The notes below the pieces were generated by a model. The model was given only the letters and a program-made list of their open reading frames with translations. It ran no database searches and had not been told where the DNA came from. A stretch of 64,000 nucleotides of DNA from NCBI RefSeq assembly GCF_027111295.1, contig NZ_CP114287.1, positions 2,294,001-2,358,000 of the forward strand, read 5' to 3'. Numbering within the stretch: position 1 is the stretch's first letter; every line of letters begins with the position of its first letter. Below, piece by piece: positions 1-64,000 of this stretch. The position numbers and the translations under genes were made by a program. The stretch is from Flavobacterium gelatinilyticum (lineage in GTDB: Bacteria; Bacteroidota; Bacteroidia; Flavobacteriales; Flavobacteriaceae).

Positions 1-110
1 TCGGCACTTACAATAAATATTCCGGATCCTATCATAGACCCCACAACAAGCATGGTTCCGTCTAAGAGCCCGAGTTCTCTTTTAAAATGTTCTTGGTTAT
101 TTTCTTGCAT
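1..110 (-). CDS. Amino acid permease (APC family), N-terminal fragment
   Basis: The first 36 codons of a gene that runs off the left edge. The translation starts MQENNQEHFKRELGLLDG and continues into MLVVGSMIGSGIFIV, the conserved first membrane helix of amino acid-polyamine-organocation transporters, whose unwound GSGIF segment binds the substrate. The same helix in the full-length permease at 36854-38320 reads IGVGAIIGGGIFVLTG, so the two are distant relatives. Substrate cannot be told from this piece. The gene points left and its upstream side carries a TTCCAAATTCCAA-type short repeat (about 163-185). Confidence 0.8.
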   Translation of the reverse strand, partial: MQENNQEHFKRELGLLDGTMLVVGSMIGSGIFIVSA

Positions 111-411
111 TTTATTGGTTTTAGGTTGGTTAAAGATATACTTTTTTTAGAAAATTCAATCCTGAAAATTCCAAATTCCAATTCCTAAAAACGTATCTCA
201 CTGGACTGATTTCAACTATATCTTTTGTTTTGTTAAAAGGCAGCAGGTCCTAGTTCTGTAAAAGAAGACACATGGAAAGACGGAACTTATGTAAGTCCTC
301 AAGACAGGAATAGTTTTAAAAAACGATAACAAATACCTGTCTTACTCCACAAAATAATTACTTTAGCTTTAAAGCAATTACCTTAAATCTTTTAAGTTAT
401 CGTTTTAACTC
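111..411. other. Intergenic region with short repeats, a gene remnant and an inverted repeat
   Basis: No complete gene is visible. It holds a TTCCAAATTCCAATTCC repeat near 163-187, a 30-codon remnant (237-329), and a perfect 11-base inverted repeat, AAAACGATAAC at 320-330 and GTTATCGTTTT at 396-406, ending six bases before the next ATG. AAGACAGG (301-308) can also pair with CCTGTCTT (336-343). Confidence 0.6.
237..329 (+). pseudogene. Possible C-terminal remnant of a lost gene
   Basis: Thirty codons open after an in-frame TAA (234-236) and end in TAA (327-329). The peptide begins KAAGPSSVKEDTWKDGTYV and continues SPQDRNSFKKR. The composition, with TWKDGTYVSP, looks like real protein rather than translated spacer, but there is no start codon and no upstream open frame. 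I infer a decayed gene tail; a chance open frame is possible. Family not identified. Confidence 0.3.
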
Positions 412-822
412 ATGAATAAACAAGAATTATTAATAAACAAAACAGCCCAGGATAAAATAGATTTTAAACTGGGTTTACAATCTTTATTAGAAGATGCTGA
501 TTATAATTTTGAAAACCTATTTACAACTTTAAGATATTATATCATTAACGCTATTCCAAATAAAACCGATTACAGTTCGGAAGCGTATCAAAGAGCTTTA
601 AATACTATTCCACTAAAACCAACTTATACTCCAATTGTAATTTTAAAAACATATCCAACAAAAATAGCGTTTCAAAAGCTGGCAAATTTACCCGCAGACG
701 AAAACAAAAAAACAATTACGTCATTACTCTGGATTTTTAAAATAACAGATACAGAGAGAAGAAATACTGAATGCAAAAATGGCTGTGGTCATTTCTGGCA
801 TGAATTAGATGAATTAGAGTAA
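412..822 (+). CDS. Hypothetical protein, DUF5958-like
   Basis: A 136-residue soluble protein without signal peptide or membrane segment. The layout (INKTAQDKIDF near the start, LKPTYTPIVILK in the middle, WIFKITDTERR and a closing C-x(3)-C-G-H-x-W-H-E run) recalls the Bacteroidota family DUF5958 as I remember it; this assignment is tentative and no function is known. The end is rich in Cys and His (ECKNGCGHFWHELDE), which might bind a metal; that is inference. The start ATG is preceded by an 11-base inverted repeat arm. It is convergent with the LysM hydrolase at 860, with 37 bases between. Confidence 0.7.
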   Translation: MNKQELLINKTAQDKIDFKLGLQSLLEDADYNFENLFTTLRYYIINAIPNKTDYSSEAYQRALNTIPLKPTYTPIVILKTYPTKIAFQKLANLPADENKKTITSLLWIFKITDTERRNTECKNGCGHFWHELDELE

Positions 823-859
823 TTACACCTATGCAAACTAAGATTTAGTTCATAAAATC

Positions 860-2005
860 TTATTCCAGAATACGATTTATTTGAGAGAAAGACCTTTGAT
901 AGTAAGGTTCTTTTGTAGAAGAAATTATAACACCGCCGTGTGTTGAAGAGTGAACAAACTTAATTTCACCCTCTGCATTTTCAACCACCATGCCTACGTG
1001 ATTAATATGGCGTCTTCCATTTGTTTTAAAGAAAATTAAATCTCCTTTTTGAGCTTCTGCAGAAGCAATTTTTGTTCCTACACGAGACTGTTCAATTGAA
1101 CTTCTTGGCAGTTTTATATCGAAATTTCCAAAAGTACAAAACATTAAACCGGAACAGTCAAATCCTGCTTTTGTAGTACCGCCCGATCGATAACGTGTTC
1201 CTATGTTTTCTGTGGCACTTACAATTAACTTATCGATTAAATCTGAATTGCTGTTAAGACGTACTAAACTTGAATCTGTTTTTACAGTGGTGTTATCGGC
1301 AATCTGTATATTTTCTTCTTTTAAAGGCTGGATTCCTGCCGGATCCTGAACAGGATTTTGAGTTGCAGCAGCGTCTGCTTTTTCTTTAGATGTTTTTATT
1401 TTTAAAACGTATCCAACCGGAAGTTTTCCTTTTATAAATGGATTTTGTTTTTCAAGTTCTGCTACTGTTATTCCGTATTTTTTGGCAATGGCATATTTTG
1501 TTTCTTTTGGCTGTACTTCTATAATAACCTCAACATCTGTTGAAGGTATTTCTGAATTTACTATTTCCGTTTCCTTAGTAGTATTTTCTGTCAATGAAGA
1601 TGTTTTTGAAGGAATTGCAATTTGCTGTCCTATTTTTAGTCCTTCTGTTTCTAATGAAGGATTGGCTTTCTTAAGTTCATCAACAGAAACATTGTATTTT
1701 TTTGAAATCCCCCAAAGGGTTTCTTTAGCTAAAACTTCGTGTGAACCGGAAGAGGCCGCTGCAATAGTTTCTGCGGGCTTAGGACTTGACTTTACGTTTT
1801 TGTTTGGTATTAATAAAACCGAATTTAGTTTTAATACTTTTGGTGCATTAGGATTTGCTTCCTGAATATCTTTAGCTTTTACACCATATTTTTTAGCAAT
1901 TACAGTAAGGTTTTCTCCTTTTGATATTTTATGTTTGGTATATTTTTCCTGAGAAAAGACACCTACACTAAAAAAAAACACTACTACAATTAATCTAAAA
2001 ACCAT
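860..2005 (-). CDS. LysM repeat NlpC/P60 peptidoglycan hydrolase
   Basis: A secreted cell-wall endopeptidase expected to cut peptide stems of peptidoglycan in the periplasm. Order: signal peptide (about 1-18, ending VGVFSQE), three LysM peptidoglycan-binding repeats (about 22-67, 88-133 and 158-204, each with the Y-x-I-x-K-x-E-x-L/W pattern) joined by low-complexity linkers, then an NlpC/P60 domain from about 258. The catalytic Cys is C284 in FDCSGL, with H336 in INHVGM and H352 in FVHSST as the other active-site residues, so it looks intact. A TATATTTG box at 2067-2074 on the same strand gives a leader of about 55 bases and supports this start. Very sure of family. Confidence 0.93.
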   Translation of the reverse strand: MVFRLIVVVFFFSVGVFSQEKYTKHKISKGENLTVIAKKYGVKAKDIQEANPNAPKVLKLNSVLLIPNKNVKSSPKPAETIAAASSGSHEVLAKETLWGISKKYNVSVDELKKANPSLETEGLKIGQQIAIPSKTSSLTENTTKETEIVNSEIPSTDVEVIIEVQPKETKYAIAKKYGITVAELEKQNPFIKGKLPVGYVLKIKTSKEKADAAATQNPVQDPAGIQPLKEENIQIADNTTVKTDSSLVRLNSNSDLIDKLIVSATENIGTRYRSGGTTKAGFDCSGLMFCTFGNFDIKLPRSSIEQSRVGTKIASAEAQKGDLIFFKTNGRRHINHVGMVVENAEGEIKFVHSSTHGGVIISSTKEPYYQRSFSQINRILE

Positions 2006-2066
2006 ACCTATTAAAGTTTTGTTACTACTTTTTTAAGTTTAAACAACAATTTGAACTCGATTTCTG

Positions 2067-2074
2067 CAAATATA
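2067..2074 (-). promoter_or_regulatory. Promoter -7 box for the LysM/NlpC gene
   Basis: TATATTTG on the minus strand matches the Bacteroidota -7 consensus TAnnTTTG. No clear TTG at -33 was found. It lies about 60 bases before the ATG at 2005. Confidence 0.5.
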
Positions 2075-2329
2075 TTGCCTAAAAGGCGAATTTAACTTTT
2101 TTATGCAAAAAATTTGCATTTTTTAACAATTATTTTACCTCAAATTAATGGGTTTAAAATCAAAAATCCGTAACTTATACTATTCCTGACAGTTATAAAA
2201 TCTTCTTTTAATAATTATTTCATAACATGTTTTTTGTGCTTAAACAAAGACACAGTAAGGTATTTCTGTATTTAATAAAACATAAAAAAATACGTACCTG
2301 CTAAAAAAAACAATAAATGAATCTGCTTT
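2075..2329. other. AT-rich intergenic spacer
   Basis: Part of the 380-base gap between the LysM hydrolase promoter and the aconitase terminator. Apart from a small GCCTAAAAGGC hairpin (2077-2087) just behind the -7 box I see no gene, repeat or RNA motif. Confidence 0.5.
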
Positions 2330-2356
2330 AAAAAAAAAGCCCTGTTTTTACAGGGC
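2330..2356 (-). terminator. Rho-independent terminator of the 2386-4650 aconitase
   Basis: GCCCTGT/ACAGGGC stem (2339-2345 with 2350-2356) with a T-run of nine on the minus strand, 30 bases after the stop codon. Confidence 0.85.
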
Positions 2357-2385
2357 GTTCATAAATATAATTCAATCTTATTTTA

Positions 2386-4650
2386 TTAAGCTTTTCCAGC
2401 TGCAATTAAGTTTAATGCAGAACCTGCCACAAACCATCCAATCTGTCCTTCATTGTACGTATGATTAGCCAGAATGATATCTTTTGTACCGCTTGCATGA
2501 ACAAATTCCAGCGTTAAAGGTTTACCCGGAGCAAACTCGGTTAAATCTAAGAAGTTAATAGTATCATCTTCCTGAATTTTGTCGTAATCTGCTTCGTTTG
2601 CAAATGTTAATCCTAAGAGACCTTGTTTTTTAAGGTTTGTTTCATGTATACGGGCAAAAGATTTTACCAATACTGCCTTAACTCCTAAGAAACGAGGTTC
2701 CATTGCAGCGTGCTCACGAGAAGAACCTTCTCCGTAGTTATGATCTCCCACTACAATAGACGGAACTCCAGCAGCTTTGTAATCGCGCGCAACAGCAGGA
2801 ACAGCATCATATTGTCCGGTTAATTGATTTTTAACAGAGTTTGTTTTCTGATTATATGCATTTACAGCTCCAATCAGCATATTGTTAGAAATGTTATCTA
2901 AGTGACCACGGAAACGCAGCCATGGTCCAGCCATAGAAATATGATCTGTAGTACATTTCCCAAATGCCTTGATCAGCAATTTAGCACCTATGATATTTTG
3001 TCCATCCCAAGGATCGAACGGCGCCAATAACTGCAGACGATCTGATTCCGGATTAACCACAACCTGAACCCCTGAACCATCTTCTGCCGGAGCCTGAAAT
3101 CCCGGATCTTCAGCATAAAAACCTTTGGCTGGAAGTTCATCTCCGGTTGGTTCATCCAGCATTACTTCTTCTCCATCTTCGTTGATTAATTTATCCGTTA
3201 ACGGGTTAAATCCTAAATCACCTGCAATAGCTAAAGCTGTCACCAGTTCCGGAGAACCTACGAATGCCAAGGTATTTGGATTACCGTCTGCACGTTTGGA
3301 GAAGTTACGATTGAAAGAATGCACAATAGTGTTTCTTTCTTCTTTTTCAGCCCCTTCTCTATCCCACATACCAATACATGGTCCGCAGGCATTAGCAAAT
3401 ACTGTTGCGTTGATTTTATTAAATGTATCAATGAATCCGTCTCTTTCGATTGTAGAACGCACAACTTCAGATCCCGGAGTAATAGTGAATTTTGCTTTTG
3501 TTTTTAAATTTTTCGCAGCAACCTGCTTAGCTAAAGAAGCGGCACGTGAAATATCTTCGTATGAAGAGTTTGTACAAGAACCTATCAAACCTACCTGAAC
3601 TTGTAATGGCCAGTTATTTTTAATGGCTTCTTCTTTCATTTTAGAAATTGGAGTCGCTAAATCCGGAGTAAACGGACCGTTTAAATGCGGTTCTAATTCA
3701 GAAAGATTGATTTCGATAACCTGATCAAAATACTGCTCAGGATCAGCATATACCTCTGGATCTCCGGTTAAGTAAGAAGCTATTTTATCTGCTGCATCTG
3801 CAACATCAGCTCTGTTTGTAGAACGAAGGTAACGGCTCATTGAATCATCGTAACCAAAAGTCGATGTTGTCGCTCCGATTTCGGCTCCCATGTTACAAAT
3901 AGTTCCTTTACCTGTACAAGACATTGAGGTTGCTCCTTCTCCAAAATATTCAACTATAGCACCTGTTCCTCCTTTTACAGTAAGAATACCGGCAACTTTA
4001 AGAATAACATCTTTTGGAGCTGTCCATCCTGATAATTTACCAGTTAGTTTTACTCCGATTAATTTTGGAAATTTAAGCTCCCATGCCATTCCTGACATAA
4101 CATCTACAGCATCTGCCCCGCCAACACCAATTGCGACCATTCCTAAACCTCCTGCGTTTACAGTATGAGAATCGGTACCAATCATCATACCGCCAGGGAA
4201 AGCATAATTTTCAAGTACTACCTGGTGAATAATTCCTGCTCCCGGTTTCCAGAAACCAATTCCGTATTTATTAGAAACAGACGACAAGAAATCGAATACT
4301 TCATTACTTTGTGTTTTTGCCCTTGCCAAATCGGTTACAGCATCTATTTTTGCCTGAATAAGGTGATCGCAGTGAACTGTTGTAGGAACCGCAACTTTTG
4401 ATTTACCGGCATGCATAAACTGCAGTAATGCCATTTGTGCGGTTGCATCCTGACAAGCAACACGATCCGGCGCAAAATCAACATAATCAACTCCTCTGCC
4501 AAACGCCTTTGACGGATTTCCATCCCAGAGGTGATTGTACAAAATTTTCTCTGTTAAAGTAAGTGGACGACCGACGATCTCACGCGCTTTATCAACGCGG
4601 CCCGGCATGTTTTCGTACACCTTTTTAATCATTTCAATATCAAAAGCCAT
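2386..4650 (-). CDS. Aconitate hydratase (mitochondrial-type)
   Basis: TCA-cycle enzyme interconverting citrate and isocitrate in the cytoplasm through a [4Fe-4S] cluster. The cluster cysteines are visible in [10 protein letters not shown] and [10 protein letters not shown]; other family marks are TIGTDSHT-like [16 protein letters not shown] and the swivel-domain [20 protein letters not shown] start at [18 protein letters not shown] (754 residues), the usual family start and size; the frame is open 13 codons further up but that stretch (MSCSKKNNK...) is not family-like. It lies downstream of a second, unrelated aconitase on the same strand, separated by a terminator, so it probably has its own promoter. 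Confidence 0.95.
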
Positions 4651-4720
4651 AGATTTATTGTTTTTATTATTCTTTTTTGAACACGACAAGTTACAAAAAA
4701 TAGCGCAATTATTATTAAAA

Positions 4721-4747
4721 AAGCCCGAGTTTTATCGACTCGGGCTT
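4721..4747 (-). terminator. Terminator between the two aconitase genes
   Basis: AAGCCCGAGT/ACTCGGGCTT, a ten-base perfect stem with a seven-base loop (4721-4730, 4738-4747), flanked by A-run and T-run so it can act on both strands. It follows the AcnB stop by 27 bases and separates it from the downstream aconitase. Confidence 0.9.
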
Positions 4748-4773
4748 TTGAATTATGATTAAATAATCTTCGA

Positions 4774-7545
4774 TTACATAACTAATTGCTTGTTAGATGG
4801 CGCAAACTTAGTTAAGTTGATACCGTCTACCGCAGCTGTATATTCATCCATAGTAGGAGTTCTTCCTAAAATTGTAGAAAGAACAACAACCGGCGTAGAT
4901 GAAAGTAATGATTCTCCTTTTTTACCTTCAGAATCTTCTACTACTCTTCCCTGGAAAAGACGAGTAGAAGTTGCCATTACTGTATCTCCTTTAGCCGCTT
5001 TTTCCTGGTTACCCATACATAGGTTACATCCCGGACGTTCTAAGTATAACATGTTTTCGTATTCTGTACGAGCTGCACCTTTAGGAGCATTATCGTCGAA
5101 TTCAAAACCTGAATATCTTTGCAGAACTTCCCAATCACCTTCGGCTTTAAGCTCATCTACAATATTATAAGTAGGAGGCGCTACTACAAGCGGTGCATTA
5201 AATTCTACTTTACCTTTTTGTGCTTCAACATTTTTCAACATTTGAGCAAGGATTTTCATATCACCTTTATGAACCATACAAGACCCGATAAATCCAAGAT
5301 CTACTTTTTTCTCTCCTCCGTAGAAAGATAATGGTCTGATAGTATCGTGAGTATAACGTTTAGAAACATCTTTATTATTAACATCCGGGTCAGCGATCAT
5401 TGGCTCTGCAATTTGATCCAAATCAACTACCACTTCAGCATAATATTTAGCGTTTGCATCCGGAGTAAGAGCAGGTTTTTCTGCTGATTTAATCTCTGCG
5501 ATTCTCTTATCTGCTTTATTGATCAATCCCTGAAGAACTTGTTTTTCATTATCCATTCCTTTGTCGATCATGATCTGAATTCTTCCTTTTGCAATTTCTA
5601 AAGATTCGATTAAAGTATCGTCTTCAGAAATACAGATAGAAGCTTTTGCTTTCATTTCGGCAGTCCAGTCTGTAAATGTAAAGGCCTGGTCAGCAGTAAG
5701 TGTTCCAATGTGAACCTCGATAATTCTTCCCTGGAATACGTTCTCACCGTTGAATTGCTTAAGCATCTGAGCTTGGGTAGCGTGAACCACATCACGGAAA
5801 TCCATATACCCTTTCATATCTCCTTTGAAAGTAACTTTTACAGATTCAGGAATTGGCATTGAAGCTTCACCAGTAGCAAGTGCAAGAGCAACAGTCCCGG
5901 AGTCAGCACCAAAAGCAACACCTTTAGACATTCTGGTATGAGAGTCACCACCAATAATGATAGCCCACTCATCGATAGTAATATCGTTAAGTACTTTGTG
6001 GATAACGTCGGTCATTGAGTGGTAAACACCTTTAGGATCACGAGCTGTGATAAGACCAAAGTTGTTCATGAACTTCATTAATTTTGGAATATTTGCCTGC
6101 GCTTTTTTATCCCAAACTGAAGCAGTGTGACAACCAGACTGGTAAGCACCGTCAACAATTGGTGAAATAACTGTCGCAGCCATAGATTCTAATTCCTGAG
6201 CCGTCATAAGTCCTGTAGTATCCTGAGAACCTACAATGTTTACTTCTACACGTACGTCAGAACCTGCATGTAAAACTTTACCCGGAGCAATACCAACCGC
6301 ATTTCTGTTGAAGATTTTTTCAACTGCCGTAAGACCTTGTCCTTCATTAGAAATTTCTTTAGACGGAGCAAATACAGCCGGAGCTTCGATATCTAAAACT
6401 TTAGCAGCAAAAGTCTGAAGTTTTTTACCAAATACAATTGCATATGATCCTCCAGCTCTGATAAATTCTTTTTTCTGCGGCGTAAATGATCTTGAAATAT
6501 CAATTAATTCCTGATCGCCGTTATACAGTTTTTTAGTTTGTGTGTTTATTGTTAAAACAGTTCCTGTAGCAATAGAATATGCTTCTTCAAGAATTGGTTC
6601 ATTATTTTCGTTAAGAACCGGTTTTCCATCTGCATCCAGTTTTTTAACCCAGTTTTTAAGGTCAATTCCAATACCACCTGTAACATCTACAGTAGTAAGG
6701 AAAATTGGCGAAATACCATTTGTTCCTCCAACAATTGGAGCAATATTTACGAACGGAACATACGGGCTTGCTTGTTTTCCTGTCCAAAGTGCCACGTTAT
6801 TTACACCTGACATTCTCGAAGAACCAACTCCCATTGTTCCTTTTTCTGCAATAAGCATTACACTTGCATCCGGATGTTTTGCCTGAAGCGCCTGAATTTC
6901 TTCCTGTGCTTGCGGCGTAATCATACATTTACCGTGAAGCTCACGATCTGAACGTGAGTGAGCCTGATTTCCAGGAGAAAGTAAATCTGTAGAGATATCA
7001 CCTTCACCTGCTATATAAGTAACAACTTTAATTTCTTCTGCGATTTCCGGCAGTTTAGTAAAGAACTCAGCTTTAGCATAGCTTTCGATAATTTCTTTAG
7101 CTATTGCACTACCGTTTTTAAATGCTTCTTTTAAGCGATCTGTATCTGCGTCATAAAGGAAAACTTGTGTTTTAAGAACTTCTGCCGCTTGTTTAGCGAT
7201 AGATGCATCGTTTCCTAAAGCCAAATCTAACAATACTTCGATTGAAGGTCCGCCTTTCATGTGTGATAATAACTCAAAAGCAAAAGCAGGAGTAATTTCA
7301 TTTACTACAGACTGACCAAGAATAATCTCTTTTAAAAACTTAGCTTTTTCACCGGCAGCACTAGTTGTTCCCGGTAAAGTGTTGTAAATAAAAAATTTAA
7401 GAGAATCTTCTCTATATGGGTTATTTAAATCTTTAATTTGCTCAATAATTTCGCTTAATAATTCAGCTCCATCAATTGGCTTAGGGTGAAGCCCCTGATT
7501 TTTTCTTTCTTCAATCTCTTGAATATAATCCTTATAAATGTTCAT
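4774..7545 (-). CDS. acnB: Bifunctional aconitate hydratase 2 / 2-methylisocitrate dehydratase (AcnB)
   Basis: AcnB-type aconitase, 923 residues. Its domain order differs from the neighbour at 2386: a HEAT-like N-terminal domain (ELLSHMKGGPSIEVLLDLAL), then the swivel domain, then the [4Fe-4S] catalytic core with HTASVWDKKA, IIGGDSHTRMSKGV, LGFIGSCMVHKGD and the cluster motif PGCNLCMGNQ. Members catalyse citrate-isocitrate conversion and often 2-methylisocitrate dehydration for propionate use. I start at MNIYKDYIQEIEERKNQG, ten codons inside the longest frame, because the TAAATTTG promoter box (7573-7580) overlaps the upstream alternative at 7575. No other propionate-cycle gene is nearby. Confidence 0.96.
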   Translation of the reverse strand: MNIYKDYIQEIEERKNQGLHPKPIDGAELLSEIIEQIKDLNNPYREDSLKFFIYNTLPGTTSAAGEKAKFLKEIILGQSVVNEITPAFAFELLSHMKGGPSIEVLLDLALGNDASIAKQAAEVLKTQVFLYDADTDRLKEAFKNGSAIAKEIIESYAKAEFFTKLPEIAEEIKVVTYIAGEGDISTDLLSPGNQAHSRSDRELHGKCMITPQAQEEIQALQAKHPDASVMLIAEKGTMGVGSSRMSGVNNVALWTGKQASPYVPFVNIAPIVGGTNGISPIFLTTVDVTGGIGIDLKNWVKKLDADGKPVLNENNEPILEEAYSIATGTVLTINTQTKKLYNGDQELIDISRSFTPQKKEFIRAGGSYAIVFGKKLQTFAAKVLDIEAPAVFAPSKEISNEGQGLTAVEKIFNRNAVGIAPGKVLHAGSDVRVEVNIVGSQDTTGLMTAQELESMAATVISPIVDGAYQSGCHTASVWDKKAQANIPKLMKFMNNFGLITARDPKGVYHSMTDVIHKVLNDITIDEWAIIIGGDSHTRMSKGVAFGADSGTVALALATGEASMPIPESVKVTFKGDMKGYMDFRDVVHATQAQMLKQFNGENVFQGRIIEVHIGTLTADQAFTFTDWTAEMKAKASICISEDDTLIESLEIAKGRIQIMIDKGMDNEKQVLQGLINKADKRIAEIKSAEKPALTPDANAKYYAEVVVDLDQIAEPMIADPDVNNKDVSKRYTHDTIRPLSFYGGEKKVDLGFIGSCMVHKGDMKILAQMLKNVEAQKGKVEFNAPLVVAPPTYNIVDELKAEGDWEVLQRYSGFEFDDNAPKGAARTEYENMLYLERPGCNLCMGNQEKAAKGDTVMATSTRLFQGRVVEDSEGKKGESLLSSTPVVVLSTILGRTPTMDEYTAAVDGINLTKFAPSNKQLVM

Positions 7546-7572
7546 AATAAAGGCAGATTTATTTTTTTGATG

Positions 7573-7580
7573 CAAATTTA
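7573..7580 (-). promoter_or_regulatory. Promoter -7 box for acnB
   Basis: TAAATTTG on the minus strand, 28 bases before the chosen ATG at 7545. No convincing -33 TTG at the usual distance. Confidence 0.5.
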
Positions 7581-7940
7581 AACATTAAAGCTGATAATTA
7601 AAAAAAATATAATAGAACTCCCCTTTTCAAAAATTATTATTGCTAAAAAACGATTTTCACTGCTTGTTTTTGCCAAAATCTTAATTTCAAATTAAAAAAA
7701 TGAATTATTGGCATTTTAAAATCTTTTCTTTAACAAAGTCGAAATTTAATGTTAAGCCCGAAGTCAGATTTTACATCTGTTTTCACTAAGAACCTTTCTA
7801 AATAACCAATTATAACGTTATAGTTACCCTTTTTTCTTCTGATTTCCTTCTTCAAAACACAGAACACATTTATCCTGTTTTAAGAAATTGTTACTTCTCA
7901 AAAAAAGAACATAAAAATGTTACCGATTGAAATATTATTG

Positions 7941-7948
7941 TAACTTTG
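7941..7948 (+). promoter_or_regulatory. Promoter -7 box for the VIT/xrtN operon
   Basis: TAACTTTG fits TAnnTTTG and lies 37 bases before the ATG at 7986. A TTG at 7927 is too close (11 bases) to be a standard -33 element. Confidence 0.5.
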
Positions 7949-7985
7949 CAACTCAAAGTACTTTCTGATAAAACCAAAAATAATT

Positions 7986-10484
7986 ATGAAAAACGAAATA
8001 CAAGAATATTTCAAAAATCAAACCGGCGTAAACATAAGCCTGATTGTAACCCTAATCAGCATCGCCATCTTAGTTTTTTCTTTAATAGGAAGCAGTCATA
8101 GCGGCGAAGGTTTTGAAATTCTCGCAATGATCAACATTGTCATCCTTCTTCCTTACGGCGTTATCCTGTCTTTTAACATCTTACGTAAAAGAGCTAAATA
8201 CCAGCACTTAATTCCGTTTTTATTCCTGAACTGGTTTATAGGATGCTTCTCAACCAATATTTTTGTCAATGTATTTGAAAATCTGCCAATTTGGGTGTAT
8301 GTTACAACCTTTCTTTTTTGTTTCTCAAACTTTATTATTTACGGTGATTTTCCAAAGACAAAAAACAGCAGCATCGTATCTTATTTTATAAATGGAGGAT
8401 CTTTTCTGTTGATTTTATATTACACTGTATTTCTATTACCAATCTGCGGACTTTCAGCAGTAGGTATACTTATATTAGGAATGGGCTTTTATGGTTTGGT
8501 GCCCGGAATTGTATCTATCATTCATATTTCAATTCTTTTCAAAACACTTACGAAGCAAAAAAGCAATATATATGCTTTCTGCTCCGGAATAGGAATTGTT
8601 TTTGTCGGTCTGATTGTTTTTATCTTGCTGCTAAATACGGAAAGCAGCAGAATAAATAAATTTGGCGCCGCAAAAACATTCGAAGGCCAAAGCACTGATC
8701 TTCCTGAATATATTATCATTTCGCAGAATCTAAAACCGAACTTTTTTAATGAAATTCTTCTAAAAAAAGACATTGTTTACATCGCAACTGAGGATTTTTT
8801 TGAAATGAGGGGACTTGGCGGCTTGCCAGGCAAACAGCAGTACAACGAAAGAAAAACCCATAATCCCTTCTTAAACATTGCTTATAAGTTTACTGAGACT
8901 ATTAATTTAAGTACTGATGATAAAATAAATATTCTGAAATCTAATTTCGATAAAAGATTAGAAACCGAAGAACAGTTATGGAGCGGAAAAGATCTCACGA
9001 CTAAAAACATCAAAGAAGATGTAAAAATCTATCCAAACGACCGCCTTGCTTACACCGAGATTACAATGGACATTGTCTGCGACGAAAAAAGCTGGCGCCA
9101 AAACGAAGCTATTTATTCATTTCAGCTTCCTGAAGGTTCTGTTGCTACTTCATTATCCTTATGGGTAAACGGAATAGAAAGAAAAGGAGTTTTAACTACT
9201 AAAGAAAAAGCTAAAGCTGCCTATAATCAAATTGTAGGTGTCGAAGCCCGTGATCCGTCATTAATGCAATGGAAAGAAGGTAATCGGGTAACAGTTCGTG
9301 TTTTTCCAATTACGAGCGAGTTACCCCGAACTTTTAAATGCGGTTTTACTACTCCTTTGCAAGTCACAAATAATAAAATGACGTATAAAAGTCTGAATAT
9401 AAAAGGTCCCAATATCAACAATGCTGTAACTATTTCCAGAATTCAGATAGATGGAAATACGTCTTTTAATGCCTCAAAAGATTTTGATCTCGTTAGTAAC
9501 TATTACATAAACAACAGTAAAGGTCTTGATAAATGGGAGGCTTCTGTTCCTTTAAATAAGCAAACACAAAAAAGTGCCTTCATATGGAAAGGTAAAAGTT
9601 ATGAAGCAAAGCCAATTATAAAAGAACAAGTGGCATTTGCACCTGATGAAATTATTCTGGATCTTAGCAACAAATGGAAAATTGAAGAAATTGAAGCTCT
9701 TTTACAATTACGAGACAAAAAATACTTTGTTGTACTGCATAATGAAAAGCAATTATTGACTAATACTAATTATCAGGAACTTTTTAATCGATTTGAAGAA
9801 TTGAATTACTCCCTGCTTCCTCTATTTGATCTAAAAGAAAACAGTTTAATCATAACCAAATCAGGAACATTTTCGTGCAATTTTGAAGAATTAGAATCAT
9901 CTGATTATTTGACAAAAATCAAAACCAAAGCAAAGGATAAGCATTTAAAAGTCATCAATATTTCAGATGAAATTAATCCGTTTTGGCAGACTGTTAAAGA
10001 ACAAAAATATGTTGACTACATAACTACAGATCTTACGAACTGCGTAACCCTAATTGGCAAAAACAAATTTGTAAAATTCAAAACAAGCGACGACAGCGTA
10101 AATCTGGAAACTGCCGGTATTTCGATTCAGGAAAACCAGGCTGGTGATAAAACCGCTCTAAAAGGTTCTAATCATTTGTACAGAATGTTTTGTTTTGGAA
10201 AAGTACTAAATGATCAGGTCGAAATACAAAATGACACATTGAAACAAAACAAATATGTCGATCTGGCAAAAGATGCCAATATTGTAACACCTATTTCTTC
10301 TTTGATTGTTTTGGAAACCGATGACGATTATAAGAAAAATGGAATTGAAAAGAATGTAAATACCTTAGGAAACGCTTCGATAAATAACGACGGAGCTGTC
10401 CCTGAACCGCATGAATGGCTGATGATCGTTTTAGGAATATCACTGATTCTATTGTATTACAAAAAACAAAAGCTCGCCAGTTAA
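7986..10484 (+). CDS. XrtN system VIT domain protein
   Basis: An 832-residue membrane protein and probable sole substrate of the exosortase encoded next door. The first 225 residues hold about six membrane helices; a VIT domain follows (about 340-470, with YTEITMDIVCDEKSW, YSFQLPEGSVATSLSLWVNG and the GVEARDPSLMQW stretch); the rest is a large soluble region. The C-terminus from about 805 is a PEP-type sorting signal: VPEPHEWLM, a short hydrophobic helix and a basic YKKQK tail. This matches the family described as sorted by XrtN. Stop and the next start overlap (TAATG), so the two are translated together. Its cellular role is unknown. Confidence 0.88.
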   Translation: MKNEIQEYFKNQTGVNISLIVTLISIAILVFSLIGSSHSGEGFEILAMINIVILLPYGVILSFNILRKRAKYQHLIPFLFLNWFIGCFSTNIFVNVFENLPIWVYVTTFLFCFSNFIIYGDFPKTKNSSIVSYFINGGSFLLILYYTVFLLPICGLSAVGILILGMGFYGLVPGIVSIIHISILFKTLTKQKSNIYAFCSGIGIVFVGLIVFILLLNTESSRINKFGAAKTFEGQSTDLPEYIIISQNLKPNFFNEILLKKDIVYIATEDFFEMRGLGGLPGKQQYNERKTHNPFLNIAYKFTETINLSTDDKINILKSNFDKRLETEEQLWSGKDLTTKNIKEDVKIYPNDRLAYTEITMDIVCDEKSWRQNEAIYSFQLPEGSVATSLSLWVNGIERKGVLTTKEKAKAAYNQIVGVEARDPSLMQWKEGNRVTVRVFPITSELPRTFKCGFTTPLQVTNNKMTYKSLNIKGPNINNAVTISRIQIDGNTSFNASKDFDLVSNYYINNSKGLDKWEASVPLNKQTQKSAFIWKGKSYEAKPIIKEQVAFAPDEIILDLSNKWKIEEIEALLQLRDKKYFVVLHNEKQLLTNTNYQELFNRFEELNYSLLPLFDLKENSLIITKSGTFSCNFEELESSDYLTKIKTKAKDKHLKVINISDEINPFWQTVKEQKYVDYITTDLTNCVTLIGKNKFVKFKTSDDSVNLETAGISIQENQAGDKTALKGSNHLYRMFCFGKVLNDQVEIQNDTLKQNKYVDLAKDANIVTPISSLIVLETDDDYKKNGIEKNVNTLGNASINNDGAVPEPHEWLMIVLGISLILLYYKKQKLAS

Positions 10485-11722
10485 TGCAAAAAATATTCTT
10501 TAAAAACCATACAGTGTCAGCCGTTATTGCGATAGTATTTCTTTTCGCAATTAACGGCAGGATGCTGTTAACGATCGTAAACACAGATTTTCTGGGAATA
10601 TTGGCAGGAATAAGTCTCTTTGTTATTGGCGGAAGAAAAACAAATTTCAAGTTAAACTATTTTCTTTTCGCTTTCATTGTGCTTTTGGAATTAATCAGCT
10701 TCAGGCTTCATACTAAATCGGTTCATTTTTTATCCCTGATTTTATTCTGCTGTCTTGTGTTTCATTATTTTACCGGAAGATTTTCTTTTATTGCTTTTAT
10801 CTGTATCATTCTTTTTTCGACATTTTTTAGCGCTCTTTCAAATCATTTAACTTCAGAAATAAAACAAGGACTTTGTTATGGGGTTTATCTAACGTTGAAA
10901 AACTTTATCGCTATAGATAAAATCGAAGGTGTTAATTTTTATATCAATAATGCCAAAATAACAATTGACACTGCCTGTATGGGATTATCAATGTTTAAAA
11001 CCGGATTATTATCAGGAGCAGTCTTAATGACATTAGAAGAAAAAAAGCAAAAACAATTTTATGGAACTTTGCAGATTCTTTTCTTTTGCTTTTTAGTTAT
11101 ACTTTTGAATATCGTTTCAAATTATTTTAGAATTATAACATTAGTTATTTTCAATTGTACAGAAGAGAATACACTGCATCATACTATTGGGTTATTATGT
11201 TTTATTTTATACCAGATTGTTCCGATGCTGATTCTTATCAAATTTATAAAACCAAAATTCACACAGCATGAAGCACCGCAAATTAAATCGGGAATCCGTC
11301 TTGTAATTGTATCGTTTGTAATTCTACTGACAACAAGTTTCCAGTTTATAAACCAAACTGACGAAAATTTCATTCGTGATCTCAATTCAACATACGATAC
11401 TACAAAAGGCACTTGGATAAACAATGAGGTTTTTAAAATCGATACCAGAACAAAACTCACTTATATAAAAACGGTATCTCATAATCCTTTGATCTGCTGG
11501 ACCGGCGACGGGTACAAAATTATTAAATCAAAGAAAATTGTAATTGCTAATCATGATGAAATCTGGTTCAACAAAATGGAAAAAGCCAATTATAAATACA
11601 GTTCGTATTGGTGGTATGAATGTGACGGAAAGAAGTATACTTCATTAATCGGGGTTTTACTGCAAAAGTTAATTTACAACAAGCCCATCTTTCTTATTAA
11701 TGAAACCATTAAATCTATTTAA
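10484..11722 (+). CDS. xrtN: Exosortase N
   Basis: A membrane-embedded cysteine protease/transpeptidase that processes proteins with a PEP-type C-terminal signal. 412 residues with about eight helices. The exosortase triad is present: C165 in DTACMGLSMF, R216 in NYFRIITL and H232/H233 in LHHTIGLL. After the helices, residues about 290-412 form an outer domain with SHNPLICWTGDGYKI, which resembles the H-x-P-x-x-C motif of EpsI-type proteins, so an EpsI-like domain seems fused to the protease. The ATG at 10484 shares one base with the upstream stop; the longer frame from 10415 is rejected because it would overlap the substrate gene by 70 bases. Confidence 0.9.
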   Translation: MQKIFFKNHTVSAVIAIVFLFAINGRMLLTIVNTDFLGILAGISLFVIGGRKTNFKLNYFLFAFIVLLELISFRLHTKSVHFLSLILFCCLVFHYFTGRFSFIAFICIILFSTFFSALSNHLTSEIKQGLCYGVYLTLKNFIAIDKIEGVNFYINNAKITIDTACMGLSMFKTGLLSGAVLMTLEEKKQKQFYGTLQILFFCFLVILLNIVSNYFRIITLVIFNCTEENTLHHTIGLLCFILYQIVPMLILIKFIKPKFTQHEAPQIKSGIRLVIVSFVILLTTSFQFINQTDENFIRDLNSTYDTTKGTWINNEVFKIDTRTKLTYIKTVSHNPLICWTGDGYKIIKSKKIVIANHDEIWFNKMEKANYKYSSYWWYECDGKKYTSLIGVLLQKLIYNKPIFLINETIKSI

Positions 11723-11726
11723 CAAA

Positions 11727-11754
11727 AAACCCAAACCGGAACTGGTTTGGGTTT
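11727..11754. terminator. Terminator after xrtN (bidirectional)
   Basis: AAACCCAAACC/GGTTTGGGTTT perfect 11-base stem with six-base loop between the convergent xrtN and MoxR genes. Confidence 0.85.
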
Positions 11755-11772
11755 CTATATTTTTAAAACAAA

Positions 11773-12726
11773 TTACATCAGCTTTTTAATAATAACTTCT
11801 TCTGTTATTCCTTCAGCATCTGCTTTGTAGTTTTTAATAATTCGGTGTCTTAAAATTCCGGTCGCTACAGCCTTTACATCTTCAATATCCGGAGAAAACT
11901 TTCCATTAAAAGCGGCATGGGCTTTCGCTGCCAATATTAAATTCTGTGACGCTCTTGGTCCTGCTCCCCAATCCAGATAGTTTTTTACAAAATCATTTGT
12001 CAAAGCATTATCCGGACGTGTTTTACTTACCAGAGTAACTGCATATTCTATAACATTATCTGCCACAGGAATTCTTCTGATTAAATGCTGGAAATCTATA
12101 ATTTCCTGAGCAGTAAAAAGAGGTTTTATTTCTACTTTATTATCAGATGTGGTTTGCTTTACCACCTTTACTTCTTCTTCAAAAGTTGGATATTCTAATT
12201 TAATCGCAAACATAAAACGGTCTAACTGTGCTTCCGGCAAAGGATAGGTTCCTTCCTGCTCAATTGGGTTTTGTGTAGCCAGTACAAAATACGGCAAATC
12301 TAACTTATAGTTTTGTCCGGCAATTGTTACCGAACGTTCCTGCATGGCCTCTAATAAAGCTGCCTGAGTTTTAGGCGGTGTTCTGTTGATCTCGTCAGCA
12401 AGAATAATATTAGAGAAAATAGGTCCTTTAATAAATTTAAAATGTCTGTTTTCATCTAAAATTTCACTTCCTAAAATATCAGAAGGCATTAAATCCGGAG
12501 TAAACTGGATTCTTTTAAAATCTAAACCCAATGCCTGAGACAAAGTATTGATCATTAAAGTTTTTGCCAAACCAGGAACACCAATTAAAAGCGCGTGTCC
12601 TCCTGAAAATATACAAAGTAAAATTTGATCTATAACGGCATCCTGCCCTACAATAATTTTTGCTATTTCGTTTTTTAATTCGTTGCGTTTCTGAACTAAA
12701 TTGTGAATTGCTGTAACGTCAGACAT
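11773..12726 (-). CDS. MoxR family AAA+ ATPase
   Basis: A 317-residue cytoplasmic AAA+ ATPase of the MoxR type, thought to act as a chaperone that inserts metal or helps mature partner complexes. Walker A is GVPGLAKT, Walker B is ILADEINR, followed by the sensor region YFVLATQNPIEQEGTYPLPEAQLDRF, all typical. MoxR genes usually sit with DUF58 and von Willebrand (Bat) genes; none is in this window, and the next gene upstream is the SurA-like isomerase, with a terminator between. Partner therefore unknown. Confidence 0.93.
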   Translation of the reverse strand: MSDVTAIHNLVQKRNELKNEIAKIIVGQDAVIDQILLCIFSGGHALLIGVPGLAKTLMINTLSQALGLDFKRIQFTPDLMPSDILGSEILDENRHFKFIKGPIFSNIILADEINRTPPKTQAALLEAMQERSVTIAGQNYKLDLPYFVLATQNPIEQEGTYPLPEAQLDRFMFAIKLEYPTFEEEVKVVKQTTSDNKVEIKPLFTAQEIIDFQHLIRRIPVADNVIEYAVTLVSKTRPDNALTNDFVKNYLDWGAGPRASQNLILAAKAHAAFNGKFSPDIEDVKAVATGILRHRIIKNYKADAEGITEEVIIKKLM

Positions 12727-12746
12727 TTATGAGTGTATTTAAAATT

Positions 12747-12788
12747 AAAAAGAGTTAACTTTATGAATTCATAAAACTAACTCTTTTT
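12747..12788 (-). terminator. Terminator of the SurA-like gene
   Basis: AAAAAGAGTTA/TAACTCTTTTT outer stem (12747-12757, 12778-12788) with an inner TTTATG/CATAAA stem; T-run on the minus strand. It lies 17 bases after the stop at 12805. Confidence 0.8.
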
Positions 12789-12804
12789 ATTTATTTAATA
12801 AAAA

Positions 12805-14235
12805 TTATTTTTTTAACCAGTTGTTAGCAAACGAACAATCTCTGTATTCACCGATAATTTTGATATAAGTATCTTTGATCTTAGTATCAAACCATTTTGC
12901 AATAGCGTTGATTTGTTTTTCTTTTAATGCTAATTCTTTAATTTTAGTGTAATCTTTAGCATAATCAGCAGTATGCTCGTCAATTCTGTTGGTAACCGTA
13001 ATCAACTTGTATGTTTTCTTACCTCTGTCATCTGTATTTAAAAGAGGCTGTGAAATTTCATCATCTTTTAAATTAGAAACCTGTCCATACAATGTAGGGT
13101 CCATTTTTGTAAGTTCGAAACGTGTATCCTGAGTATTTGGATTTACTAAAGTACCTCCGTTAGCTCTTGTTTCTTTTTCATCAGATTCATTTCTTGCAGC
13201 ATCTGCAAAAGAAATTTCTTTGCTTGCAATTTTAGCTCTGATATTGGTAATTCTTTCTTTTGCATCTTTTAAAGCACTTTCAGAAACTGTTGGCGCAATC
13301 AAAATATGACGTAATTCAACTTCCTGACCTTTAATTTTATCTACCATAATAATATGGAATCCAAAACTGGTTTCAAACGGAGCTGAAATCTCTCCTTCCT
13401 GCAGACTAAACGCAACATCTTTAAATTCTTTTACGAATGGTGTCTTACGGGTCATTTTATAATATCCTCCATTAGGCGAAGACCCTGGATCCTGTGAATA
13501 TAAAACTGCTTTTGTAGCAAAACTAGAACCGTCTAAAACATCCTGTCTGATAGCATTTAATCTGTCAATTACTTTTTGTTTATCTTCTTTTGAAACTTTT
13601 GGTTCAACTACGATCTGTGCTACTTCCATTTCAGCACCAAAAGTCGGAAGTTCTTCTTTAGGTATTTTTTTGAAAAAATTACGAACTTCCTCAGGCGTAA
13701 TTTCTACTTCTTTTACGATTTTATCTCTCATTTCTGAGGCCAGTTTCTGCTCTTTTAAGATATCGGCAAAATACGTTTTAAATTCTTCTACAGAACTCTT
13801 TTTATAGTAAGCTACAACCTTGTTGATATCTCCAACCTGCTGCGTCATATAATTCAGACGTTCTTCCATCATACTTCTAACTTCGGCATCACTTACAATA
13901 ATACTATCCTGAATAGCCTGGTGTGCATATAATTTGTCTTCTAAAAGTTTTCCAAGCATCTGGCATCTTGTAATATCTTTAATATTCCCCCCCTGACTTG
14001 TTATTTCCAGAAATCCTTTGTCGATATCAGAATCAAGTACAATATAATCTCCTACCGTTGCAATAATACCGTCAACTTTAAGCTTTCCGCCCGAAGGAAT
14101 TTCAGCTGGTTTTTCAGCCACAACATCAGGAATTATCTCTTGTGCTGCTGCAATTGAAGTGAAAAAAAGTGAAAAACAAAACATTATTACAAACTTGTAA
14201 TCAATTGTTTTTAGCTGTAATTTTTTTAATAACAT
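12805..14235 (-). CDS. SurA-like periplasmic peptidylprolyl isomerase
   Basis: A periplasmic chaperone with parvulin-type prolyl isomerase domains that assists outer-membrane protein folding. 476 residues: signal peptide (hydrophobic FVIMFCFSLFFTSIAAAQ, cleavage near residue 32), a SurA N-terminal helical domain starting KVDGIIATVGDYIVLDSDID, then two PpiC/rotamase modules (about 175-280 with DPGSSPNGGYYKMTR and FGFHIIMVDKI, and about 285-400 with ELRHILI and NGGTLVNP). Family usual length is 430-480. It stands alone in transcription terms, with its own terminator before the MoxR gene. Confidence 0.92.
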   Translation of the reverse strand: MLLKKLQLKTIDYKFVIMFCFSLFFTSIAAAQEIIPDVVAEKPAEIPSGGKLKVDGIIATVGDYIVLDSDIDKGFLEITSQGGNIKDITRCQMLGKLLEDKLYAHQAIQDSIIVSDAEVRSMMEERLNYMTQQVGDINKVVAYYKKSSVEEFKTYFADILKEQKLASEMRDKIVKEVEITPEEVRNFFKKIPKEELPTFGAEMEVAQIVVEPKVSKEDKQKVIDRLNAIRQDVLDGSSFATKAVLYSQDPGSSPNGGYYKMTRKTPFVKEFKDVAFSLQEGEISAPFETSFGFHIIMVDKIKGQEVELRHILIAPTVSESALKDAKERITNIRAKIASKEISFADAARNESDEKETRANGGTLVNPNTQDTRFELTKMDPTLYGQVSNLKDDEISQPLLNTDDRGKKTYKLITVTNRIDEHTADYAKDYTKIKELALKEKQINAIAKWFDTKIKDTYIKIIGEYRDCSFANNWLKK

Positions 14236-14702
14236 TTATTCAGAATTTTATTTTAATGTAAAATCGCTTTGGTATTTAATTCAATTTTAAACTTTTAGAA
14301 ACACTAAAAAGCCTAAATAATAAATCTCGGTTCTTTTAACTAATAACGAACAAAAATAACAATTCAATTACATAATACAACTATCAGCAATAGTATTAAC
14401 AAAAAATTATGGGACAGAAATAAAATCAAATAAAGTACGGATTTATTTTAAGCCCTTTTACGGCACGGAATCAAACGAAATATTGCTTTGAAGTACAAAA
14501 TTTTTTAATCATAAAAAAAGTTCTCAACACTACAACGTTTTCGTAAAAAACTATTTTCTTACAAATTAAAACCGAATCAAAAAAAACCTACATTCGTTAC
14601 GTAATTAATAATTTACAGTATCTAAAAATATCAATATAAATGTTTTTGATGTTTAAAATTAAGAATTACAAAATTTACTATTTAACCTTAACCACATCTA
14701 TT
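14236..14702. other. Divergent intergenic region upstream of the alpha-amylase
   Basis: 467 bases between the SurA-like gene and the amylase start. I see no gene. ACGTTTTCGT at 14535-14544 is an incomplete palindrome of the kind bound by LacI-family sugar regulators, and TTACGTAA occurs near 14597. Long A-runs dominate the rest. No clear TAnnTTTG box was found for the amylase. Confidence 0.4.
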
Positions 14703-16145
14703 ATGAAAAAACCTATTGCAAAATTATGTTTGCTGGCTGCTGTTACCACATTTCTCTATTCTTGCTCGGAAAACGAAACAAACGAAATTGAAGCAAAAGC
14801 AGAAAGCAAAGAATTTCAAATCATTAACGTAACACATCACGATGGAAAACCTTTTAGTACCGGCGATTCTAAATCGTCGCTGACAGGGAAATATGTTGAT
14901 AATCCGGGAGGAGGTGTTATGATGCAGGCCTTTTACTGGGATGTTCCTGCGGGCGGAAACTGGTGGAACACAGTAAGCAGTAAAGTAACTGCCTGGGGAA
15001 ATGCTGGAATTGGTTCGATCTGGCTTCCTCCTGCTTCTAAAGCACAAAACGGAGCTTTTTCGATGGGATATGATCCAACAGATTATTTTGATTTTGGAGA
15101 TTACAATCAGAATGGAAGCGTAGAAACCAGATTTGGTTCTAAAACCGAATTGGTAAACTTAATTACAGCTGCTCATAATGAAAATATTAAAGTTTATGCC
15201 GATATCGTTATCAATCATAACAGCGGCGGACAATCTGAAGCTAATCCTTACACCGGAACCAATACCTGGACGAATTTCAGCGGTGTAGCCTCGGGAAAAT
15301 TTACTCGAAATTACAATGATTTTTACAAAAACAGTTACGGAAACAATGATGAAGGTGCATTTGGAGGCTTTCCTGATTTATGCCATGCAAATCCTCATGT
15401 TCAGGACTGGCTGTGGCTGAGAGCTGACGGAGTTGGGAAATATTATAAAAACACGATGAAATTTGACGGATGGAGATTTGATTATGTTAAAGGTTTTGGT
15501 CCGTGGGTAGTAAATGCATGGAATGCAAATGTAGGCGGATTTTCTGTTGGAGAATACTGGGATTCAAATGTAAACACTCTTGAATGGTGGGCTAATAATG
15601 CCAATAGTTCTGTTTTTGATTTTGCCTGTTATTATAAAATGAACGATGCTTTTGACGGAAATAATCTTGCGCTTTTAAATGATGACATGATGTGGAAACG
15701 TAATCCATACAAAGCCGTTACTTTTGTAACCAATCATGATACGGATGAAATCTGGAGCAAACTTCTGGCGTATTCGTATATATTGACTCACGAAGGATAT
15801 CCAACTATCTTTTACAGGGATTATGAAGAATGGTTAGACAAAAACAAGCTGAATAACCTAATCTGGATTCACAACAATAAAGCAACCGGAACAACTTCTA
15901 TTTTATATTCTGATAATGACGAATATGTAGCAAGAAGAAACGGCTACAATGGAAATCCGGGATTGGTAGTTTACATTAATAATTCTGACACCTGGCAGGA
16001 AAGATGGATTCAAACCAATTGGGCCAATACACAAATTAAGGATTTCACAGGAAATTCAACCTGGTACCCGACTACTCAGGCAGATAAATGGGTAAAAATA
16101 CAATGTCCTCCAAAAGGATATTCAATTTGGTCAATTAATCAGTAA
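14703..16145 (+). CDS. Alpha-amylase, GH13 (GH13_7-like) lipoprotein
   Basis: An endo-acting alpha-1,4-glucan hydrolase anchored in a membrane as a lipoprotein: signal peptide then lipobox FLYSC (C21). The GH13 barrel is complete, with DIVINH (167-172), GWRFDYVKG with nucleophile D260, GEYWD with acid/base E284, and TNHDTD with D346. The wording MMQAFYWDVPAGGNWWNTV, IWLPPASK and IFYRDYEEWL closely follows Thermococcus/Pyrococcus amylases as I recall them (subfamily GH13_7), not the usual bacterial forms. The start at 14703 gives 480 residues and puts the signal peptide at the N-terminus; the open frame upstream (14640) lacks sense. No SusC/SusD partner is adjacent, so it may work alone. Confidence 0.93.
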   Translation: MKKPIAKLCLLAAVTTFLYSCSENETNEIEAKAESKEFQIINVTHHDGKPFSTGDSKSSLTGKYVDNPGGGVMMQAFYWDVPAGGNWWNTVSSKVTAWGNAGIGSIWLPPASKAQNGAFSMGYDPTDYFDFGDYNQNGSVETRFGSKTELVNLITAAHNENIKVYADIVINHNSGGQSEANPYTGTNTWTNFSGVASGKFTRNYNDFYKNSYGNNDEGAFGGFPDLCHANPHVQDWLWLRADGVGKYYKNTMKFDGWRFDYVKGFGPWVVNAWNANVGGFSVGEYWDSNVNTLEWWANNANSSVFDFACYYKMNDAFDGNNLALLNDDMMWKRNPYKAVTFVTNHDTDEIWSKLLAYSYILTHEGYPTIFYRDYEEWLDKNKLNNLIWIHNNKATGTTSILYSDNDEYVARRNGYNGNPGLVVYINNSDTWQERWIQTNWANTQIKDFTGNSTWYPTTQADKWVKIQCPPKGYSIWSINQ

Positions 16146-16162
16146 TTTAAAATGACTAATTC

Positions 16163-16190
16163 AAAGGCTGTTCGTTTGAACAGCCTTTTT
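16163..16190 (+). terminator. Terminator of the alpha-amylase gene
   Basis: AAAGGCTGTTC/GAACAGCCTTT, 11-base stem with a four-base loop followed by TTTTTT, 17 bases after the stop. Confidence 0.9.
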
Positions 16191-16247
16191 TATTAATTTT
16201 TTCGCTCTCAAAAGAACCGAATATTTTTATTAAGCGGTAATTAATAG

Positions 16248-16255
16248 TATTTTTG
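16248..16255 (+). promoter_or_regulatory. Promoter -7 box for prfC
   Basis: TATTTTTG fits TAnnTTTG and sits 19 bases before the ATG. The -33 element is not recognisable. The leader is therefore very short. Confidence 0.5.
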
Positions 16256-16274
16256 CAACCTATTTATACGAAAT

Positions 16275-17867
16275 ATGAGCTTTTTAAAAGAAATACAACG
16301 CAGAAGAACATTTGGAATTATATCGCACCCTGATGCCGGTAAAACTACATTAACAGAGAAATTACTGTTATTTGGAGGTGCTATTCAGGAAGCAGGAGCA
16401 GTAAAAAATAACAAAATTAAAAAAGGAGCAACGAGTGACTTTATGGAAATCGAACGCCAGAGAGGTATTTCGGTTTCGACTTCTGTACTTGCTTTTAATT
16501 ATAAAGACAAAAAAATCAATATCCTTGATACTCCGGGACACAAGGATTTTGCCGAAGATACATTTAGGACTTTAACCGCTGTTGATAGTATAATCGTTGT
16601 AATTGACGTTGCAAAAGGGGTTGAGGAGCAGACTGAAAAATTGGTTGCCGTTTGTAGAATGCGTAACATTCCGATGATTGTTTTCATCAACAAACTGGAC
16701 CGTGAAGGTAAAGATGCTTTTGACCTGATGGATGAAGTTGAACAGAAATTAGGTTTAAAAGTAACACCTTTAAGTTTCCCTATCGGAATGGGGTATGATT
16801 TCCAGGGAATTTATAATTTATGGGAAGAAAACATCAATCTTTTCAGCGGAGACAGCCGCAAAAACATCGAAGAAACAATTGCTTTCTCTGATGTTCAGAA
16901 CAATCCTGAATTAGATAAAATTGTGGGTGAAAAAGCAGCCAATAAACTTCGTGAAGAATTGGAATTGATCGATGAAGTTTATCCAAAATTTGAGCGTCAG
17001 GATTATTTAGACGGAAAAATCCAACCCGTATTTTTTGGTTCTGCTTTAAATAATTTTGGAGTTCGCGAATTATTAGATTGTTTCATTACAATTGCACCAT
17101 CTCCAAGACCAAAAGATTCAGAGACCAGAACAGTTGATCCCGCAGAAGAGAAAATGTCCGGTTTCGTATTTAAAATCCACGCTAATATGGATCCGAAGCA
17201 CCGTGACCGTTTAGCTTTTATTAAAATCGTTTCGGGAACATTTGAAAGAAATAAACCCTATTATCACGTTCGTCAGAAGAAAAATTTAAAATTCTCAAGT
17301 CCGAATGCCTTTTTTGCAGAGAAAAAAGAAATCGTAGATATTTCTTATCCGGGAGATATCGTAGGATTACACGATACAGGAAACTTTAAAATTGGAGATA
17401 CTTTAACCGAAGGCGAAATTATGAGTTTTAAAGGAATTCCTAGTTTCTCTCCGGAACATTTTAGATACATCAACAATGCCGATCCAATGAAAGCTAAACA
17501 GCTGGAAAAAGGAGTTGATCAGTTAATGGATGAAGGTGTAGCACAGTTGTTTACACTTGAAATGAACAATCGTAAAGTTATCGGGACAGTTGGGGCACTT
17601 CAGTATGAGGTTATTCAGTACCGTTTGGAGCACGAATACGGTGCAAAATGTACTTATGAAAACTTTCCTGTCCATAAGGCCTGCTGGGTAAAACCTGACG
17701 ATGCAAAAAATGAGGAATTCAAAGAGTTTAAACGTATTAAACAAAAATTTCTTGCTCATGATAAATTTGGTCAGTTGGTATTTTTAGCCGATTCTGATTT
17801 TACTATTCAAATGACACAGAGTAAATATCCTTCTGTGAAACTATACTTTACATCAGAATTTGATTAA
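16275..17867 (+). CDS. prfC: Peptide chain release factor 3
   Basis: GTPase that removes RF1/RF2 from the ribosome after termination. 530 residues, the family size. GTP-binding motifs: SHPDAGKTT (G1), RGISVSTSV (G2), DTPGHKDF (G3), NKLDRE (G4). The C-terminal RF3-specific domain is recognisable (ALQYEVIQYRLEHEYG, AHDKFGQLVFLADSDF). It is a single-gene unit bounded by the amylase terminator and its own terminator. Start chosen by the family N-terminus (MSFLKEIQRRRTFGIISHPD); there is no Shine-Dalgarno, which is normal here. Confidence 0.97.
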   Translation: MSFLKEIQRRRTFGIISHPDAGKTTLTEKLLLFGGAIQEAGAVKNNKIKKGATSDFMEIERQRGISVSTSVLAFNYKDKKINILDTPGHKDFAEDTFRTLTAVDSIIVVIDVAKGVEEQTEKLVAVCRMRNIPMIVFINKLDREGKDAFDLMDEVEQKLGLKVTPLSFPIGMGYDFQGIYNLWEENINLFSGDSRKNIEETIAFSDVQNNPELDKIVGEKAANKLREELELIDEVYPKFERQDYLDGKIQPVFFGSALNNFGVRELLDCFITIAPSPRPKDSETRTVDPAEEKMSGFVFKIHANMDPKHRDRLAFIKIVSGTFERNKPYYHVRQKKNLKFSSPNAFFAEKKEIVDISYPGDIVGLHDTGNFKIGDTLTEGEIMSFKGIPSFSPEHFRYINNADPMKAKQLEKGVDQLMDEGVAQLFTLEMNNRKVIGTVGALQYEVIQYRLEHEYGAKCTYENFPVHKACWVKPDDAKNEEFKEFKRIKQKFLAHDKFGQLVFLADSDFTIQMTQSKYPSVKLYFTSEFD

Positions 17868-17889
17868 TACTTTATTCAATAAATATGTA

Positions 17890-17926
17890 AAAGGCTGTCT
17901 AAAAAAAATAGACAGCCTTTTTTATT
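17890..17926 (+). terminator. Terminator of prfC
   Basis: AAAGGCTGTCTA/TAGACAGCCTTT, 12-base stem with a seven-A loop, then a T-run. It may also serve the convergent gene at 17952. Confidence 0.9.
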
Positions 17927-17951
17927 TACATTCCCCAATATGTAAATCTGA

Positions 17952-18686
17952 TTATCGTTCAGTGTAATTAATTCCTAGTCCTCCGGCAATATAAATCCTG
18001 GTAAGTTCATCTTGACTCACTATTATATTCTGCATCAAGACATTATTTTTAACTGATTTGATCGAAAAAGATATTTCTTTTGACAAATAATAGTCATTTC
18101 CGCTAACTGTAATCATTAGACTTTTACTATTCTTTAAAACTTTTGTTTCTATAGCAAACTCTCCTGTCTTAGGATTTACAGTTACAGGGTTTGATGAAGC
18201 ATTAACGGCGAGCATTAAATTTGAATATTCTTTTCTGTCGAAGGGTTTTCCTGTTTTAGCTTCTAGTAATTTTCCTTTTATTGTTATTGAAACTTCTTCG
18301 TTTACTTTTTGGCGATAAGCTGCTTTACCAACTTTATAACCATAAGGTTTTGGACTTACTTCAGTTTTAACTGGCTCTTTTTCTTGCGCTGTAAGATTTG
18401 AGGCCAGTAAAACAGATGCTGCAACTGCTGCATATTTTAAAGTATTCATCTTAGAAGTTTCATTGTATTCAAATTTCTCATTTAACTGTGTTGTTTTCAG
18501 TCTCGCACAAATATTTTTGTCTTTGTTTTCTGCAATGAATTTAGCTACTTCTGAATTCGTTTTTTTGCTCAAATCAATTACATTTTTCATGCATGAATTA
18601 CAAAATGAACCTCCTGTATTAGGAATCATTTTATCAAAATTTTCAGAACAAGGATCTGCAATTTCTAAAGTGAATCTCTTTTTCAT
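17952..18686 (-). CDS. Zinc-ribbon-like membrane protein with CarboxypepD_reg-like outer domain
   Basis: Not a named family I can place with certainty. The first 75 residues carry a Cys motif, DPCSENFDKM then GSFCNSCMKNVIDLSKK, common at the N-terminus of Bacteroidota membrane proteins and probably a small cytoplasmic metal-binding or zinc-ribbon fold. One membrane helix follows (about 84-99, YAAVAASVLLASNLTA). The outer part (about 130-230) reads ITIKGKLLEAKTGKPF and resembles the beta-sandwich of CarboxypepD_reg domains. 244 residues, single gene, stop convergent with prfC. Function unknown; a signalling or scaffold role is only a guess. Confidence 0.7.
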   Translation of the reverse strand: MKKRFTLEIADPCSENFDKMIPNTGGSFCNSCMKNVIDLSKKTNSEVAKFIAENKDKNICARLKTTQLNEKFEYNETSKMNTLKYAAVAASVLLASNLTAQEKEPVKTEVSPKPYGYKVGKAAYRQKVNEEVSITIKGKLLEAKTGKPFDRKEYSNLMLAVNASSNPVTVNPKTGEFAIETKVLKNSKSLMITVSGNDYYLSKEISFSIKSVKNNVLMQNIIVSQDELTRIYIAGGLGINYTER

Positions 18687-18800
18687 ACTTTACTCTATTT
18701 AAATTTAAATCATTCCTGATGACTCCTATTTATATAGAGCATATTTTTTAAGAAAAGGTTGGGAAGGAAAAAAGAAATATTTCAAAATTTATAAAGAACA

Positions 18801-18827
18801 AAAAAAAGCGCTGATTCAATCAGCGCT
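18801..18827 (-). terminator. Second, orphan terminator downstream of the rpoC operon
   Basis: AGCGCTGAT/ATCAGCGCT perfect nine-base stem with a three-base loop, followed by eight T on the minus strand. The nearest gene upstream already has its own terminator at 18991-19018. Confidence 0.8.
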
Positions 18828-18990
18828 TCTCTTAATTTGAATTAAATCAACCTTACTAAGTCATTATATTTCAAAAATTAATCTTTCATAGGCTTAAGCA
18901 AATTAAAACAATACTTAACCAAAAAGAAATTTAGTCGATGAATGCAAATTAAATCAGTTCAAATGCACTTTGTCTCAACTATATACAAAA

Positions 18991-19018
18991 AAAAGACCCC
19001 AAATAAATGGGGTCTTTT
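18991..19018 (-). terminator. Terminator of the rpoBC-DUF3467 operon
   Basis: AAAAGACCCC/GGGGTCTTTT stem with an eight-base loop and a T-run on the minus strand, six bases after the DUF3467 stop. Confidence 0.9.
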
Positions 19019-19024
19019 AAAAAT

Positions 19025-19336
19025 TTATGCTTGTCCCGCAGGACCAAAATTAAGCGGTATTGGTGCTTGTTCCGTTTCTTTGATTTCGCCATGAGCTGCT
19101 TCAAATCTGTGGATATTTTCACCTATTGCTCTTAATAATCTTTTAGCATGTTGTGGTGTCAAAACAATTCTTGACTTTACCTTGGCTTTAGGAATCCCTG
19201 GCATAATGCTCACAAAATCTAAAACAAACTCTGATGATGAGTGATTAATAATCGCAAGATTAGAATAAATTCCTTCTGCGATAGTTTCGTCTAACTCAAT
19301 ATTAATTTGATCCTGTTGTTGTTTCGGATTACTCAT
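19025..19336 (-). CDS. DUF3467 domain protein
   Basis: A 103-residue soluble protein of the DUF3467 family, recognisable by INIELDETIAEGIYSN, the NHSSSEFVLDF middle and RIVLTPQHAKRLLRAIGENI. It follows rpoC by ten bases on the same strand, as it does in other Bacteroidota, so it is cotranscribed with RNA polymerase. Its role is unknown; the linkage suggests a tie to transcription, which is inference only. The end is a short, Pro- and Gln-rich tail. Confidence 0.92.
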   Translation of the reverse strand: MSNPKQQQDQINIELDETIAEGIYSNLAIINHSSSEFVLDFVSIMPGIPKAKVKSRIVLTPQHAKRLLRAIGENIHRFEAAHGEIKETEQAPIPLNFGPAGQA

Positions 19337-19346
19337 AGTTTCCTAA

Positions 19347-22300
19347 TTAATAAATGTATTCTTCTTTATTAGCCATCATTTCGTTGTAATCGTCTTTAGA
19401 TCCTACGATAGTGTTATCGTATTCTCTCATACCAGTTCCTGCAGGAATTCTGTGTCCAACGATTACATTTTCTTTTAATCCTTCTAAATCATCTACCTTA
19501 CCAGCTACAGCAGCTTCGTTAAGTACTTTCGTTGTCTCCTGGAATGAAGCCGCAGAAATGAATGATTTAGTTTGTAACGAAGCTCTTGTAATACCTTGAA
19601 GAACTGGCGTTGCAGTTGCAGTAATTACGTCTCTTGCTACAACAAGATTTTTATCATTTCGTTTCAATAATGAATTTTCATCACGTAATTCACGAGGTGT
19701 AATGATCTGACCTGGTTTCAATACTGAAGAATCTCCCGCATCTTCAACCACCTTCATACCATATAATTTATCATTTTGAACGATGAAATCTTTAGTATGA
19801 ATTAATTGATCTTCTAAGAATAAAGTATCACCAGGATCCTGAACTCTTACTTTACGCATCATTTGACGAATAACTACCTCAAAGTGCTTGTCATTAATTT
19901 TTACCCCTTGTAAACGGTAAACCTCTTGAATTTCATTTACCAAGTACTGTTGAACAGCAGCCGGACCTTGAATTCTTAAGATATCATCTGGCGTAATTGC
20001 ACCGTCAGACAATGGAACTCCCGCTCTTACGAAGTCATTTTCTTGTACTAAGATTTGGCTAGAAAGTTTAACTAAATACTTTTTAATTTCACCAAATTTA
20101 GACTCGATAACAATCTCACGGTTACCTCTCTTAATTTTTCCAAAAGATACAACACCATCAATTTCAGATACAACAGCCGGGTTAGAAGGGTTACGAGCCT
20201 CAAGCAGCTCAGTAATTCTAGGAAGACCTCCCGTGATATCGCCCGCTTTAGAAGAACGACGTGGGATCTTAACTAATACTTTACCTGCTTTAATTTTCTC
20301 TCCATTCTCAACCATTAAGTGTGCACCTACCGGTAAGTTGTAAGAACGAATTAATTCACCTTCTTTACCGTAAACCAATAAAGTTGGGATTAATTTTTTG
20401 TTTCTAGCCTCAGAAATTACTTTTTCCTGGAAACCAGTCTGCTCATCGATCTCAACCATGAACGATTGTCCTTGCTCTAAATCCTCGTAAGCAATCTTAC
20501 CAGTAAACTCAGAAACAATTACACCGTTATATGGATCCCATTTACAGATTACAGTTCCTTTAGCAACAGTATCTCCATCATTTACAAAAATACTAGATCC
20601 ATAAGGAATGTTATGTGTATTTAAAACAATTCCGGTTTTCTCGTCAACTAATTTTAACTCAGTTGAACGTGAAACTACGATATCAACAGAGTTTCCTTCG
20701 CTGTCTTCTCCTTTAACTGTTTTTAAATCTTCAATTTCAAGTCTACCTGCAAATCTTGTAATAATACTAGACTCTTCAGAGATACCTCCGGCAACCCCTC
20801 CAACGTGGAACGTACGAAGTGTTAACTGTGTACCTGGCTCTCCAATAGACTGAGCGGCAATAACTCCGACAGCTTCACCTCTTTGTGTCATCTTACCTGT
20901 AGCTAAGTTTCTACCGTAACATTTAGCACAAATACCTTTTAAAGCTTCACAAGTTAATGGAGATCTAACTTCTACTTTCTCAATTGGAGAAGCTTCGATA
21001 GTTCTCATAATTGATTCAGTAATTTGCTCTCCAGATTTAACCATTACTTCGTTAGTAAGAGGATTAATAACGTCTTGTAATGCAACACGTCCTAGAATTC
21101 TCTCTCCTAAAGATTCAACGATTTCCTCATTTTTCTTCAATGCTGCAACTTCAACACCTCTTAAAGTTCCACAATCTTCGATGTTAACAATAACATCTTG
21201 AGAAACGTCATGAAGCCTTCTTGTCAAGTAACCAGCATCGGCTGTTTTAAGAGCCGTATCCGCAAGACCTTTACGAGCACCGTGAGTAGAAATGAAGTAC
21301 TCAAGGATCGAAAGACCTTCCTTAAAGTTAGAAAGAATCGGGTTTTCAATAATCTCACCACCACCGGCAGTAGATTTTTTAGGCTTAGCCATCAAACCAC
21401 GCATACCAGTTAACTGACGAATCTGCTCCTTAGAACCCCTCGCCCCAGAGTCAAGCATCATATATACAGAGTTGAAACCTTGCTGGTCTTCTCTAATATT
21501 TTTCATTGCCAACTCTGTTAACTGAGCATTCGCTGAAGTCCATACGTCAATAACCTGGTTGTAACGCTCGTTATTTGTAATAAGACCCATGTTATAGTTA
21601 GTTGAGATACCTTCAACTTGCTCTCTGGCATCTGCAATTAACTTCGTTTTTTGTTCTGGGATTCTAATATCACCTAAAGAGAATGATAAACCTCCTCTAA
21701 ATGCGAATTTATAACCCATATCTTTCATATTATCCAAGAAAGCTGCCGTTGTAGGTACATCAGTCACACTTAAAATGTGTCCGATAATATCTCTAAGGTT
21801 TTTCTTAGTCAATACGTCGTTGATATATCCAGCTGCTTCAGGTACTACTTCGTTAAATAATACACGCCCTGCAGTTGTTTGAATAATTTTGTACACTAAT
21901 TCTCCAGCGTCATTAAAATCTTTTGCACGGATTTTAACACGAGCATTCAATTCTAATCTTCCTTCGTTTAATGCAATATTTACTTCTTCAGCAGAGTAGA
22001 AAGTCAAATCCTGACCAATAATTTTGTGATCTTCTGTAGAAATACGCTCTTTGGTCATATAGTATAGACCCAAGACCATGTCCTGAGAAGGTACAGTAAT
22101 TGGAGCACCATTTGCAGGGTTCAAGATATTGTGAGAAGCCAACATTAATAATTGTGCCTCTAAAATAGCCTCTGGTCCTAATGGTAAGTGAACCGCCATC
22201 TGGTCACCATCGAAATCGGCGTTGAATGCCGTACATACTAATGGGTGTAACTGGATCGCTTTTCCTTCAATTAATTTTGGCTGGAATGCCTGAATACCAA

Positions 22301-23654
22301 GTCTGTGCAAAGTAGGAGCACGGTTAAGTAATACTGGGTGTCCTTTAATTACGTTTTCAAGGATATCCCAAACTACAGGCTCTTTTTTGTCAATGATTTT
22401 CTTAGCAGATTTTACTGTTTTTACAATACCTCTTTCGATCAACTTACGGATAACGAATGGTTTGTATAACTCAGATGCCATATCTTTTGGCAATCCGCAC
22501 TCATATAATTTTAACTCTGGACCAACGACAATTACCGAACGAGCAGAATAATCCACACGTTTTCCTAAAAGGTTTTGACGGAAACGTCCTTGTTTACCTT
22601 TTAACGAGTCAGATAATGATTTTAATGGTCTGTTTGATTCTGTTTTAACAGCAGAAGCTTTACGTGTGTTATCGAATAATGAATCTACAGATTCTTGCAA
22701 CATACGTTTCTCGTTTCTTAAGATAACTTCTGGAGCTTTAATCTCCATTAATCTTTTCAAACGATTGTTACGGATGATTACACGACGATATAAATCGTTC
22801 AAATCTGAAGTTGCAAAACGACCTCCATCAAGTGGCACAAGCGGACGTAATTCCGGCGGGATAACTGGAACCACTTTCATAATCATCCACTCAGGACGGT
22901 TTTCACGGTTTTCGTTAGACTCACGGAAAGACTCAACAACTTGTAATCTTTTTAAAGCCTCAGTTTTTCTTTGTTTAGAAGTCTCGTTGTTAGCGCTGTG
23001 TCTTAATTCATAAGATAAAGCATCTAGGTCAATACGAGCTAATAAATCCATAATACACTCTGCTCCCATTTTGGCAACAAATTTATTAGGATCTAAATCG
23101 TCTAAATATTGGTTTTCTTGTGGAAGAGTATCTAAAATGTTTAAGTATTCTTCTTCAGTTAAGAAATCTAATCTTTGTAATGATTCTCCATCTGCATTTT
23201 TAGCGATACCAGCTTGGATTACTACGTATCTTTCATAGTAAATGATCATATCTAATTTCTTAGATGGAAGACCAAGGATATAACCAATTTTGTTTGGAAG
23301 AGAACGGAAGTACCAGATGTGAGCAATTGGCACAACAAGGTTGATGTGTCCTACTCTATCACGACGTACTTTTTTCTCAGTAACTTCAACACCACAACGG
23401 TCACAGATGATACCTTTGTAACGAATTCTTTTATACTTACCACAAGCACATTCGAAATCTTTTACTGGTCCGAAGATTCTTTCACAGAAAAGTCCGTCAC
23501 GCTCTGGTTTGTGAGTTCTATAGTTAATTGTTTCTGGCTTTAAAACCTCTCCTCTTGATTCTTTTAGGATAGATTCTGGTGAAGCCAATCCAATAGAGAT
23601 TTTGTTAAATCTTTTTACTGGATTTTTATCTTTATTGTTTCTGTTATTCATCAT
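19347..23654 (-). CDS. rpoC: DNA-directed RNA polymerase subunit beta'
   Basis: Catalytic large subunit of RNA polymerase, 1,435 residues. The N-terminal zinc-binding cysteines are in [22 protein letters not shown]; the catalytic magnesium loop [12 protein letters not shown] is intact, as are the bridge-helix region ([19 protein letters not shown]) and the second zinc site [14 protein letters not shown]. Two ATG codons are adjacent (23654 and 23651), so one residue is uncertain. It lies 298 bases after rpoB, an unusually wide gap that holds a hairpin and a dispersed repeat. Confidence 0.98.
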
Positions 23655-23756
23655 AGTTTTTACTATTGATTTATTTGCAATTAAAAAATTGATTCTTAGC
23701 CTAGTCTAAAGTCAAATGTCATAAAGTTGTAAAGTCACGAATGACTTTAGGCTTTG

Positions 23757-23779
23757 GACTTTCAAACTTTCGACTTAAA
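23757..23779 (+). repeat. Dispersed 23-base repeat, copy 1 (rpoB-rpoC gap)
   Basis: GACTTTCAAACTTTCGAC followed by TTAAA. The reverse complement of 57064-57086 is the same with one change (A to C), 33 kb away. Further GACTTT/AAAGTC words surround it (23709-23745). Confidence 0.6.
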
Positions 23780-23908
23780 ACACTACCTCGGGTTACTTCT
23801 CTAAACTTCAAATTCTTGTCTGAAGCGCTAGTTATAAAATGCCTCGCATTGTTATAAAAAATCGGAACGGGTTACGGGTATAAATCTTTAAAAACTTATT
23901 ATAAATGA

Positions 23909-23942
23909 GTAATCAGTCCCATTAAAAAATGAGACCGATTAC
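23909..23942 (-). other. RNA hairpin between rpoB and rpoC
   Basis: On the transcript, a 15-pair stem with two G-U pairs and a four-T loop, from GTAATCGGTCTCATT to AATGGGACTGATTAC. It starts ten bases after the rpoB stop. No T-run follows, so it looks like a processing or stability element more than a terminator. Confidence 0.65.
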
Positions 23943-23952
23943 AAAACTTTTA

Positions 23953-26900
23953 TTATTCTTCCAAACGAAGATCTAATCCTAGACCTTTCAATTCGTGCAT
24001 TAATACATTGAATGATTCTGGTAAACCTGGTTCTGGCATAGTTTCACCCTTAACGATAGCTTCGTAAGTTTTAGCTCTACCAATAACGTCATCAGACTTA
24101 ACAGTTAAGATTTCACGTAGTGTACTAGAAGCTCCATAAGCCTCAAGTGCCCAAACCTCCATCTCTCCAAAACGCTGACCTCCGAATTGAGCTTTACCTC
24201 CAAGTGGCTGTTGCGTAATCAATGAGTATGGTCCGATAGAACGTGCGTGCATCTTATCATCAACCATGTGTCCTAATTTAAGCATGTAAATTACACCCAC
24301 AGTCGCTTTTTGTGCAAAACGCTCTCCAGTTCCACCATCAAATAGGTAAGTATGTCCAAAACGTGGTACGTTAGCCTCATCAGTCAAAGCGTTGATCTCG
24401 TCTAGAGAAGCACCGTCAAAAATTGGAGTAGCAAATTTTCTACCCAAGTTCATACCAGCCCAACCTAATACCGTCTCATAAATCTGACCGATGTTCATAC
24501 GTGAAGGTACTCCAAGTGGGTTCAACACGATATCAACTGGCGTTCCGTCTTCCAAGAAAGGCATATCTTCATGACGAACGATTCTAGCAACAATACCTTT
24601 GTTACCGTGACGACCCGCCATTTTATCCCCTACTTTCAACTTACGTTTCTTAGCAATATAAATCTTAGCTAATTTCAAGATTCCAGATGGTAATTCATCT
24701 CCAACTGTAATAGTGAATTTCTCTCTTCTTAAAGATCCTTGTAAGTCGTTCAGCTTAATTTTATAGTTATGAATCAAATCATTAACCATTTTATTAGTAG
24801 CATCATCAGCAACCCATTGACCTTTGCTCAAGTGAGCGAAATCTTCTACTGCGTAAAGCATTTTTTGAGTGTATTTTTTACCTTTTGGTAAAACTTCTTC
24901 ACCCAAATCATTCATTACACCTTGAGATGTTTTTCCGTTAACGATCAAGAATAATTTTTCAACTAATCTGTCTTTCAATTCAACAAATTTAGTTTCAAAC
25001 TCCATTTCTAAAGCGCCTAAAGCATCTTTATCCTGAGTACGTTTACGTTTATCTTTTACGGCTCTTGCAAATAATTTTTTGTCAAGAACTACACCATGTA
25101 AAGATGGAGAAGCTTTTAATGAAGCATCTTTCACATCACCAGCTTTATCCCCGAAGATTGCACGAAGCAATTTCTCCTCTGGAGTTGGATCTGATTCCCC
25201 TTTTGGCGTAATTTTTCCGATCAAAATGTCGCCAGGTTTAACCTCTGCTCCAATTCTGATCATCCCGTTTTCATCTAAATCTTTAGTAGCTTCTTCAGAA
25301 ACGTTAGGAATATCGTTTGTTAACTCTTCGTTTCCTAACTTCGTATCTCTAACCTCTAATGAATAATCATCAACGTGGATAGATGTAAAGATATCATCAC
25401 GAACTACTTTCTCAGAAATTACAATCGCATCCTCGAAGTTATATCCTTTCCATGGCATGAACGCAACTTTTAAGTTTCTACCTAAAGCTAATTCTCCATT
25501 TTGAGTAGCATATCCTTCAGACAATACTTGACCAGGAACAACTCTGTCACCTCTTCTTACGATAGGTTTCAAGTTGATACTTGTACCTTGATTGGTTTTT
25601 CTAAATTTAATTAAGTTGTACGTTTTCTCATCAGCATCAAAACTTACCATTCTCTCGTCTTCTGTACGATCGTATTTAATAGTAATGATGTTAGCATCAA
25701 CGTATTCTACAGTTCCATGCCCTTCAGCATTGATTAATACTCTAGAATCTGAAGCTACCTGACGCTCTAAACCTGTACCAACAATCGGTGCTTCAGGACG
25801 GATCAAAGGAACTGCCTGACGCATCATGTTTGATCCCATCAACGCACGGTTCGCATCATCATGCTCCAAGAAAGGAATCAAAGATGCAGAAATCGATGCA
25901 ATCTGGTTAGGAGCAACGTCTGTATAATGTACTGAAGTTGGCTCAACAACCGGGAAGTCACCCTCTTCACGAGCAATAACATTACCAGCAGTGATTTTAC
26001 CATTATCATCCATCTCAATGTTTGCCTGAGCAATCATTTTTCCTTCTTCTTCCTCAGCACTTAAATAAATTGGTGCGCTTTCTAAATCAACTACCCCATC
26101 TGTTACTTTACGGTAAGGAGTTTCGATGAATCCCATTCCGTTTACTTTTGCATAAACACCTAGAGATGAAATCAAACCAATGTTTGGTCCCTCAGGAGTT
26201 TCAATCGGACATAAACGACCATAGTGAGTATAGTGAACGTCACGAACCTCGAAACCAGCTCTCTCTCTCGAAAGTCCACCTGGTCCAAGTGCAGAAAGTC
26301 TTCTTTTGTGTGTAATCTCAGCTAATGGATTCGTTTGATCCATAAATTGAGATAACTGGTTAGTACCAAAGAAAGAGTTGATAACTGATGATAATGTTTT
26401 AGCATTAATCAAATCAATTGGAGTAAACACCTCGTTATCTCTAACGTTCATTCTCTCACGAATAGTTCTAGCCATACGTGCTAAACCAACACCGAATTGT
26501 TGAGACAATTGTTCACCAACTGTTCTAACACGACGGTTTGATAAGTGATCGATATCATCAATCTCTGCTTTAGAGTTGATCAATTCGATCAAATATTTTA
26601 CGATTGTAATAATATCCTCTTTAGTAAGCACTTGCTTATCCATAGGGATATCTAAATCTAATTTTTTGTTCATTCTGTAACGACCTACTTCACCTAAGTT
26701 ATAACGTTGGTCAGAGAAGAACAATTTATCTATAATACCACGAGCAGTTTCCTCATCAGGCGGTTCAGCGTTACGCAACTGACGGTAAATGTGCTCTACA
26801 GCTTCTTTTTCAGAGTTTGTTGGATCTTTTTGTAACGTGTTGTGGATAATAGCATAATCTGCTTGGTTATTATCCTCTTTGTGTAACAAAATAGATTTTA

Positions 26901-27765
26901 CGTTAGAATCGATGATCTCTTCAACATTATCTTTGTCGATAATGGTATCACGATCAAGGATGATTTCGTTACGCTCGATAGAAACTACCTCTCCGGTATC
27001 TTCATCAACGAAATCCTCGTGCCATGTGTTCAAAACACGTGCAGCAAGTCTTCTTCCAATATATTTTTTAATTCCTGTTTTAGAAACTTTAATCTCTTCC
27101 GCTAAGTCGAAAATCTCTAAGATATCTTTATCTCTTTCGAATCCGATAGCACGGAATAAAGTTGTTACAGGTAATTTTTTCTTTCTATCGATATACGCGT
27201 ACATTACGCTGTTGATATCTGTAGAGAACTCTATCCAAGAACCTTTAAAAGGAATTACTCTCGCAGAATAAAGTTTAGTTCCATTTGCGTGGAATGATTG
27301 TCCAAAGAAAACCCCTGGAGAACGGTGTAATTGAGATACTACAACACGCTCGGCACCATTGATTACAAAAGTACCACTCGGAGTCATGTAAGGAATTGTT
27401 CCAAGATAAACATCTTGTACAATTGTTTCAAAATCTTCGTGTTCTGGATCTGTACAGTATAGTTTCAACCTAGCTTTTAAAGGCACACTATAAGTAAGAC
27501 CTCTCTCTATACATTCTTGAATTGTATAACGTGGTGGGTCAACAAAATAATCTAGGAACTCCAATACGAAGTTATTTCTCGTATCTGTAATTGGGAAGTT
27601 TTCCATGAAGGTATTGTATAACCCTTCGTTGCCTCTTTCGTCAGATTTCGTTTCTAATTGGAAGAAATCCTTAAAAGATTTAACCTGAACATCCAAGAAA
27701 TCCGGATAGTCAGGAATGTTTTTTGTCGAGGCAAAATTCAATCTTTCAGTCTGATTTGTTATCAT
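23953..27765 (-). CDS. rpoB: DNA-directed RNA polymerase subunit beta
   Basis: Second large subunit of RNA polymerase, 1,270 residues. The rifampicin-binding cluster reads [21 protein letters not shown] then [17 protein letters not shown], with the Asp, His and Ser positions of sensitive enzymes all unchanged. Other conserved blocks: [31 protein letters not shown] and [16 protein letters not shown] use the ATG at 27765 ([13 protein letters not shown]), rather than the TTG codon before it. It is downstream of rplL, with an attenuator-like hairpin between. Confidence 0.98.
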
Positions 27766-27968
27766 CAATGGACAAAATTTTGATTAAAAAAAAGTAATTT
27801 TTTTTGTGTAAAAACACACTGCGTAGTTTATACTTTCTTTTTAAAATCAATACATCTTTAAAAATAAACCAACAAAATTTAGTTCAATTTTCTTTCTTCG
27901 TATCGATCAAAAACTTTTTCGTATTTTAAACTATTTGATAATAAAATTTAATGGATTTTATTATACGA

Positions 27969-28010
27969 AAAATGGTTTAGGCCTTTGAGTGTTAACTCAG
28001 GACCTAAACC
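27969..28010 (-). terminator. Attenuator-like terminator between rplL and rpoB
   Basis: GGTTTAGG (27974-27981) pairs with CCTAAACC (28003-28010), with an inner TGAGT/ACTCA stem, followed on the minus strand by ATTTTT. It begins 22 bases after the rplL stop. In E. coli a partial terminator at the same place lowers rpoBC expression relative to ribosomal proteins; the same is inferred here. Confidence 0.65.
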
Positions 28011-28032
28011 TAGTTCTTAAAACTGAGTTGAA

Positions 28033-28404
28033 TTATTTAAGCTCAACTACAGCTCCAGCTTCTTCTAATGATTTTTTAAGACCTTCAGCCTCTTCTTTAG
28101 AAACACCTTCTTTAACGTTACTTGGAGCACCGTCAACTACATCTTTAGCTTCTTTAAGACCTAAACCAGTTAATTCTTTAACTAATTTTACTACAGCTAA
28201 TTTAGAAGCTCCAGCATCTTTCAATACAACTGTAAATTCAGTTTGTGCTTCTTCAGCAGCACCTTCTCCACCACCAGCAGCAACTACTACAGCTGCAGCA
28301 GCAGGCTCGATACCATACTCGTCTTTTAATATTGTTGCTAATTCGTTAACTTCTTTAACTGTTAAGTTAACTAATTGTTCTGCGAATTGTTTCAAATCTG
28401 CCAT
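28033..28404 (-). CDS. rplL: Ribosomal protein bL12 (L7/L12)
   Basis: Stalk protein of the large subunit that recruits translation GTPases. 123 residues: N-terminal dimer helix pair ([20 protein letters not shown]), an Ala-Gly hinge ([17 protein letters not shown]) and the C-terminal domain with [39 protein letters not shown]. Placed directly after rplJ (93 bases), as usual, so stalk proteins are made together. Confidence 0.98.
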
Positions 28405-28497
28405 TTTTTTCTATCGTTTAAAATGATTTGTAAAAATATAATTTATTTATTGTGCGCTAATTAGGCAACCAGGAAATAGAATTTCCCGTTTTTGTTA

Positions 28498-28998
28498 TTA
28501 AGCTTCTGTCTCCTCGCTTCCAGCGAATTGATTTTGCAAAGCAGAAATAACTCTTTGAGCCGGAGATTGTAATAATCCAATGATTTCTCCAATAAGCTCT
28601 TCTTTAGATTTAATTGTAGCCAATGCATCTAATTGATTGTCTCCAATATAAACTTCAGAATTGATGTAAGCTCCTTTTAAAACTGGTTTATCAGATTTCT
28701 TACGGAAATCTTTGATAATTTTTCCAGGTGCATTAGCCACATCAGAAATGAATATAGCACTATTACCAGTTAAAACTGTAGGTAAATCACCATAATCATT
28801 AGCAGAAGCTTCCATTGCTTTTGCAAGCAAAGTGTTCTTTACAACTTCTAATTTGATACCCGCTTTAAAACAAGCTCTACGCAAGTTTGAAGTTGTCTCT
28901 GCGTTTAAACCAGAAATATCAGATACATAAATGATATTTGTACCAGCTAACTGCGCAGTTAAATTTTCAATCGCGATTGATTTTTCTTCTCTAGTCAT
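28498..28998 (-). CDS. rplJ: Ribosomal protein uL10
   Basis: Base of the ribosomal stalk, binding 23S rRNA and L12 dimers. 166 residues with MTREEKSIAIENL at the start, LRRACFKAGIKLEVVKNTL in the rRNA-binding domain and a short C-terminal L12-binding helix (SPAQRVISALQNQFAG). The gap to rplA is only 22 bases, too short for the long autoregulatory leader seen before rplJ in E. coli. Confidence 0.97.
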   Translation of the reverse strand: MTREEKSIAIENLTAQLAGTNIIYVSDISGLNAETTSNLRRACFKAGIKLEVVKNTLLAKAMEASANDYGDLPTVLTGNSAIFISDVANAPGKIIKDFRKKSDKPVLKGAYINSEVYIGDNQLDALATIKSKEELIGEIIGLLQSPAQRVISALQNQFAGSEETEA

Positions 28999-29020
28999 AC
29001 TAAAAATTTTTAACTACCAA

Positions 29021-29710
29021 TTATACTGCTTTTGGGTCTAATGCAATAGCAGGACTCATAGTGCTTGTAAGGTGAATACCTTTGATGTATGTACCTTTAG
29101 CAGCAGTTGGTTTAAGTTTTATTAATGTTTGAATAATTTCGTGTGCGTTCTCAACGATTTGCTCAGCTCCAAAAGAAACTTTCCCAATACCAGCGTGAAC
29201 GATACCAGTTTTATCAACTTTAAAGTCAATTTTACCAGCTTTTACTTCTTGAACAGCTTTAGCAACATCCATAGTTACTGTACCTGTTTTAGGGTTTGGC
29301 ATTAAACCTCTAGGTCCTAAAATACGACCTAATGGACCTAATTTACCCATAACAGCCGGCATAGTGATGATTACATCAACATCTGTCCAACCGTCTTTAA
29401 TTTTTTGTAAGTAATCGTCAAGACCAACGTGATCTGCTCCAGCCTCTCTTGCTTCAGCCTCTTTATCCGGAGTAACCAATGCTAATACTTTAACGTCTTT
29501 TCCTGTTCCGTGAGGTAAAGTAACCACACCTCTAACCATTTGATTCGCTTTTCTTGGATCAACACCCAAACGAACTGCGATATCAACAGACTCATCAAAT
29601 TTTGCAGAAGCAACAACTTTAATTAATGCAGCAGCATCTTTTAAAGAGTATAATTTGTTCTTTTCAATTTTTGAAGCAGCCTCTTTTTGCTTTTTTGTTA
29701 ATTTTGCCAT
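29021..29710 (-). CDS. rplA: Ribosomal protein uL1
   Basis: L1-stalk protein, 229 residues. Family signatures: [37 protein letters not shown], and [28 protein letters not shown]. Follows rplK by 13 bases in the usual rplK-rplA-rplJ-rplL order. L1 controls its own operon in many bacteria by binding the leader; no leader structure was identified here. Confidence 0.98.
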
Positions 29711-29723
29711 TTCTTTTTCTTAA

Positions 29724-30161
29724 TTAAAAAGGAGCATCTCCTGATACAGTTATACCCATAGATCTAGCTGTTCCAGCAACCATACTCATCGCTTTTTCGA
29801 TTGTAAAAGCATTTAAGTCAGGCATTTTGTCTTCAGCAATAGCTCTAATTTGTTCCCAAGTAACGCTAGCTACTTTTTTACGATTAGGCTCACCAGAACC
29901 AGATTTTAGCTTTGCAGCTTCCATTAACTGAACTGCTGCTGGAGGAGTCTTAACAACAAAATCGAATGATTTGTCTTTGTACACAGTGATTTGCACTGGA
30001 CAAATTTTGCCAGGTTTATCCTGAGTTCTAGCATTAAACTGCTTACAAAACTCCATGATGTTAACCCCAGCAGCTCCTAAAGCAGGTCCAACCGGTGGCG
30101 ACGGGTTCGCAGCACCTCCCTTAACTTGTAGTTTAACTACCTTACTAATTTCTTTAGCCAT
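29724..30161 (-). CDS. rplK: Ribosomal protein uL11
   Basis: GTPase-associated-centre protein, 145 residues starting [20 protein letters not shown]. The Pro-rich N-terminal segment ([25 protein letters not shown]) and the C-terminal rRNA-binding part with [10 protein letters not shown] are complete. The frame is open nine codons upstream (30188), but that extension is absent from the family, so it is not used. Confidence 0.97.
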
Positions 30162-30229
30162 TTTTAAAAAATTTAACACTGCAATCAATTGGAAGCGATT
30201 GCAATGGTTTATTATAGTGTAACAAAAAA

Positions 30230-30781
30230 TTATACTTTTTCTACTTGCATAAAGCTTAATTCTAATGGTGTTTTTCTTCCGAAAATTTTAACCATAACCT
30301 CAAGTTTACGCTTTTCTTCATTGATTTTTTCAACCGTACCATTAAACCCATTAAAAGGACCATCAATTACTTTAACAGTTTCCCCTAAACTAAATGGAAT
30401 TGAACGAGTATCTGTATTTACAGTAAGCTCATCCACTTTACCTAACATACGATTTACTTCAGAAAGTCTTAAAGGAACAGGTTCCCCTCCTTTAATTTCT
30501 CCCAAGAAACCAATTACACTTGTAATAGATTTAATAATATGAGGAATCTCACCAACCAAGTTAGCTTCAATCATAACATATCCAGGAAAATACACTTTAT
30601 CCTTAGACATTTTTTTCCCCTCTTTTACAGTAACTACTTTTTCAGTAGGTACCAGAACCTGGGAAACATAATCTTCCATCCCTAATCTGGCAATCTCAGT
30701 TTCGATGTAAGCTTTAACCTTATTTTCCTGGCCGCTTACAGCTCTTACTACATACCATTTCTTCACATTATTATCTGCCAT
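30230..30781 (-). CDS. nusG: Transcription termination/antitermination factor NusG
   Basis: Elongation factor that binds RNA polymerase and couples it to the ribosome or Rho. 183 residues: NGN domain from [23 protein letters not shown]-like [13 protein letters not shown], and a C-terminal KOW domain ([22 protein letters not shown]). ATG at 30781 chosen over the GTG before it. Downstream of secE with a ten-base gap, the classic secE-nusG-rplK order. Confidence 0.97.
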
Positions 30782-30791
30782 CACAAAAAAA

Positions 30792-30989
30792 TTATCCTTT
30801 TAACCAGTTAAAAAATCCAGCCAAAGCTTTTGCAAAAAATTCATCTACTCCCCAAGTTGCCAAAGCGAACAGAATCGAAAATACAGCCACAACGATTGTC
30901 AATTTCTGAACTTCTGCCCAAGTAGGCCAAGTAACATTTGACTTTAATTCTTCGAAAGCCTCTGATAAATAATTAGTAACTTTTGTCAT
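30792..30989 (-). CDS. secE: Preprotein translocase subunit SecE
   Basis: Small essential subunit of the SecYEG channel, 65 residues, single C-terminal helix type. It has the amphipathic EAFEELKSNVTWPTWAEVQK with the conserved WP, followed by one membrane segment (LTIVVAVFSILFALATWGV). Located between tRNA-Trp and nusG as in other Bacteroidota. Confidence 0.96.
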   Translation of the reverse strand: MTKVTNYLSEAFEELKSNVTWPTWAEVQKLTIVVAVFSILFALATWGVDEFFAKALAGFFNWLKG

Positions 30990-31007
30990 TTGATATATTT
31001 TTTATTG

Positions 31008-31078
31008 CACGGGCGGAGGGATTCGAACCCCCATCAACGGTTTTGGAGACCGCTATTCTACCCTTGAACTACGCCCGT
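31008..31078 (-). tRNA. tRNA-Trp (CCA)
   Basis: Complete cloverleaf on the minus strand: acceptor ACGGGCG/CGCCCGT, anticodon loop CTCCAAA with CCA, T-arm GGGGGTTCGAATCCCTC. 71 bases, no encoded CCA end. Sits between tuf and secE. Confidence 0.96.
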
Positions 31079-31082
31079 AATT

Positions 31083-31115
31083 AAAGCCAGTGATTAAAAA
31101 ATAACCACTGGCTTT
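31083..31115 (-). terminator. Hairpin after tuf
   Basis: AAAGCCAGTG/CACTGGCTTT stem between tuf and tRNA-Trp. On the minus strand only TTTAATT follows, so termination may be partial and let transcription run on into tRNA-Trp and secE. Confidence 0.6.
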
Positions 31116-31133
31116 TTATTTATTTTAATAGAA

Positions 31134-32321
31134 TTACTCTACGATTTCAGTAACCTGACCAGCACCAACTGTTCTACCACCCTCACGGATAGCGAAACGT
31201 AAACCTACGTTCATAGCGATTGGGCTTAATAAAGCAACCTCGATAGTTAAGTTATCACCTGGCATTACCATCTCTACACCTGCTGGTAAAGAAATAACTC
31301 CTGTTACGTCAGTTGTACGTACGTAGAACTGTGGACGGTAGTTATTGTGGAATGGAGTGTGACGTCCACCTTCTTCTTTTTTCAAGATATAAACCTCAGC
31401 TTTGAATTTAGCGTGTGGTTTTACTGAACCTGGCTTAATAATAACCATACCTCTTTTGATATCAGCTTTATCAATACCTCTTAACAATAAACCTACGTTA
31501 TCTCCAGCTTCACCTCTGTCAAGGATTTTACGGAACATCTCAACCCCTGTAATAGTAGAAGTTAATTTTTCAGCTCCCATACCAATGATTTCAACAGGAT
31601 CTCCAGTGTTAGCAACTCCAGTTTCGATACGACCTGTAGCAACAGTTCCACGACCTGTAATTGTAAATACGTCCTCAACTGGCATCAAGAATGGCTTAGC
31701 AACGTCACGTACCGGCTCTTCGATCCAGTTATCAACAGCTTCCATTAATTCGATAATTTTAGGTACCCAGTTTGGATCATTGTTTAATCCTCCTAAAGCA
31801 GAACCTTGAACTACAGGACCATTATCTCCATCATATTCGTAGAAAGATAATAAATCTCTAATTTCCATTTCAACAAGCTCTAATAACTCAGCATCATCAA
31901 CCATATCCACTTTGTTCATGAAAACAACGATTCTTGGAATACCTACCTGACGTCCTAAAAGGATGTGCTCACGAGTTTGTGGCATTGGACCATCTGTAGC
32001 AGCAACTACTAAGATAGCTCCGTCCATTTGAGCAGCACCAGTAACCATGTTCTTTACGTAATCCGCGTGACCTGGACAGTCAACGTGAGCGTAGTGACGG
32101 TTAGCTGTTTCGTACTCTACGTGTGATGTATTAATAGTAATACCTCTTTCTTTCTCCTCTGGAGCGTTATCGATTTGATCAAACGATTTTGCTTGACAGT
32201 AACCAGCATCTGACAATACTTTTGTAATTGCAGCAGTTAATGTAGTTTTTCCGTGATCTACGTGTCCAATTGTACCTATGTTTAAGTGCGGTTTGGAACG
32301 ATTAAAATTCTCCTTTGCCAT
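31134..32321 (-). CDS. tuf: Elongation factor Tu
   Basis: GTPase that delivers aminoacyl-tRNA to the ribosome. 395 residues. GTPase motifs: [43 protein letters not shown]. Domain II and III are complete and end in [15 protein letters not shown]. It lies directly behind three tRNA genes and ahead of tRNA-Trp and secE, a conserved arrangement in this phylum; probably one long transcript. Confidence 0.98.
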
Positions 32322-32376
32322 TTTACTTAATTTTTAATCTTAGTTATATATTAATTTTCAATTTCCTACTTACTTG

Positions 32377-32448
32377 AGCCAATGTCGGGATTTGAACCCG
32401 AGACCTCTTCCTTACCAAGGAAGCACTCTACCCCTGAGCTACACCGGC
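32377..32448 (-). tRNA. tRNA-Thr (GGT)
   Basis: 72-base cloverleaf on the minus strand; acceptor GCCGGTG pairs with CATTGGC through two G-U pairs; anticodon loop TTGGTAA gives GGT. 55 bases before tuf. Confidence 0.95.
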
Positions 32449-32457
32449 AGAGTTTTA

Positions 32458-32530
32458 ATTTTAGATTTCAAATTCCTGATTTTAGATTAAAAACAAATCT
32501 AAAATTCGAAATCACATAATCCGAAATTAA
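32458..32530. repeat. TCTAAAAT-type repeat cluster in a tRNA spacer
   Basis: Three copies of TTTTAGATT/AATCTAAAA in 70 bases between tRNA-Thr(GGT) and tRNA-Tyr, in both orientations, together with AAATTCCTGA and AAATTCGAAATC variants. Same words recur before several start codons elsewhere in the window. Confidence 0.6.
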
Positions 32531-32536
32531 AATTTG

Positions 32537-32617
32537 TGGGGAGAGCAGGATTCGAACCTGCGAAGTTCACACAGCAGATTTACAGTCTGCCCTCGTTGGC
32601 CGCTTGAGTATCTCCCC
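32537..32617 (-). tRNA. tRNA-Tyr (GTA)
   Basis: 81-base class II tRNA with a long variable arm; acceptor GGGGAGA/TCTCCCC, anticodon loop CTGTAAA with GTA, T-arm CAGGTTCGAATCCTG. Confidence 0.96.
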
Positions 32618-32679
32618 ATAATTTTAAATTCTCAGTATTTTAAAGAACCTATCCTAAATCGCATTTAGAATATTTTTAG

Positions 32680-32753
32680 AGCCGATAGAGGGACTCGAAC
32701 CCACGACCTGCTGATTACAAATCAGCTGCTCTAGCCAGCTGAGCTACATCGGC
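32680..32753 (-). tRNA. tRNA-Thr (TGT)
   Basis: 74-base cloverleaf; acceptor GCCGATG pairs with TATCGGC with one G-U pair; anticodon loop TTTGTAA gives TGT. First gene of the tRNA-tuf unit. Confidence 0.95.
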
Positions 32754-32761
32754 AATACATT

Positions 32762-32788
32762 AAAAAAGTCCGCTATTTCTAACGGACT
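32762..32788 (-). terminator. Terminator of the xerC-hpf unit
   Basis: AGTCCG/CGGACT stem (32767-32772, 32783-32788) extended by two pairs past a C-A mismatch, followed by six T on the minus strand. It directly abuts the tRNA promoter box at 32790-32797. Confidence 0.75.
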
Positions 32789-32789
32789 G

Positions 32790-32818
32790 CAAATGTAGCT
32801 ATTTTATCTTTTAATCAA
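32790..32818 (-). promoter_or_regulatory. Promoter of the tRNA-tuf operon
   Basis: On the minus strand TTG (32816-32818), 18 bases, then TACATTTG (32790-32797). A full match to the two-part Bacteroidota promoter. Transcription should start inside the neighbouring terminator stem. Confidence 0.7.
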
Positions 32819-32842
32819 AACATTTTTTAAAAAAAATTTCAA

Positions 32843-33145
32843 TTAAATGTGTGCTCTTATTTTTTCTTTCCTTTTCACAAGTAAACGTTCTAATGATTCC
32901 GCCGAAAGCTCAACCGCCTCCTCAAATGATTTACACTGTTTTTTTACCAGAAATTCATCCCCTGGAACATTAATCTTAATCTCTACCGCCTTATTCTCCT
33001 TATCACTTGTTCTTTCAACTTTTAAAAAAACATCAGCCGAAACAACTCGATCATAATACTTCTCGAGCTTATCCATTCTTTCCTGAATAAAATCTACCAA
33101 TTTTCTGTCGACAGTAAAGTTAACTGCATGAACATCTACCTTCAT
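32843..33145 (-). CDS. hpf: Ribosome hibernation-promoting factor (short HPF/YfiA type)
   Basis: A 100-residue protein that binds idle 30S subunits in stationary phase. The fold signature is present: VDVHAVNFTVDRKLVDFIQERMDKLEKYY, a middle strand DVFLKVERTSDKENKAVEIKI, and CKSFEEAVELSAESLERLLVKRKEK. It lacks the C-terminal dimer domain of long HPF. It follows xerC by 37 bases and is the last gene before a terminator. Confidence 0.93.
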   Translation of the reverse strand: MKVDVHAVNFTVDRKLVDFIQERMDKLEKYYDRVVSADVFLKVERTSDKENKAVEIKINVPGDEFLVKKQCKSFEEAVELSAESLERLLVKRKEKIRAHI

Positions 33146-33182
33146 AATACAAATTTTAAAAAGTTAAACATTTCAAGAATTA

Positions 33183-34076
33183 CTATTTATTCCTCGGATG
33201 AGCATCTGCATATACTTTTTTCAGCTCAGCTAAGCTGTTATGAGTATAAACCTGCGTTGATGCCAAACTGGAATGCCCTAATAATTCTTTAACTGAATTT
33301 AAATCTGCCCCGTTATTTAATAAATGAGTCGCAAAAGTATGCCGAAGCACGTGAGGACTCTTCTTTACCTTTTCAGAGACCCTACTAAAGTAAGAATTTA
33401 TTAATCGATACACAAACGATTCACTCAATTTTAACCCTTTTTTCGAAATAAAAAAACAATCAGAATCCACAACTTCTTCAACAGATTCACGTTCTTTCAA
33501 ATACAACACAATCTGCTCTTCAACAATAGGCAGAAGCGGAATTATGCGTTCCTTATTTCTTTTACCCAAAACCTTAATTGTACTTGAAGACAAATCAACA
33601 TTTTTCATCAATAAATTTATCAATTCTGCACGTCTCATTCCAGTAGCATAAAAAAGATCCACAATAAGCTTATCCCTCACTTCTTCAAAACCAGAAACAG
33701 AACCTACACCAAACATCAAATCATTTATTTCTTTTTCAGAAAACGGAATCTGAACATTTTTCGGTGTTTTCAAAGCCTTATGCTTCAGCATCGGGTTCAC
33801 CTCAATTTGTTTTATTTTCAAAAGAAACTTAAAAAAAGCTTTTAAAGAAGCCATTTTTCTATTCACAGAGACATTAGAAATCCCGCTATCAACCAGCGAA
33901 ACAATCCAGCTTCTAATCTGACTATAATTTACCTTCTCAACTCCATCCTGCTCAAAATTATCCCGATTAAACTCCTCAAAAACATCAATATCCTTAAGAT
34001 AAGCTATAATCGTATGCTGAGAATATTTCTTTTCCAGCTGCAGATAATCACGAAACGCTTCTTTACTTGACTGCAT
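33183..34076 (-). CDS. xerC: Site-specific tyrosine recombinase XerC/XerD
   Basis: Chromosome dimer resolution recombinase, 297 residues. N-terminal SAM-like DNA-binding domain (FRDYLQLEKKYSQHTIIAYLKDI), then the catalytic domain with R148 in ATGMRRAEL, K172 in GKRNKER, H242 and R245 in HVLRHTFATHLL, H268 in LLGHSSL and nucleophile Y277 in TQVYTH. All catalytic residues are present. The linkage rpsU-xerC-hpf-tRNA-tuf and the lack of any integrated element mark it as the housekeeping enzyme, not a phage integrase. XerC versus XerD cannot be decided from sequence alone. Confidence 0.9.
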   Translation of the reverse strand: MQSSKEAFRDYLQLEKKYSQHTIIAYLKDIDVFEEFNRDNFEQDGVEKVNYSQIRSWIVSLVDSGISNVSVNRKMASLKAFFKFLLKIKQIEVNPMLKHKALKTPKNVQIPFSEKEINDLMFGVGSVSGFEEVRDKLIVDLFYATGMRRAELINLLMKNVDLSSSTIKVLGKRNKERIIPLLPIVEEQIVLYLKERESVEEVVDSDCFFISKKGLKLSESFVYRLINSYFSRVSEKVKKSPHVLRHTFATHLLNNGADLNSVKELLGHSSLASTQVYTHNSLAELKKVYADAHPRNK

Positions 34077-34130
34077 ACAAATAATCTTTTATAATCTACC
34101 TTCAACCAATACACGATTCAGAATATTTTC

Positions 34131-34181
34131 AAAACAAAAAACCGTTAGTATCAAAATTATAACATTTTGACAACTAACGGT
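34131..34181 (-). terminator. Terminator of rpsU
   Basis: ACCGTTAGT/ACTAACGGT outer stem with an inner TCAAAA/TTTTGA stem (34141-34181) followed by TTTTTGTTTT on the minus strand. Confidence 0.85.
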
Positions 34182-34204
34182 AATTATTTCTGAAAAGCTT
34201 ACTA

Positions 34205-34399
34205 TTAACTTTCTAAACTATCTTTCAAAGTTTGGATGTAAGCAGCTTTTTGAATTTGAGCTCTTTTTACAACAGAAGGCTTAATAAAAGCAGTACGTGC
34301 TCTTAATTGACGAACAGTTCCTGTTTTATCAAATTTTCTTTTATAGCGCTTTAATGCTCTATCGATATTTTCTCCGTCTTTAATTGGTATAATTAACAT
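34205..34399 (-). CDS. rpsU: Ribosomal protein bS21
   Basis: 64-residue small-subunit protein located next to the 3' end of 16S rRNA. Family marks: IPIKDGENIDRALKRYKRKFDKTG and the RTAFIKPSVVKRAQIQKAAY tail. In Flavobacterium ribosomes bS21 is known to help hide the anti-Shine-Dalgarno end of 16S rRNA. Its own message has AGGAGGTG eight bases before the ATG, the only strong Shine-Dalgarno I found in the window, with a TACATTTG promoter box at 34429-34436 and a terminator behind, so it is a separate, probably self-regulated unit. Confidence 0.96.
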   Translation of the reverse strand: MLIIPIKDGENIDRALKRYKRKFDKTGTVRQLRARTAFIKPSVVKRAQIQKAAYIQTLKDSLES

Positions 34400-34407
34400 A
34401 ATATAGA

Positions 34408-34415
34408 CACCTCCT
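34408..34415 (-). promoter_or_regulatory. Strong Shine-Dalgarno site of rpsU
   Basis: AGGAGGTG on the minus strand, eight matches to the anti-Shine-Dalgarno, spaced eight bases (TCTATATT) from the ATG. Other genes in the window have A-rich leaders without such a site. Confidence 0.9.
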
Positions 34416-34428
34416 CTCGTTAAGGCTG

Positions 34429-34436
34429 CAAATGTA
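34429..34436 (-). promoter_or_regulatory. Promoter -7 box for rpsU
   Basis: TACATTTG on the minus strand, 29 bases before the ATG; no clear -33 TTG. Confidence 0.6.
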
Positions 34437-34487
34437 AAAATTAATTATTAATTATGAGTTATAAATTATTATTTTTTTCTGTTAAAT

Positions 34488-34530
34488 GTAAAATGTGAAA
34501 AATAAGATGAAAAGCACATTTCACTTTTAC
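34488..34530 (-). terminator. Hairpin after the acyl-CoA dehydrogenase gene
   Basis: GTAAAA(T)GTGAAA at 34488-34500 pairs with TTTCACTTTTAC at 34519-34530, one bulged base. No T-run follows on the minus strand, so a weak terminator or stability element. Confidence 0.4.
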
Positions 34531-34535
34531 AAAAT

Positions 34536-35678
34536 TTACTCCTTCAATAAATTTCTGGAAATAACTAATTTTTGAATTTCAGTTGTTCCTTCACCAATTG
34601 TGCATAATTTAGAATCTCTATAAAACTTTTCTACAGGAAAATCTTTTGTATAACCATAACCTCCATGAATCTGCACTGCTTCATTTGCAATCTTTACACA
34701 AGCTTCTGAAGCATACATCTTTGCCATTGCACCGGCTGTCGTTACCGGTTTATGGTGTTCTTTTAAGTAAGCCGCTTTATGCAGTAACAATTCCGAAGCT
34801 TCAATTTCTGTTGCCATATCAGCCAGTTTAAACGAAATTCCCTGAAAATTACTAATCGGCTGTCCAAACTGATGTCTCTCTTTAGAATACTTCAATGCTG
34901 CTTCATAAGCTCCTTTTGAAATTCCTAATGACAATGCCCCAATAGAAATTCGGCCTCCGTCTAAGATTTTCATCGCCTGAACAAATCCCTCACCAACTTC
35001 TCCCAGCCTGTTGGCATCCGGAACACGGCAATTGTCAAAAACCAGTTCAGCAGTCTCACTGGCACGCATTCCTAATTTATTCTCTTTTTTACCAGAAGAA
35101 AAACCAGCCATTCCTTTTTCTAATATAAAAGCAGTCATTCCTTTAGAATCTCCTTTTTCTCCTGTTCGCACCACTACAACTGCTATATCACCAGATATGG
35201 CATGTGTAATAAAATTTTTAGCTCCGTTTATAATCCAGAAATCACCATCTTTAACAGCGGTAGTATTCATGCCTCCTGCATCAGAACCTGTGTTATGTTC
35301 TGTTAATCCCCAAGCGCCAATAAATTCTGCAGTTGCCAATTTGGGAAGATGCTTTTTCTTTTGTTCTTCGTTTCCAAAAGTCAGAATGTGATTTGTGCAA
35401 AGTGAATTATGCGCCGCTACTGAAAGCCCTATCGAAGGATCGACTTTTGAAATTTCTGTAAGCACAGTAATATATTCGTGATAACCCAATCCTGCCCCTC
35501 CGTAATCTTCCGGCACTAAAATCCCCATAAATCCCATTTCTCCTAATTTTTTAAAAAGATCAACAGGAAAGATCTGGGCTTCGTCCCACTCCATTATAAA
35601 AGGTTTTATGTTTTTTTCTGCAAAGTCTTTTATGGACTGAACAATCATGGACTGCGTTTCGTTATATTCAAAATTCAT
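34536..35678 (-). CDS. Acyl-CoA dehydrogenase
   Basis: FAD enzyme that introduces a double bond at C2-C3 of acyl-CoA, feeding electrons to ETF. 380 residues: N-terminal helical domain, middle strand domain with GAWGLTEHNTGSDAGGMNT and WIINGAKNFITHA, C-terminal helical domain with RHQFGQPI and QIHGGYGYTKDFPVEKFYRD. The catalytic base is the Glu in CTIGEGTTEIQ, the position used by short-chain and isovaleryl-type relatives. Chain-length preference cannot be read safely. It follows the HhH gene by 14 bases. Confidence 0.94.
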   Translation of the reverse strand: MNFEYNETQSMIVQSIKDFAEKNIKPFIMEWDEAQIFPVDLFKKLGEMGFMGILVPEDYGGAGLGYHEYITVLTEISKVDPSIGLSVAAHNSLCTNHILTFGNEEQKKKHLPKLATAEFIGAWGLTEHNTGSDAGGMNTTAVKDGDFWIINGAKNFITHAISGDIAVVVVRTGEKGDSKGMTAFILEKGMAGFSSGKKENKLGMRASETAELVFDNCRVPDANRLGEVGEGFVQAMKILDGGRISIGALSLGISKGAYEAALKYSKERHQFGQPISNFQGISFKLADMATEIEASELLLHKAAYLKEHHKPVTTAGAMAKMYASEACVKIANEAVQIHGGYGYTKDFPVEKFYRDSKLCTIGEGTTEIQKLVISRNLLKE

Positions 35679-35692
35679 TGTTTCGCTATTTT

Positions 35693-36580
35693 TTAGAACT
35701 CCAAATATAAACTAATTATTTTTGCTTTTTCAACAGGAAAACCTTTAATTTTTGATAAATCCTCAATATTATTAAAATTTCCGTTCATACTTCTATAAAT
35801 TACAATTTGTTTTGCAAGTGTGTATTTGAAGTACGGGAATTGAGACAATTCCTTTAAAGAAGCGTCATTTATAGCAATCTTTTTAAAACCGGAAGGCATG
35901 ACAACTTTGAAACGATTGTTTAATTCTGCAATTACTTCCGGAGAAAGTCCCCAAACATCCTGAAGTTGTTCCATAGACACAAAACCTCCTAAAATTTCTT
36001 TCTGTTTTATTATTCGCAGAGAAAGTGCTTCGCCAATACCGTATAGTTTCATTAGATCTTCCTGACTTGCTTCATTAATATCCTGCAGTACTATTTTTTC
36101 CTTATTATAGTGAGGTTTTTTATCGAATACTTTTCTTTCTTCTTTGAATTCTGTTTTATTTTGTTTCCAATCCGGAAATTTAAAAAGTGGTGACAATACT
36201 TTTAACAACGAATCTGAGACCTGTGTTACTTTCTGAAACTCTTCGGCAGAATTCACATATTTATTTTCTTTTCGAAAAGCCAGCAGACGGTCTATTTCCT
36301 GAGTAGACATTCCAAGTTTATACCCTCTATAATCGGAAATAAAATTGGGGTTGAATTTGTATACCGTATATTTTGTTTTTAATTTTTCCTCCTTTTGTAA
36401 GTCAATTTCTTTTTGAAGCAACATCCACTGATCTTCTTCTACGGAAGAATAATAGGGCTGGCTAAAATCTGCAAAAAAGTAAAATAACTGTAAAGCAATC
36501 ACAACAATAAACAATAATACGATACCTGTTTTCTGCTGGTTTGAGAACTTAAAATAATGATTAAGCAGCTTAAAATTCAT
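35693..36580 (-). CDS. Membrane-anchored helix-hairpin-helix protein (ComEA-like)
   Basis: 295 residues: one N-terminal membrane helix (about 19-37, GIVLLFIVVIALQLFYFFA) followed by a soluble part with three helix-hairpin-helix units, for example KLGMSTQEIDRLLAFR, INEASQEDLMKLYGIGEALSLR and LKELSQFPYFKYTLAKQI. Such repeats bind DNA without sequence preference; in ComEA they take up DNA at the membrane. A role in DNA uptake is possible but not shown by context, since the neighbour is an acyl-CoA dehydrogenase. Confidence 0.85.
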   Translation of the reverse strand: MNFKLLNHYFKFSNQQKTGIVLLFIVVIALQLFYFFADFSQPYYSSVEEDQWMLLQKEIDLQKEEKLKTKYTVYKFNPNFISDYRGYKLGMSTQEIDRLLAFRKENKYVNSAEEFQKVTQVSDSLLKVLSPLFKFPDWKQNKTEFKEERKVFDKKPHYNKEKIVLQDINEASQEDLMKLYGIGEALSLRIIKQKEILGGFVSMEQLQDVWGLSPEVIAELNNRFKVVMPSGFKKIAINDASLKELSQFPYFKYTLAKQIVIYRSMNGNFNNIEDLSKIKGFPVEKAKIISLYLEF

Positions 36581-36787
36581 TATCGATGAAATTTATTAGA
36601 ATTATGAAAGTGCAAAAATCATAAGAATTTACTTATTTAACAAGAAAAATAACAGAAACTAAAATTTTCAAATAGTTAAACATACACTAATTCTTTCTCA
36701 ATTAATTTAATGAATCTCAGGTATCAAAACAAACCCTGTATTTTTTTCCATTAAAAATTAAACATTTTGTAACTTAAAACATGATAA
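36581..36787. other. Divergent intergenic spacer
   Basis: AT-rich DNA between the HhH gene and the permease promoter. No gene, repeat or structured RNA recognised. Confidence 0.4.
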
Positions 36788-36821
36788 TTGTTTTTATTTT
36801 TTACAAAAAACTATACATTTG
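36788..36821 (+). promoter_or_regulatory. Promoter of the amino acid permease gene
   Basis: TTG at 36788-36790, then 23 bases, then TACATTTG at 36814-36821. The ATG follows 32 bases later. Confidence 0.6.
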
Positions 36822-36853
36822 GAACTTAATAACAAATAAACCAATAATATAGT

Positions 36854-38320
36854 ATGTCAATTTGGAGAGTTAAACCAATATCAGCCTTTGAGGCCGATAT
36901 GAAAAAGAGTGATTTAAAGAGAGTCCTTGGAAAATGGAGTCTTACTGCCATTGGAGTTGGTGCCATTATCGGTGGAGGAATTTTTGTACTTACCGGTACG
37001 GGAGCTTATTACCATGCAGGTCCAGCCTTAGCAATTTCGTTTATAATCGCAGGTATTGCCTGTGTGTTTGCAGCGCTTTGTTATTCTGAATTTGCCTCAA
37101 TTTTACCTGTTGAAGGATCGGCGTATGCTTATGCTTACGGTACAATTGGAGAAATTTTTGCCTGGATAATCGGCTGGGGACTTATTCTCGAATATGCAAT
37201 GGGATCTATGACGGTCGCCGTTTCCTGGTCAGGATATTTTAATAAATTACTCAAAATATTTCACATTCAACTCCCTGAATGGCTTACAACAGATCCGGCA
37301 ACGTATACCGGAGAAGGTTTCTCAATGAACCTTCCGGCTTTCCTGATCGTTATTTTGGTTATTTCACTGCTTATTAAAGGTACAAAAAGTGCCGCTAAAG
37401 CTAATAATGCTATTGTAATCCTTAAAGTTTCTGCGGTAATATTTGTAATTGTAGCAGGACTTTTCTTTATCAATACAGCAAACTGGAGTCCTTTTATTCC
37501 TGAGGCTACTCAGATTATTGAAAAAGAAACTACTCACAATGCTTACGGAATTGGTGGAATTGTATCCGGAGCTGCTGCAATTTTCTTTGCTTATGTTGGT
37601 TTCGATGCTGTATCTACTCAGGCAGGAGAAGCTATTAATCCTAAAAAAGATGTACCATTTGCTATTATTGCTTCTTTATTAATTTGTACTACTTTATATA
37701 TTCTTGTTTCTTTAGTTTTAACAGGAATGATGAATTACCAGGATTTTAATCCGCTTGGAAAATATCCTGAAGCAATTAAAGCTCCTGTTGCTTATGCATT
37801 TGACATTGCAGGACAAGGCTGGGCTGGCTTTATTATTACTATTGCCGCTACTATTGGACTTGTTTCTGTATTAATGGTAATGATCATGGGACAATCAAGA
37901 ATTTTCCTTGGAATGTCTAAAGATGGTTTAATTCCGTCTGTTTTCTCAAAAGTTAACCCTATATCTGGTACACCAAAAACAAACTTAATGATTTTAGGAG
38001 GTATTATTGCCACGGTTGCTGCTTTTACTCCAATTAACAAATTAGCCGATATGACTAGTTTTGGTACTTTATTTGCCTTTACAATGGTTTGTATTGCGGT
38101 GTGGATCTTAAGAGTAAAACAACCTGGACTAAACAGAACTTTTAAGGTTCCTGCTTTACCAATTATTGCTGTCTTAGGAATTTCTATTAATACCTACCTT
38201 ATTATCAATTTGAGCTTAGATGCTCAGTTATTATCTATTGGATGGCTTGCAATTGGTATTCTGGTTTATTTTGGATACAGTAAAAGAAGGTCAAGACTTA
38301 ACGACTCTTCTGAAGAATAA
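36854..38320 (+). CDS. APC-family amino acid permease
   Basis: Inner-membrane amino acid transporter, 488 residues with about 12 helices. Helix 1 contains IGVGAIIGGGIFVLTGTGA and helix 2-3 the EFASILPVEGSAYAYAYG segment typical of cationic amino acid transporter-like members. The N-terminal 16 residues before MKKSDLKRVLGKW are also family-like, so I keep the upstream ATG, which is 32 bases behind a good promoter. Substrate not known. Single-gene unit ending in a strong terminator. Confidence 0.93.
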   Translation: MSIWRVKPISAFEADMKKSDLKRVLGKWSLTAIGVGAIIGGGIFVLTGTGAYYHAGPALAISFIIAGIACVFAALCYSEFASILPVEGSAYAYAYGTIGEIFAWIIGWGLILEYAMGSMTVAVSWSGYFNKLLKIFHIQLPEWLTTDPATYTGEGFSMNLPAFLIVILVISLLIKGTKSAAKANNAIVILKVSAVIFVIVAGLFFINTANWSPFIPEATQIIEKETTHNAYGIGGIVSGAAAIFFAYVGFDAVSTQAGEAINPKKDVPFAIIASLLICTTLYILVSLVLTGMMNYQDFNPLGKYPEAIKAPVAYAFDIAGQGWAGFIITIAATIGLVSVLMVMIMGQSRIFLGMSKDGLIPSVFSKVNPISGTPKTNLMILGGIIATVAAFTPINKLADMTSFGTLFAFTMVCIAVWILRVKQPGLNRTFKVPALPIIAVLGISINTYLIINLSLDAQLLSIGWLAIGILVYFGYSKRRSRLNDSSEE

Positions 38321-38326
38321 GAAACA

Positions 38327-38359
38327 AAAAAACTCCAAATTTAGATTTGGAGTTTTTTT
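38327..38359. terminator. Terminator after the permease (bidirectional)
   Basis: AAAAAACTCCAAAT pairs with ATTTGGAGTTTTTT around a TTAG loop; shared with the convergent PspC gene whose stop lies at its right edge. Confidence 0.85.
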
Positions 38360-38586
38360 TATAAGTCAAATACAGAAGTTCTTTTTGAACGGATTAAGTC
38401 TTTCAGCCGAATCCAGAAAGCAAGTGTAAGGTAAACTCCAAAACCTAAACCTGCTGTTACAAACGAAATGTAAATAAAAAACAGCCGCACGCTCGTAACA
38501 CGCATTCCCAGCTTATCTGCCAGTCTTGAAGATACATGAAAACCGTATTTTTCAAAAAAGAATTTGAGTTTTAAAATTGCTGACAT
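38359..38586 (-). CDS. PspC domain protein
   Basis: 75 residues. The PspC pattern is clear: RLADKLGMRVTSVRLFFIYISFVTAGLGFGVYLTLAFWI, a short basic head then one or two hydrophobic helices. PspC proteins sense membrane stress in enterobacteria; in Bacteroidota the short form is of unknown role. Its leader contains a TACTTTTG promoter box (38636-38643) and the AATCTAAAATTAAAAA repeat directly before the ATG. DUF2851 lies upstream on the same strand. Confidence 0.9.
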   Translation of the reverse strand: MSAILKLKFFFEKYGFHVSSRLADKLGMRVTSVRLFFIYISFVTAGLGFGVYLTLAFWIRLKDLIRSKRTSVFDL

Positions 38587-38612
38587 TTTTTAATTTTAGA
38601 TTTTAAATTTTT
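38587..38612 (-). repeat. ATG-proximal TCTAAAAT repeat (PspC leader)
   Basis: Read on the minus strand: TTTAAAATCTAAAATTAAAA then AA and the ATG. Nearly identical to the leaders of hutU and hemL. Confidence 0.6.
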
Positions 38613-38635
38613 CGACCGCTTTGCCGTCGGATTTA

Positions 38636-38643
38636 CAAAAGTA
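38636..38643 (-). promoter_or_regulatory. Promoter -7 box for the PspC gene
   Basis: TACTTTTG on the minus strand fits TAnnTTTG; 49 bases before the ATG, so the repeat lies in the transcribed leader. Confidence 0.5.
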
Positions 38644-38675
38644 CAAATTATCTAATTGCCGCATTTTCTTATTAT

Positions 38676-39947
38676 CTAATTATTTTTAAGCAGTTCAAGT
38701 CCAAGAGCACATTTTAAGCAGGCTTTTTGATTGCAGTATTCATTTTTTAATTCCAATAAAGTCTGGCTTTCGAATGCATTTTTAGATTTAACTCCAAATA
38801 AGCTGAACTTATCAATAACCGCATTTTTCTCGGTATCAACTTCATTCATAAATTCAATTAGATCTTCGGCTGTAGATTCTCCCATTATGTCAGCATAGGT
38901 AAACTGAAACGGTATAATTGTATTGATGATCAGTAAATCTAAAAATGATTTAGAGATTGCTTTTGATTTTTTCGAACTTTCTTTATCAAACTGATAATGA
39001 TTCTGCCAGTACGGGCTTACCGATACATTCAATAAATCGTAAACACTTTTAGCTGATTTAAGCGCAATTATTTTCGAAAACAAGTTTTGATACTTATGAT
39101 ACAAATTTGCCAGTTGAGAAAGTCGTATAGTCGGAAAATTATCGGGTCTGTGTTTAAAAAAGTGAACAGCATCTATATGTGATTTTTCAAGCTGATATTT
39201 ATGCAGCAGAAAAAAATATCTGAATTTTAAATCTTTAAAATATACATCTTCTTTTTCAGATTCTAACAAACCTGCCGTTCCTAAAAATAATGCTTCGAGA
39301 TTTTCGACTTCAAAACTTTCTTTTCTGATAACCGAAAACGGAATCGATTTCGCCATTTGCAGAAAAGCATTTCCATTTGTATTCAATCCGAAGTTTTTGG
39401 CTAACAAACAAAATAATACCGCTTCAAAATCCTGATTGGTTTCTTCGAGTAATTCACAAATAAACTTTGACTTGCGTTCTAACCGTTCAAAAAACAATCG
39501 TTCCTGCCAGTTTTTAAAAACGAAATCATCTATTTCTTTGATTTGTCTTTCGCATGAAATCCATGTCTTTGGAAAAAGCAATGCCTTATAATTTTGAATT
39601 AATTCCGGATCTACATAATCTTTTAGTACCAAAACCGGAATTTCCGTATTATCTTCTCTAAAAATAGCGGTATCATTTTCCCAGACAACATGCAGAATCA
39701 CATTTTCATAAGCGGGATCTTTTTCATGATTGTGCAAATACCAATCTGAAGATTTCAAATGTACCTCTACATTTCCTGCCCATTTCTGGTCTGCGATTTT
39801 AATATGGGCGTTGAAAAAATCAGGTCCGGCAAGTTCTAAATAATCACCCGTTTTAATAATCGTAACTGGTTCATTCCGGACGGTCATTAAATTTAAGGTA
39901 TTGAATTTTTTGAATTTCCAGAGATAATGAAGAAAGTCTTCTTTCAT
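38676..39947 (-). CDS. DUF2851 family protein
   Basis: 423 residues, no signal peptide. Family marks are the N-terminal EDFLHYLWKFKKFNTLNLMT, GPDFFNAHIKIADQKWAGNVEVHLKSSDW, with the N-A-x-I and G-x-V-E-x-H elements reminiscent of a nuclease-like fold, and the Cys-rich end CNQKACLKCALGLELL. No function is established for the family. Neighbours (exonuclease, cysteine synthase) share its strand but are separated by 74 bases or more. Confidence 0.9.
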   Translation of the reverse strand: MKEDFLHYLWKFKKFNTLNLMTVRNEPVTIIKTGDYLELAGPDFFNAHIKIADQKWAGNVEVHLKSSDWYLHNHEKDPAYENVILHVVWENDTAIFREDNTEIPVLVLKDYVDPELIQNYKALLFPKTWISCERQIKEIDDFVFKNWQERLFFERLERKSKFICELLEETNQDFEAVLFCLLAKNFGLNTNGNAFLQMAKSIPFSVIRKESFEVENLEALFLGTAGLLESEKEDVYFKDLKFRYFFLLHKYQLEKSHIDAVHFFKHRPDNFPTIRLSQLANLYHKYQNLFSKIIALKSAKSVYDLLNVSVSPYWQNHYQFDKESSKKSKAISKSFLDLLIINTIIPFQFTYADIMGESTAEDLIEFMNEVDTEKNAVIDKFSLFGVKSKNAFESQTLLELKNEYCNQKACLKCALGLELLKNN

Positions 39948-40021
39948 TTTTAAATTTTATTTGTGTAACAAAATTTAAAAATAACAAATTTAATATTATT
40001 CTTACAAATAAAATTATCTAT

Positions 40022-40504
40022 TTAGCGAAGCAGATATAATTTAGCACATGCCCTGGCATCTGACAACGCTTCATGGTGGTTTAATTTAATATCCATTTCA
40101 CGGCAGCAGTCACTTAGAGTTGTTGGTTTTAGACCTTTTGCTTTGTAGATTTTAACTGTACATTCCCATTTGTGAGCAATGTTCAAATCTTCATAATTTA
40201 ATCCGTACAGCAGCATGGATTTCATTAAAACATTTCGGTCAAAACTCTCGTTATGTGCCACTACTACTTTATTTTTTAATCTCTTTTCGATTTCGGGATA
40301 AACCTGCAAAAAAGATTTCGAATTAATCGTGTCTTTGGGATAAATACCATGAACGCGAATTGTGAACGGACTGTATTCGTTTTTAGGCGGTTTAATCAGG
40401 GTCACAAACTCATCGACAATTATTCCGTTTTCGACCGTAACAATTCCAACAGAACACGGATGGTATCCCGTCGCGGTTTCAAAATCTATAGCTGTAAAAT
40501 TCAT
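40022..40504 (-). CDS. DnaQ-like 3'-5' exonuclease (DEDDh)
   Basis: A 160-residue single-domain exonuclease of the DnaQ/epsilon type. Exo I is FTAIDFETATG with the two acidic residues, Exo II is VVAHNESFDRNVL, and Exo III is HHEALSDARACAKLY, where His and Asp complete the DEDDh set. It could proofread or trim RNA/DNA ends; the target is unknown. It lies between the cysteine synthase and DUF2851 genes on the same strand. Confidence 0.9.
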   Translation of the reverse strand: MNFTAIDFETATGYHPCSVGIVTVENGIIVDEFVTLIKPPKNEYSPFTIRVHGIYPKDTINSKSFLQVYPEIEKRLKNKVVVAHNESFDRNVLMKSMLLYGLNYEDLNIAHKWECTVKIYKAKGLKPTTLSDCCREMDIKLNHHEALSDARACAKLYLLR

Positions 40505-40524
40505 TCTATTTTCTTTAAAGACAA

Positions 40525-40564
40525 ATCCATAAACCCAATTACTGATGCAATTAGATTTATGGAT
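40525..40564 (-). terminator. Hairpin after the cysteine synthase gene
   Basis: ATCCATAAA (40525-40533) and TTTATGGAT (40556-40564) form a perfect nine-base stem with a 22-base loop holding an AATT/AATT pair. No T-run follows on the minus strand; on the plus strand ATTTTATTTTTT follows nearby. Terminator status uncertain. Confidence 0.4.
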
Positions 40565-40585
40565 AAGATTTTATTTTTTCAGGGT

Positions 40586-41947
40586 TTATTTTATAGAGCC
40601 AATAATATCATATTTGGTTATAATATGATGATTTCCGTTTCCTAAATCAATCAAAACAGCATCGTTTTCTTTTGAGAATAGTTTAGAAACTTCTTCGATT
40701 GGTGTTCCCAGTTTTACAATTGGGAAAGGTTTACCCATCACTTCTTTGATTGGTTTTTCGGCAACATTTTTATCGGCAACATAACTTCTGAACAAATCGG
40801 TTTCGTCTACAGAACCTACAAAACCGTTTATATCCACAACCGGAATCTGCGAAATTTTATATTTACGCATGCGCTCGATAGCATGAGAAACCAATTCTTC
40901 TGTGCGAACCACGATTAATTCTTTATCGATATGATCTTTGATTACATCTTCTGCCTTTGTTACATTTTCTTCTAAGAATCCACGCTCACGCATCCAGTCA
41001 TCATTGAACATTTTACCCACGTAACGGCTTCCTGAATCGTGAAATAAAACTACAACCACATCGTCAGGTTTAAAATGTTCTTTTAACTGTAATAATCCTT
41101 TTATACAGGCTCCTGCTGAATTACCTACAAAAATAGCTTCTTCAAGGGCAATTTTTCTGGTATAAACCGCAGCATCTTTATCTGTTACTTTGGTAAAACC
41201 GTCAATCAAAGAGAAATCAACATTTTTAGGCAGAATGTCTTCTCCAATTCCTTCTGTTATATACGAATAGATTTCGTTTTCATCAAAAATTCCTGTTTCG
41301 TGATATTTCTTAAAAACAGAACCATACGTATCAATTCCCCAGATTTTAATATTCGGGTTTTTCTCTTTTAGATATTTTCCTACTCCAGAAATTGTTCCTC
41401 CTGTTCCAACACCTACTACAAAATGCGTGATTCTTCCATCCGTCTGTTTCCAGATTTCAGGACCTGTCTGCTCGTAATGTGCCAATGAATTTGACATGTT
41501 ATCGTACTGGTTTACGTACCATGAATTTGGTGTTTCTTCGGCCAGACGTTTTGAAACTGAATAATAGGAACGAGGATCTGTTGGTTCAACATCTGTAGGA
41601 CAAACCACTACTTTTGCTCCAACTGCCCGAAGAATATCCATTTTTTCTTTGGACTGTTTGTCAGATATTACACAAATCAGTTTATAGCCTTTTACAATGG
41701 CAACAAGCGCCAGCCCCATTCCGGTATTTCCCGAGGTTCCTTCGATAATCGTTCCGCCCGGTTTTAGTCTTCCGTCCGCTTCTGCATCTTCAATCATTTT
41801 TACGGCCATTCTGTCTTTTACAGAATTCCCCGGATTAAAGGTTTCGACTTTTGCTAATACTAACGCATCAATTTCAGCAACAATTTTGTTGAGTTTTACC
41901 AATGGTGTATTACCAATTGTTTCTAAAATATTATTTGAAAAGTCCAT
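40586..41947 (-). CDS. Cystathionine beta-synthase / cysteine synthase with CBS domains
   Basis: PLP enzyme of sulfur amino acid metabolism, 453 residues. The catalytic part (1-330) has the PLP lysine in NPGNSVKDRMAVKM, the substrate loop EGTSGNTGMGLA and the phosphate loop GVGTGGTISGVGKYL. Two CBS repeats follow (about 335-395 and 397-453: SHAIERMRKYKISQIPVVDINGF and GKPFPIVKLGTPIEEVSKLF), as in eukaryotic-type cystathionine beta-synthase, where they regulate activity. Whether it makes cystathionine or cysteine is not decided by the sequence. 40 bases separate it from the porin gene upstream. Confidence 0.92.
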   Translation of the reverse strand: MDFSNNILETIGNTPLVKLNKIVAEIDALVLAKVETFNPGNSVKDRMAVKMIEDAEADGRLKPGGTIIEGTSGNTGMGLALVAIVKGYKLICVISDKQSKEKMDILRAVGAKVVVCPTDVEPTDPRSYYSVSKRLAEETPNSWYVNQYDNMSNSLAHYEQTGPEIWKQTDGRITHFVVGVGTGGTISGVGKYLKEKNPNIKIWGIDTYGSVFKKYHETGIFDENEIYSYITEGIGEDILPKNVDFSLIDGFTKVTDKDAAVYTRKIALEEAIFVGNSAGACIKGLLQLKEHFKPDDVVVVLFHDSGSRYVGKMFNDDWMRERGFLEENVTKAEDVIKDHIDKELIVVRTEELVSHAIERMRKYKISQIPVVDINGFVGSVDETDLFRSYVADKNVAEKPIKEVMGKPFPIVKLGTPIEEVSKLFSKENDAVLIDLGNGNHHIITKYDIIGSIK

Positions 41948-41987
41948 TCTATTAAGTTTTTATATGTGGTTCTAAGGGGTACGTTTT

Positions 41988-43955
41988 TTATTGGAAGAAA
42001 TTCCACACTAACCCAAATCGGATTACAAAATCGCGATACGGATTATTAGGTGCAGAATAATAATTGCCTGATGAAAACAATGCATTTAAATGTTCGGCTT
42101 TTAAATAAAAACGCGTCTGACGAATTCTTGCATTTAAGAAAACATCGATAGTAGCAAAATTTCCTATTTCTTTTTTATCCTGAACAAAGAATTCTCCAAT
42201 AACCGGGTTATAATCGTTACCATAATATTTGGTAAAATAATTAAATACAACTCCAGCTTGTGCAAACAAAGCTTTTTTGAAATAATAGTTTGAGTAATAA
42301 AACGTATTTCTGGTTACAAAATCAGGGACATTCAAAATCAAATCTGACTGATCTACTTTTTGATATAATAAGGTATTATCCAGCGCAAATTTTCCAAATT
42401 TAAACTCTCTGTTGGCTTTTATTTCCAGATAATTAATCACATTTCCATATTGAGCCGGCTTTATGATTTGTGTCTGTGCCACAACTTCGGCTGCACTAGA
42501 TGCATCTCTAAAATACAAATGATCATTTAGTACTGTATAATTTACTTCTGCATTTAACCAGGGTGTATAAACATTAGCGCCGAGAGAGTTAATTTTTTCG
42601 TTTTTAAAATTATTTGACCAATTATACTGTACATAACTGCTTTGGTACAAATTGTAATTGTTATTTGGCAGTTTGTTTATATTTCTGTATCTGAAATCAA
42701 ACTGGATTTTCTCGTTTAAATTATAACGCAGTTTTGCATCAAGATCTGAGAGTGACTGGTTTGTAATGGATCTTGAGTACAAGAAACGTCCGTTCCATTT
42801 GTTTTTTTGGTATTCGTACTGCGCCCCAAAATTATTAATCTGCAAATACAAATTATTAGGTACAATTGTTCCGTCTTTATAAATTATAATCTTACCATAT
42901 TCATAGTTCGATCTGTAATCATCAACAAAAAAATTAAATTTTCCTAAAAGCGAATTTTCATAGGCAGCACCCACTCTGTTATACAATCTTTCGAAGCGTG
43001 TGTGATCGTTTATATTGCTTGTCACATACGATTCCCCAAAACGCTGTACCTGTTCTCCATCAACAGTTGAAAGTACTGTTGGCTGTTTGTATTCGAAAGC
43101 TTTATTTTCGTAATTAAACTGATGATTTATGTACAGGTTATTATTTCCGTGCGTAGGATTTATTCTAAAAGCGTGGTCAAAGAACAAACGTCGTCCTTTT
43201 AAAAACGATTCAGCATTGGTTAAATAAACCTGCAGACGCTGACGGTTTTTAAAATCAGGGTTATCGCTTTCAAAATCTGCAGGCGTTGTAATACCGCCGT
43301 TTTCTTCATTCAGATTATCCTGATAGGTATAATGCGCATTTAAGGCATATCTTCTGTTTGTGGTTGCATAACTCGTTGTAAATCTGAAATTTCCGGCACT
43401 TACAAGCTGATTTATATAATTTCCTTCTGAACGCAGACCTCTGTAAGCGATAGAAAAATTTAGATTTTTTGACGTATTTAAAGTAATAAATGAATCTACG
43501 TTTTGTCCTTTATTAATTGTGGTATTAAAAAATAACTCTGTAAAAGGTGTTGCAGCAGAATAATACCGAATATCTTCTGCCCGCATATAATTAGAATGTT
43601 TAGCTGTAAAACCTATTTCAGGATAAGGAGAAAAACTTGTTAAACTGTATTGCAAAGTATTTAACGGCTGCCCAATATTTGAAAATTCTAAAAGTCCGAA
43701 AAGATCTTTTCGAAGATGATTTTGTTTGTATGCACTTTTAATCGTAAGAGAAGTATCGGCATAAATAGTGTCATGCTCCAGTGTAATAATCTGATACTGA
43801 TCAATTTTTGCAATTTTAGATTGTTTCTTTTTAACTGTATCTGTAATACTTGAATATTTTGTATTCATATCTAAATTATTTTTAGAAGCAGGTTTTTCCT
43901 GAGAAAACAACAATGTTGGTACAATTAATAGATATAGAAAAATGAATATTCTCAT
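41988..43955 (-). CDS. Putative porin (Porin_10 type)
   Basis: An outer-membrane beta-barrel of 655 residues. Signal peptide FIFLYLLIVPTLLFSQ, then long alternating strands rich in aromatic residues (for example LGANVYTPWLNAEVNYTVLN) and a terminal strand ending WNFFQ, with the C-terminal aromatic used for barrel insertion. The pattern matches the Bacteroidota putative porin family. Start at MRIFIFLYLL (43955) is used because a TACCTTTG promoter box (43998-44005) overlaps the upstream alternative at 44000. Substrate unknown. Confidence 0.88.
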   Translation of the reverse strand: MRIFIFLYLLIVPTLLFSQEKPASKNNLDMNTKYSSITDTVKKKQSKIAKIDQYQIITLEHDTIYADTSLTIKSAYKQNHLRKDLFGLLEFSNIGQPLNTLQYSLTSFSPYPEIGFTAKHSNYMRAEDIRYYSAATPFTELFFNTTINKGQNVDSFITLNTSKNLNFSIAYRGLRSEGNYINQLVSAGNFRFTTSYATTNRRYALNAHYTYQDNLNEENGGITTPADFESDNPDFKNRQRLQVYLTNAESFLKGRRLFFDHAFRINPTHGNNNLYINHQFNYENKAFEYKQPTVLSTVDGEQVQRFGESYVTSNINDHTRFERLYNRVGAAYENSLLGKFNFFVDDYRSNYEYGKIIIYKDGTIVPNNLYLQINNFGAQYEYQKNKWNGRFLYSRSITNQSLSDLDAKLRYNLNEKIQFDFRYRNINKLPNNNYNLYQSSYVQYNWSNNFKNEKINSLGANVYTPWLNAEVNYTVLNDHLYFRDASSAAEVVAQTQIIKPAQYGNVINYLEIKANREFKFGKFALDNTLLYQKVDQSDLILNVPDFVTRNTFYYSNYYFKKALFAQAGVVFNYFTKYYGNDYNPVIGEFFVQDKKEIGNFATIDVFLNARIRQTRFYLKAEHLNALFSSGNYYSAPNNPYRDFVIRFGLVWNFFQ

Positions 43956-43997
43956 TTGATGGCTTTGTATATGATTATTTCGACAAAATTTGCTAAG

Positions 43998-44005
43998 CAA
44001 AGGTA
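43998..44005 (-). promoter_or_regulatory. Promoter -7 box for the porin gene
   Basis: TACCTTTG on the minus strand, 42 bases before the chosen ATG. Confidence 0.55.
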
Positions 44006-44054
44006 AATGATAAAAACATATAAATAAAAAAACACTTCAATTTATACAATTACC

Positions 44055-44085
44055 TTGACAGACAGAATGAAAACGAATATTTTTG
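44055..44085 (+). promoter_or_regulatory. Promoter of rnhB
   Basis: TTG (44055-44057), 20 bases, TATTTTTG (44078-44085). A good two-part match, 38 bases before the ATG. Confidence 0.65.
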
Positions 44086-44123
44086 CATAAAATTTTACTT
44101 ATTATCTTTTAGAATTTTAAAAA

Positions 44124-44786
44124 ATGCTTGAAAAAAATTTCTCAGGATTTGTTTTAGAAACCGGAACCGATGAAGCAGGCCGAGGCTGTCTGGCCGGCCC
44201 TGTAACTGCTGCTGCCATAATTCTTCCAGCCGATTTTGAGAATCAGATTTTGAATGACAGTAAACAGTTATCCGAAAAAACAAGAGCACTTTTAAGACCT
44301 GTAATCGAAGAACAGGCGGTTTGTTTTGCCGTTACACATTTATTTCCTGATGAAATTGATGAAATAAATATTCTTAATGCATCAATGAAGGGCATGCAGG
44401 AATGTATTTTGAAATTAAAACATGTTCCTGAATTTATTATCGTAGACGGAAACCGTTCTCTAAATGCAAAACTGGGACTTAAAAATACTTTTGGAAGACA
44501 GTTTTCTACAGAAGAAATTACCTTATTAAAGTCGATCCCAAACCAGAGCATTATAAAAGGTGATGCTAAATTTTTGAGTATTGCCGCAGCATCTGTCCTG
44601 GCCAAAACCTATCGTGATGAATACATGGATCAAATTCATGAGGAATTCCCAATGTATAACTGGAAACAAAACAAGGGGTATCCAACCAAAGAACACCGCG
44701 ATGCAATCAGGGAATTTGGAACTACTAAATATCACCGCATGAGTTTTAGACTTTTACCGGAACAATTAGAACTTGATTTATTCTAA
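44124..44786 (+). CDS. rnhB: Ribonuclease HII
   Basis: Removes ribonucleotides from DNA-RNA hybrids. 220 residues, metal-binding acidic residues D16 and E17 in [14 protein letters not shown], further Asp in IIVDGNRSL, and the C-terminal [11 protein letters not shown] motif typical of type 2 RNase H. Single gene with its own promoter and a strong terminator shared with lipB. Confidence 0.97.
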
Positions 44787-44825
44787 AAAAGGAAGACTTT
44801 TCAAATTGATAAGTCTTCCTTTTTT
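44785..44825. terminator. Terminator between rnhB and lipB (bidirectional)
   Basis: AAAAAAGGAAGACTT/AAGTCTTCCTTTTTT, 15-base perfect stem with an 11-base loop; it includes the rnhB stop region. Confidence 0.9.
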
Positions 44826-44848
44826 TATGATAAATGATGCTGTATTTA

Positions 44849-45547
44849 TTACACAAATTCAGCTTCAAATAAATTTGTAAAATGTTTGATGATTTTAGAT
44901 TTCACTTCTTCTTCATCTACTTTTTCGACACCCAATTCTACATTTAAAGAAGTAACCCCTTTTCCGCGAATGCCGCACGGAATAATATTATCAAAATATC
45001 CTAAATCGACATTTACGTTTAAAGCAAATCCGTGCATGGTTACCCATCGTGAAGCACGAACTCCCATTGCACATATTTTTCGGGCAAACGGAGTTCCTGC
45101 ACCCAGCCATACACCGGTTTCACCTTCGCTCCTGCCTGATTCCAGTCCGTATTCCGCTAAAGTTAAAATAATTGATTCTTCCAGCAGACGCAGGTATTTA
45201 TGTATATCTGTAAAGAAATTTTCTAAATCCAGAATAGGATAACCTACAATCTGTCCCGGTCCGTGATAGGTGATGTCGCCTCCGCGGTTGATTTTGTAAA
45301 ATGTCGCTCCTTTGGCTTCGAGCTGTTTCTCGTTTAATAACAAGTTTTCAAGATCGCCGCTTTTACCCAGAGTGTAAACATGCGGATGCTCAACAAACAA
45401 CAAATAATTAGGTGTTGGCAGATCGCGTTCTTCTCTTCTGTTTTTGATCTTTAAATCGACAATATCTTTAAAGATTTCTTCCTGATATTCCCAGGTCGAT
45501 TTATAATCTCTATTTCCCAGATCCTGAAGTTGAATTTTTTTATTCAT
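44849..45547 (-). CDS. lipB: Octanoyltransferase LipB
   Basis: Transfers octanoate from acyl carrier protein to lipoyl domains, the first step of lipoate synthesis. 232 residues. Family motifs: RGGDITYHGPGQIVGYPILDL, GVWLG...ARKICAMGVRASRW with the conserved Lys, HGFALNVN, and the catalytic Cys in NIIPCGIRGKGVTSL. It follows the 45553 lipoprotein gene by only five bases, so it is probably read from that transcript. LipA is not in the window. Confidence 0.96.
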   Translation of the reverse strand: MNKKIQLQDLGNRDYKSTWEYQEEIFKDIVDLKIKNRREERDLPTPNYLLFVEHPHVYTLGKSGDLENLLLNEKQLEAKGATFYKINRGGDITYHGPGQIVGYPILDLENFFTDIHKYLRLLEESIILTLAEYGLESGRSEGETGVWLGAGTPFARKICAMGVRASRWVTMHGFALNVNVDLGYFDNIIPCGIRGKGVTSLNVELGVEKVDEEEVKSKIIKHFTNLFEAEFV

Positions 45548-45552
45548 TTTGA

Positions 45553-46305
45553 TTATTTTTCAAACTCAACATCAAAGTTAAGCTTGTCCGGATTCTCCAT
45601 ATAATCCGTAAAAGAGTATTGAATGGTAATTGATTTACGATCGTCGCTGAATAAAGCATTTGGATTAGAGACTTTCTTAACCTTTTTCGGGAAATGGTAT
45701 TTTACAATATAACTTGATGATGCAAAAATCATTTTTGACATATCTGCAGCAGAATCTTTTGCTTTTGCTGCCAATTTCTGCTGATCGATTACAGCTTTTC
45801 TTGTAAACATCTTTCCGTCGTATGTATAACTTAATTTACTGTTGTTGTCTCCAAAACTACTTCCCATTGGGTTTGCACCTGATTTTCCATCTATTTTTTG
45901 GAGTGTACTGGCTGTCTGCAGAATATCCTGAAGTTCGTTTACATTTTTAAAATCAGTTGCCATTGTCATTAAAAACTGCTTTTTCTCGGCGCTCATTTTT
46001 GTTGTTACCACAAAATTTTCCAGTTTCTTAATCTCTTTTTGAACCTCCGGAGATAATTTGGCAATACTGTCTTTTTTTTCAGCAAATAATTGTTTGAATG
46101 TAAAAGTCGAATCAATATCTCTTTGCGCATTGGCTCCCATTTGATTTCCTATCTGGTCTCCTGCCATTTCCATTAAAGCAGAACCGTCAATGTCTACAGA
46201 GAATTTTCCCGTTCCGTTATCGTTGATGTAAATATTTTCAGTGAAAGTACAGCTCGTCAGTGCTGCTAATAAAAAAGAAAAACTCAGTAATTTATATAAT
46301 TTCAT
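45553..46305 (-). CDS. Lipoprotein of a tandem paralogous family, member 1
   Basis: 250-residue lipoprotein (lipobox ALTSC, C19). Opens with IYINDNGTGKFSVDID, then FTFKQLFAEKKDSIAKLS, and ends with YHFPKKVKKVSNPNALFSDDRKSITIQY. The same blocks recur in order in the next two genes upstream, so all three derive from one ancestor. It has the best promoter of the three, TATCTTTG at 46323-46330, 18 bases before the ATG. Family and function not recognised; the Asn/Asp-Gly-x-Gly start is common in Bacteroidota cell-surface lipoproteins. Followed closely by lipB. Confidence 0.85.
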   Translation of the reverse strand: MKLYKLLSFSFLLAALTSCTFTENIYINDNGTGKFSVDIDGSALMEMAGDQIGNQMGANAQRDIDSTFTFKQLFAEKKDSIAKLSPEVQKEIKKLENFVVTTKMSAEKKQFLMTMATDFKNVNELQDILQTASTLQKIDGKSGANPMGSSFGDNNSKLSYTYDGKMFTRKAVIDQQKLAAKAKDSAADMSKMIFASSSYIVKYHFPKKVKKVSNPNALFSDDRKSITIQYSFTDYMENPDKLNFDVEFEK

Positions 46306-46322
46306 TGTATTGTAATTTTTAT

Positions 46323-46330
46323 CAAAGATA
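46323..46330 (-). promoter_or_regulatory. Promoter -7 box before lipoprotein member 1
   Basis: TATCTTTG on the minus strand. Sister genes have TATCTTCG (47169-47176) and TATCTTAG (47959-47966) at similar places. Confidence 0.5.
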
Positions 46331-46367
46331 CGAAGACTATTTTTAATTGTTTGATTGCGGCTTTTAT

Positions 46368-47144
46368 CTAATTTTCAAATACTACTTTAAAACCCATTTT
46401 TTCTTCATCTTCCGGAAGTTCCTTAATTGGAATATCCAGCGTAAAACTTTTTCTGTCTTTTGATATGACTGCATTCTTTAATGAAACCGTTTTTATTCTT
46501 TTAGGAAAATGGTATTCCATTGCATATTTGCATTCCTTAAAAGCCTCATCCATTTGTTTTGTTAAAATATTTTCCTCCTCTTTCTCTTTTTTCTTTTTTT
46601 CTTTCTTTGATTTAACAGCATCTCCATCTACTAAAATTTTTTCAAAAACTTTTCCGTCATAATTATAAGTAAACCTGCTTTTTTTCTTCTCATCCTCCGG
46701 AACGGCACTTAAGGCCCCTAATTTTTTACCCGGACCTAATTTGGGCATTGCTTCAAGACCTTCCAGAGGCGAAACCATATTTTTAAGACTGTCTGATGAT
46801 GGAAAATTATATTCCATATTAAATTCAAACTGTTTTTTATCCTCATTTACCTTAAATGTCACCTTGAACTTTTCAAGGGCTTTTATTTTTTGCTGATCCT
46901 CTTTAGATAATTTGGCAATACTGTCTTTTACTTTTGCAAAAACCTCTTTAAAAGTAAAAACAGTATCTAATACTTGTTTCTTTTTTATAGAATCATTGCT
47001 TTTAAAACCCATTTTAAACATAGGCGACATATCAAATCCGTATGAAAAAGTTCCTGATCCATTTTCATTTATGATCATCTTTTCCTTAAACATACAGCTT
47101 GTCATGCAAATCAATACAATAAAACAGAGTAGATATTTTTTCAT
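46368..47144 (-). CDS. Lipoprotein of a tandem paralogous family, member 2
   Basis: 258 residues, lipobox MTSC (C17). Aligns along its length with its neighbours: MIINENGSGTFSYGFD, FTFKEVFAKVKDSIAKLSKED, YHFPKRIKTVSLKNAVISKDRKSFTLD. It differs by a highly charged Lys/Glu insert (KSKKEKKKKEKEEEN, about 178-192). 62 bases separate it from member 1 and a TATCTTCG near-promoter lies ahead of it. Unknown function; probably periplasmic or surface-facing. Confidence 0.85.
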   Translation of the reverse strand: MKKYLLCFIVLICMTSCMFKEKMIINENGSGTFSYGFDMSPMFKMGFKSNDSIKKKQVLDTVFTFKEVFAKVKDSIAKLSKEDQQKIKALEKFKVTFKVNEDKKQFEFNMEYNFPSSDSLKNMVSPLEGLEAMPKLGPGKKLGALSAVPEDEKKKSRFTYNYDGKVFEKILVDGDAVKSKKEKKKKEKEEENILTKQMDEAFKECKYAMEYHFPKRIKTVSLKNAVISKDRKSFTLDIPIKELPEDEEKMGFKVVFEN

Positions 47145-47202
47145 AATTTAGGTTATAGGTTATTCAGGCGAAGATACTCTCTTTTAAGAATTATTCTAAT
47201 TT

Positions 47203-47928
47203 TTATTCTAAAACAACTTCCAGATTTGTACTCTCAGGATCTCTAAGACATTCCGCCAGCTGCAATTCTAAAATCAGCGATTTTTTATCTGTACTTATAG
47301 AAGCTTTATCATTTGAAACTGATTTTATTTTTTTCGGAAAACTATATTTTAAAACATACAGGTTAGTCAGGTTTAAATTTCCATATACGGGTTTCAGTTT
47401 TTCATATTGATCTTTTGCCTTTTGTAATTCTTCTGTATTTGTAATTGATACGACACGTTTAAAAACATTTCCATCAAAAGCATAATCTATTTTATAATAA
47501 TGTTTTTCTGCTGTTAACGCATAATTATATTTAATGTCATCCGCATAATTTTCAGTTTTATATACATCCGGAATTTCCGAAACCTGATTAAAATGCAGAG
47601 ACAATACCGTCCTGAATTCTTTTTCGAAAGAACTGTTTTTAATGTGTACTTTTACATTGGCATATTTTTGAAACAACTCCTGTTCCTCCGGTTTATATTT
47701 TAGAAAAGTTTCATTGTATTTTTCGATGTATTCTTTAAATACAAAAGAGGTATCCTGAACTATATTTTCTTTAGCGTATTCTTCTCTTGCCAATTGCATA
47801 TAACTGTTTTCATCTCGTAATTGCACAACTTGCAAATCGCCGCTCCCGTCAGGATTGATGGTGATGGTTTCAGTAATCTTACAGCCGGGAAACAAAATCA
47901 TCAATAGAAAAATCGACACGTATCTCAT
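47203..47928 (-). CDS. Lipoprotein of a tandem paralogous family, member 3
   Basis: 241 residues, lipobox FPGC (C16). The most divergent copy: ITINPDGSGDLQVVQL, FVFKEYIEKYNETFLKYKPEEQ, YSFPKKIKSVSNDKASISTDKKSLILE. The order of blocks is the same as in members 1 and 2, which supports duplication and drift. TATCTTAG, one base off the promoter consensus, lies 30 bases upstream. Function unknown. Confidence 0.85.
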   Translation of the reverse strand: MRYVSIFLLMILFPGCKITETITINPDGSGDLQVVQLRDENSYMQLAREEYAKENIVQDTSFVFKEYIEKYNETFLKYKPEEQELFQKYANVKVHIKNSSFEKEFRTVLSLHFNQVSEIPDVYKTENYADDIKYNYALTAEKHYYKIDYAFDGNVFKRVVSITNTEELQKAKDQYEKLKPVYGNLNLTNLYVLKYSFPKKIKSVSNDKASISTDKKSLILELQLAECLRDPESTNLEVVLE

Positions 47929-48078
47929 TATTTTTAAAGGATTTAAGATTCTGAGAGGCTAAGATACTAAGTTTTTTAGTTGATTTCTTACAGAAGCTTT
48001 GTGTATTTGTTTTTACTTCTTAATTACAAGCAGACAGTACAACAGAAGGTGATTGAAACCCAATAAATTGATGATGCA

Positions 48079-48109
48079 AAAAATCTAAAATCTGCATTCT
48101 AAAATCTAC
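48079..48109. repeat. TCTAAAAT repeat upstream of the lysS promoter
   Basis: AAAAAATCTAAAATCTGCAT followed by TCTAAAATCTA. Unlike the other copies it lies just before the -7 box (48121), outside the transcript. Confidence 0.55.
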
Positions 48110-48120
48110 TTTCTTTTCTT

Positions 48121-48128
48121 TATCTTTG
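48121..48128 (+). promoter_or_regulatory. Promoter -7 box for lysS
   Basis: TATCTTTG, 24 bases before the ATG at 48153; no clear -33 TTG. Confidence 0.6.
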
Positions 48129-48152
48129 CGCACTTAAAAAATAGCAATAAAA

Positions 48153-49853
48153 ATGGCATTATCAGAACAAGAAATCATCAGAAGAGAAAAACTTCAAAAC
48201 TTACGCAGTCTGGGAATCAACCCTTATCCAGCTAATCTTTTTCCTGTAAATCATACTTCTAAGCAGATAAAGGAGTCTTTTGAAGAGGGTAAGAAGGTGA
48301 TCGTTGCGGGACGTTTGATGAGTGTTCGTGATCAGGGTAAAGCCTGTTTTGCCGAATTACAGGACAGCGAAGGTCGTATACAATTATACGTAAACCGTGA
48401 TGTTTTGTGCGAAGGCGACGATAAAACTTTATACAATCAGGTATTTAAAAAATTAACTGATTTAGGAGATTTTATTGGTATTGAAGGTGAATTGTTTACA
48501 ACAAAAGTAGGCGCGCAGTGTATTCGTGTTGATGCTTTTACTTTCCTTAGTAAAACGTTGCGTCCGTTACCATTACCAAAAGTAGACGAAGAAGGAAACG
48601 TACACGATGCGTTTAATGATGCTGAATTACGTTACAGAATGCGTTATGTAGATTTAACAGTAAATCCGCAGGTTAAAGAAACTTTTATTAAACGTACCAA
48701 ACTATTTACTGCAATGCGTGGTTACTTTAACGACGCAGGATATCTTGAAGTTGATACTCCGGTTTTACAGTCAATTCCGGGTGGTGCTTCGGCAAGACCT
48801 TTTATTACGCACCACAACTCGCTTGATATTCCGCTTTACATGCGTATTGCAAACGAATTGTACTTAAAAAGATTAATTGTAGGCGGATTCGAAGGCGTTT
48901 ATGAGTTCTCTAGAAACTTCCGTAATGAAGGAATGGACAGAACGCATAATCCTGAGTTTACTGCCATGGAAATATATGTAGCTTACAAAGACTACAACTG
49001 GATGATGGAATTTGCAGAAGGCTTATTAGAGCATTGTGCCATTGCCGTAAACGGAACTAGTGAAGTTACTTTTGGAGAGCACAAAATCAACTTTAAAGCG
49101 CCTTATGCTCGTGTTTCCATGACAGATTCTATCAAACATTTTACCGGTTTTGATATTTCCGGTAAAACAGAACAGGAATTGTTTGAAGCGGCCAGAGGAA
49201 TGGGAATCGAGGTTGACGAAACAATGGGTAAAGGAAAACTAATTGATGAGATTTTTGGAGCAAAATGTGAAGGAAATTACATTCAGCCAACTTTCATTAC
49301 AGATTATCCAAAAGAAATGTCGCCGCTTTGTAAAGAGCACCGTGATAATCCGGATTTAACTGAGCGTTTTGAATTAATGGTTTGCGGAAAAGAAATCGCA
49401 AATGCGTATTCTGAATTAAATGACCCAATTGACCAGAGAGAACGTTTTGAAGATCAAATGCGTTTGGCTGCAAAAGGTGATGATGAAGCAAACGGAATTA
49501 TCGACGAAGATTTCTTAAGAGCGCTTGAGTACGGTATGCCGCCAACATCTGGAATGGGAATTGGAATGGATCGTTTGATTATGTATTTAACAAATAATGC
49601 TTCTATCCAGGAAGTTTTATTGTTCCCGCAAATGCGTCCTGAGAAAAAACAAACAATTGAACTTTCTGATGAAGAGAAATTTATTGTTGATTTATTGAAA
49701 GGAAATGAAAACAGAATGGATCTGCAGCAGTTAAAAATTACAGCAAATTTAAGCGGTAAAAAATGGGATGCTTCTATGAAAAATTTATCTAAACACGGTT
49801 TGACTAAAGTTGTCGTTGACGGCGATTTTAAATTTGTGGAATTGGTGGGATAA
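48153..49853 (+). CDS. lysS: Lysyl-tRNA synthetase, class II
   Basis: Charges tRNA-Lys. 566 residues, longer than the usual 500 because of an added C-terminal stretch after the class II core. N-terminal OB-fold (VIVAGRLMSVRDQGKACFAELQD), motif 2 FRNEGMDRTHNPEFTAMEIY and motif 3 GMGIGMDRLIMYLTN are intact. The core ends with VLLFPQMRPE, where most enzymes stop; here about 65 more residues follow (ELSDEEKFIVDLLKGNENRM...), a helix-rich tail of unknown role. Single gene with own promoter and terminator. Confidence 0.96.
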   Translation: MALSEQEIIRREKLQNLRSLGINPYPANLFPVNHTSKQIKESFEEGKKVIVAGRLMSVRDQGKACFAELQDSEGRIQLYVNRDVLCEGDDKTLYNQVFKKLTDLGDFIGIEGELFTTKVGAQCIRVDAFTFLSKTLRPLPLPKVDEEGNVHDAFNDAELRYRMRYVDLTVNPQVKETFIKRTKLFTAMRGYFNDAGYLEVDTPVLQSIPGGASARPFITHHNSLDIPLYMRIANELYLKRLIVGGFEGVYEFSRNFRNEGMDRTHNPEFTAMEIYVAYKDYNWMMEFAEGLLEHCAIAVNGTSEVTFGEHKINFKAPYARVSMTDSIKHFTGFDISGKTEQELFEAARGMGIEVDETMGKGKLIDEIFGAKCEGNYIQPTFITDYPKEMSPLCKEHRDNPDLTERFELMVCGKEIANAYSELNDPIDQRERFEDQMRLAAKGDDEANGIIDEDFLRALEYGMPPTSGMGIGMDRLIMYLTNNASIQEVLLFPQMRPEKKQTIELSDEEKFIVDLLKGNENRMDLQQLKITANLSGKKWDASMKNLSKHGLTKVVVDGDFKFVELVG

Positions 49854-49879
49854 ATTCCAATTGAGCTTCATAATATTTC

Positions 49880-49915
49880 AAACCCGACAGTTTTTTTAAA
49901 CTTGTCGGGTTTTTA
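49880..49915 (+). terminator. Terminator of lysS
   Basis: AAACCCGACA/TGTCGGGTTT stem (49880-49889, 49903-49912) then TTTAT. Confidence 0.85.
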
Positions 49916-49923
49916 TTTTAATT

Positions 49924-50523
49924 TTAAAACGAATACTTCTCCAGCTTCTTCTCATAAATATCCAGCACTTTTGTACTTTCTTTAGGAACTTCTCCTTTCC
50001 ATTTTTCTTCGATTGAAGGATTTGATGGATATTTTCCGTTTTTCATTTTTACGAGATGGAACAAACCGCCGCTTTTCATTAAAAGATTATAGAATTTCTC
50101 CGAAGAATCAGTTGTAACCAAAATAGGAAAATCGGTTACAGAAAAAGAATTGATTACACTTCCGTCATGATTTAAAATATAGCCGGAACAACCGCCGCTT
50201 CCGCAGAAATAAGAATTGGAAAAGCCTACAAAATACTCATCCTTTTTATCATTGTTTAAATCAAAAGCTTCATAATAAAAATACCGGTCTTCATTTGTCA
50301 TTGACTTAAGATCATTTTTTAATAAGACCTTTAATTGTTTTTGGATTAATTTGACCGTTTCATCATTTTTTGGAGAAACATCACCAACATCTGCAGTTCC
50401 GGCAACAGTTTTAGACAAGGTATCCTGAGCGATTGCTTTTACGATATTATTGGATTCGGTTTGTTTGTTACGACAGGAATACAATACCGCAATTCCGATT
50501 ATAAGTATGAATATACGTCTCAT
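49924..50523 (-). CDS. Hypothetical lipoprotein
   Basis: 199 residues with a lipobox, AVLYSC (C17), so lipid-anchored. The middle reads YFYYEAFDLNNDKKDEYFVGF, an EF-hand-like Asp/Asn loop as in FG-GAP or calcium-binding repeat proteins, followed by a Cys-Gly-rich SYFCGSGGCSGYIL. No family recognised. Downstream of lysS but on the other strand; the ldh gene is 115 bases further on. Confidence 0.75.
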   Translation of the reverse strand: MRRIFILIIGIAVLYSCRNKQTESNNIVKAIAQDTLSKTVAGTADVGDVSPKNDETVKLIQKQLKVLLKNDLKSMTNEDRYFYYEAFDLNNDKKDEYFVGFSNSYFCGSGGCSGYILNHDGSVINSFSVTDFPILVTTDSSEKFYNLLMKSGGLFHLVKMKNGKYPSNPSIEEKWKGEVPKESTKVLDIYEKKLEKYSF

Positions 50524-50590
50524 AATTTTGTATTTTAATTCATATCAGAGTTTTACATTCAATTAAATTACAAAAAATATTCAACATCAT

Positions 50591-50624
50591 AACCCCGGCA
50601 GGTTTTAAAAAATCTGCCGGAGTT
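50591..50624 (-). terminator. Hairpin after ldhA
   Basis: AACCCCGGCAG/CTGCCGGAGTT, ten of eleven pairs, 14 bases after the stop at 50638. Few T follow on the minus strand, so strength uncertain. Confidence 0.55.
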
Positions 50625-50637
50625 TGAACTTTTAATT

Positions 50638-51663
50638 TTAAACCAGCAATGCCGCTTTATTTTCTATATCATTTTCTTGCAGCAAGGATTGTATATTATT
50701 GAAAGTTACCAATGCAATCTGAGTTAAAGCTTCGTTGGTAAAAAACGCCTGATGCGCTGTTACCAAAACATTCGGAAAACTCATTAAACGCTGAATTGCA
50801 TCATCCTGAATAATATCGGCAGAAAGATCTCTAAAGAATAATTTCTCCTCCTGCTCATAAACATCAATTCCCAGATGCCCAATTTTTCCTTCTTTTAAAC
50901 CTTCAATAACCGATGAAGTTTCTATTAACCCGCCGCGGCTTGTATTGATAATCATGACGTTTTCTTTCATAAAAGAAATAGACGTTTTATTAATAACATG
51001 TTTGGTTTGATCGTTTAACGGGCAATGCAATGAAATAATGTCACTTGTCTTGAAAATCTCTTCTAAACCAACAAAAGCAACACCGTCTTTTTTCATTTCT
51101 TCGCTTTCTATAATATCATACGCCAAAACTTTACAGCCAAATCCTAATGCTATTTTAGAGAATGCTTTTCCGATATTTCCGGTACCAATGATCCCGATTG
51201 TTTTTCCGAATAAATCAAACCCCAACAGCCCGTTTAAAGAAAAGTTTTGCTCACGAACCCTGTTATATGCTTTATGCGTTTTTCGGTTTAAAGTCAAAAT
51301 CATCGCCATAGCATGTTCTGCAACTGCCTGAGGAGAATAAGCCGGAACACGGCAAACCTTTATATTATGCTTTTTTGCAGCTTCTAAATCGACATTATTA
51401 AAACCGGCACAGCGCAGAGCAATAATTTTTACATTCTTTTCTGCTAATTGTTTTATAACCGATTCGTTGACAATATCATTAACAAAAACACAGACAATTT
51501 CGCATTTTTCGATTAAAGCAACGGTCTGCGGGTTAAGCTGCGTTTCGAAGAAATCTAATTGAAAACCAAAGTCGGTGTTGTACTTATTAAAGAAAGTTTT
51601 ATCATAAGGCTGTGTTGAGAAAAAAGCAATCTTATTCCCGGCTAAAATATTTACTGTACTCAT
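50638..51663 (-). CDS. ldhA: D-lactate dehydrogenase (2-hydroxyacid dehydrogenase family)
   Basis: NAD-dependent reduction of pyruvate to D-lactate during fermentation. 341 residues. Rossmann motif GTGNIGKAF, catalytic Arg in NTSRGGLIE, Glu in GIDVYEQEEKLFF and His in VTAHQAFFT. VYEQEEKLFFRD is the wording of fermentative D-lactate dehydrogenase rather than of glycerate or phosphoglycerate enzymes, so the call is fairly secure. A second, more distant family member lies at 57787. Confidence 0.92.
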   Translation of the reverse strand: MSTVNILAGNKIAFFSTQPYDKTFFNKYNTDFGFQLDFFETQLNPQTVALIEKCEIVCVFVNDIVNESVIKQLAEKNVKIIALRCAGFNNVDLEAAKKHNIKVCRVPAYSPQAVAEHAMAMILTLNRKTHKAYNRVREQNFSLNGLLGFDLFGKTIGIIGTGNIGKAFSKIALGFGCKVLAYDIIESEEMKKDGVAFVGLEEIFKTSDIISLHCPLNDQTKHVINKTSISFMKENVMIINTSRGGLIETSSVIEGLKEGKIGHLGIDVYEQEEKLFFRDLSADIIQDDAIQRLMSFPNVLVTAHQAFFTNEALTQIALVTFNNIQSLLQENDIENKAALLV

Positions 51664-51847
51664 AATGATTGTTTTGGGGGATTATAATTTGTTGACTTTC
51701 TAAAAATAAGAAAATATTTTAATATAAAAGATCGATTCTCCGTTAAGAGATTAGAACTTAAATTAGTATTACAGATAATTTTAAAAGTCAGATTAAACCT
51801 ATTCGTAAAAAAGAAATCTAAATACCATAACTTAAAAAAAACAAATC

Positions 51848-52255
51848 ATGAAAAAATTAGTAATCGCAGCTTTGTTATTTGCAGGAATAGCGGGTTTTGC
51901 ACAAGACAAAAAGGAAAAATTAACTCCTGAAGAACGCACTGAGAAACAATTGCAAAGACTAACATCTGAATTAAATCTGGATGCTAATCAACAGGCTCAG
52001 ATAAAACAACTGCTGGCAGAAAAAAGTGCTAAAACTGAAAAAATCAGAAAAGAAAGAAAAGAAAATAAAACAAAATTAACCCAAGCAGAAAGAGAAGCTT
52101 TTAAAAACGAGTTAAAAGCCCAAAAAGAGGCTGTCGATGCTAAAATGAAATCGATTTTAAATGCTGATCAATACACAAAATGGCATTCTCTTCAGGAAAA
52201 AAACAAAGACAAAGCAAAAGAAAAAATGAAAGAATATCAGGAAAAAAACAATTAA
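51848..52255 (+). CDS. Spy/CpxP-like (DUF4890-type) secreted protein, one repeat
   Basis: 135 residues with a signal peptide (cleavage after GIAGFAQ). The rest is a single helical, Lys/Glu-rich unit: KLTPEERTEKQLQRLTSELNL, ANQQAQIKQLLAEKSAK, EAVDAKMKSILNADQYTKW. The LTPEQR-like LTPEE and x-LNLDxxQ wording resembles Spy-type periplasmic chaperones and DUF4890 proteins. The two-repeat gene at 52876 is a close paralog; their leaders share CCATAA-x-CTT then AAAAAAAACAA before the ATG. Periplasmic chaperone function is inference. Confidence 0.85.
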   Translation: MKKLVIAALLFAGIAGFAQDKKEKLTPEERTEKQLQRLTSELNLDANQQAQIKQLLAEKSAKTEKIRKERKENKTKLTQAEREAFKNELKAQKEAVDAKMKSILNADQYTKWHSLQEKNKDKAKEKMKEYQEKNN

Positions 52256-52262
52256 ATTAATC

Positions 52263-52289
52263 AAAAGAGGTCTAAAAAACCTCTTTTTT
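52263..52289. terminator. Terminator after the 51848 gene (bidirectional)
   Basis: AAAAGAGGT/ACCTCTTTT stem with a seven-base loop and T-run; ends at the stop of the convergent gene at 52289. Confidence 0.8.
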
Positions 52290-52675
52290 TATTTGTCTTT
52301 TTTAGGAATCAGAATAGAAATATCATATCCTAAATCGGTTAACATTTTTAATCCGTCAACAGGTTCAAATTTATTTTTCCCATTCCACCCTTTCGTTTTA
52401 CCATACACAATAGATTCTCTGATGTACTTTGGACGGTTCAAGTTCAATATTTCTTCCTGTCCCGTTACTGAATTAAACAATGGAAATCCGGAGTTTAAAG
52501 GAAAACCTATTACAGGATCATCCCAGCTGCAGAAATTTATTACCAGCGGCGTTTGCTTATAACCGCTTAAAAATATTCTTAAATACATAGAACAATCTCC
52601 TGTTACGGCATTTACTTCTCCTGACATTTTGTATAAATACAAATTATCTTCTACAATTATTCTTCTCAGGGCCAT
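52289..52675 (-). CDS. Hypothetical protein
   Basis: 128 residues, no signal peptide, no membrane segment. It has several aromatic strands (DNLYLYKMSGEV, TPLVINFCSWDDPVIGFPLN) and ends DISILIPKKDK. Family not recognised. It stands on the minus strand between two plus-strand paralogs (51848 and 52876), so it was probably inserted or the duplication arose around it. Confidence 0.6.
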   Translation of the reverse strand: MALRRIIVEDNLYLYKMSGEVNAVTGDCSMYLRIFLSGYKQTPLVINFCSWDDPVIGFPLNSGFPLFNSVTGQEEILNLNRPKYIRESIVYGKTKGWNGKNKFEPVDGLKMLTDLGYDISILIPKKDK

Positions 52676-52875
52676 ATTACTATATAAGTTTCAAAATTAA
52701 ATAATTCCATTTATTTACTTCAATATCCAGACTTAATTACAGCTGCAATCTGATCATAATACTACATTGTAAATTTTAAGAATATCTGTTAAATAAAAGA
52801 TAAATCTGACAATCCCGTTAAACTTAATCATACTGATAAAGTCTAACTGCCATAAACCTTTAAAAAAAACAAGTT

Positions 52876-53610
52876 ATGAAAAAAGTATTTATCGCAGCTT
52901 TATTATTCGTTGGAATGGTAAGTTTTGCACAAGACATCAATCAAAAACCGGCACGTGAGCAGCGAGAAAAATTAACTCCGGAACAGCGCAGTGAGAAACA
53001 ACTGCAAAAACTAACTTCTGATTTGAATCTGGATAAAACGCAGCAGGAAAAAGTAAAACAGCTTTTGGCTGAAAGAAATACCAAAGCAGAAAAGTTTAAA
53101 GAAACAAGAAAAGCCAATAAAACAAAACCAACCGATGCTGAAAAAGAAGCTTTTAAAAAAGAAATAAAAGCTGAAAAAGAAGCAAACGATGCAAAAATGA
53201 AATCGATTTTAAATGCTGATCAATACACAAAATGGACTGCGTTAAAAAAAGAGCACAAAAATCATCACAGAGGAAAAAGAGACCATAAATCGTCTCAGGA
53301 ACGTAATCAGGCTCATTTGCAAAAGCTGTCAACAGAATTAAATCTAAATGCTGATCAGCAAAAACAAGTTAGTGAACTTTTAGCTGATAGAAGTACAAAA
53401 ATGGCAATGATTAAAAAAAGCAGAAAAGATTCTACTGCTCAGCTAACCGATGCTGAAAAGAAAGCCATGAAAAAGCAAATGCAAGCAGATCATAAAACTT
53501 ATGATGCAAAAATGAAATCGATTTTGACTGCTGACCAGTATAAAAAATGGACTGCGATTCAAAAAGAACGAAAAGATAAAATGAAAGAACACAGAAAAGA
53601 CAAAAAATAA
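52876..53610 (+). CDS. Spy/CpxP-like (DUF4890-type) secreted protein, two repeats
   Basis: 244 residues: signal peptide (VGMVSFAQ), then two copies of the unit found once in the 51848 protein. Copy 1 about residues 30-120 (LTPEQRSEKQLQKLTSDLNL, AKMKSILNADQYTKW) and copy 2 about 132-235 (SQERNQAHLQKLSTELNLNA, AKMKSILTADQYKKW), each closed by the same MKSIL-x-ADQY-x-KW signature. Copy 1 resembles the 51848 protein more than copy 2 does, which suggests an internal duplication after or before gene duplication. Basic and helical throughout; periplasmic. Confidence 0.85.
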   Translation: MKKVFIAALLFVGMVSFAQDINQKPAREQREKLTPEQRSEKQLQKLTSDLNLDKTQQEKVKQLLAERNTKAEKFKETRKANKTKPTDAEKEAFKKEIKAEKEANDAKMKSILNADQYTKWTALKKEHKNHHRGKRDHKSSQERNQAHLQKLSTELNLNADQQKQVSELLADRSTKMAMIKKSRKDSTAQLTDAEKKAMKKQMQADHKTYDAKMKSILTADQYKKWTAIQKERKDKMKEHRKDKK

Positions 53611-53625
53611 TCTTGTTCTAAAAAG

Positions 53626-53655
53626 AAAAAGGAGGCTAAAAGCCTCCTTTTTTTT
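53626..53655. terminator. Terminator between the Spy-like gene and hemL (bidirectional)
   Basis: AAAAAGGAGGCT/AGCCTCCTTTTT, 12-base stem with a three-A loop; T-runs on both sides. Confidence 0.9.
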
Positions 53656-53657
53656 TA

Positions 53658-54944
53658 TTAAAATGATTTTGATACTTTATCAATCGCATTGATTGTAAAA
53701 TCTAAATCTTCGTAAGTCAATGCATCTGTAATAAACCATGTTTCGTATGCAGACGGTGCAATGTAAACCCCTTCTTGCAACAATCCGTGGAAGAATTTCT
53801 TAAACGTTTCGTTATCACCTTTTGCAGCAGTTTGAAAATCAGTAACCGGATCTGCATCAAAGTGAACCGAAATCATAGAACCAACTCTGTTAATGGTGAA
53901 AACAACATTATTTGCTTTTAAAACCCTGTCAATTCCTGCTTCTAAATAAGCTGTTTTTTCTTCTAAACGGGTAAAGATTTCTCTATCAGAATCAAGCGCT
54001 TTCAACATTGCCAATCCAGCAGCCATTGCTAACGGATTTCCTGATAATGTTCCTGCCTGATAAACCGGCCCAAGAGGCGCTAAATAATTCATGATTTCTT
54101 CGCGTGCAGCAAAAGCTCCAACTGGCAATCCGCCCCCAATAACTTTTCCGAAAGTTACGATATCAGCATCAATACCATATAATTCCTGAACACCGCCGCG
54201 AGCTAAACGGAAACCTGTCATAACCTCATCAAAGATTAATAAAATCCCGTTTGCAGTACACAAATCTCTTAAACCTTGCAGGAAACCTTCTTTAGGAACA
54301 ATACAGCCCATATTTCCGGCAACTGCTTCAATAATAATAGCAGCAATTTCGCCTTTATTAGCTTCAATCAACGTTTTTACATTCTCTAAATCATTGTATT
54401 TTGCCAGTAAAGTATCTTTTGCAGTTCCTTCTGTAACGCCCGGACTGTTTGGTGATCCAAAAGTTACTGCTCCGCTTCCAGCCTGAATAAGGAATGAATC
54501 TGAATGCCCGTGATAGCAGCCTGCAAATTTTACAATTTTATCTCTTTTTGTAAATCCGCGAGCCAGACGAATCGCACTCATACAAGCTTCTGTACCTGAA
54601 TTTACAAAACGGATTTTATCAATATTTGGAACCATAGAAACTGCCAAAGCTGCAATTTCTGTCTCCAGTTCTGTAGGCATTCCAAATGAAGTTCCCAGTT
54701 TTGCTTTTTCGATCACAGCATCTACAACCGGCTGATAAGCATGACCCAAAACCATTGGCCCCCAGGAGTTAATATAATCGATTAATTTATTTCCGTCTTC
54801 ATCATATAAATAAGCACCTTTAGCACTTTTTACAAAAATCGGAGTACCGCCAACGGCCTTAAATGCTCTTACCGGCGAATTTACTCCTCCGGGAATTACT
54901 TTTTCTGCTTCAGCAAAAAGCTGACTACTTCTTTTATATAACAT
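53658..54944 (-). CDS. hemL: Glutamate-1-semialdehyde 2,1-aminomutase
   Basis: PLP enzyme forming 5-aminolevulinate for haem synthesis. 428 residues. Motifs: [21 protein letters not shown] at the start, [25 protein letters not shown], and the PLP lysine in [16 protein letters not shown]. The leader on the minus strand carries two AATCTAAAAT words and runs into AAAAAA-ATG. It is the last gene of a likely operon with the 54986, 55270 and 56150 genes. Confidence 0.96.
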
Positions 54945-54987
54945 TTTTTTATTTTAGATTTTTGAGTTCAGATTTTAGATTAAAATT
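54945..54987 (-). repeat. ATG-proximal TCTAAAAT repeat (hemL leader)
   Basis: Minus strand: AATTTTAATCTAAAATC, a spacer CTGAACTCAA, then AATCTAAAATAAAAAA and the ATG. It covers the whole gap between hemL and the preceding small gene. Confidence 0.65.
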
Positions 54988-55237
54988 ATTGGCTTAAACC
55001 TTGTCCCTTAATAAACTCATTGAAATATTTTTGTTCTATTTGTTCTTCTTTTGAAAGCTCTTCCATTTTTGTATCAGACATTCCTATTGGTGAATAAAAA
55101 CTCCATTTCCAAGTTGGTCTGTATTTTACAAAAAAATATTTTTCTGCAAATTCATCGTGATGATAAACACCGCAAAAAAGTCTGATTGTTAAACCTGTGA
55201 CAAAAATTAAAATCAGAATTAAAATTTTCCTTTTCAT
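54986..55237 (-). CDS. Small membrane-anchored hypothetical protein
   Basis: 83 residues: one N-terminal hydrophobic helix (KILILILIFVTGLTIRLF) followed by a short outer part with YRPTWKWSFYSPIGMSDTKM and an acidic end. No family recognised. It lies between the glucosaminidase (33 bases) and hemL (41 bases) on the same strand and is probably cotranscribed with them. A small unannotated gene of this type is easily missed. Confidence 0.65.
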   Translation of the reverse strand: MKRKILILILIFVTGLTIRLFCGVYHHDEFAEKYFFVKYRPTWKWSFYSPIGMSDTKMEELSKEEQIEQKYFNEFIKGQGLSQ

Positions 55238-55269
55238 AATTTACTGAAAACTGTCACTGCGACTAAAAA

Positions 55270-56157
55270 CTACTTCACCTTCAACCTCTGCCCTATCGAA
55301 ATAGCATTATCAGTCAGATTGTTTTTTTGTTTTAAATCATCAACCAGTAAATTGAATTTTTTCGAAATGGAATACAGCGTATCTCCCTTTTGAACTTCAT
55401 ATAAATTTGGGTCATATGAGTTCATATTTATTTTTGGATCAGAAGAGGCCACAGAAGACGAACTTCTTGCTGGAGCCGAAGTATTAATTGGCACATAATT
55501 CCTTCCCGTAACCTGACAATCGTATTGATGTAAATTGTAACGCTCGATATAACTGATCAACTTATCCGGATATTTTGGATCTGTGGCATAACCTGCTGCT
55601 CTTAATCCTTTTGCCCATGCTTTGTAATCGTCTTTTTCGTAAGTAAATAAGGCTTCATATCTTTTTTTGCCCACTAAAAATAAAGCATGATCTTTATACG
55701 ATTCTGAAGCCTGAGGATATTTTCTAAAACATTCCTGCGCTGCATCATCATCGTGACGAACGCTTTCACCAAGCCAGTCTTTATGACATTTAATCCCGAA
55801 ATGGTTATTAGCCTCAACAGCCAGATCACCTTTACCCGCACCCGATTCTAAGATTCCCTGCGCCAGAATAATACTGGCCGGAATTCCGTATGTTTTCATG
55901 TTTCCCATCGCAATATCTTTATACTGCAAAACATAATTCGAAATTAAATCGCTGGTTACAACTGTTCTCGAAGTAGACTGAATAACCTCGGTTGTATTAT
56001 TTGTAGAAGGATATTTTTTAACGGTTCTTACCGGTTTCTTTGCTGCAACTCTTGATTGCTGGGCTGCCGCTTTTTTGGTCGTCGCGATAGCAGGTTTGCT
56101 TGATGAACAACTTGCCAAAATTAGTACTGTAAAAAGCAATACGATTTTTTTAATCAT
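55270..56157 (-). CDS. Glucosaminidase-LysM lipoprotein (FlgJ-like muramidase domain)
   Basis: 295 residues. Lipobox LASCSSS (C17). The glucosaminidase domain (about 75-215) has SIILAQGILESGAGKGDLAVE with the catalytic Glu and ANNHFGIKCHKDWLG, then a LysM module (about 251-295, YEVQKGDTLYSISKKFNLLVDDLKQ) that binds peptidoglycan. It should cut glycan strands from the inner leaflet of the outer membrane or the periplasm. Overlaps the ACC deaminase-like gene by eight bases. Confidence 0.93.
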   Translation of the reverse strand: MIKKIVLLFTVLILASCSSSKPAIATTKKAAAQQSRVAAKKPVRTVKKYPSTNNTTEVIQSTSRTVVTSDLISNYVLQYKDIAMGNMKTYGIPASIILAQGILESGAGKGDLAVEANNHFGIKCHKDWLGESVRHDDDAAQECFRKYPQASESYKDHALFLVGKKRYEALFTYEKDDYKAWAKGLRAAGYATDPKYPDKLISYIERYNLHQYDCQVTGRNYVPINTSAPARSSSSVASSDPKINMNSYDPNLYEVQKGDTLYSISKKFNLLVDDLKQKNNLTDNAISIGQRLKVK

Positions 56158-57058
56158 CTTGTTTGAGTATTGGTAATTTCTTCTGCTTCAACTTTATATT
56201 CATTCCGTCAATTCCCTGCAGTCCGCCGGTGTGAATGAGTAAAATTTTTGAATGTGCAGGAAAATAATTTTTGCTGATTAAATCTATAACGCCAAAAACC
56301 ATCTTTCCTGTATAAATTGGATCTAAGGGCACTTTTGTTTCTTCAAAAAAAGCATTAATAAATTCTATTAATTCTAAATTTATCTTGCCATAACCTCCAA
56401 AATGATAGTCAGAAATTAAATTCCAGTTATCTTTTTTTGCAAAAATACGAATTTCATCCTTTAAAAAGTCACCTTTTAACGCCGGAAAGCCTAAAATTTT
56501 CTGATTTTGCAGCGAACTGTTAATTAATCCCGAAATCGTGCCGCCTGTTCCAACAGCACAGCAGACATAATTAAAAACCGAATCTTCGTCTGTTAAAATC
56601 TCCTTACAGCCTTTTACAGCCAGTTCGTTTGTACCGCCTTCGGGAACCAGATAAAAATCACCAAATTTGGCTTTCAGCTTTTCTATAAAAGAAGCTTCAC
56701 TTTTCAAACGATACTCTTCTCTCGAAACAAATTCAAACTGCATTCCGTTTTCCTGAGCGAATTTCAGGGTTGGATTTTCTTCAATTTTATCAAAAAGTTC
56801 ATCACCGCGAATTATGCCGATTGTTTTAAAACCCTGCTCTTTTCCTGCATATGCAACAGCTGCAATATGATTGGAAAATGCGCCGCCAAAAGTTAATAAA
56901 GTCGTTTTATTTTCGGCTTTCGCCTGAAGTAAATTGTATTTCAGTTTCCTGAATTTATTTCCTGAAACAAACGGATGAATGAGATCTTCGCGTTTTATAG
57001 TTAGAGAAATATTATTTGGAAATTGAATATTTATATGTTGATTAAAAACTGGATTCAT
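56150..57058 (-). CDS. 1-aminocyclopropane-1-carboxylate deaminase / D-cysteine desulfhydrase family
   Basis: Fold-type II PLP enzyme, 302 residues. Key motifs: the PLP lysine in SGNKFRKLKYNLLQ, LTFGGAFSNHIAAVA and CAVGTGGTISGL. The family includes ACC deaminase, D-cysteine desulfhydrase and other members; which one applies cannot be fixed here. The minus-strand leader directly before the ATG carries the second copy of the 23-base dispersed repeat (57064-57086). First gene of the unit running to hemL. Confidence 0.88.
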   Translation of the reverse strand: MNPVFNQHINIQFPNNISLTIKREDLIHPFVSGNKFRKLKYNLLQAKAENKTTLLTFGGAFSNHIAAVAYAGKEQGFKTIGIIRGDELFDKIEENPTLKFAQENGMQFEFVSREEYRLKSEASFIEKLKAKFGDFYLVPEGGTNELAVKGCKEILTDEDSVFNYVCCAVGTGGTISGLINSSLQNQKILGFPALKGDFLKDEIRIFAKKDNWNLISDYHFGGYGKINLELIEFINAFFEETKVPLDPIYTGKMVFGVIDLISKNYFPAHSKILLIHTGGLQGIDGMNIKLKQKKLPILKQDD

Positions 57059-57063
57059 TTTAA

Positions 57064-57086
57064 TTTAAGTCGAAAGTTGGAAAGTC
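57064..57086 (-). repeat. Dispersed 23-base repeat, copy 2 (ACC deaminase leader)
   Basis: Minus strand: GACTTTCCAACTTTCGAC then TTAAA, followed at once by TTAAAATG. One base differs from the 23757-23779 copy. Further AAAGTCGAAAG and GCCTAAAGC words follow to about 57155. Confidence 0.65.
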
Positions 57087-57154
57087 GAAAGTCAAAAGTG
57101 ATAATTCACATCTTAATATTGTAAAGCTTAAAGCCTATTGCTTATAGCCTAAAG

Positions 57155-57481
57155 CTACAAATAATGCAGAAATTGAAAAAAAGATCGGTTTTTCAGATAA
57201 TTTAAATCCCTTTCTTTAGTGTAAGCTTCTCTTTCAAAACTAATATTTCGGTACGCTAAATCTTTGTTTTTATATTGAATTAACCGAATAAAAAATTCAA
57301 AAACATACCAGATAAAAAACGGCAGAACTAACATTTCTAACTGCTGCCGCAAATGGATTTTTTCATGATTAACAAATACCGCATTATTTCTGTCAAGATC
57401 GTATTTCATCAAAACAAAAGGAAAAACAACCATTCCCCGATATCCTTTCGGAATTAAATATTTAGCAACAATCAGAAACAT
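57155..57481 (-). CDS. Small protein with an HEKIH metal-binding motif
   Basis: 108 residues. It contains VNHEKIHLRQQLEMLVLPFFIWYVFE, an H-E-x-x-H zinc-peptidase signature inside a region with one or two hydrophobic helices. The rest (LIQYKNKDLAYRNISFEREAY) is basic and has a second Glu, as in peptidases of the M48/M56 class, but the protein is too short for those. I infer a minimal membrane metalloprotein; enzyme activity is unproven. No named family recognised. Confidence 0.7.
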   Translation of the reverse strand: MFLIVAKYLIPKGYRGMVVFPFVLMKYDLDRNNAVFVNHEKIHLRQQLEMLVLPFFIWYVFEFFIRLIQYKNKDLAYRNISFEREAYTKERDLNYLKNRSFFQFLHYL

Positions 57482-57550
57482 TGGCTGTAAAATTTATAAA
57501 TTTGTAGCTATAGAATTGTTCAATTTCAACAAAACTACAATCAATATTTA

Positions 57551-57558
57551 TATTTTTG
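57551..57558 (+). promoter_or_regulatory. Promoter -7 box for the DUF5522 gene
   Basis: TATTTTTG, 39 bases before the ATG. Weak -33 support. Confidence 0.45.
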
Positions 57559-57596
57559 ATTTTTACATTTATTAAAATTGAACCCGAAGCAGATTT

Positions 57597-57776
57597 ATGA
57601 AAGAGCAAAGTAATGAAAATAAATTAATCGAAGGCGAAGATTTTTACTATACGCCCGAAGGTTACAAATGCTTTACTGAAAAACATCATTTAAAACGCGG
57701 CTATTGCTGTAAAAGCGGCTGCCGCCACTGTCCGTACGGATATGATAAAAAAACAGGAAGAATAAATAAAAATTAG
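57597..57776 (+). CDS. DUF5522 protein (short, Cys-rich)
   Basis: 59 residues, easily missed by size cut-offs. It starts MKEQSNENKLIEGEDFYYT and has the cluster C-x(11)-C-C-x(3)-C-x(2)-C-P-Y-G (CFTEKHHLKRGYCCKSGC then RHCPYGY). The four or five cysteines, with a His pair between, look like a metal site. The family is known only as a domain of unknown function. It is ten bases ahead of the 2-hydroxyacid dehydrogenase gene and is probably read with it. Confidence 0.9.
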   Translation: MKEQSNENKLIEGEDFYYTPEGYKCFTEKHHLKRGYCCKSGCRHCPYGYDKKTGRINKN

Positions 57777-57786
57777 AATACTACAA

Positions 57787-58761
57787 ATGAAGGTTTTTAT
57801 CAATAAAAATATACCCGAAGCCGGAATTAAACTGCTTCAGGACAAAGGAATTAACTTTACAATAAACCCAGCAGATAATGTATTATCAAGAGAAGAATTT
57901 ATAAAAATATGCCAGCAAAATGATGTTCTTTTAAATGTTGGTTCTAATAATTTAGACGAAGATTTTTTTCAGCAATGCCCGAATCTAAAAGGAATCGCTT
58001 TATTTTCCGTAGGATTTGATGCTGTGAATATTCCATCAGCAAACAGCAGAAAAATTCCTGTTGGAAACACGCCGGATGTTTTAAGCAGAGCAACCTCTGA
58101 TGTAGCTTTTTTACTGATGCAGAGTGTTGCGAGAAAATCATTTTTCAATCATAAAAGAATTTTGAATGATGATTGGGGAAGTTTTGATCCGTTAGCCAAT
58201 TTAGGTCAGGAACTTTACAGCAAAACATTGGGGATTTTCGGTTTGGGAAGAATTGGTTTTGAAATGGCTAAAAAATGCAAAGCAGCTTTTGGAATGAATA
58301 TTATTTATCACAATCGTTCTCATAATACAATTGCCGAAAAAGAACTGGATGCGAAATATGTAGATTTTGAAACCTTACTTTCTGAAAGCGACGTTTTAAG
58401 TATTCATTCTAATTACAGCGAAGAAAACAATGAAATTTTCAATAAAAATGCTTTTGCTAAAATGAAACGCAGTTCGATTTTCATTAATACAGCAAGAGGA
58501 AAATTTCATAATGAAGATGATTTATATGATGCTTTAACAAATGATATAATCTGGGGCGCTGGATTGGATGTAACGAATCCTGAACCTATGGAATTTGATA
58601 ATCCGTTATTGTCCCTTCCTAATTGTTGTATTTTACCGCATATTGGTTCTGCAACTTACGAAGCCAGAAATGGAATGGCAGTTTGCGCCGCACAAAATAT
58701 AATTGCACTTTTTGAAGATAAAAAGATGCCATTTTGTGTTAACGAAGAGGTATATCTTTAA
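57787..58761 (+). CDS. D-2-hydroxyacid dehydrogenase (glyoxylate/hydroxypyruvate reductase-like)
   Basis: 324 residues. Rossmann motif GIFGLGRIGFEMAKK, catalytic Arg in INTARGKFH, Glu in LDVTNPEPMEF and His in LPHIGSATYE. It belongs with D-glycerate and glyoxylate reductases, not with the lactate type at 50638. The substrate is not certain. Likely cotranscribed with the DUF5522 gene ten bases upstream. Confidence 0.88.
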   Translation: MKVFINKNIPEAGIKLLQDKGINFTINPADNVLSREEFIKICQQNDVLLNVGSNNLDEDFFQQCPNLKGIALFSVGFDAVNIPSANSRKIPVGNTPDVLSRATSDVAFLLMQSVARKSFFNHKRILNDDWGSFDPLANLGQELYSKTLGIFGLGRIGFEMAKKCKAAFGMNIIYHNRSHNTIAEKELDAKYVDFETLLSESDVLSIHSNYSEENNEIFNKNAFAKMKRSSIFINTARGKFHNEDDLYDALTNDIIWGAGLDVTNPEPMEFDNPLLSLPNCCILPHIGSATYEARNGMAVCAAQNIIALFEDKKMPFCVNEEVYL

Positions 58762-58787
58762 ATTCCAATTTTTTAAAATACCAAATT

Positions 58788-58825
58788 CCAATCTAAAATC
58801 AACAATCTAAAATCTAAAATTATAA
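58788..58825 (+). repeat. TCTAAAAT repeat before the 24-codon open frame
   Basis: CCAATCTAAAATCAACAATC followed by TAAAATCTAAAATTATAA, running into an ATG at 58826. Preceded by an AAATTCCAA word. The same layout occurs before hutU 160 bases on. Confidence 0.6.
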
Positions 58826-58900
58826 ATGGATATTCGTTCAAGAAAGTTTAAGATTACGATTTACAAATCGTATCACAGGTCGGATATCCGTTATCCCTAG
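58826..58900 (+). other. 24-codon open frame overlying nested inverted repeats
   Basis: ATG (58826) to TAG (58898-58900), peptide MDIRSRKFKITIYKSYHR then SDIRYP. The same DNA forms a nested structure: GGATATTCG (58828-58836) pairs with CGGATATCC (58881-58889) through one G-U pair, and TACGATTT (58855-58862) pairs with AAATCGTA (58865-58872); CGGATATCCG is itself a palindrome. Either a small basic peptide, a REP-like repeat, or an RNA structure ahead of hutU. It cannot be decided by eye. Confidence 0.5.
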
Positions 58901-58945
58901 TTATTTTTAATTAGAAAATGTGACAATTTGAAAATTAGATAATTT

Positions 58946-58984
58946 CAATCTAAAATCTAAAATCAGAAATCTAAAATTAAAAAA
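58946..58984 (+). repeat. ATG-proximal TCTAAAAT repeat (hutU leader)
   Basis: CAATCTAAAATCTAAAATCA then GAAATCTAAAATTAAAAAA directly before the ATG at 58985; three TCTAAAAT words in 39 bases. Confidence 0.65.
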
Positions 58985-60961
58985 ATGACTTTCAAAGAAC
59001 AAATACAACAAGGAATACCTTCTATATTACCTCCAAAACAAGCTTACGATCCGGCTATTAATCATGCTCCAAAACGAAAAGAAATTCTTTCGGCAGAAGA
59101 AAAAAAGCTGGCGCTGAAAAATGCCTTACGTTATTTCGATCCAAAACACCACGCCGAATTACTTCCTGAATTTTCAGAAGAATTAGAAACTTACGGACGT
59201 ATTTATATGTATCGTCTTCGTCCGGATTACAAAATGTACGCAAGGCCAATTGACGAATATCCTGGGAAATCATTGCAGGCAAAAGCGATTATGCACATGA
59301 TTCAGAATAATCTGGATTATGCGGTGGCGCAGCATCCGCATGAATTGATTACGTATGGAGGAAACGGAGCCGTTTTTCAAAACTGGGCGCAATATTTATT
59401 AACGATGCAATATTTGTCTGAAATGACAGATGAGCAGACTTTAACGATGTATTCAGGACACCCAATGGGATTGTTTCCTTCACATAAAGAAGCACCGAGA
59501 GTTGTGGTTACAAACGGAATGGTCATTCCAAATTATTCTAAACCTGACGATTGGGAAAGAATGAATGCTCTTGGAGTTTCGCAATACGGACAAATGACGG
59601 CAGGAAGTTATATGTATATTGGTCCGCAGGGAATTGTACACGGAACTACGATTACGGTTTTAAACGGTTTTAGAAAAATAAAACAAAATCCCGAAGGAAG
59701 TTTATTTGTAACTTCTGGATTGGGCGGAATGTCGGGCGCACAGCCAAAAGCAGGAAATATTGCAGGATGTATTACGGTCTGCGCCGAGGTAAATCCAAAA
59801 ATTACGAAAATCCGTCACGAACAAGGATGGATTAACGAAGTGGTAACTTCTACAGATGAGTTGGTTACCAGAGTAGCTTCGGCGAAAGCCAAAAAAGAAA
59901 CCATTTCTATCGCTTATCTAGGAAACGTGGTTGATGTTTGGGAACGTTTCGACAAGGAAAACATCAAAATTGATTTAGGTTCAGACCAGACTTCGCTTCA
60001 TAATCCTTGGGCCGGAGGGTATTATCCGGTTGGAATTTCGTTTGAAGAAGCTAACAAAATGATGGCTGAAAATCCGGATTTGTTCAAAGAAAAAGTTCAG
60101 GAAAGTTTACGCCGTCATGCAGATGCCATCAATAAACATACTGCAAAAGGAACTTATTTCTTTGATTACGGAAATGCCTTTTTATTAGAAGCTTCTCGCG
60201 CCGGAGCCGATGTAATGGCCGAAAATAATATCGATTTTAAATATCCTAGTTACGTTCAGGATATTATGGGACCAATGTGTTTCGATTACGGATTTGGGCC
60301 TTTCCGCTGGGTTTGTACTTCGGGGAAACCGGAAGATTTGCTAAAAACAGATGCGATTGCGTGTGAAGTTTTAGAAAAAATGGCCGAAACTGCTCCAAAT
60401 GAAATTCAGCAGCAAATGCAGGATAACATTAAATGGATTAAAGGCGCTCAGGAAAACAAATTAGTTGTAGGTTCACAAGCTCGTATTTTGTATGCGGATG
60501 CCGAAGGACGAATTAAAATAGCCGAAGCTTTTAATCAAGCCATTGCAAAAGGCGAAATTGGCGCAGTGGTTTTAGGACGCGATCATCATGACGTTTCAGG
60601 AACTGACTCGCCTTACAGAGAAACCTCAAATATTTATGACGGATCTCGTTTTACTGCCGATATGGCGATTCATAACGTGATTGGAGACAGCTTTAGGGGC
60701 GCAACCTGGGTATCCATCCACAACGGCGGCGGCGTGGGCTGGGGAGAGGTTATAAACGGCGGATTTGGTATGGTTCTTGATGGTTCTACAGAAGCTTCAA
60801 AGCGTTTAGCTTCAATGCTTTTCTGGGATGTTAACAACGGAATTTCAAGAAGAAGCTGGGCCCGAAACGAAGGTGCTGTTTTTGCCATAAAAAGAGCAAT
60901 GGAAGCTGAGCCTTTACTTAAAGTAACTTTACCTAATTTTGTAAATGAAAGTTTGCTTTAG
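58985..60961 (+). CDS. hutU: Urocanate hydratase
   Basis: Second step of histidine degradation, converting urocanate to imidazolone propionate with tightly bound NAD. 658 residues, about 100 longer than the Pseudomonas type. Conserved blocks: YGGNGAVFQNWAQYLLTMQ, SGHPMGLFPSH, GLGGMSGAQPKA, SDQTSLHNPWAGGYYPVG, VSIHNGGGVGWGEVINGG. No hutH, hutI or hutG is beside it, which is unusual since these often cluster. Its leader carries the repeat described above. Confidence 0.96.
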   Translation: MTFKEQIQQGIPSILPPKQAYDPAINHAPKRKEILSAEEKKLALKNALRYFDPKHHAELLPEFSEELETYGRIYMYRLRPDYKMYARPIDEYPGKSLQAKAIMHMIQNNLDYAVAQHPHELITYGGNGAVFQNWAQYLLTMQYLSEMTDEQTLTMYSGHPMGLFPSHKEAPRVVVTNGMVIPNYSKPDDWERMNALGVSQYGQMTAGSYMYIGPQGIVHGTTITVLNGFRKIKQNPEGSLFVTSGLGGMSGAQPKAGNIAGCITVCAEVNPKITKIRHEQGWINEVVTSTDELVTRVASAKAKKETISIAYLGNVVDVWERFDKENIKIDLGSDQTSLHNPWAGGYYPVGISFEEANKMMAENPDLFKEKVQESLRRHADAINKHTAKGTYFFDYGNAFLLEASRAGADVMAENNIDFKYPSYVQDIMGPMCFDYGFGPFRWVCTSGKPEDLLKTDAIACEVLEKMAETAPNEIQQQMQDNIKWIKGAQENKLVVGSQARILYADAEGRIKIAEAFNQAIAKGEIGAVVLGRDHHDVSGTDSPYRETSNIYDGSRFTADMAIHNVIGDSFRGATWVSIHNGGGVGWGEVINGGFGMVLDGSTEASKRLASMLFWDVNNGISRRSWARNEGAVFAIKRAMEAEPLLKVTLPNFVNESLL

Positions 60962-60995
60962 AAAAAATAAAAAGAGAACATTAAATTTCCATAAT

Positions 60996-61535
60996 ATGAA
61001 AACATTCAAATTAGTTCCGATTTTGCTGCTTTTGATTCTTTCTTCCTGCAGCAGTGTTACTGTATATTCTGACTACGACAAAAACGTCGATTTTGCGCCT
61101 TACAAAACGTATGCTTTCTTTAAGCCCGGAATTGACAAGGTCGAGATTTCTGATTTGGATAAAAGACGAATTCTTCATGCCATAGATAATGAAATGCAGG
61201 CAAAAGGTTTAACCAAAAGTGAAAATCCTGATTTACTGGTAAACATTTTTACCAAATCGAGAGAACAGGTAAACGTAAACCAGTTTAGCGCCGGATGGGG
61301 CTACGGATGGGGATGGGGATGGAATCCGTGGATGATGTACGGCGGAAACCAGACTATGGTATCTACTTCTACCGAAGGTACTTTGTTTATTGATTTAATC
61401 GATGCCAAAAAGAAAGAAATGATCTGGCAGGGCGAAGGTCAGGGAACTTTAACTAAAAACGTCGATAAAAAAGATCAGAAAGTAGCTGAGTTTGTAAACA
61501 AAATTTTAGCTCAGTATCCGCCGGTTAAGAAATAG
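60996..61535 (+). CDS. DUF4136 lipoprotein
   Basis: 179 residues. Lipobox LSSCSS (C17 of this start). DUF4136 marks: VYSDYDKNVDFAPYKTYAF and ALDNEMQAKGLTKSENPDLLVNIF, followed by a Gly-Trp-rich loop GWGYGWGWGWNPWMMYGG and the closing EGTLFIDLIDAKKKEMIWQG. Start at 60996 rather than 60945 because the signal peptide begins here; the longer frame would overlap hutU by 17 bases. 34 bases after hutU, so probably cotranscribed. Confidence 0.9.
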   Translation: MKTFKLVPILLLLILSSCSSVTVYSDYDKNVDFAPYKTYAFFKPGIDKVEISDLDKRRILHAIDNEMQAKGLTKSENPDLLVNIFTKSREQVNVNQFSAGWGYGWGWGWNPWMMYGGNQTMVSTSTEGTLFIDLIDAKKKEMIWQGEGQGTLTKNVDKKDQKVAEFVNKILAQYPPVKK

Positions 61536-61613
61536 TTTTTAGTCTCCGTTTTCAGTTTTTGTTTTTTTTTATAAAACTTAAAACAGCTGTTTACTACTTC
61601 AAAAAATAATTAA

Positions 61614-61621
61614 TACATTTG
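61614..61621 (+). promoter_or_regulatory. Promoter -7 box for the ilvA attenuator
   Basis: TACATTTG, 18 bases before the leader-peptide ATG, so transcription should begin just ahead of it. The -33 element is not clear. Confidence 0.6.
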
Positions 61622-61638
61622 CTATTCAGACAACAAAA

Positions 61639-61698
61639 ATGACAAACAATACCAACATTATTATCGCTATTAGCAGCATTATTGCAATTCAGCAGTAA
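61639..61698 (+). CDS. ilvA leader peptide
   Basis: A 19-residue open frame, MTNNTNIIIAISSIIAIQQ, with seven Ile and two Thr codons. It lies between a promoter and an intrinsic terminator, 144 bases ahead of ilvA, whose product makes the first intermediate of isoleucine synthesis. Ribosome stalling on Ile codons when Ile-tRNA is scarce would let GCGGGGT (61701-61707, just after the stop) pair with ACCTCCC (61740-61746) and block the terminator. A finished ribosome would cover that segment and let it form. Codon bias and placement make this a leader peptide rather than chance. Confidence 0.85.
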   Translation: MTNNTNIIIAISSIIAIQQ

Positions 61699-61739
61699 TG
61701 GCGGGGTGTTGTATAAATATGTAAAATATAATTATGAAG

Positions 61740-61763
61740 ACCTCCCAATTCGGGAGGTTTTTT
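61740..61763 (+). terminator. Attenuator terminator upstream of ilvA
   Basis: CCTCCC/GGGAGG stem (61741-61746, 61752-61757), loop AATTC, then TTTTTT. It stands 78 bases before ilvA, where it would only make sense as a regulated stop. Confidence 0.88.
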
Positions 61764-61841
61764 ATTTTAACAGATTAAAGATTCTCACAGAAAAAATCTT
61801 TTTTGGATCATTGAATCTTTGGCAAAAAAACTTAAAACACT

Positions 61842-63086
61842 ATGGATTTATTTAACGAAGTACTTAACGCAAAAAGGCAGCTCGAAAGCGTAGTTGCTGC
61901 CACTCCCCTGACCCAAAATTTAAATCTTTCTGACGAATTTGAATCTACTATATTATTAAAACGGGAAGATTTACAAATTGTACGTTCGTATAAAATCAGG
62001 GGTGCTTATAATAAGATTTCTTCATTAAATGAAAAAGAAAAAGCAAACGGAATTGTCTGCGCCAGTGCCGGAAACCACGCGCAGGGTGTTGCTTATTCGT
62101 GTAATCTTCTTAAAATAAAAGGCAAAATTTACATGCCGAAAACAACGCCAAAACAAAAAGTAAAACAGGTACAGTTATTCGGGAAATCGTTTGTAGAAAT
62201 TGTTTTAACAGGAGATACTTTTGATGATGCTTACGCTTCTGCAACGGCAGATGCCATTAAAAACCATAAAACTTTTGTTCACCCATTTGATGACGAAAAA
62301 GTAATTGCCGGACAGGGAACTGTTGGTTTGGAAATTTTAGAAAGTTTTAAAGAACCTATTGATTATGTCTTTGTTCCAATTGGCGGCGGCGGACTGGCTT
62401 CCGGATTATCGGAGGTTTTTAAGCATTTAAGTCCGCACACAAAAATTATTGGCGTTGAACCCAAAGGCGCTCCTTCGATGAAAACTTCGATTGAAGAAAA
62501 TCAGAATACAGCCTTGAAAACAATTGACAAATTTGTCGACGGCGCCGCTGTGAAACAAGTCGGTGACAAGACTTTTGAAATCTGCCGTTATAATTTAGAA
62601 GATATTATTCTGGTTCCCGAAGGAAAAGTCTGCACTACAATTTTACGTTTATACAATGAAGAAGCGATGGTTGTAGAACCTGCTGGTGCTTTAACAATCG
62701 CTGCCCTTGATTTTTATAAAGATAAAATCAAAGGAAAAAATGTGGTATGTATTGTAAGCGGCAGCAATAATGATATCGAACGAACTGCCGAAATAAAAGA
62801 GCGTTCTTTACTCTATGAAGGTTTAATGCATTACTTTATGATTCAGTTTCCGCAGCGTCCGGGCGCTTTAAAAGAATTTGTAAATAATATTTTGGGACCT
62901 GATGACGATATTACCTATTTTCAGTTTCATAAAAAGAACAATCGCGAAGTTGGTTCTGTAGTGGTAGGTTTGGAACTAAAAAACAAAAACGACATTATGG
63001 CCATTAAACTGAATATGACGCAAAACGGATTTGAATTTCAATACTTAAATGACAATCAGGATTTGTTTACACAGCTCATTGGATAA
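61842..63086 (+). CDS. ilvA: Threonine dehydratase (biosynthetic)
   Basis: PLP enzyme converting threonine to 2-oxobutanoate, the committed step to isoleucine. 414 residues: catalytic domain (1-320) with PLP lysine in VRSYKIRGAYN, CASAGNHAQGVAYSC, PIGGGGLASGLSEV and SGSNNDIERT, and one C-terminal ACT-like domain (about 330-410, HYFMIQFPQRPGALKEFV) that binds isoleucine for feedback. It is the short one-ACT form, not the two-ACT form of E. coli. Controlled at transcription by the leader upstream. No other ilv gene is in the window. Confidence 0.95.
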   Translation: MDLFNEVLNAKRQLESVVAATPLTQNLNLSDEFESTILLKREDLQIVRSYKIRGAYNKISSLNEKEKANGIVCASAGNHAQGVAYSCNLLKIKGKIYMPKTTPKQKVKQVQLFGKSFVEIVLTGDTFDDAYASATADAIKNHKTFVHPFDDEKVIAGQGTVGLEILESFKEPIDYVFVPIGGGGLASGLSEVFKHLSPHTKIIGVEPKGAPSMKTSIEENQNTALKTIDKFVDGAAVKQVGDKTFEICRYNLEDIILVPEGKVCTTILRLYNEEAMVVEPAGALTIAALDFYKDKIKGKNVVCIVSGSNNDIERTAEIKERSLLYEGLMHYFMIQFPQRPGALKEFVNNILGPDDDITYFQFHKKNNREVGSVVVGLELKNKNDIMAIKLNMTQNGFEFQYLNDNQDLFTQLIG

Positions 63087-63289
63087 TAACTTCAATAATC
63101 TATTATCATAACCGGTGTAACTGTTTCAGCATTTGTATAGTGCTTAATAAAAGCATTATAATGACTAATTTTATCATTTACAATTCTTACCCAAACAACA
63201 GCATTCTAAATTTTTAACCTCTTAGTGTCTTCCTAAATTATCTGTTTGTTAAATGACAAATATCATGGATATTACAAGCACTTATGTTG
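63087..63289. other. Intergenic region between ilvA and the haemoglobin gene
   Basis: About 200 bases. A weak TGCTT/AAGCA hairpin near 63150-63165 without a T-run is the only structure; I see no gene or clear ilvA terminator. Confidence 0.35.
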
Positions 63290-63297
63290 TATTTTTG
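63290..63297 (+). promoter_or_regulatory. Promoter -7 box for the truncated haemoglobin gene
   Basis: TATTTTTG, 25 bases before the ATG at 63323. It overlaps the upstream start at 63284, which excludes that start. Confidence 0.55.
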
Positions 63298-63322
63298 CAT
63301 TTTTAAATTATCTGGTAAAAAC

Positions 63323-63730
63323 ATGGAGACACTAAAAGATATTTCAACTCTGGAAGACATCAAACAAATGGTAAACAGCTTTTATGCTAATGTTAGAAAA
63401 GATGATCTTATAGGACCAATTTTTAATGATAAATTACAAGACCGCTGGGAACCGCATTTACAAAAAATGTACGGATTCTGGCAGACCATTTTATTTGATG
63501 TTCGTGCTTATTCCGGATCACCTTTTCCTCCGCACAAACAATTACCAGTAGAAAAAACACATTTTGACCGCTGGATTTCGATATTCAATACTACAATTGA
63601 TGCCCAGTTTGCAGGCCCGGTTACAGAAGAAGCCAAAATGCGTGCAACAAATATGGCACACATGTTCAGCCACAAAATTGAACACTTTCGAAATATCGAA
63701 AATGAATTAAAAAATATGGTTATTAAATAG
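63323..63730 (+). CDS. Group III truncated haemoglobin
   Basis: 135 residues, small haem protein that may bind oxygen or deal with NO. Start METLKDISTLEDIKQMVNSFY; then DLIGPIFNDKLQDRWEPHLQKMYGFWQTILF and, as usual in group III, the segment with proximal His, HFDRWISIFNTTID. The length fits the family. I use the ATG at 63323 because the promoter box at 63290-63297 lies inside the longer frame from 63284. The role here is not shown by context. Confidence 0.9.
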   Translation: METLKDISTLEDIKQMVNSFYANVRKDDLIGPIFNDKLQDRWEPHLQKMYGFWQTILFDVRAYSGSPFPPHKQLPVEKTHFDRWISIFNTTIDAQFAGPVTEEAKMRATNMAHMFSHKIEHFRNIENELKNMVIK

Positions 63731-63748
63731 TAAAAAGGTTCTTTCAGA

Positions 63749-63779
63749 TTGGAATACTATTATTATTTAAATACATTTG
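63749..63779 (+). promoter_or_regulatory. Promoter of the secreted protein gene at the right edge
   Basis: TTG (63749-63751), 20 bases, TACATTTG (63772-63779), full match to the Bacteroidota two-part promoter, 49 bases before the ATG. Confidence 0.65.
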
Positions 63780-63828
63780 GTTTAGCTGAAAAATTAAAAT
63801 AAAAGCCAATAACCAAATCAAATTTATA

Positions 63829-64000
63829 ATGAAAAAAACAGTTCTTTTTTTTGCCGTTTGTTTCTCTTTTTTAAATCTAAACGCCCAATCAAAACCCCTG
63901 GTTTCAAATCTATATAAAGGAACAGTTGACGGAAAAACTCCTGTAACTTTTTATATCAAAGCACAAGAAAATCAGTGTATTCCTGATGTAACCTATATTG
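63829..64000 (+). CDS. Secreted protein, N-terminal fragment
   Basis: 57 codons before the window ends. The start MKKTVLFFAVCFSFLNLNAQ is a typical Bacteroidota signal peptide with cleavage after NAQ. The mature part opens SKPLVSNLYKGTVDGKTPVT, then FYIKAQENQCIPDVTYI. Family cannot be told from this piece. It has its own good promoter. Confidence 0.75.
   Translation, partial: MKKTVLFFAVCFSFLNLNAQSKPLVSNLYKGTVDGKTPVTFYIKAQENQCIPDVTYI

Follow-up and report, generated by a model that had tools for sequence, protein, structure and literature searches.

The locus analysed here raises the question of how the transcription of ilvA, the gene of threonine ammonia-lyase, is governed in Flavobacterium gelatinilyticum. 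The stretch of DNA that was examined (the window, 64,000 nucleotides) comes from a genome of 5.83 Mb assembled as a single contig. The closest named relatives of its IlvA, judged from the best 80 of 157 confirmed matches, all belong to Flavobacterium and are at most 97% identical to it; the protein scores 631.5 bits against the NCBIfam IlvA model (cut-off 421) and carries the Pfam domains PALP and Thr_dehydrat_C. A preliminary description of the window had read the region upstream of ilvA as a complete isoleucine attenuator, made up of a promoter box, a 19-codon frame with seven Ile codons, a terminator with six T and ilvA itself. We find these elements in the order and at the coordinates that it gave, and the motifs GCGGGGT and ACCTCCC, which it had proposed as the two halves of an antiterminator, are likewise in place (Table 1). 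Our analyses support the core of that description, and we put the probability at about 0.88 that the region is a ribosome-mediated transcription attenuator, by which ilvA would be transcribed when isoleucyl-tRNA is short. What the analyses show is the elements in the DNA and how far they are conserved, the folds predicted for the RNA, a rule of spacing and the covariation of a third hairpin; from these we infer the transcription start, the translation of the leader, termination, the response to isoleucine and pausing.

Table 1. Elements of the predicted ilvA attenuator in the window, and the ilvD leader of the same genome
Feature	Position	Strand	Basis or remark
Promoter box TACATTTG, Bacteroidetes-type -7 box (TAnnTTTG)	61614-61621	+	sequence; 92/92 leaders
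Leader frame MTNNTNIIIAISSIIAIQQ*, 19 codons, 7 Ile	ATG 61639 to TAA 61698	+	
Leader Ile codons	61657, 61660, 61663, 61669, 61678, 61681, 61687	+	
Third hairpin, candidate pause hairpin, over frame end and stop codon	61677-61685 with 61692-61700	+	RNAalifold
Antiterminator 5' arm GGCGGGGT, C61702 bulged	61700-61707	+	predicted fold
GCGGGGT	61701-61707	+	sequence
A/U-rich inner stem of antiterminator	61709-61738	+	predicted fold
Shared strand ACCTCCC (antiterminator 3' arm and terminator 5' arm)	61740-61746	+	
Intrinsic terminator ACCTCCC-AATTC-GGGAGGT and six T	61740-61763	+	sequence, fold
Terminator 3' arm GGGAGGT	61752-61758	+	
T-run, six T	61758-61763	+	
ilvA, threonine ammonia-lyase, gene under predicted control	61842-63086	+	Pfam, NCBIfam
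ilvD leader, own genome	L139, 12269-12395	-	terminator ACCTTCC-AAATACT-GGAAGGT; ilvA model 47 bits

Two features of the surroundings may be recorded. Between hutU (58985-60961) and the attenuator lies a short lipoprotein-like gene (60945-61535), which has no NCBIfam match and likely starts at the internal MKTFKLVPILLLLILSSCS rather than at 60945. The gap between the terminator and ilvA holds, at 61770-61838, a decayed-looking copy of an inverted repeat, GCCACGAATT ... AATTCGTGGCAAA, which occupies the same gap in many relatives and is seemingly present twice in the locus L013; the pattern check behind this observation is weak.

The conservation of the attenuator was examined in the genus. When 150 Flavobacterium genomes were searched for IlvA, 149 gave some match and 60 (that of F. 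gelatinilyticum included) gave one at an E value of 3.5e-163 or better. Upstream regions were taken for 57 of the other 59 genomes (G116 and G126 were left out), and 80 named loci, the best 80 of the 157 confirmed, were added, with an overlap of species between the two sets. The start of ilvA was placed in 137 of the 138 loci, the window's own among them (L054 is the exception). An Ile-rich leader and a CCTCC/GGAGG-type terminator are present in 116 of these 137 loci, in 92 distinct versions, which bears out the isoleucine attenuator of the preliminary description; a lack of the Ile-rich frame or of the terminator in related genomes had been named there as its refutation, and both are conserved. 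An ilvN-like gene stands between leader and ilvA in four of the 116 (L030, L031, L032 and L034), and in L136, where the attenuator is also present, 554 nt follow the terminator and 625 nt separate the stop codon from ilvA. Thirteen of the 21 loci outside the 116 have ilvA behind ilvC (L041, L042, L044-L047, L050-L053 and L055-L057), and in none of these 13 fetched ilvC-ilvA loci was an Ile leader found before ilvA; two more (L043 and L130) are contig ends. Such a leader was also not found in the stretch fetched upstream of ilvA in F. araucananum (L086), L013, L035 and L058. A covariance model built from 51 of the 92 leaders recovered a variant leader in L039 at 60 bits, and L028 has a doubled attenuator upstream of ilvB-ilvN-ilvA. 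The box TAnnTTTG precedes the ATG by 16-31 nt in all 92 distinct leaders. A TTG at the -33 spacing occurs in just 30 of them, in agreement with the weak -33 element described for F. johnsoniae (PMC6847099).

The 92 distinct leaders are 16-20 codons long and hold 6-10 Ile codons each (ATT 552, ATC 147 and ATA 10 in all); they end in TAA (73), TGA (13) or TAG (6), and their alignment contains in-frame insertions and deletions. One example is the leader of F. johnsoniae CI04 (L093), MTNFNNIIIAIISIIAIQQ*. The varied stops, the varied lengths and the constant richness in Ile suggest, at the level of sequence, that the leader is kept as a reading frame. A predominates just upstream of the ATG (96% at -1, 92% at -2 and 74% at -3), and at -3 this base is reported to favour initiation in organisms that lack Shine-Dalgarno sequences (PMC6847099); the leader of the window has no Shine-Dalgarno sequence, as is reported for the phylum (PMC6847099). 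Synonymous and non-synonymous change types number 9 and 11, and those involving Ile 2 and 1, all of them very small counts.

A translated leader could also yield a small protein with a function in trans, its place before ilvA being secondary. The non-Ile positions are in fact fairly conserved (Asn is found at codons 3 and 6 in 40 of the 41 distinct 19-codon frames), and a trans-acting trp leader peptide has been described in Sinorhizobium (PMC7298713). However, the length and several residues of the leader vary while its Ile content, its spacing and the RNA hairpins are kept, and similar units precede different genes of the isoleucine pathway, which together make a protein with a role of its own quite improbable.

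Under the attenuator reading, the RNA behind the frame should be able to form two structures, and both are predicted. In the best antiterminator fold G61700 and G61701 pair with C61746 and C61745, C61702 is bulged and 61703-61707 pair with 61740-61744; together with the A/U-rich stem the hairpin (61700-61746) has an energy of -12.3 kcal/mol, compared with -13.9 kcal/mol for the terminator with its flanks. The antiterminator of the preliminary description thus exists as a predicted fold, not as seven base pairs with a C-C mismatch but as a 47-nt hairpin in which one C is bulged. With its own shuffled spacer as the control, the hairpin has a z score of -3.3 in the window and a mean of -3.26 over the 92 leaders, with p<0.05 in 94.6% of them, and the spacer with the shared strand folds below -3 kcal/mol in 92 of 92. 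In an alignment of 51 sequences hand-picked from the 92 distinct leaders (A1), 99.4% of the terminator cells are paired. The same description had looked to covariation between GCGGGGT and ACCTCCC in Flavobacterium ilvA leaders as evidence for the antiterminator; the pairing of the arms is indeed kept (95.2% of cells), but no covariation is seen in a fixed register among the 51 aligned ilvA leaders. The second core position is an A-U pair in 40 of these 51 and a G-U pair in 10, the window among the latter, and six (L029, L033, L036-L038 and L040) have a shifted GGAG/CTCC register. By prediction, the antiterminator excludes the terminator, and its 5' arm would be free only with the ribosome stalled on the control codons.

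The placing of this arm follows a rule. In the 91 leaders with a regular arm (L114 was left out), the last Ile codon begins 16 nt before the arm (in the window, before its core G61703) in 87 cases and 15 nt before it in the other 4. The distance from the stop codon to the arm in the same leaders is 4 nt in 82, 7 nt in 5, 6 nt in 2 and 3 nt in 2, and an ending in Ile-Arg-stop instead of Ile-Gln-Gln-stop leaves the 16 nt unaltered in most leaders. The conserved quantity is therefore the distance between the last Ile codon and the arm, not that between the stop codon and the arm. Since the 16 nt stay fixed while the stop moves, the simplest explanation is that the leading edge of a stalled ribosome, and not the stop codon, sets the design.

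This rule also bears on the possibility that the hairpin is merely the 3' terminator of the upstream lipoprotein-like gene, with the Ile-rich frame a chance product of A/T-rich DNA. That gene ends at 61535 and a terminator at this place would be normal; moreover, two relatives (L035 and L058) have a similar CCTCC/GGAGG terminator behind the upstream gene and no leader. Yet the box precedes the frame in 92 of 92 leaders, the frame, its stop and the 16-nt spacing are conserved, and related units elsewhere precede ilvN-ilvA, ilvB-ilvN-ilvA or an ilvN-like gene. The window has two frames of 12-40 codons with at least seven Ile codons (35% or more), and only the ilvA leader has a terminator behind it; in 40 dinucleotide shuffles such frames arose at a rate of 0.025 per window, and a terminator followed in no case. 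The Ile leader and terminator before ilvA are not due to chance, and conservation, spacing and shuffles lead us to reject a chance frame in front of another gene's terminator, which we regard as even less probable than a protein acting in trans.

The attenuator of ilvA contains one further element. The preliminary description had called the design the simplest possible, with a single switch; this does not hold, as a covarying third hairpin spans the end of the frame and the stop codon. In the 51 sequences 97.8% of its cells are paired, and changes on both sides are seen in 4 of the 8 pairs counted. The cells changed on both sides number 14, compared with 2.2 in shuffles, and none of 500 shuffles reaches 14; the count of further pair types is unremarkable, being reached by 67 of 500. 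When the hairpin is slid by one column, pairing falls to 29.0% and 36.5%; with slides of -3 and +3 columns 64.6% and 77.0% of the cells still pair, as is to be expected where ATT codons repeat. The hairpin has an energy of -9.2 kcal/mol in the window, compared with a mean of -1.2 kcal/mol for codon-permuted controls, and lies below such controls at p<0.05 in 86 of the 92 leaders. It is probably a polymerase pause hairpin that would let the ribosome catch up.

The proposed mechanism would run as follows. RNA polymerase would start just 3' of TACATTTG and a ribosome would follow on the Ile-rich frame, the third hairpin over the stop codon pausing the polymerase until the ribosome has caught up. 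With ample isoleucyl-tRNA, the ribosome at the stop codon would cover the arm 61700-61707, leave 61740-61746 free to form the terminator, and so stop transcription before ilvA. The leading edge of a ribosome reaches roughly 12 nt beyond the first base of its A-site codon. A ribosome short of isoleucyl-tRNA would stall on an Ile codon, at the latest on that at 61687, with its leading edge ending just short of the arm; the exposed arm could then pair with 61740-61746 before the second arm of the terminator exists, and ilvA would be transcribed.

These steps were examined in a folding model with four ribosome states and partial transcripts, in which the extent of the ribosome's cover is a value taken from general knowledge. 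For RNA ends from 61746 to 61752, the predicted probability of the antiterminator is 0.87-0.96 with the ribosome on the last Ile codon and 0.80-0.60 with the ribosome on the first. With the ribosome at the stop codon it is 0.00, and the terminator reaches 0.99-1.00 once its second arm is made. Without a ribosome the antiterminator is predicted at 0.73-0.75, alongside the third hairpin at 0.94-0.95; the third hairpin, since it coexists with the antiterminator in this state, seems not to be built to sequester the arm. At equilibrium the model favours the terminator in all four states once the RNA reaches 61758, which means that the switch would have to be kinetic and work by timing.

Alternatives of terminator and antiterminator are also common to T-boxes and metabolite riboswitches, but control by such a ribosome-free sensing RNA or by an RNA-binding protein is very improbable, as the stretch 5' of the antiterminator is almost wholly leader frame and, in the window, only tRNA reaches an Rfam gathering score. 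A T-box was specifically rejected, with no match at gathering in the window and none at the attenuator even at E values up to 1. The weak Rfam matches at the attenuator are leader-peptide families and unrelated ones; the best is Phe_leader (E 0.0043), and the leader families all stay below gathering (Phe_leader 29.5 of 55 bits, Thr_leader 22.3 of 55 and Trp_leader 19.2 of 41).

Leader attenuators are classically known from enterobacteria, viz. ilvL of ilvGMEDA, thrL, trpL and hisL. The ilvA attenuator resembles them in its short frame rich in codons for the product, its terminator, its mutually exclusive antiterminator, a hairpin at the end of the frame and an arm placed at the ribosome's reach from the control codons. 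Unlike the multivalent ilvL, the leader of the window has Ile codons and none for the other branched-chain amino acids, and it serves an ilvA outside the ilv operon. It also differs from the trp leader, in that the hairpin over the stop codon shares a single nucleotide (G61700) with the antiterminator arm and, for this reason, should not sequester that arm as the trp 1:2 hairpin does; a further difference is that in the model nothing compels an untranslated leader of the window to give up the antiterminator before the terminator has been transcribed. By prediction the mechanism is classical, ordinary ribosome-mediated attenuation, and the element itself is new. Among the open-licence matches listed for the Flavobacterium and Bacteroidetes literature, no title or abstract describes the element. 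F. psychrophilum is reported to show strong signs of attenuation by leader peptides upstream of amino acid operons, in a study whose main text does not mention ilv (PMC9723704), and short frames reminiscent of leader peptides are described in 5' untranslated regions of Bacteroides (PMC7366714). The Corynebacterium ilvBNC attenuator or ilvB-II motif likewise places an upstream frame and an attenuator before an ilv operon (PMC11857589, PMC10272879), but it belongs to another phylum and serves another gene.

With the ilvA element an attenuator has been mapped in full, and found to be widely conserved, in a phylum for which Shine-Dalgarno sequences are reported to be absent. If the proposed mechanism is true, the ribosome must stay close to RNA polymerase in Flavobacterium, a coupling that is directly testable, and the 16-nt distance from control codon to arm offers a measurable ruler for the leading edge of the ribosome in this phylum.

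Leaders of the same kind are present elsewhere in the genome of F. gelatinilyticum. Its ilvD-ilvB-ilvN-ilvC cluster has before ilvD the leader MQISIIITSVVVVNVFSTSAAGMV*, with Ile and Val codons, and a terminator (Table 1). On the minus strand of their respective loci, hisG (L177) is preceded by the His-rich leader MISIQLHHHHLHYCSQAMC and a chorismate-binding, trpE-like gene (L180) by the Trp-rich leader MKTLMNNTWWWKNLRQTS, each with a TAnnTTTG box and a terminator. The codons match the pathway in each case: Ile only for ilvA, Ile and Val for ilvD, His for hisG and Trp for the trpE-like gene. A Thr/Ile-rich frame lies upstream of thrA (L178), which is probably also preceded by a leader attenuator; the terminator finder reported none behind this frame. 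For a leuA-like gene, inspection by eye of the 450 nt ahead of its called start showed no leader.

Beyond this genome, the covariance model matches in 60 of 397 genomes of the Flavobacteriaceae (49 of 231 genera), and within the genus Flavobacterium in 101 of 249 genomes. Among 27 loci read from other genera (L186-L212), L208 is a spurious match and the other 26 precede ilvD or ilvE-ilvD. Ile and Val codons are both present in 25 of the 26 leaders, as in MKKQILNIVSIIVIVIISQR*, and L207 has Ile codons without Val. It is plausible, judging from similarity rather than from a tree, that the ilvD leader is the ancestor of the Ile-only one, which would have formed as ilvA moved out of the operon.

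In other loci the Ile attenuator occurs twice in series. Twenty regions chosen from strong covariance matches comprise 15 with two leaders, three with a single one (L230-L232) and two, L226 and L227, in which no leader was found; in all, 20 loci with tandem attenuators are known to us (L213-L225, L228, L229, L159-L162 and L166). In fourteen (L213-L225 and L228) the pair of leaders precedes an ilvN-like gene that encodes 165-174 aa and has no adjacent ilvB, and in six it precedes ilvN-ilvA or ilvB-ilvN-ilvA (L159-L162, L166 and L229, the last being ilvN-ilvA). The strict hairpin finder detected the second terminator in 16 of the 20 and missed it in L216, L217, L218 and L221; the second frame is present in all four, and in L217 the terminator was found by folding. 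The arm of the second unit, GAGTCAGG and variants, is unrelated to that of the first, CCTTTCTC; even so, 19 of the 20 loci have an Ile codon at precisely 16 nt from this second arm (19 nt in L220), and four of those 19 (L216, L217, L218 and L221) have one more at 10 nt. Salmonella mgtCBR is also described as having two short frames and two serial attenuators, but these respond to different signals, ATP and proline (PMC3641672), whereas both frames of the Flavobacterium tandem loci are Ile-rich; the window itself holds a single unit. These loci make it testable why one and the same signal should be read by two serial attenuators.

The ilvN-like proteins match the acetolactate synthase small subunit family PF10369 (three were checked), and the genome of F. 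gelatinilyticum has no ilvN paralog of the tandem type, its sole match being the operon ilvN, which is 40% identical. Two aligned positions, which from PDB relatives and the customary numbering we take to be Asn11 and Gly14 of E. coli IlvH, were compared in an alignment from which L214, L224 and L225 were left out (A2). They are Asn and Gly in four of four IlvN proteins with an adjacent ilvB, including that of L166 behind a tandem unit. Each of the 16 Ile-attenuated paralogs that have no ilvB next to them departs from this at one position or both, and 10 have lost the Gly, its place being taken by Arg, Asp, Glu, Ser or Thr. In the literature Asn11 and Asn29 are named as residues related to valine, and D17E of Corynebacterium glutamicum IlvN, a change at the Asn11 position, is said to confer valine resistance (PMC11893703). 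The wild-type C. glutamicum protein has Asp there and needs a further change for feedback resistance (PMC11893703), and a change at the Asn11 position alone is for this reason no proof of valine blindness. As D17 corresponds to Asn11, G20 corresponds to Gly14, and G20D/I21D/I22F is tabulated as a modification of acetohydroxyacid synthase (AHAS) for valine production, with citation of a paper on the feedback-resistant enzyme (PMC8709942).

A tentative and rather doubtful extension of these observations is that in Flavobacterium the Ile attenuator is a mobile regulatory cassette, which became Ile-only when ilvA left the operon and, in some relatives, was doubled before a solitary ilvN2 with changed valine-site residues. 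If this were true, isoleucine starvation would open two serial terminators and yield a small subunit that weakens inhibition by valine, isoleucine could be made despite an excess of valine, and serial attenuators for the same amino acid would form a steep switch of low leak. In two of the tandem loci, L222 and L223, a second, diverged threonine ammonia-lyase-like gene lies behind the tandem-attenuated ilvN-like gene, the L222 protein having been checked against Pfam and NCBIfam.
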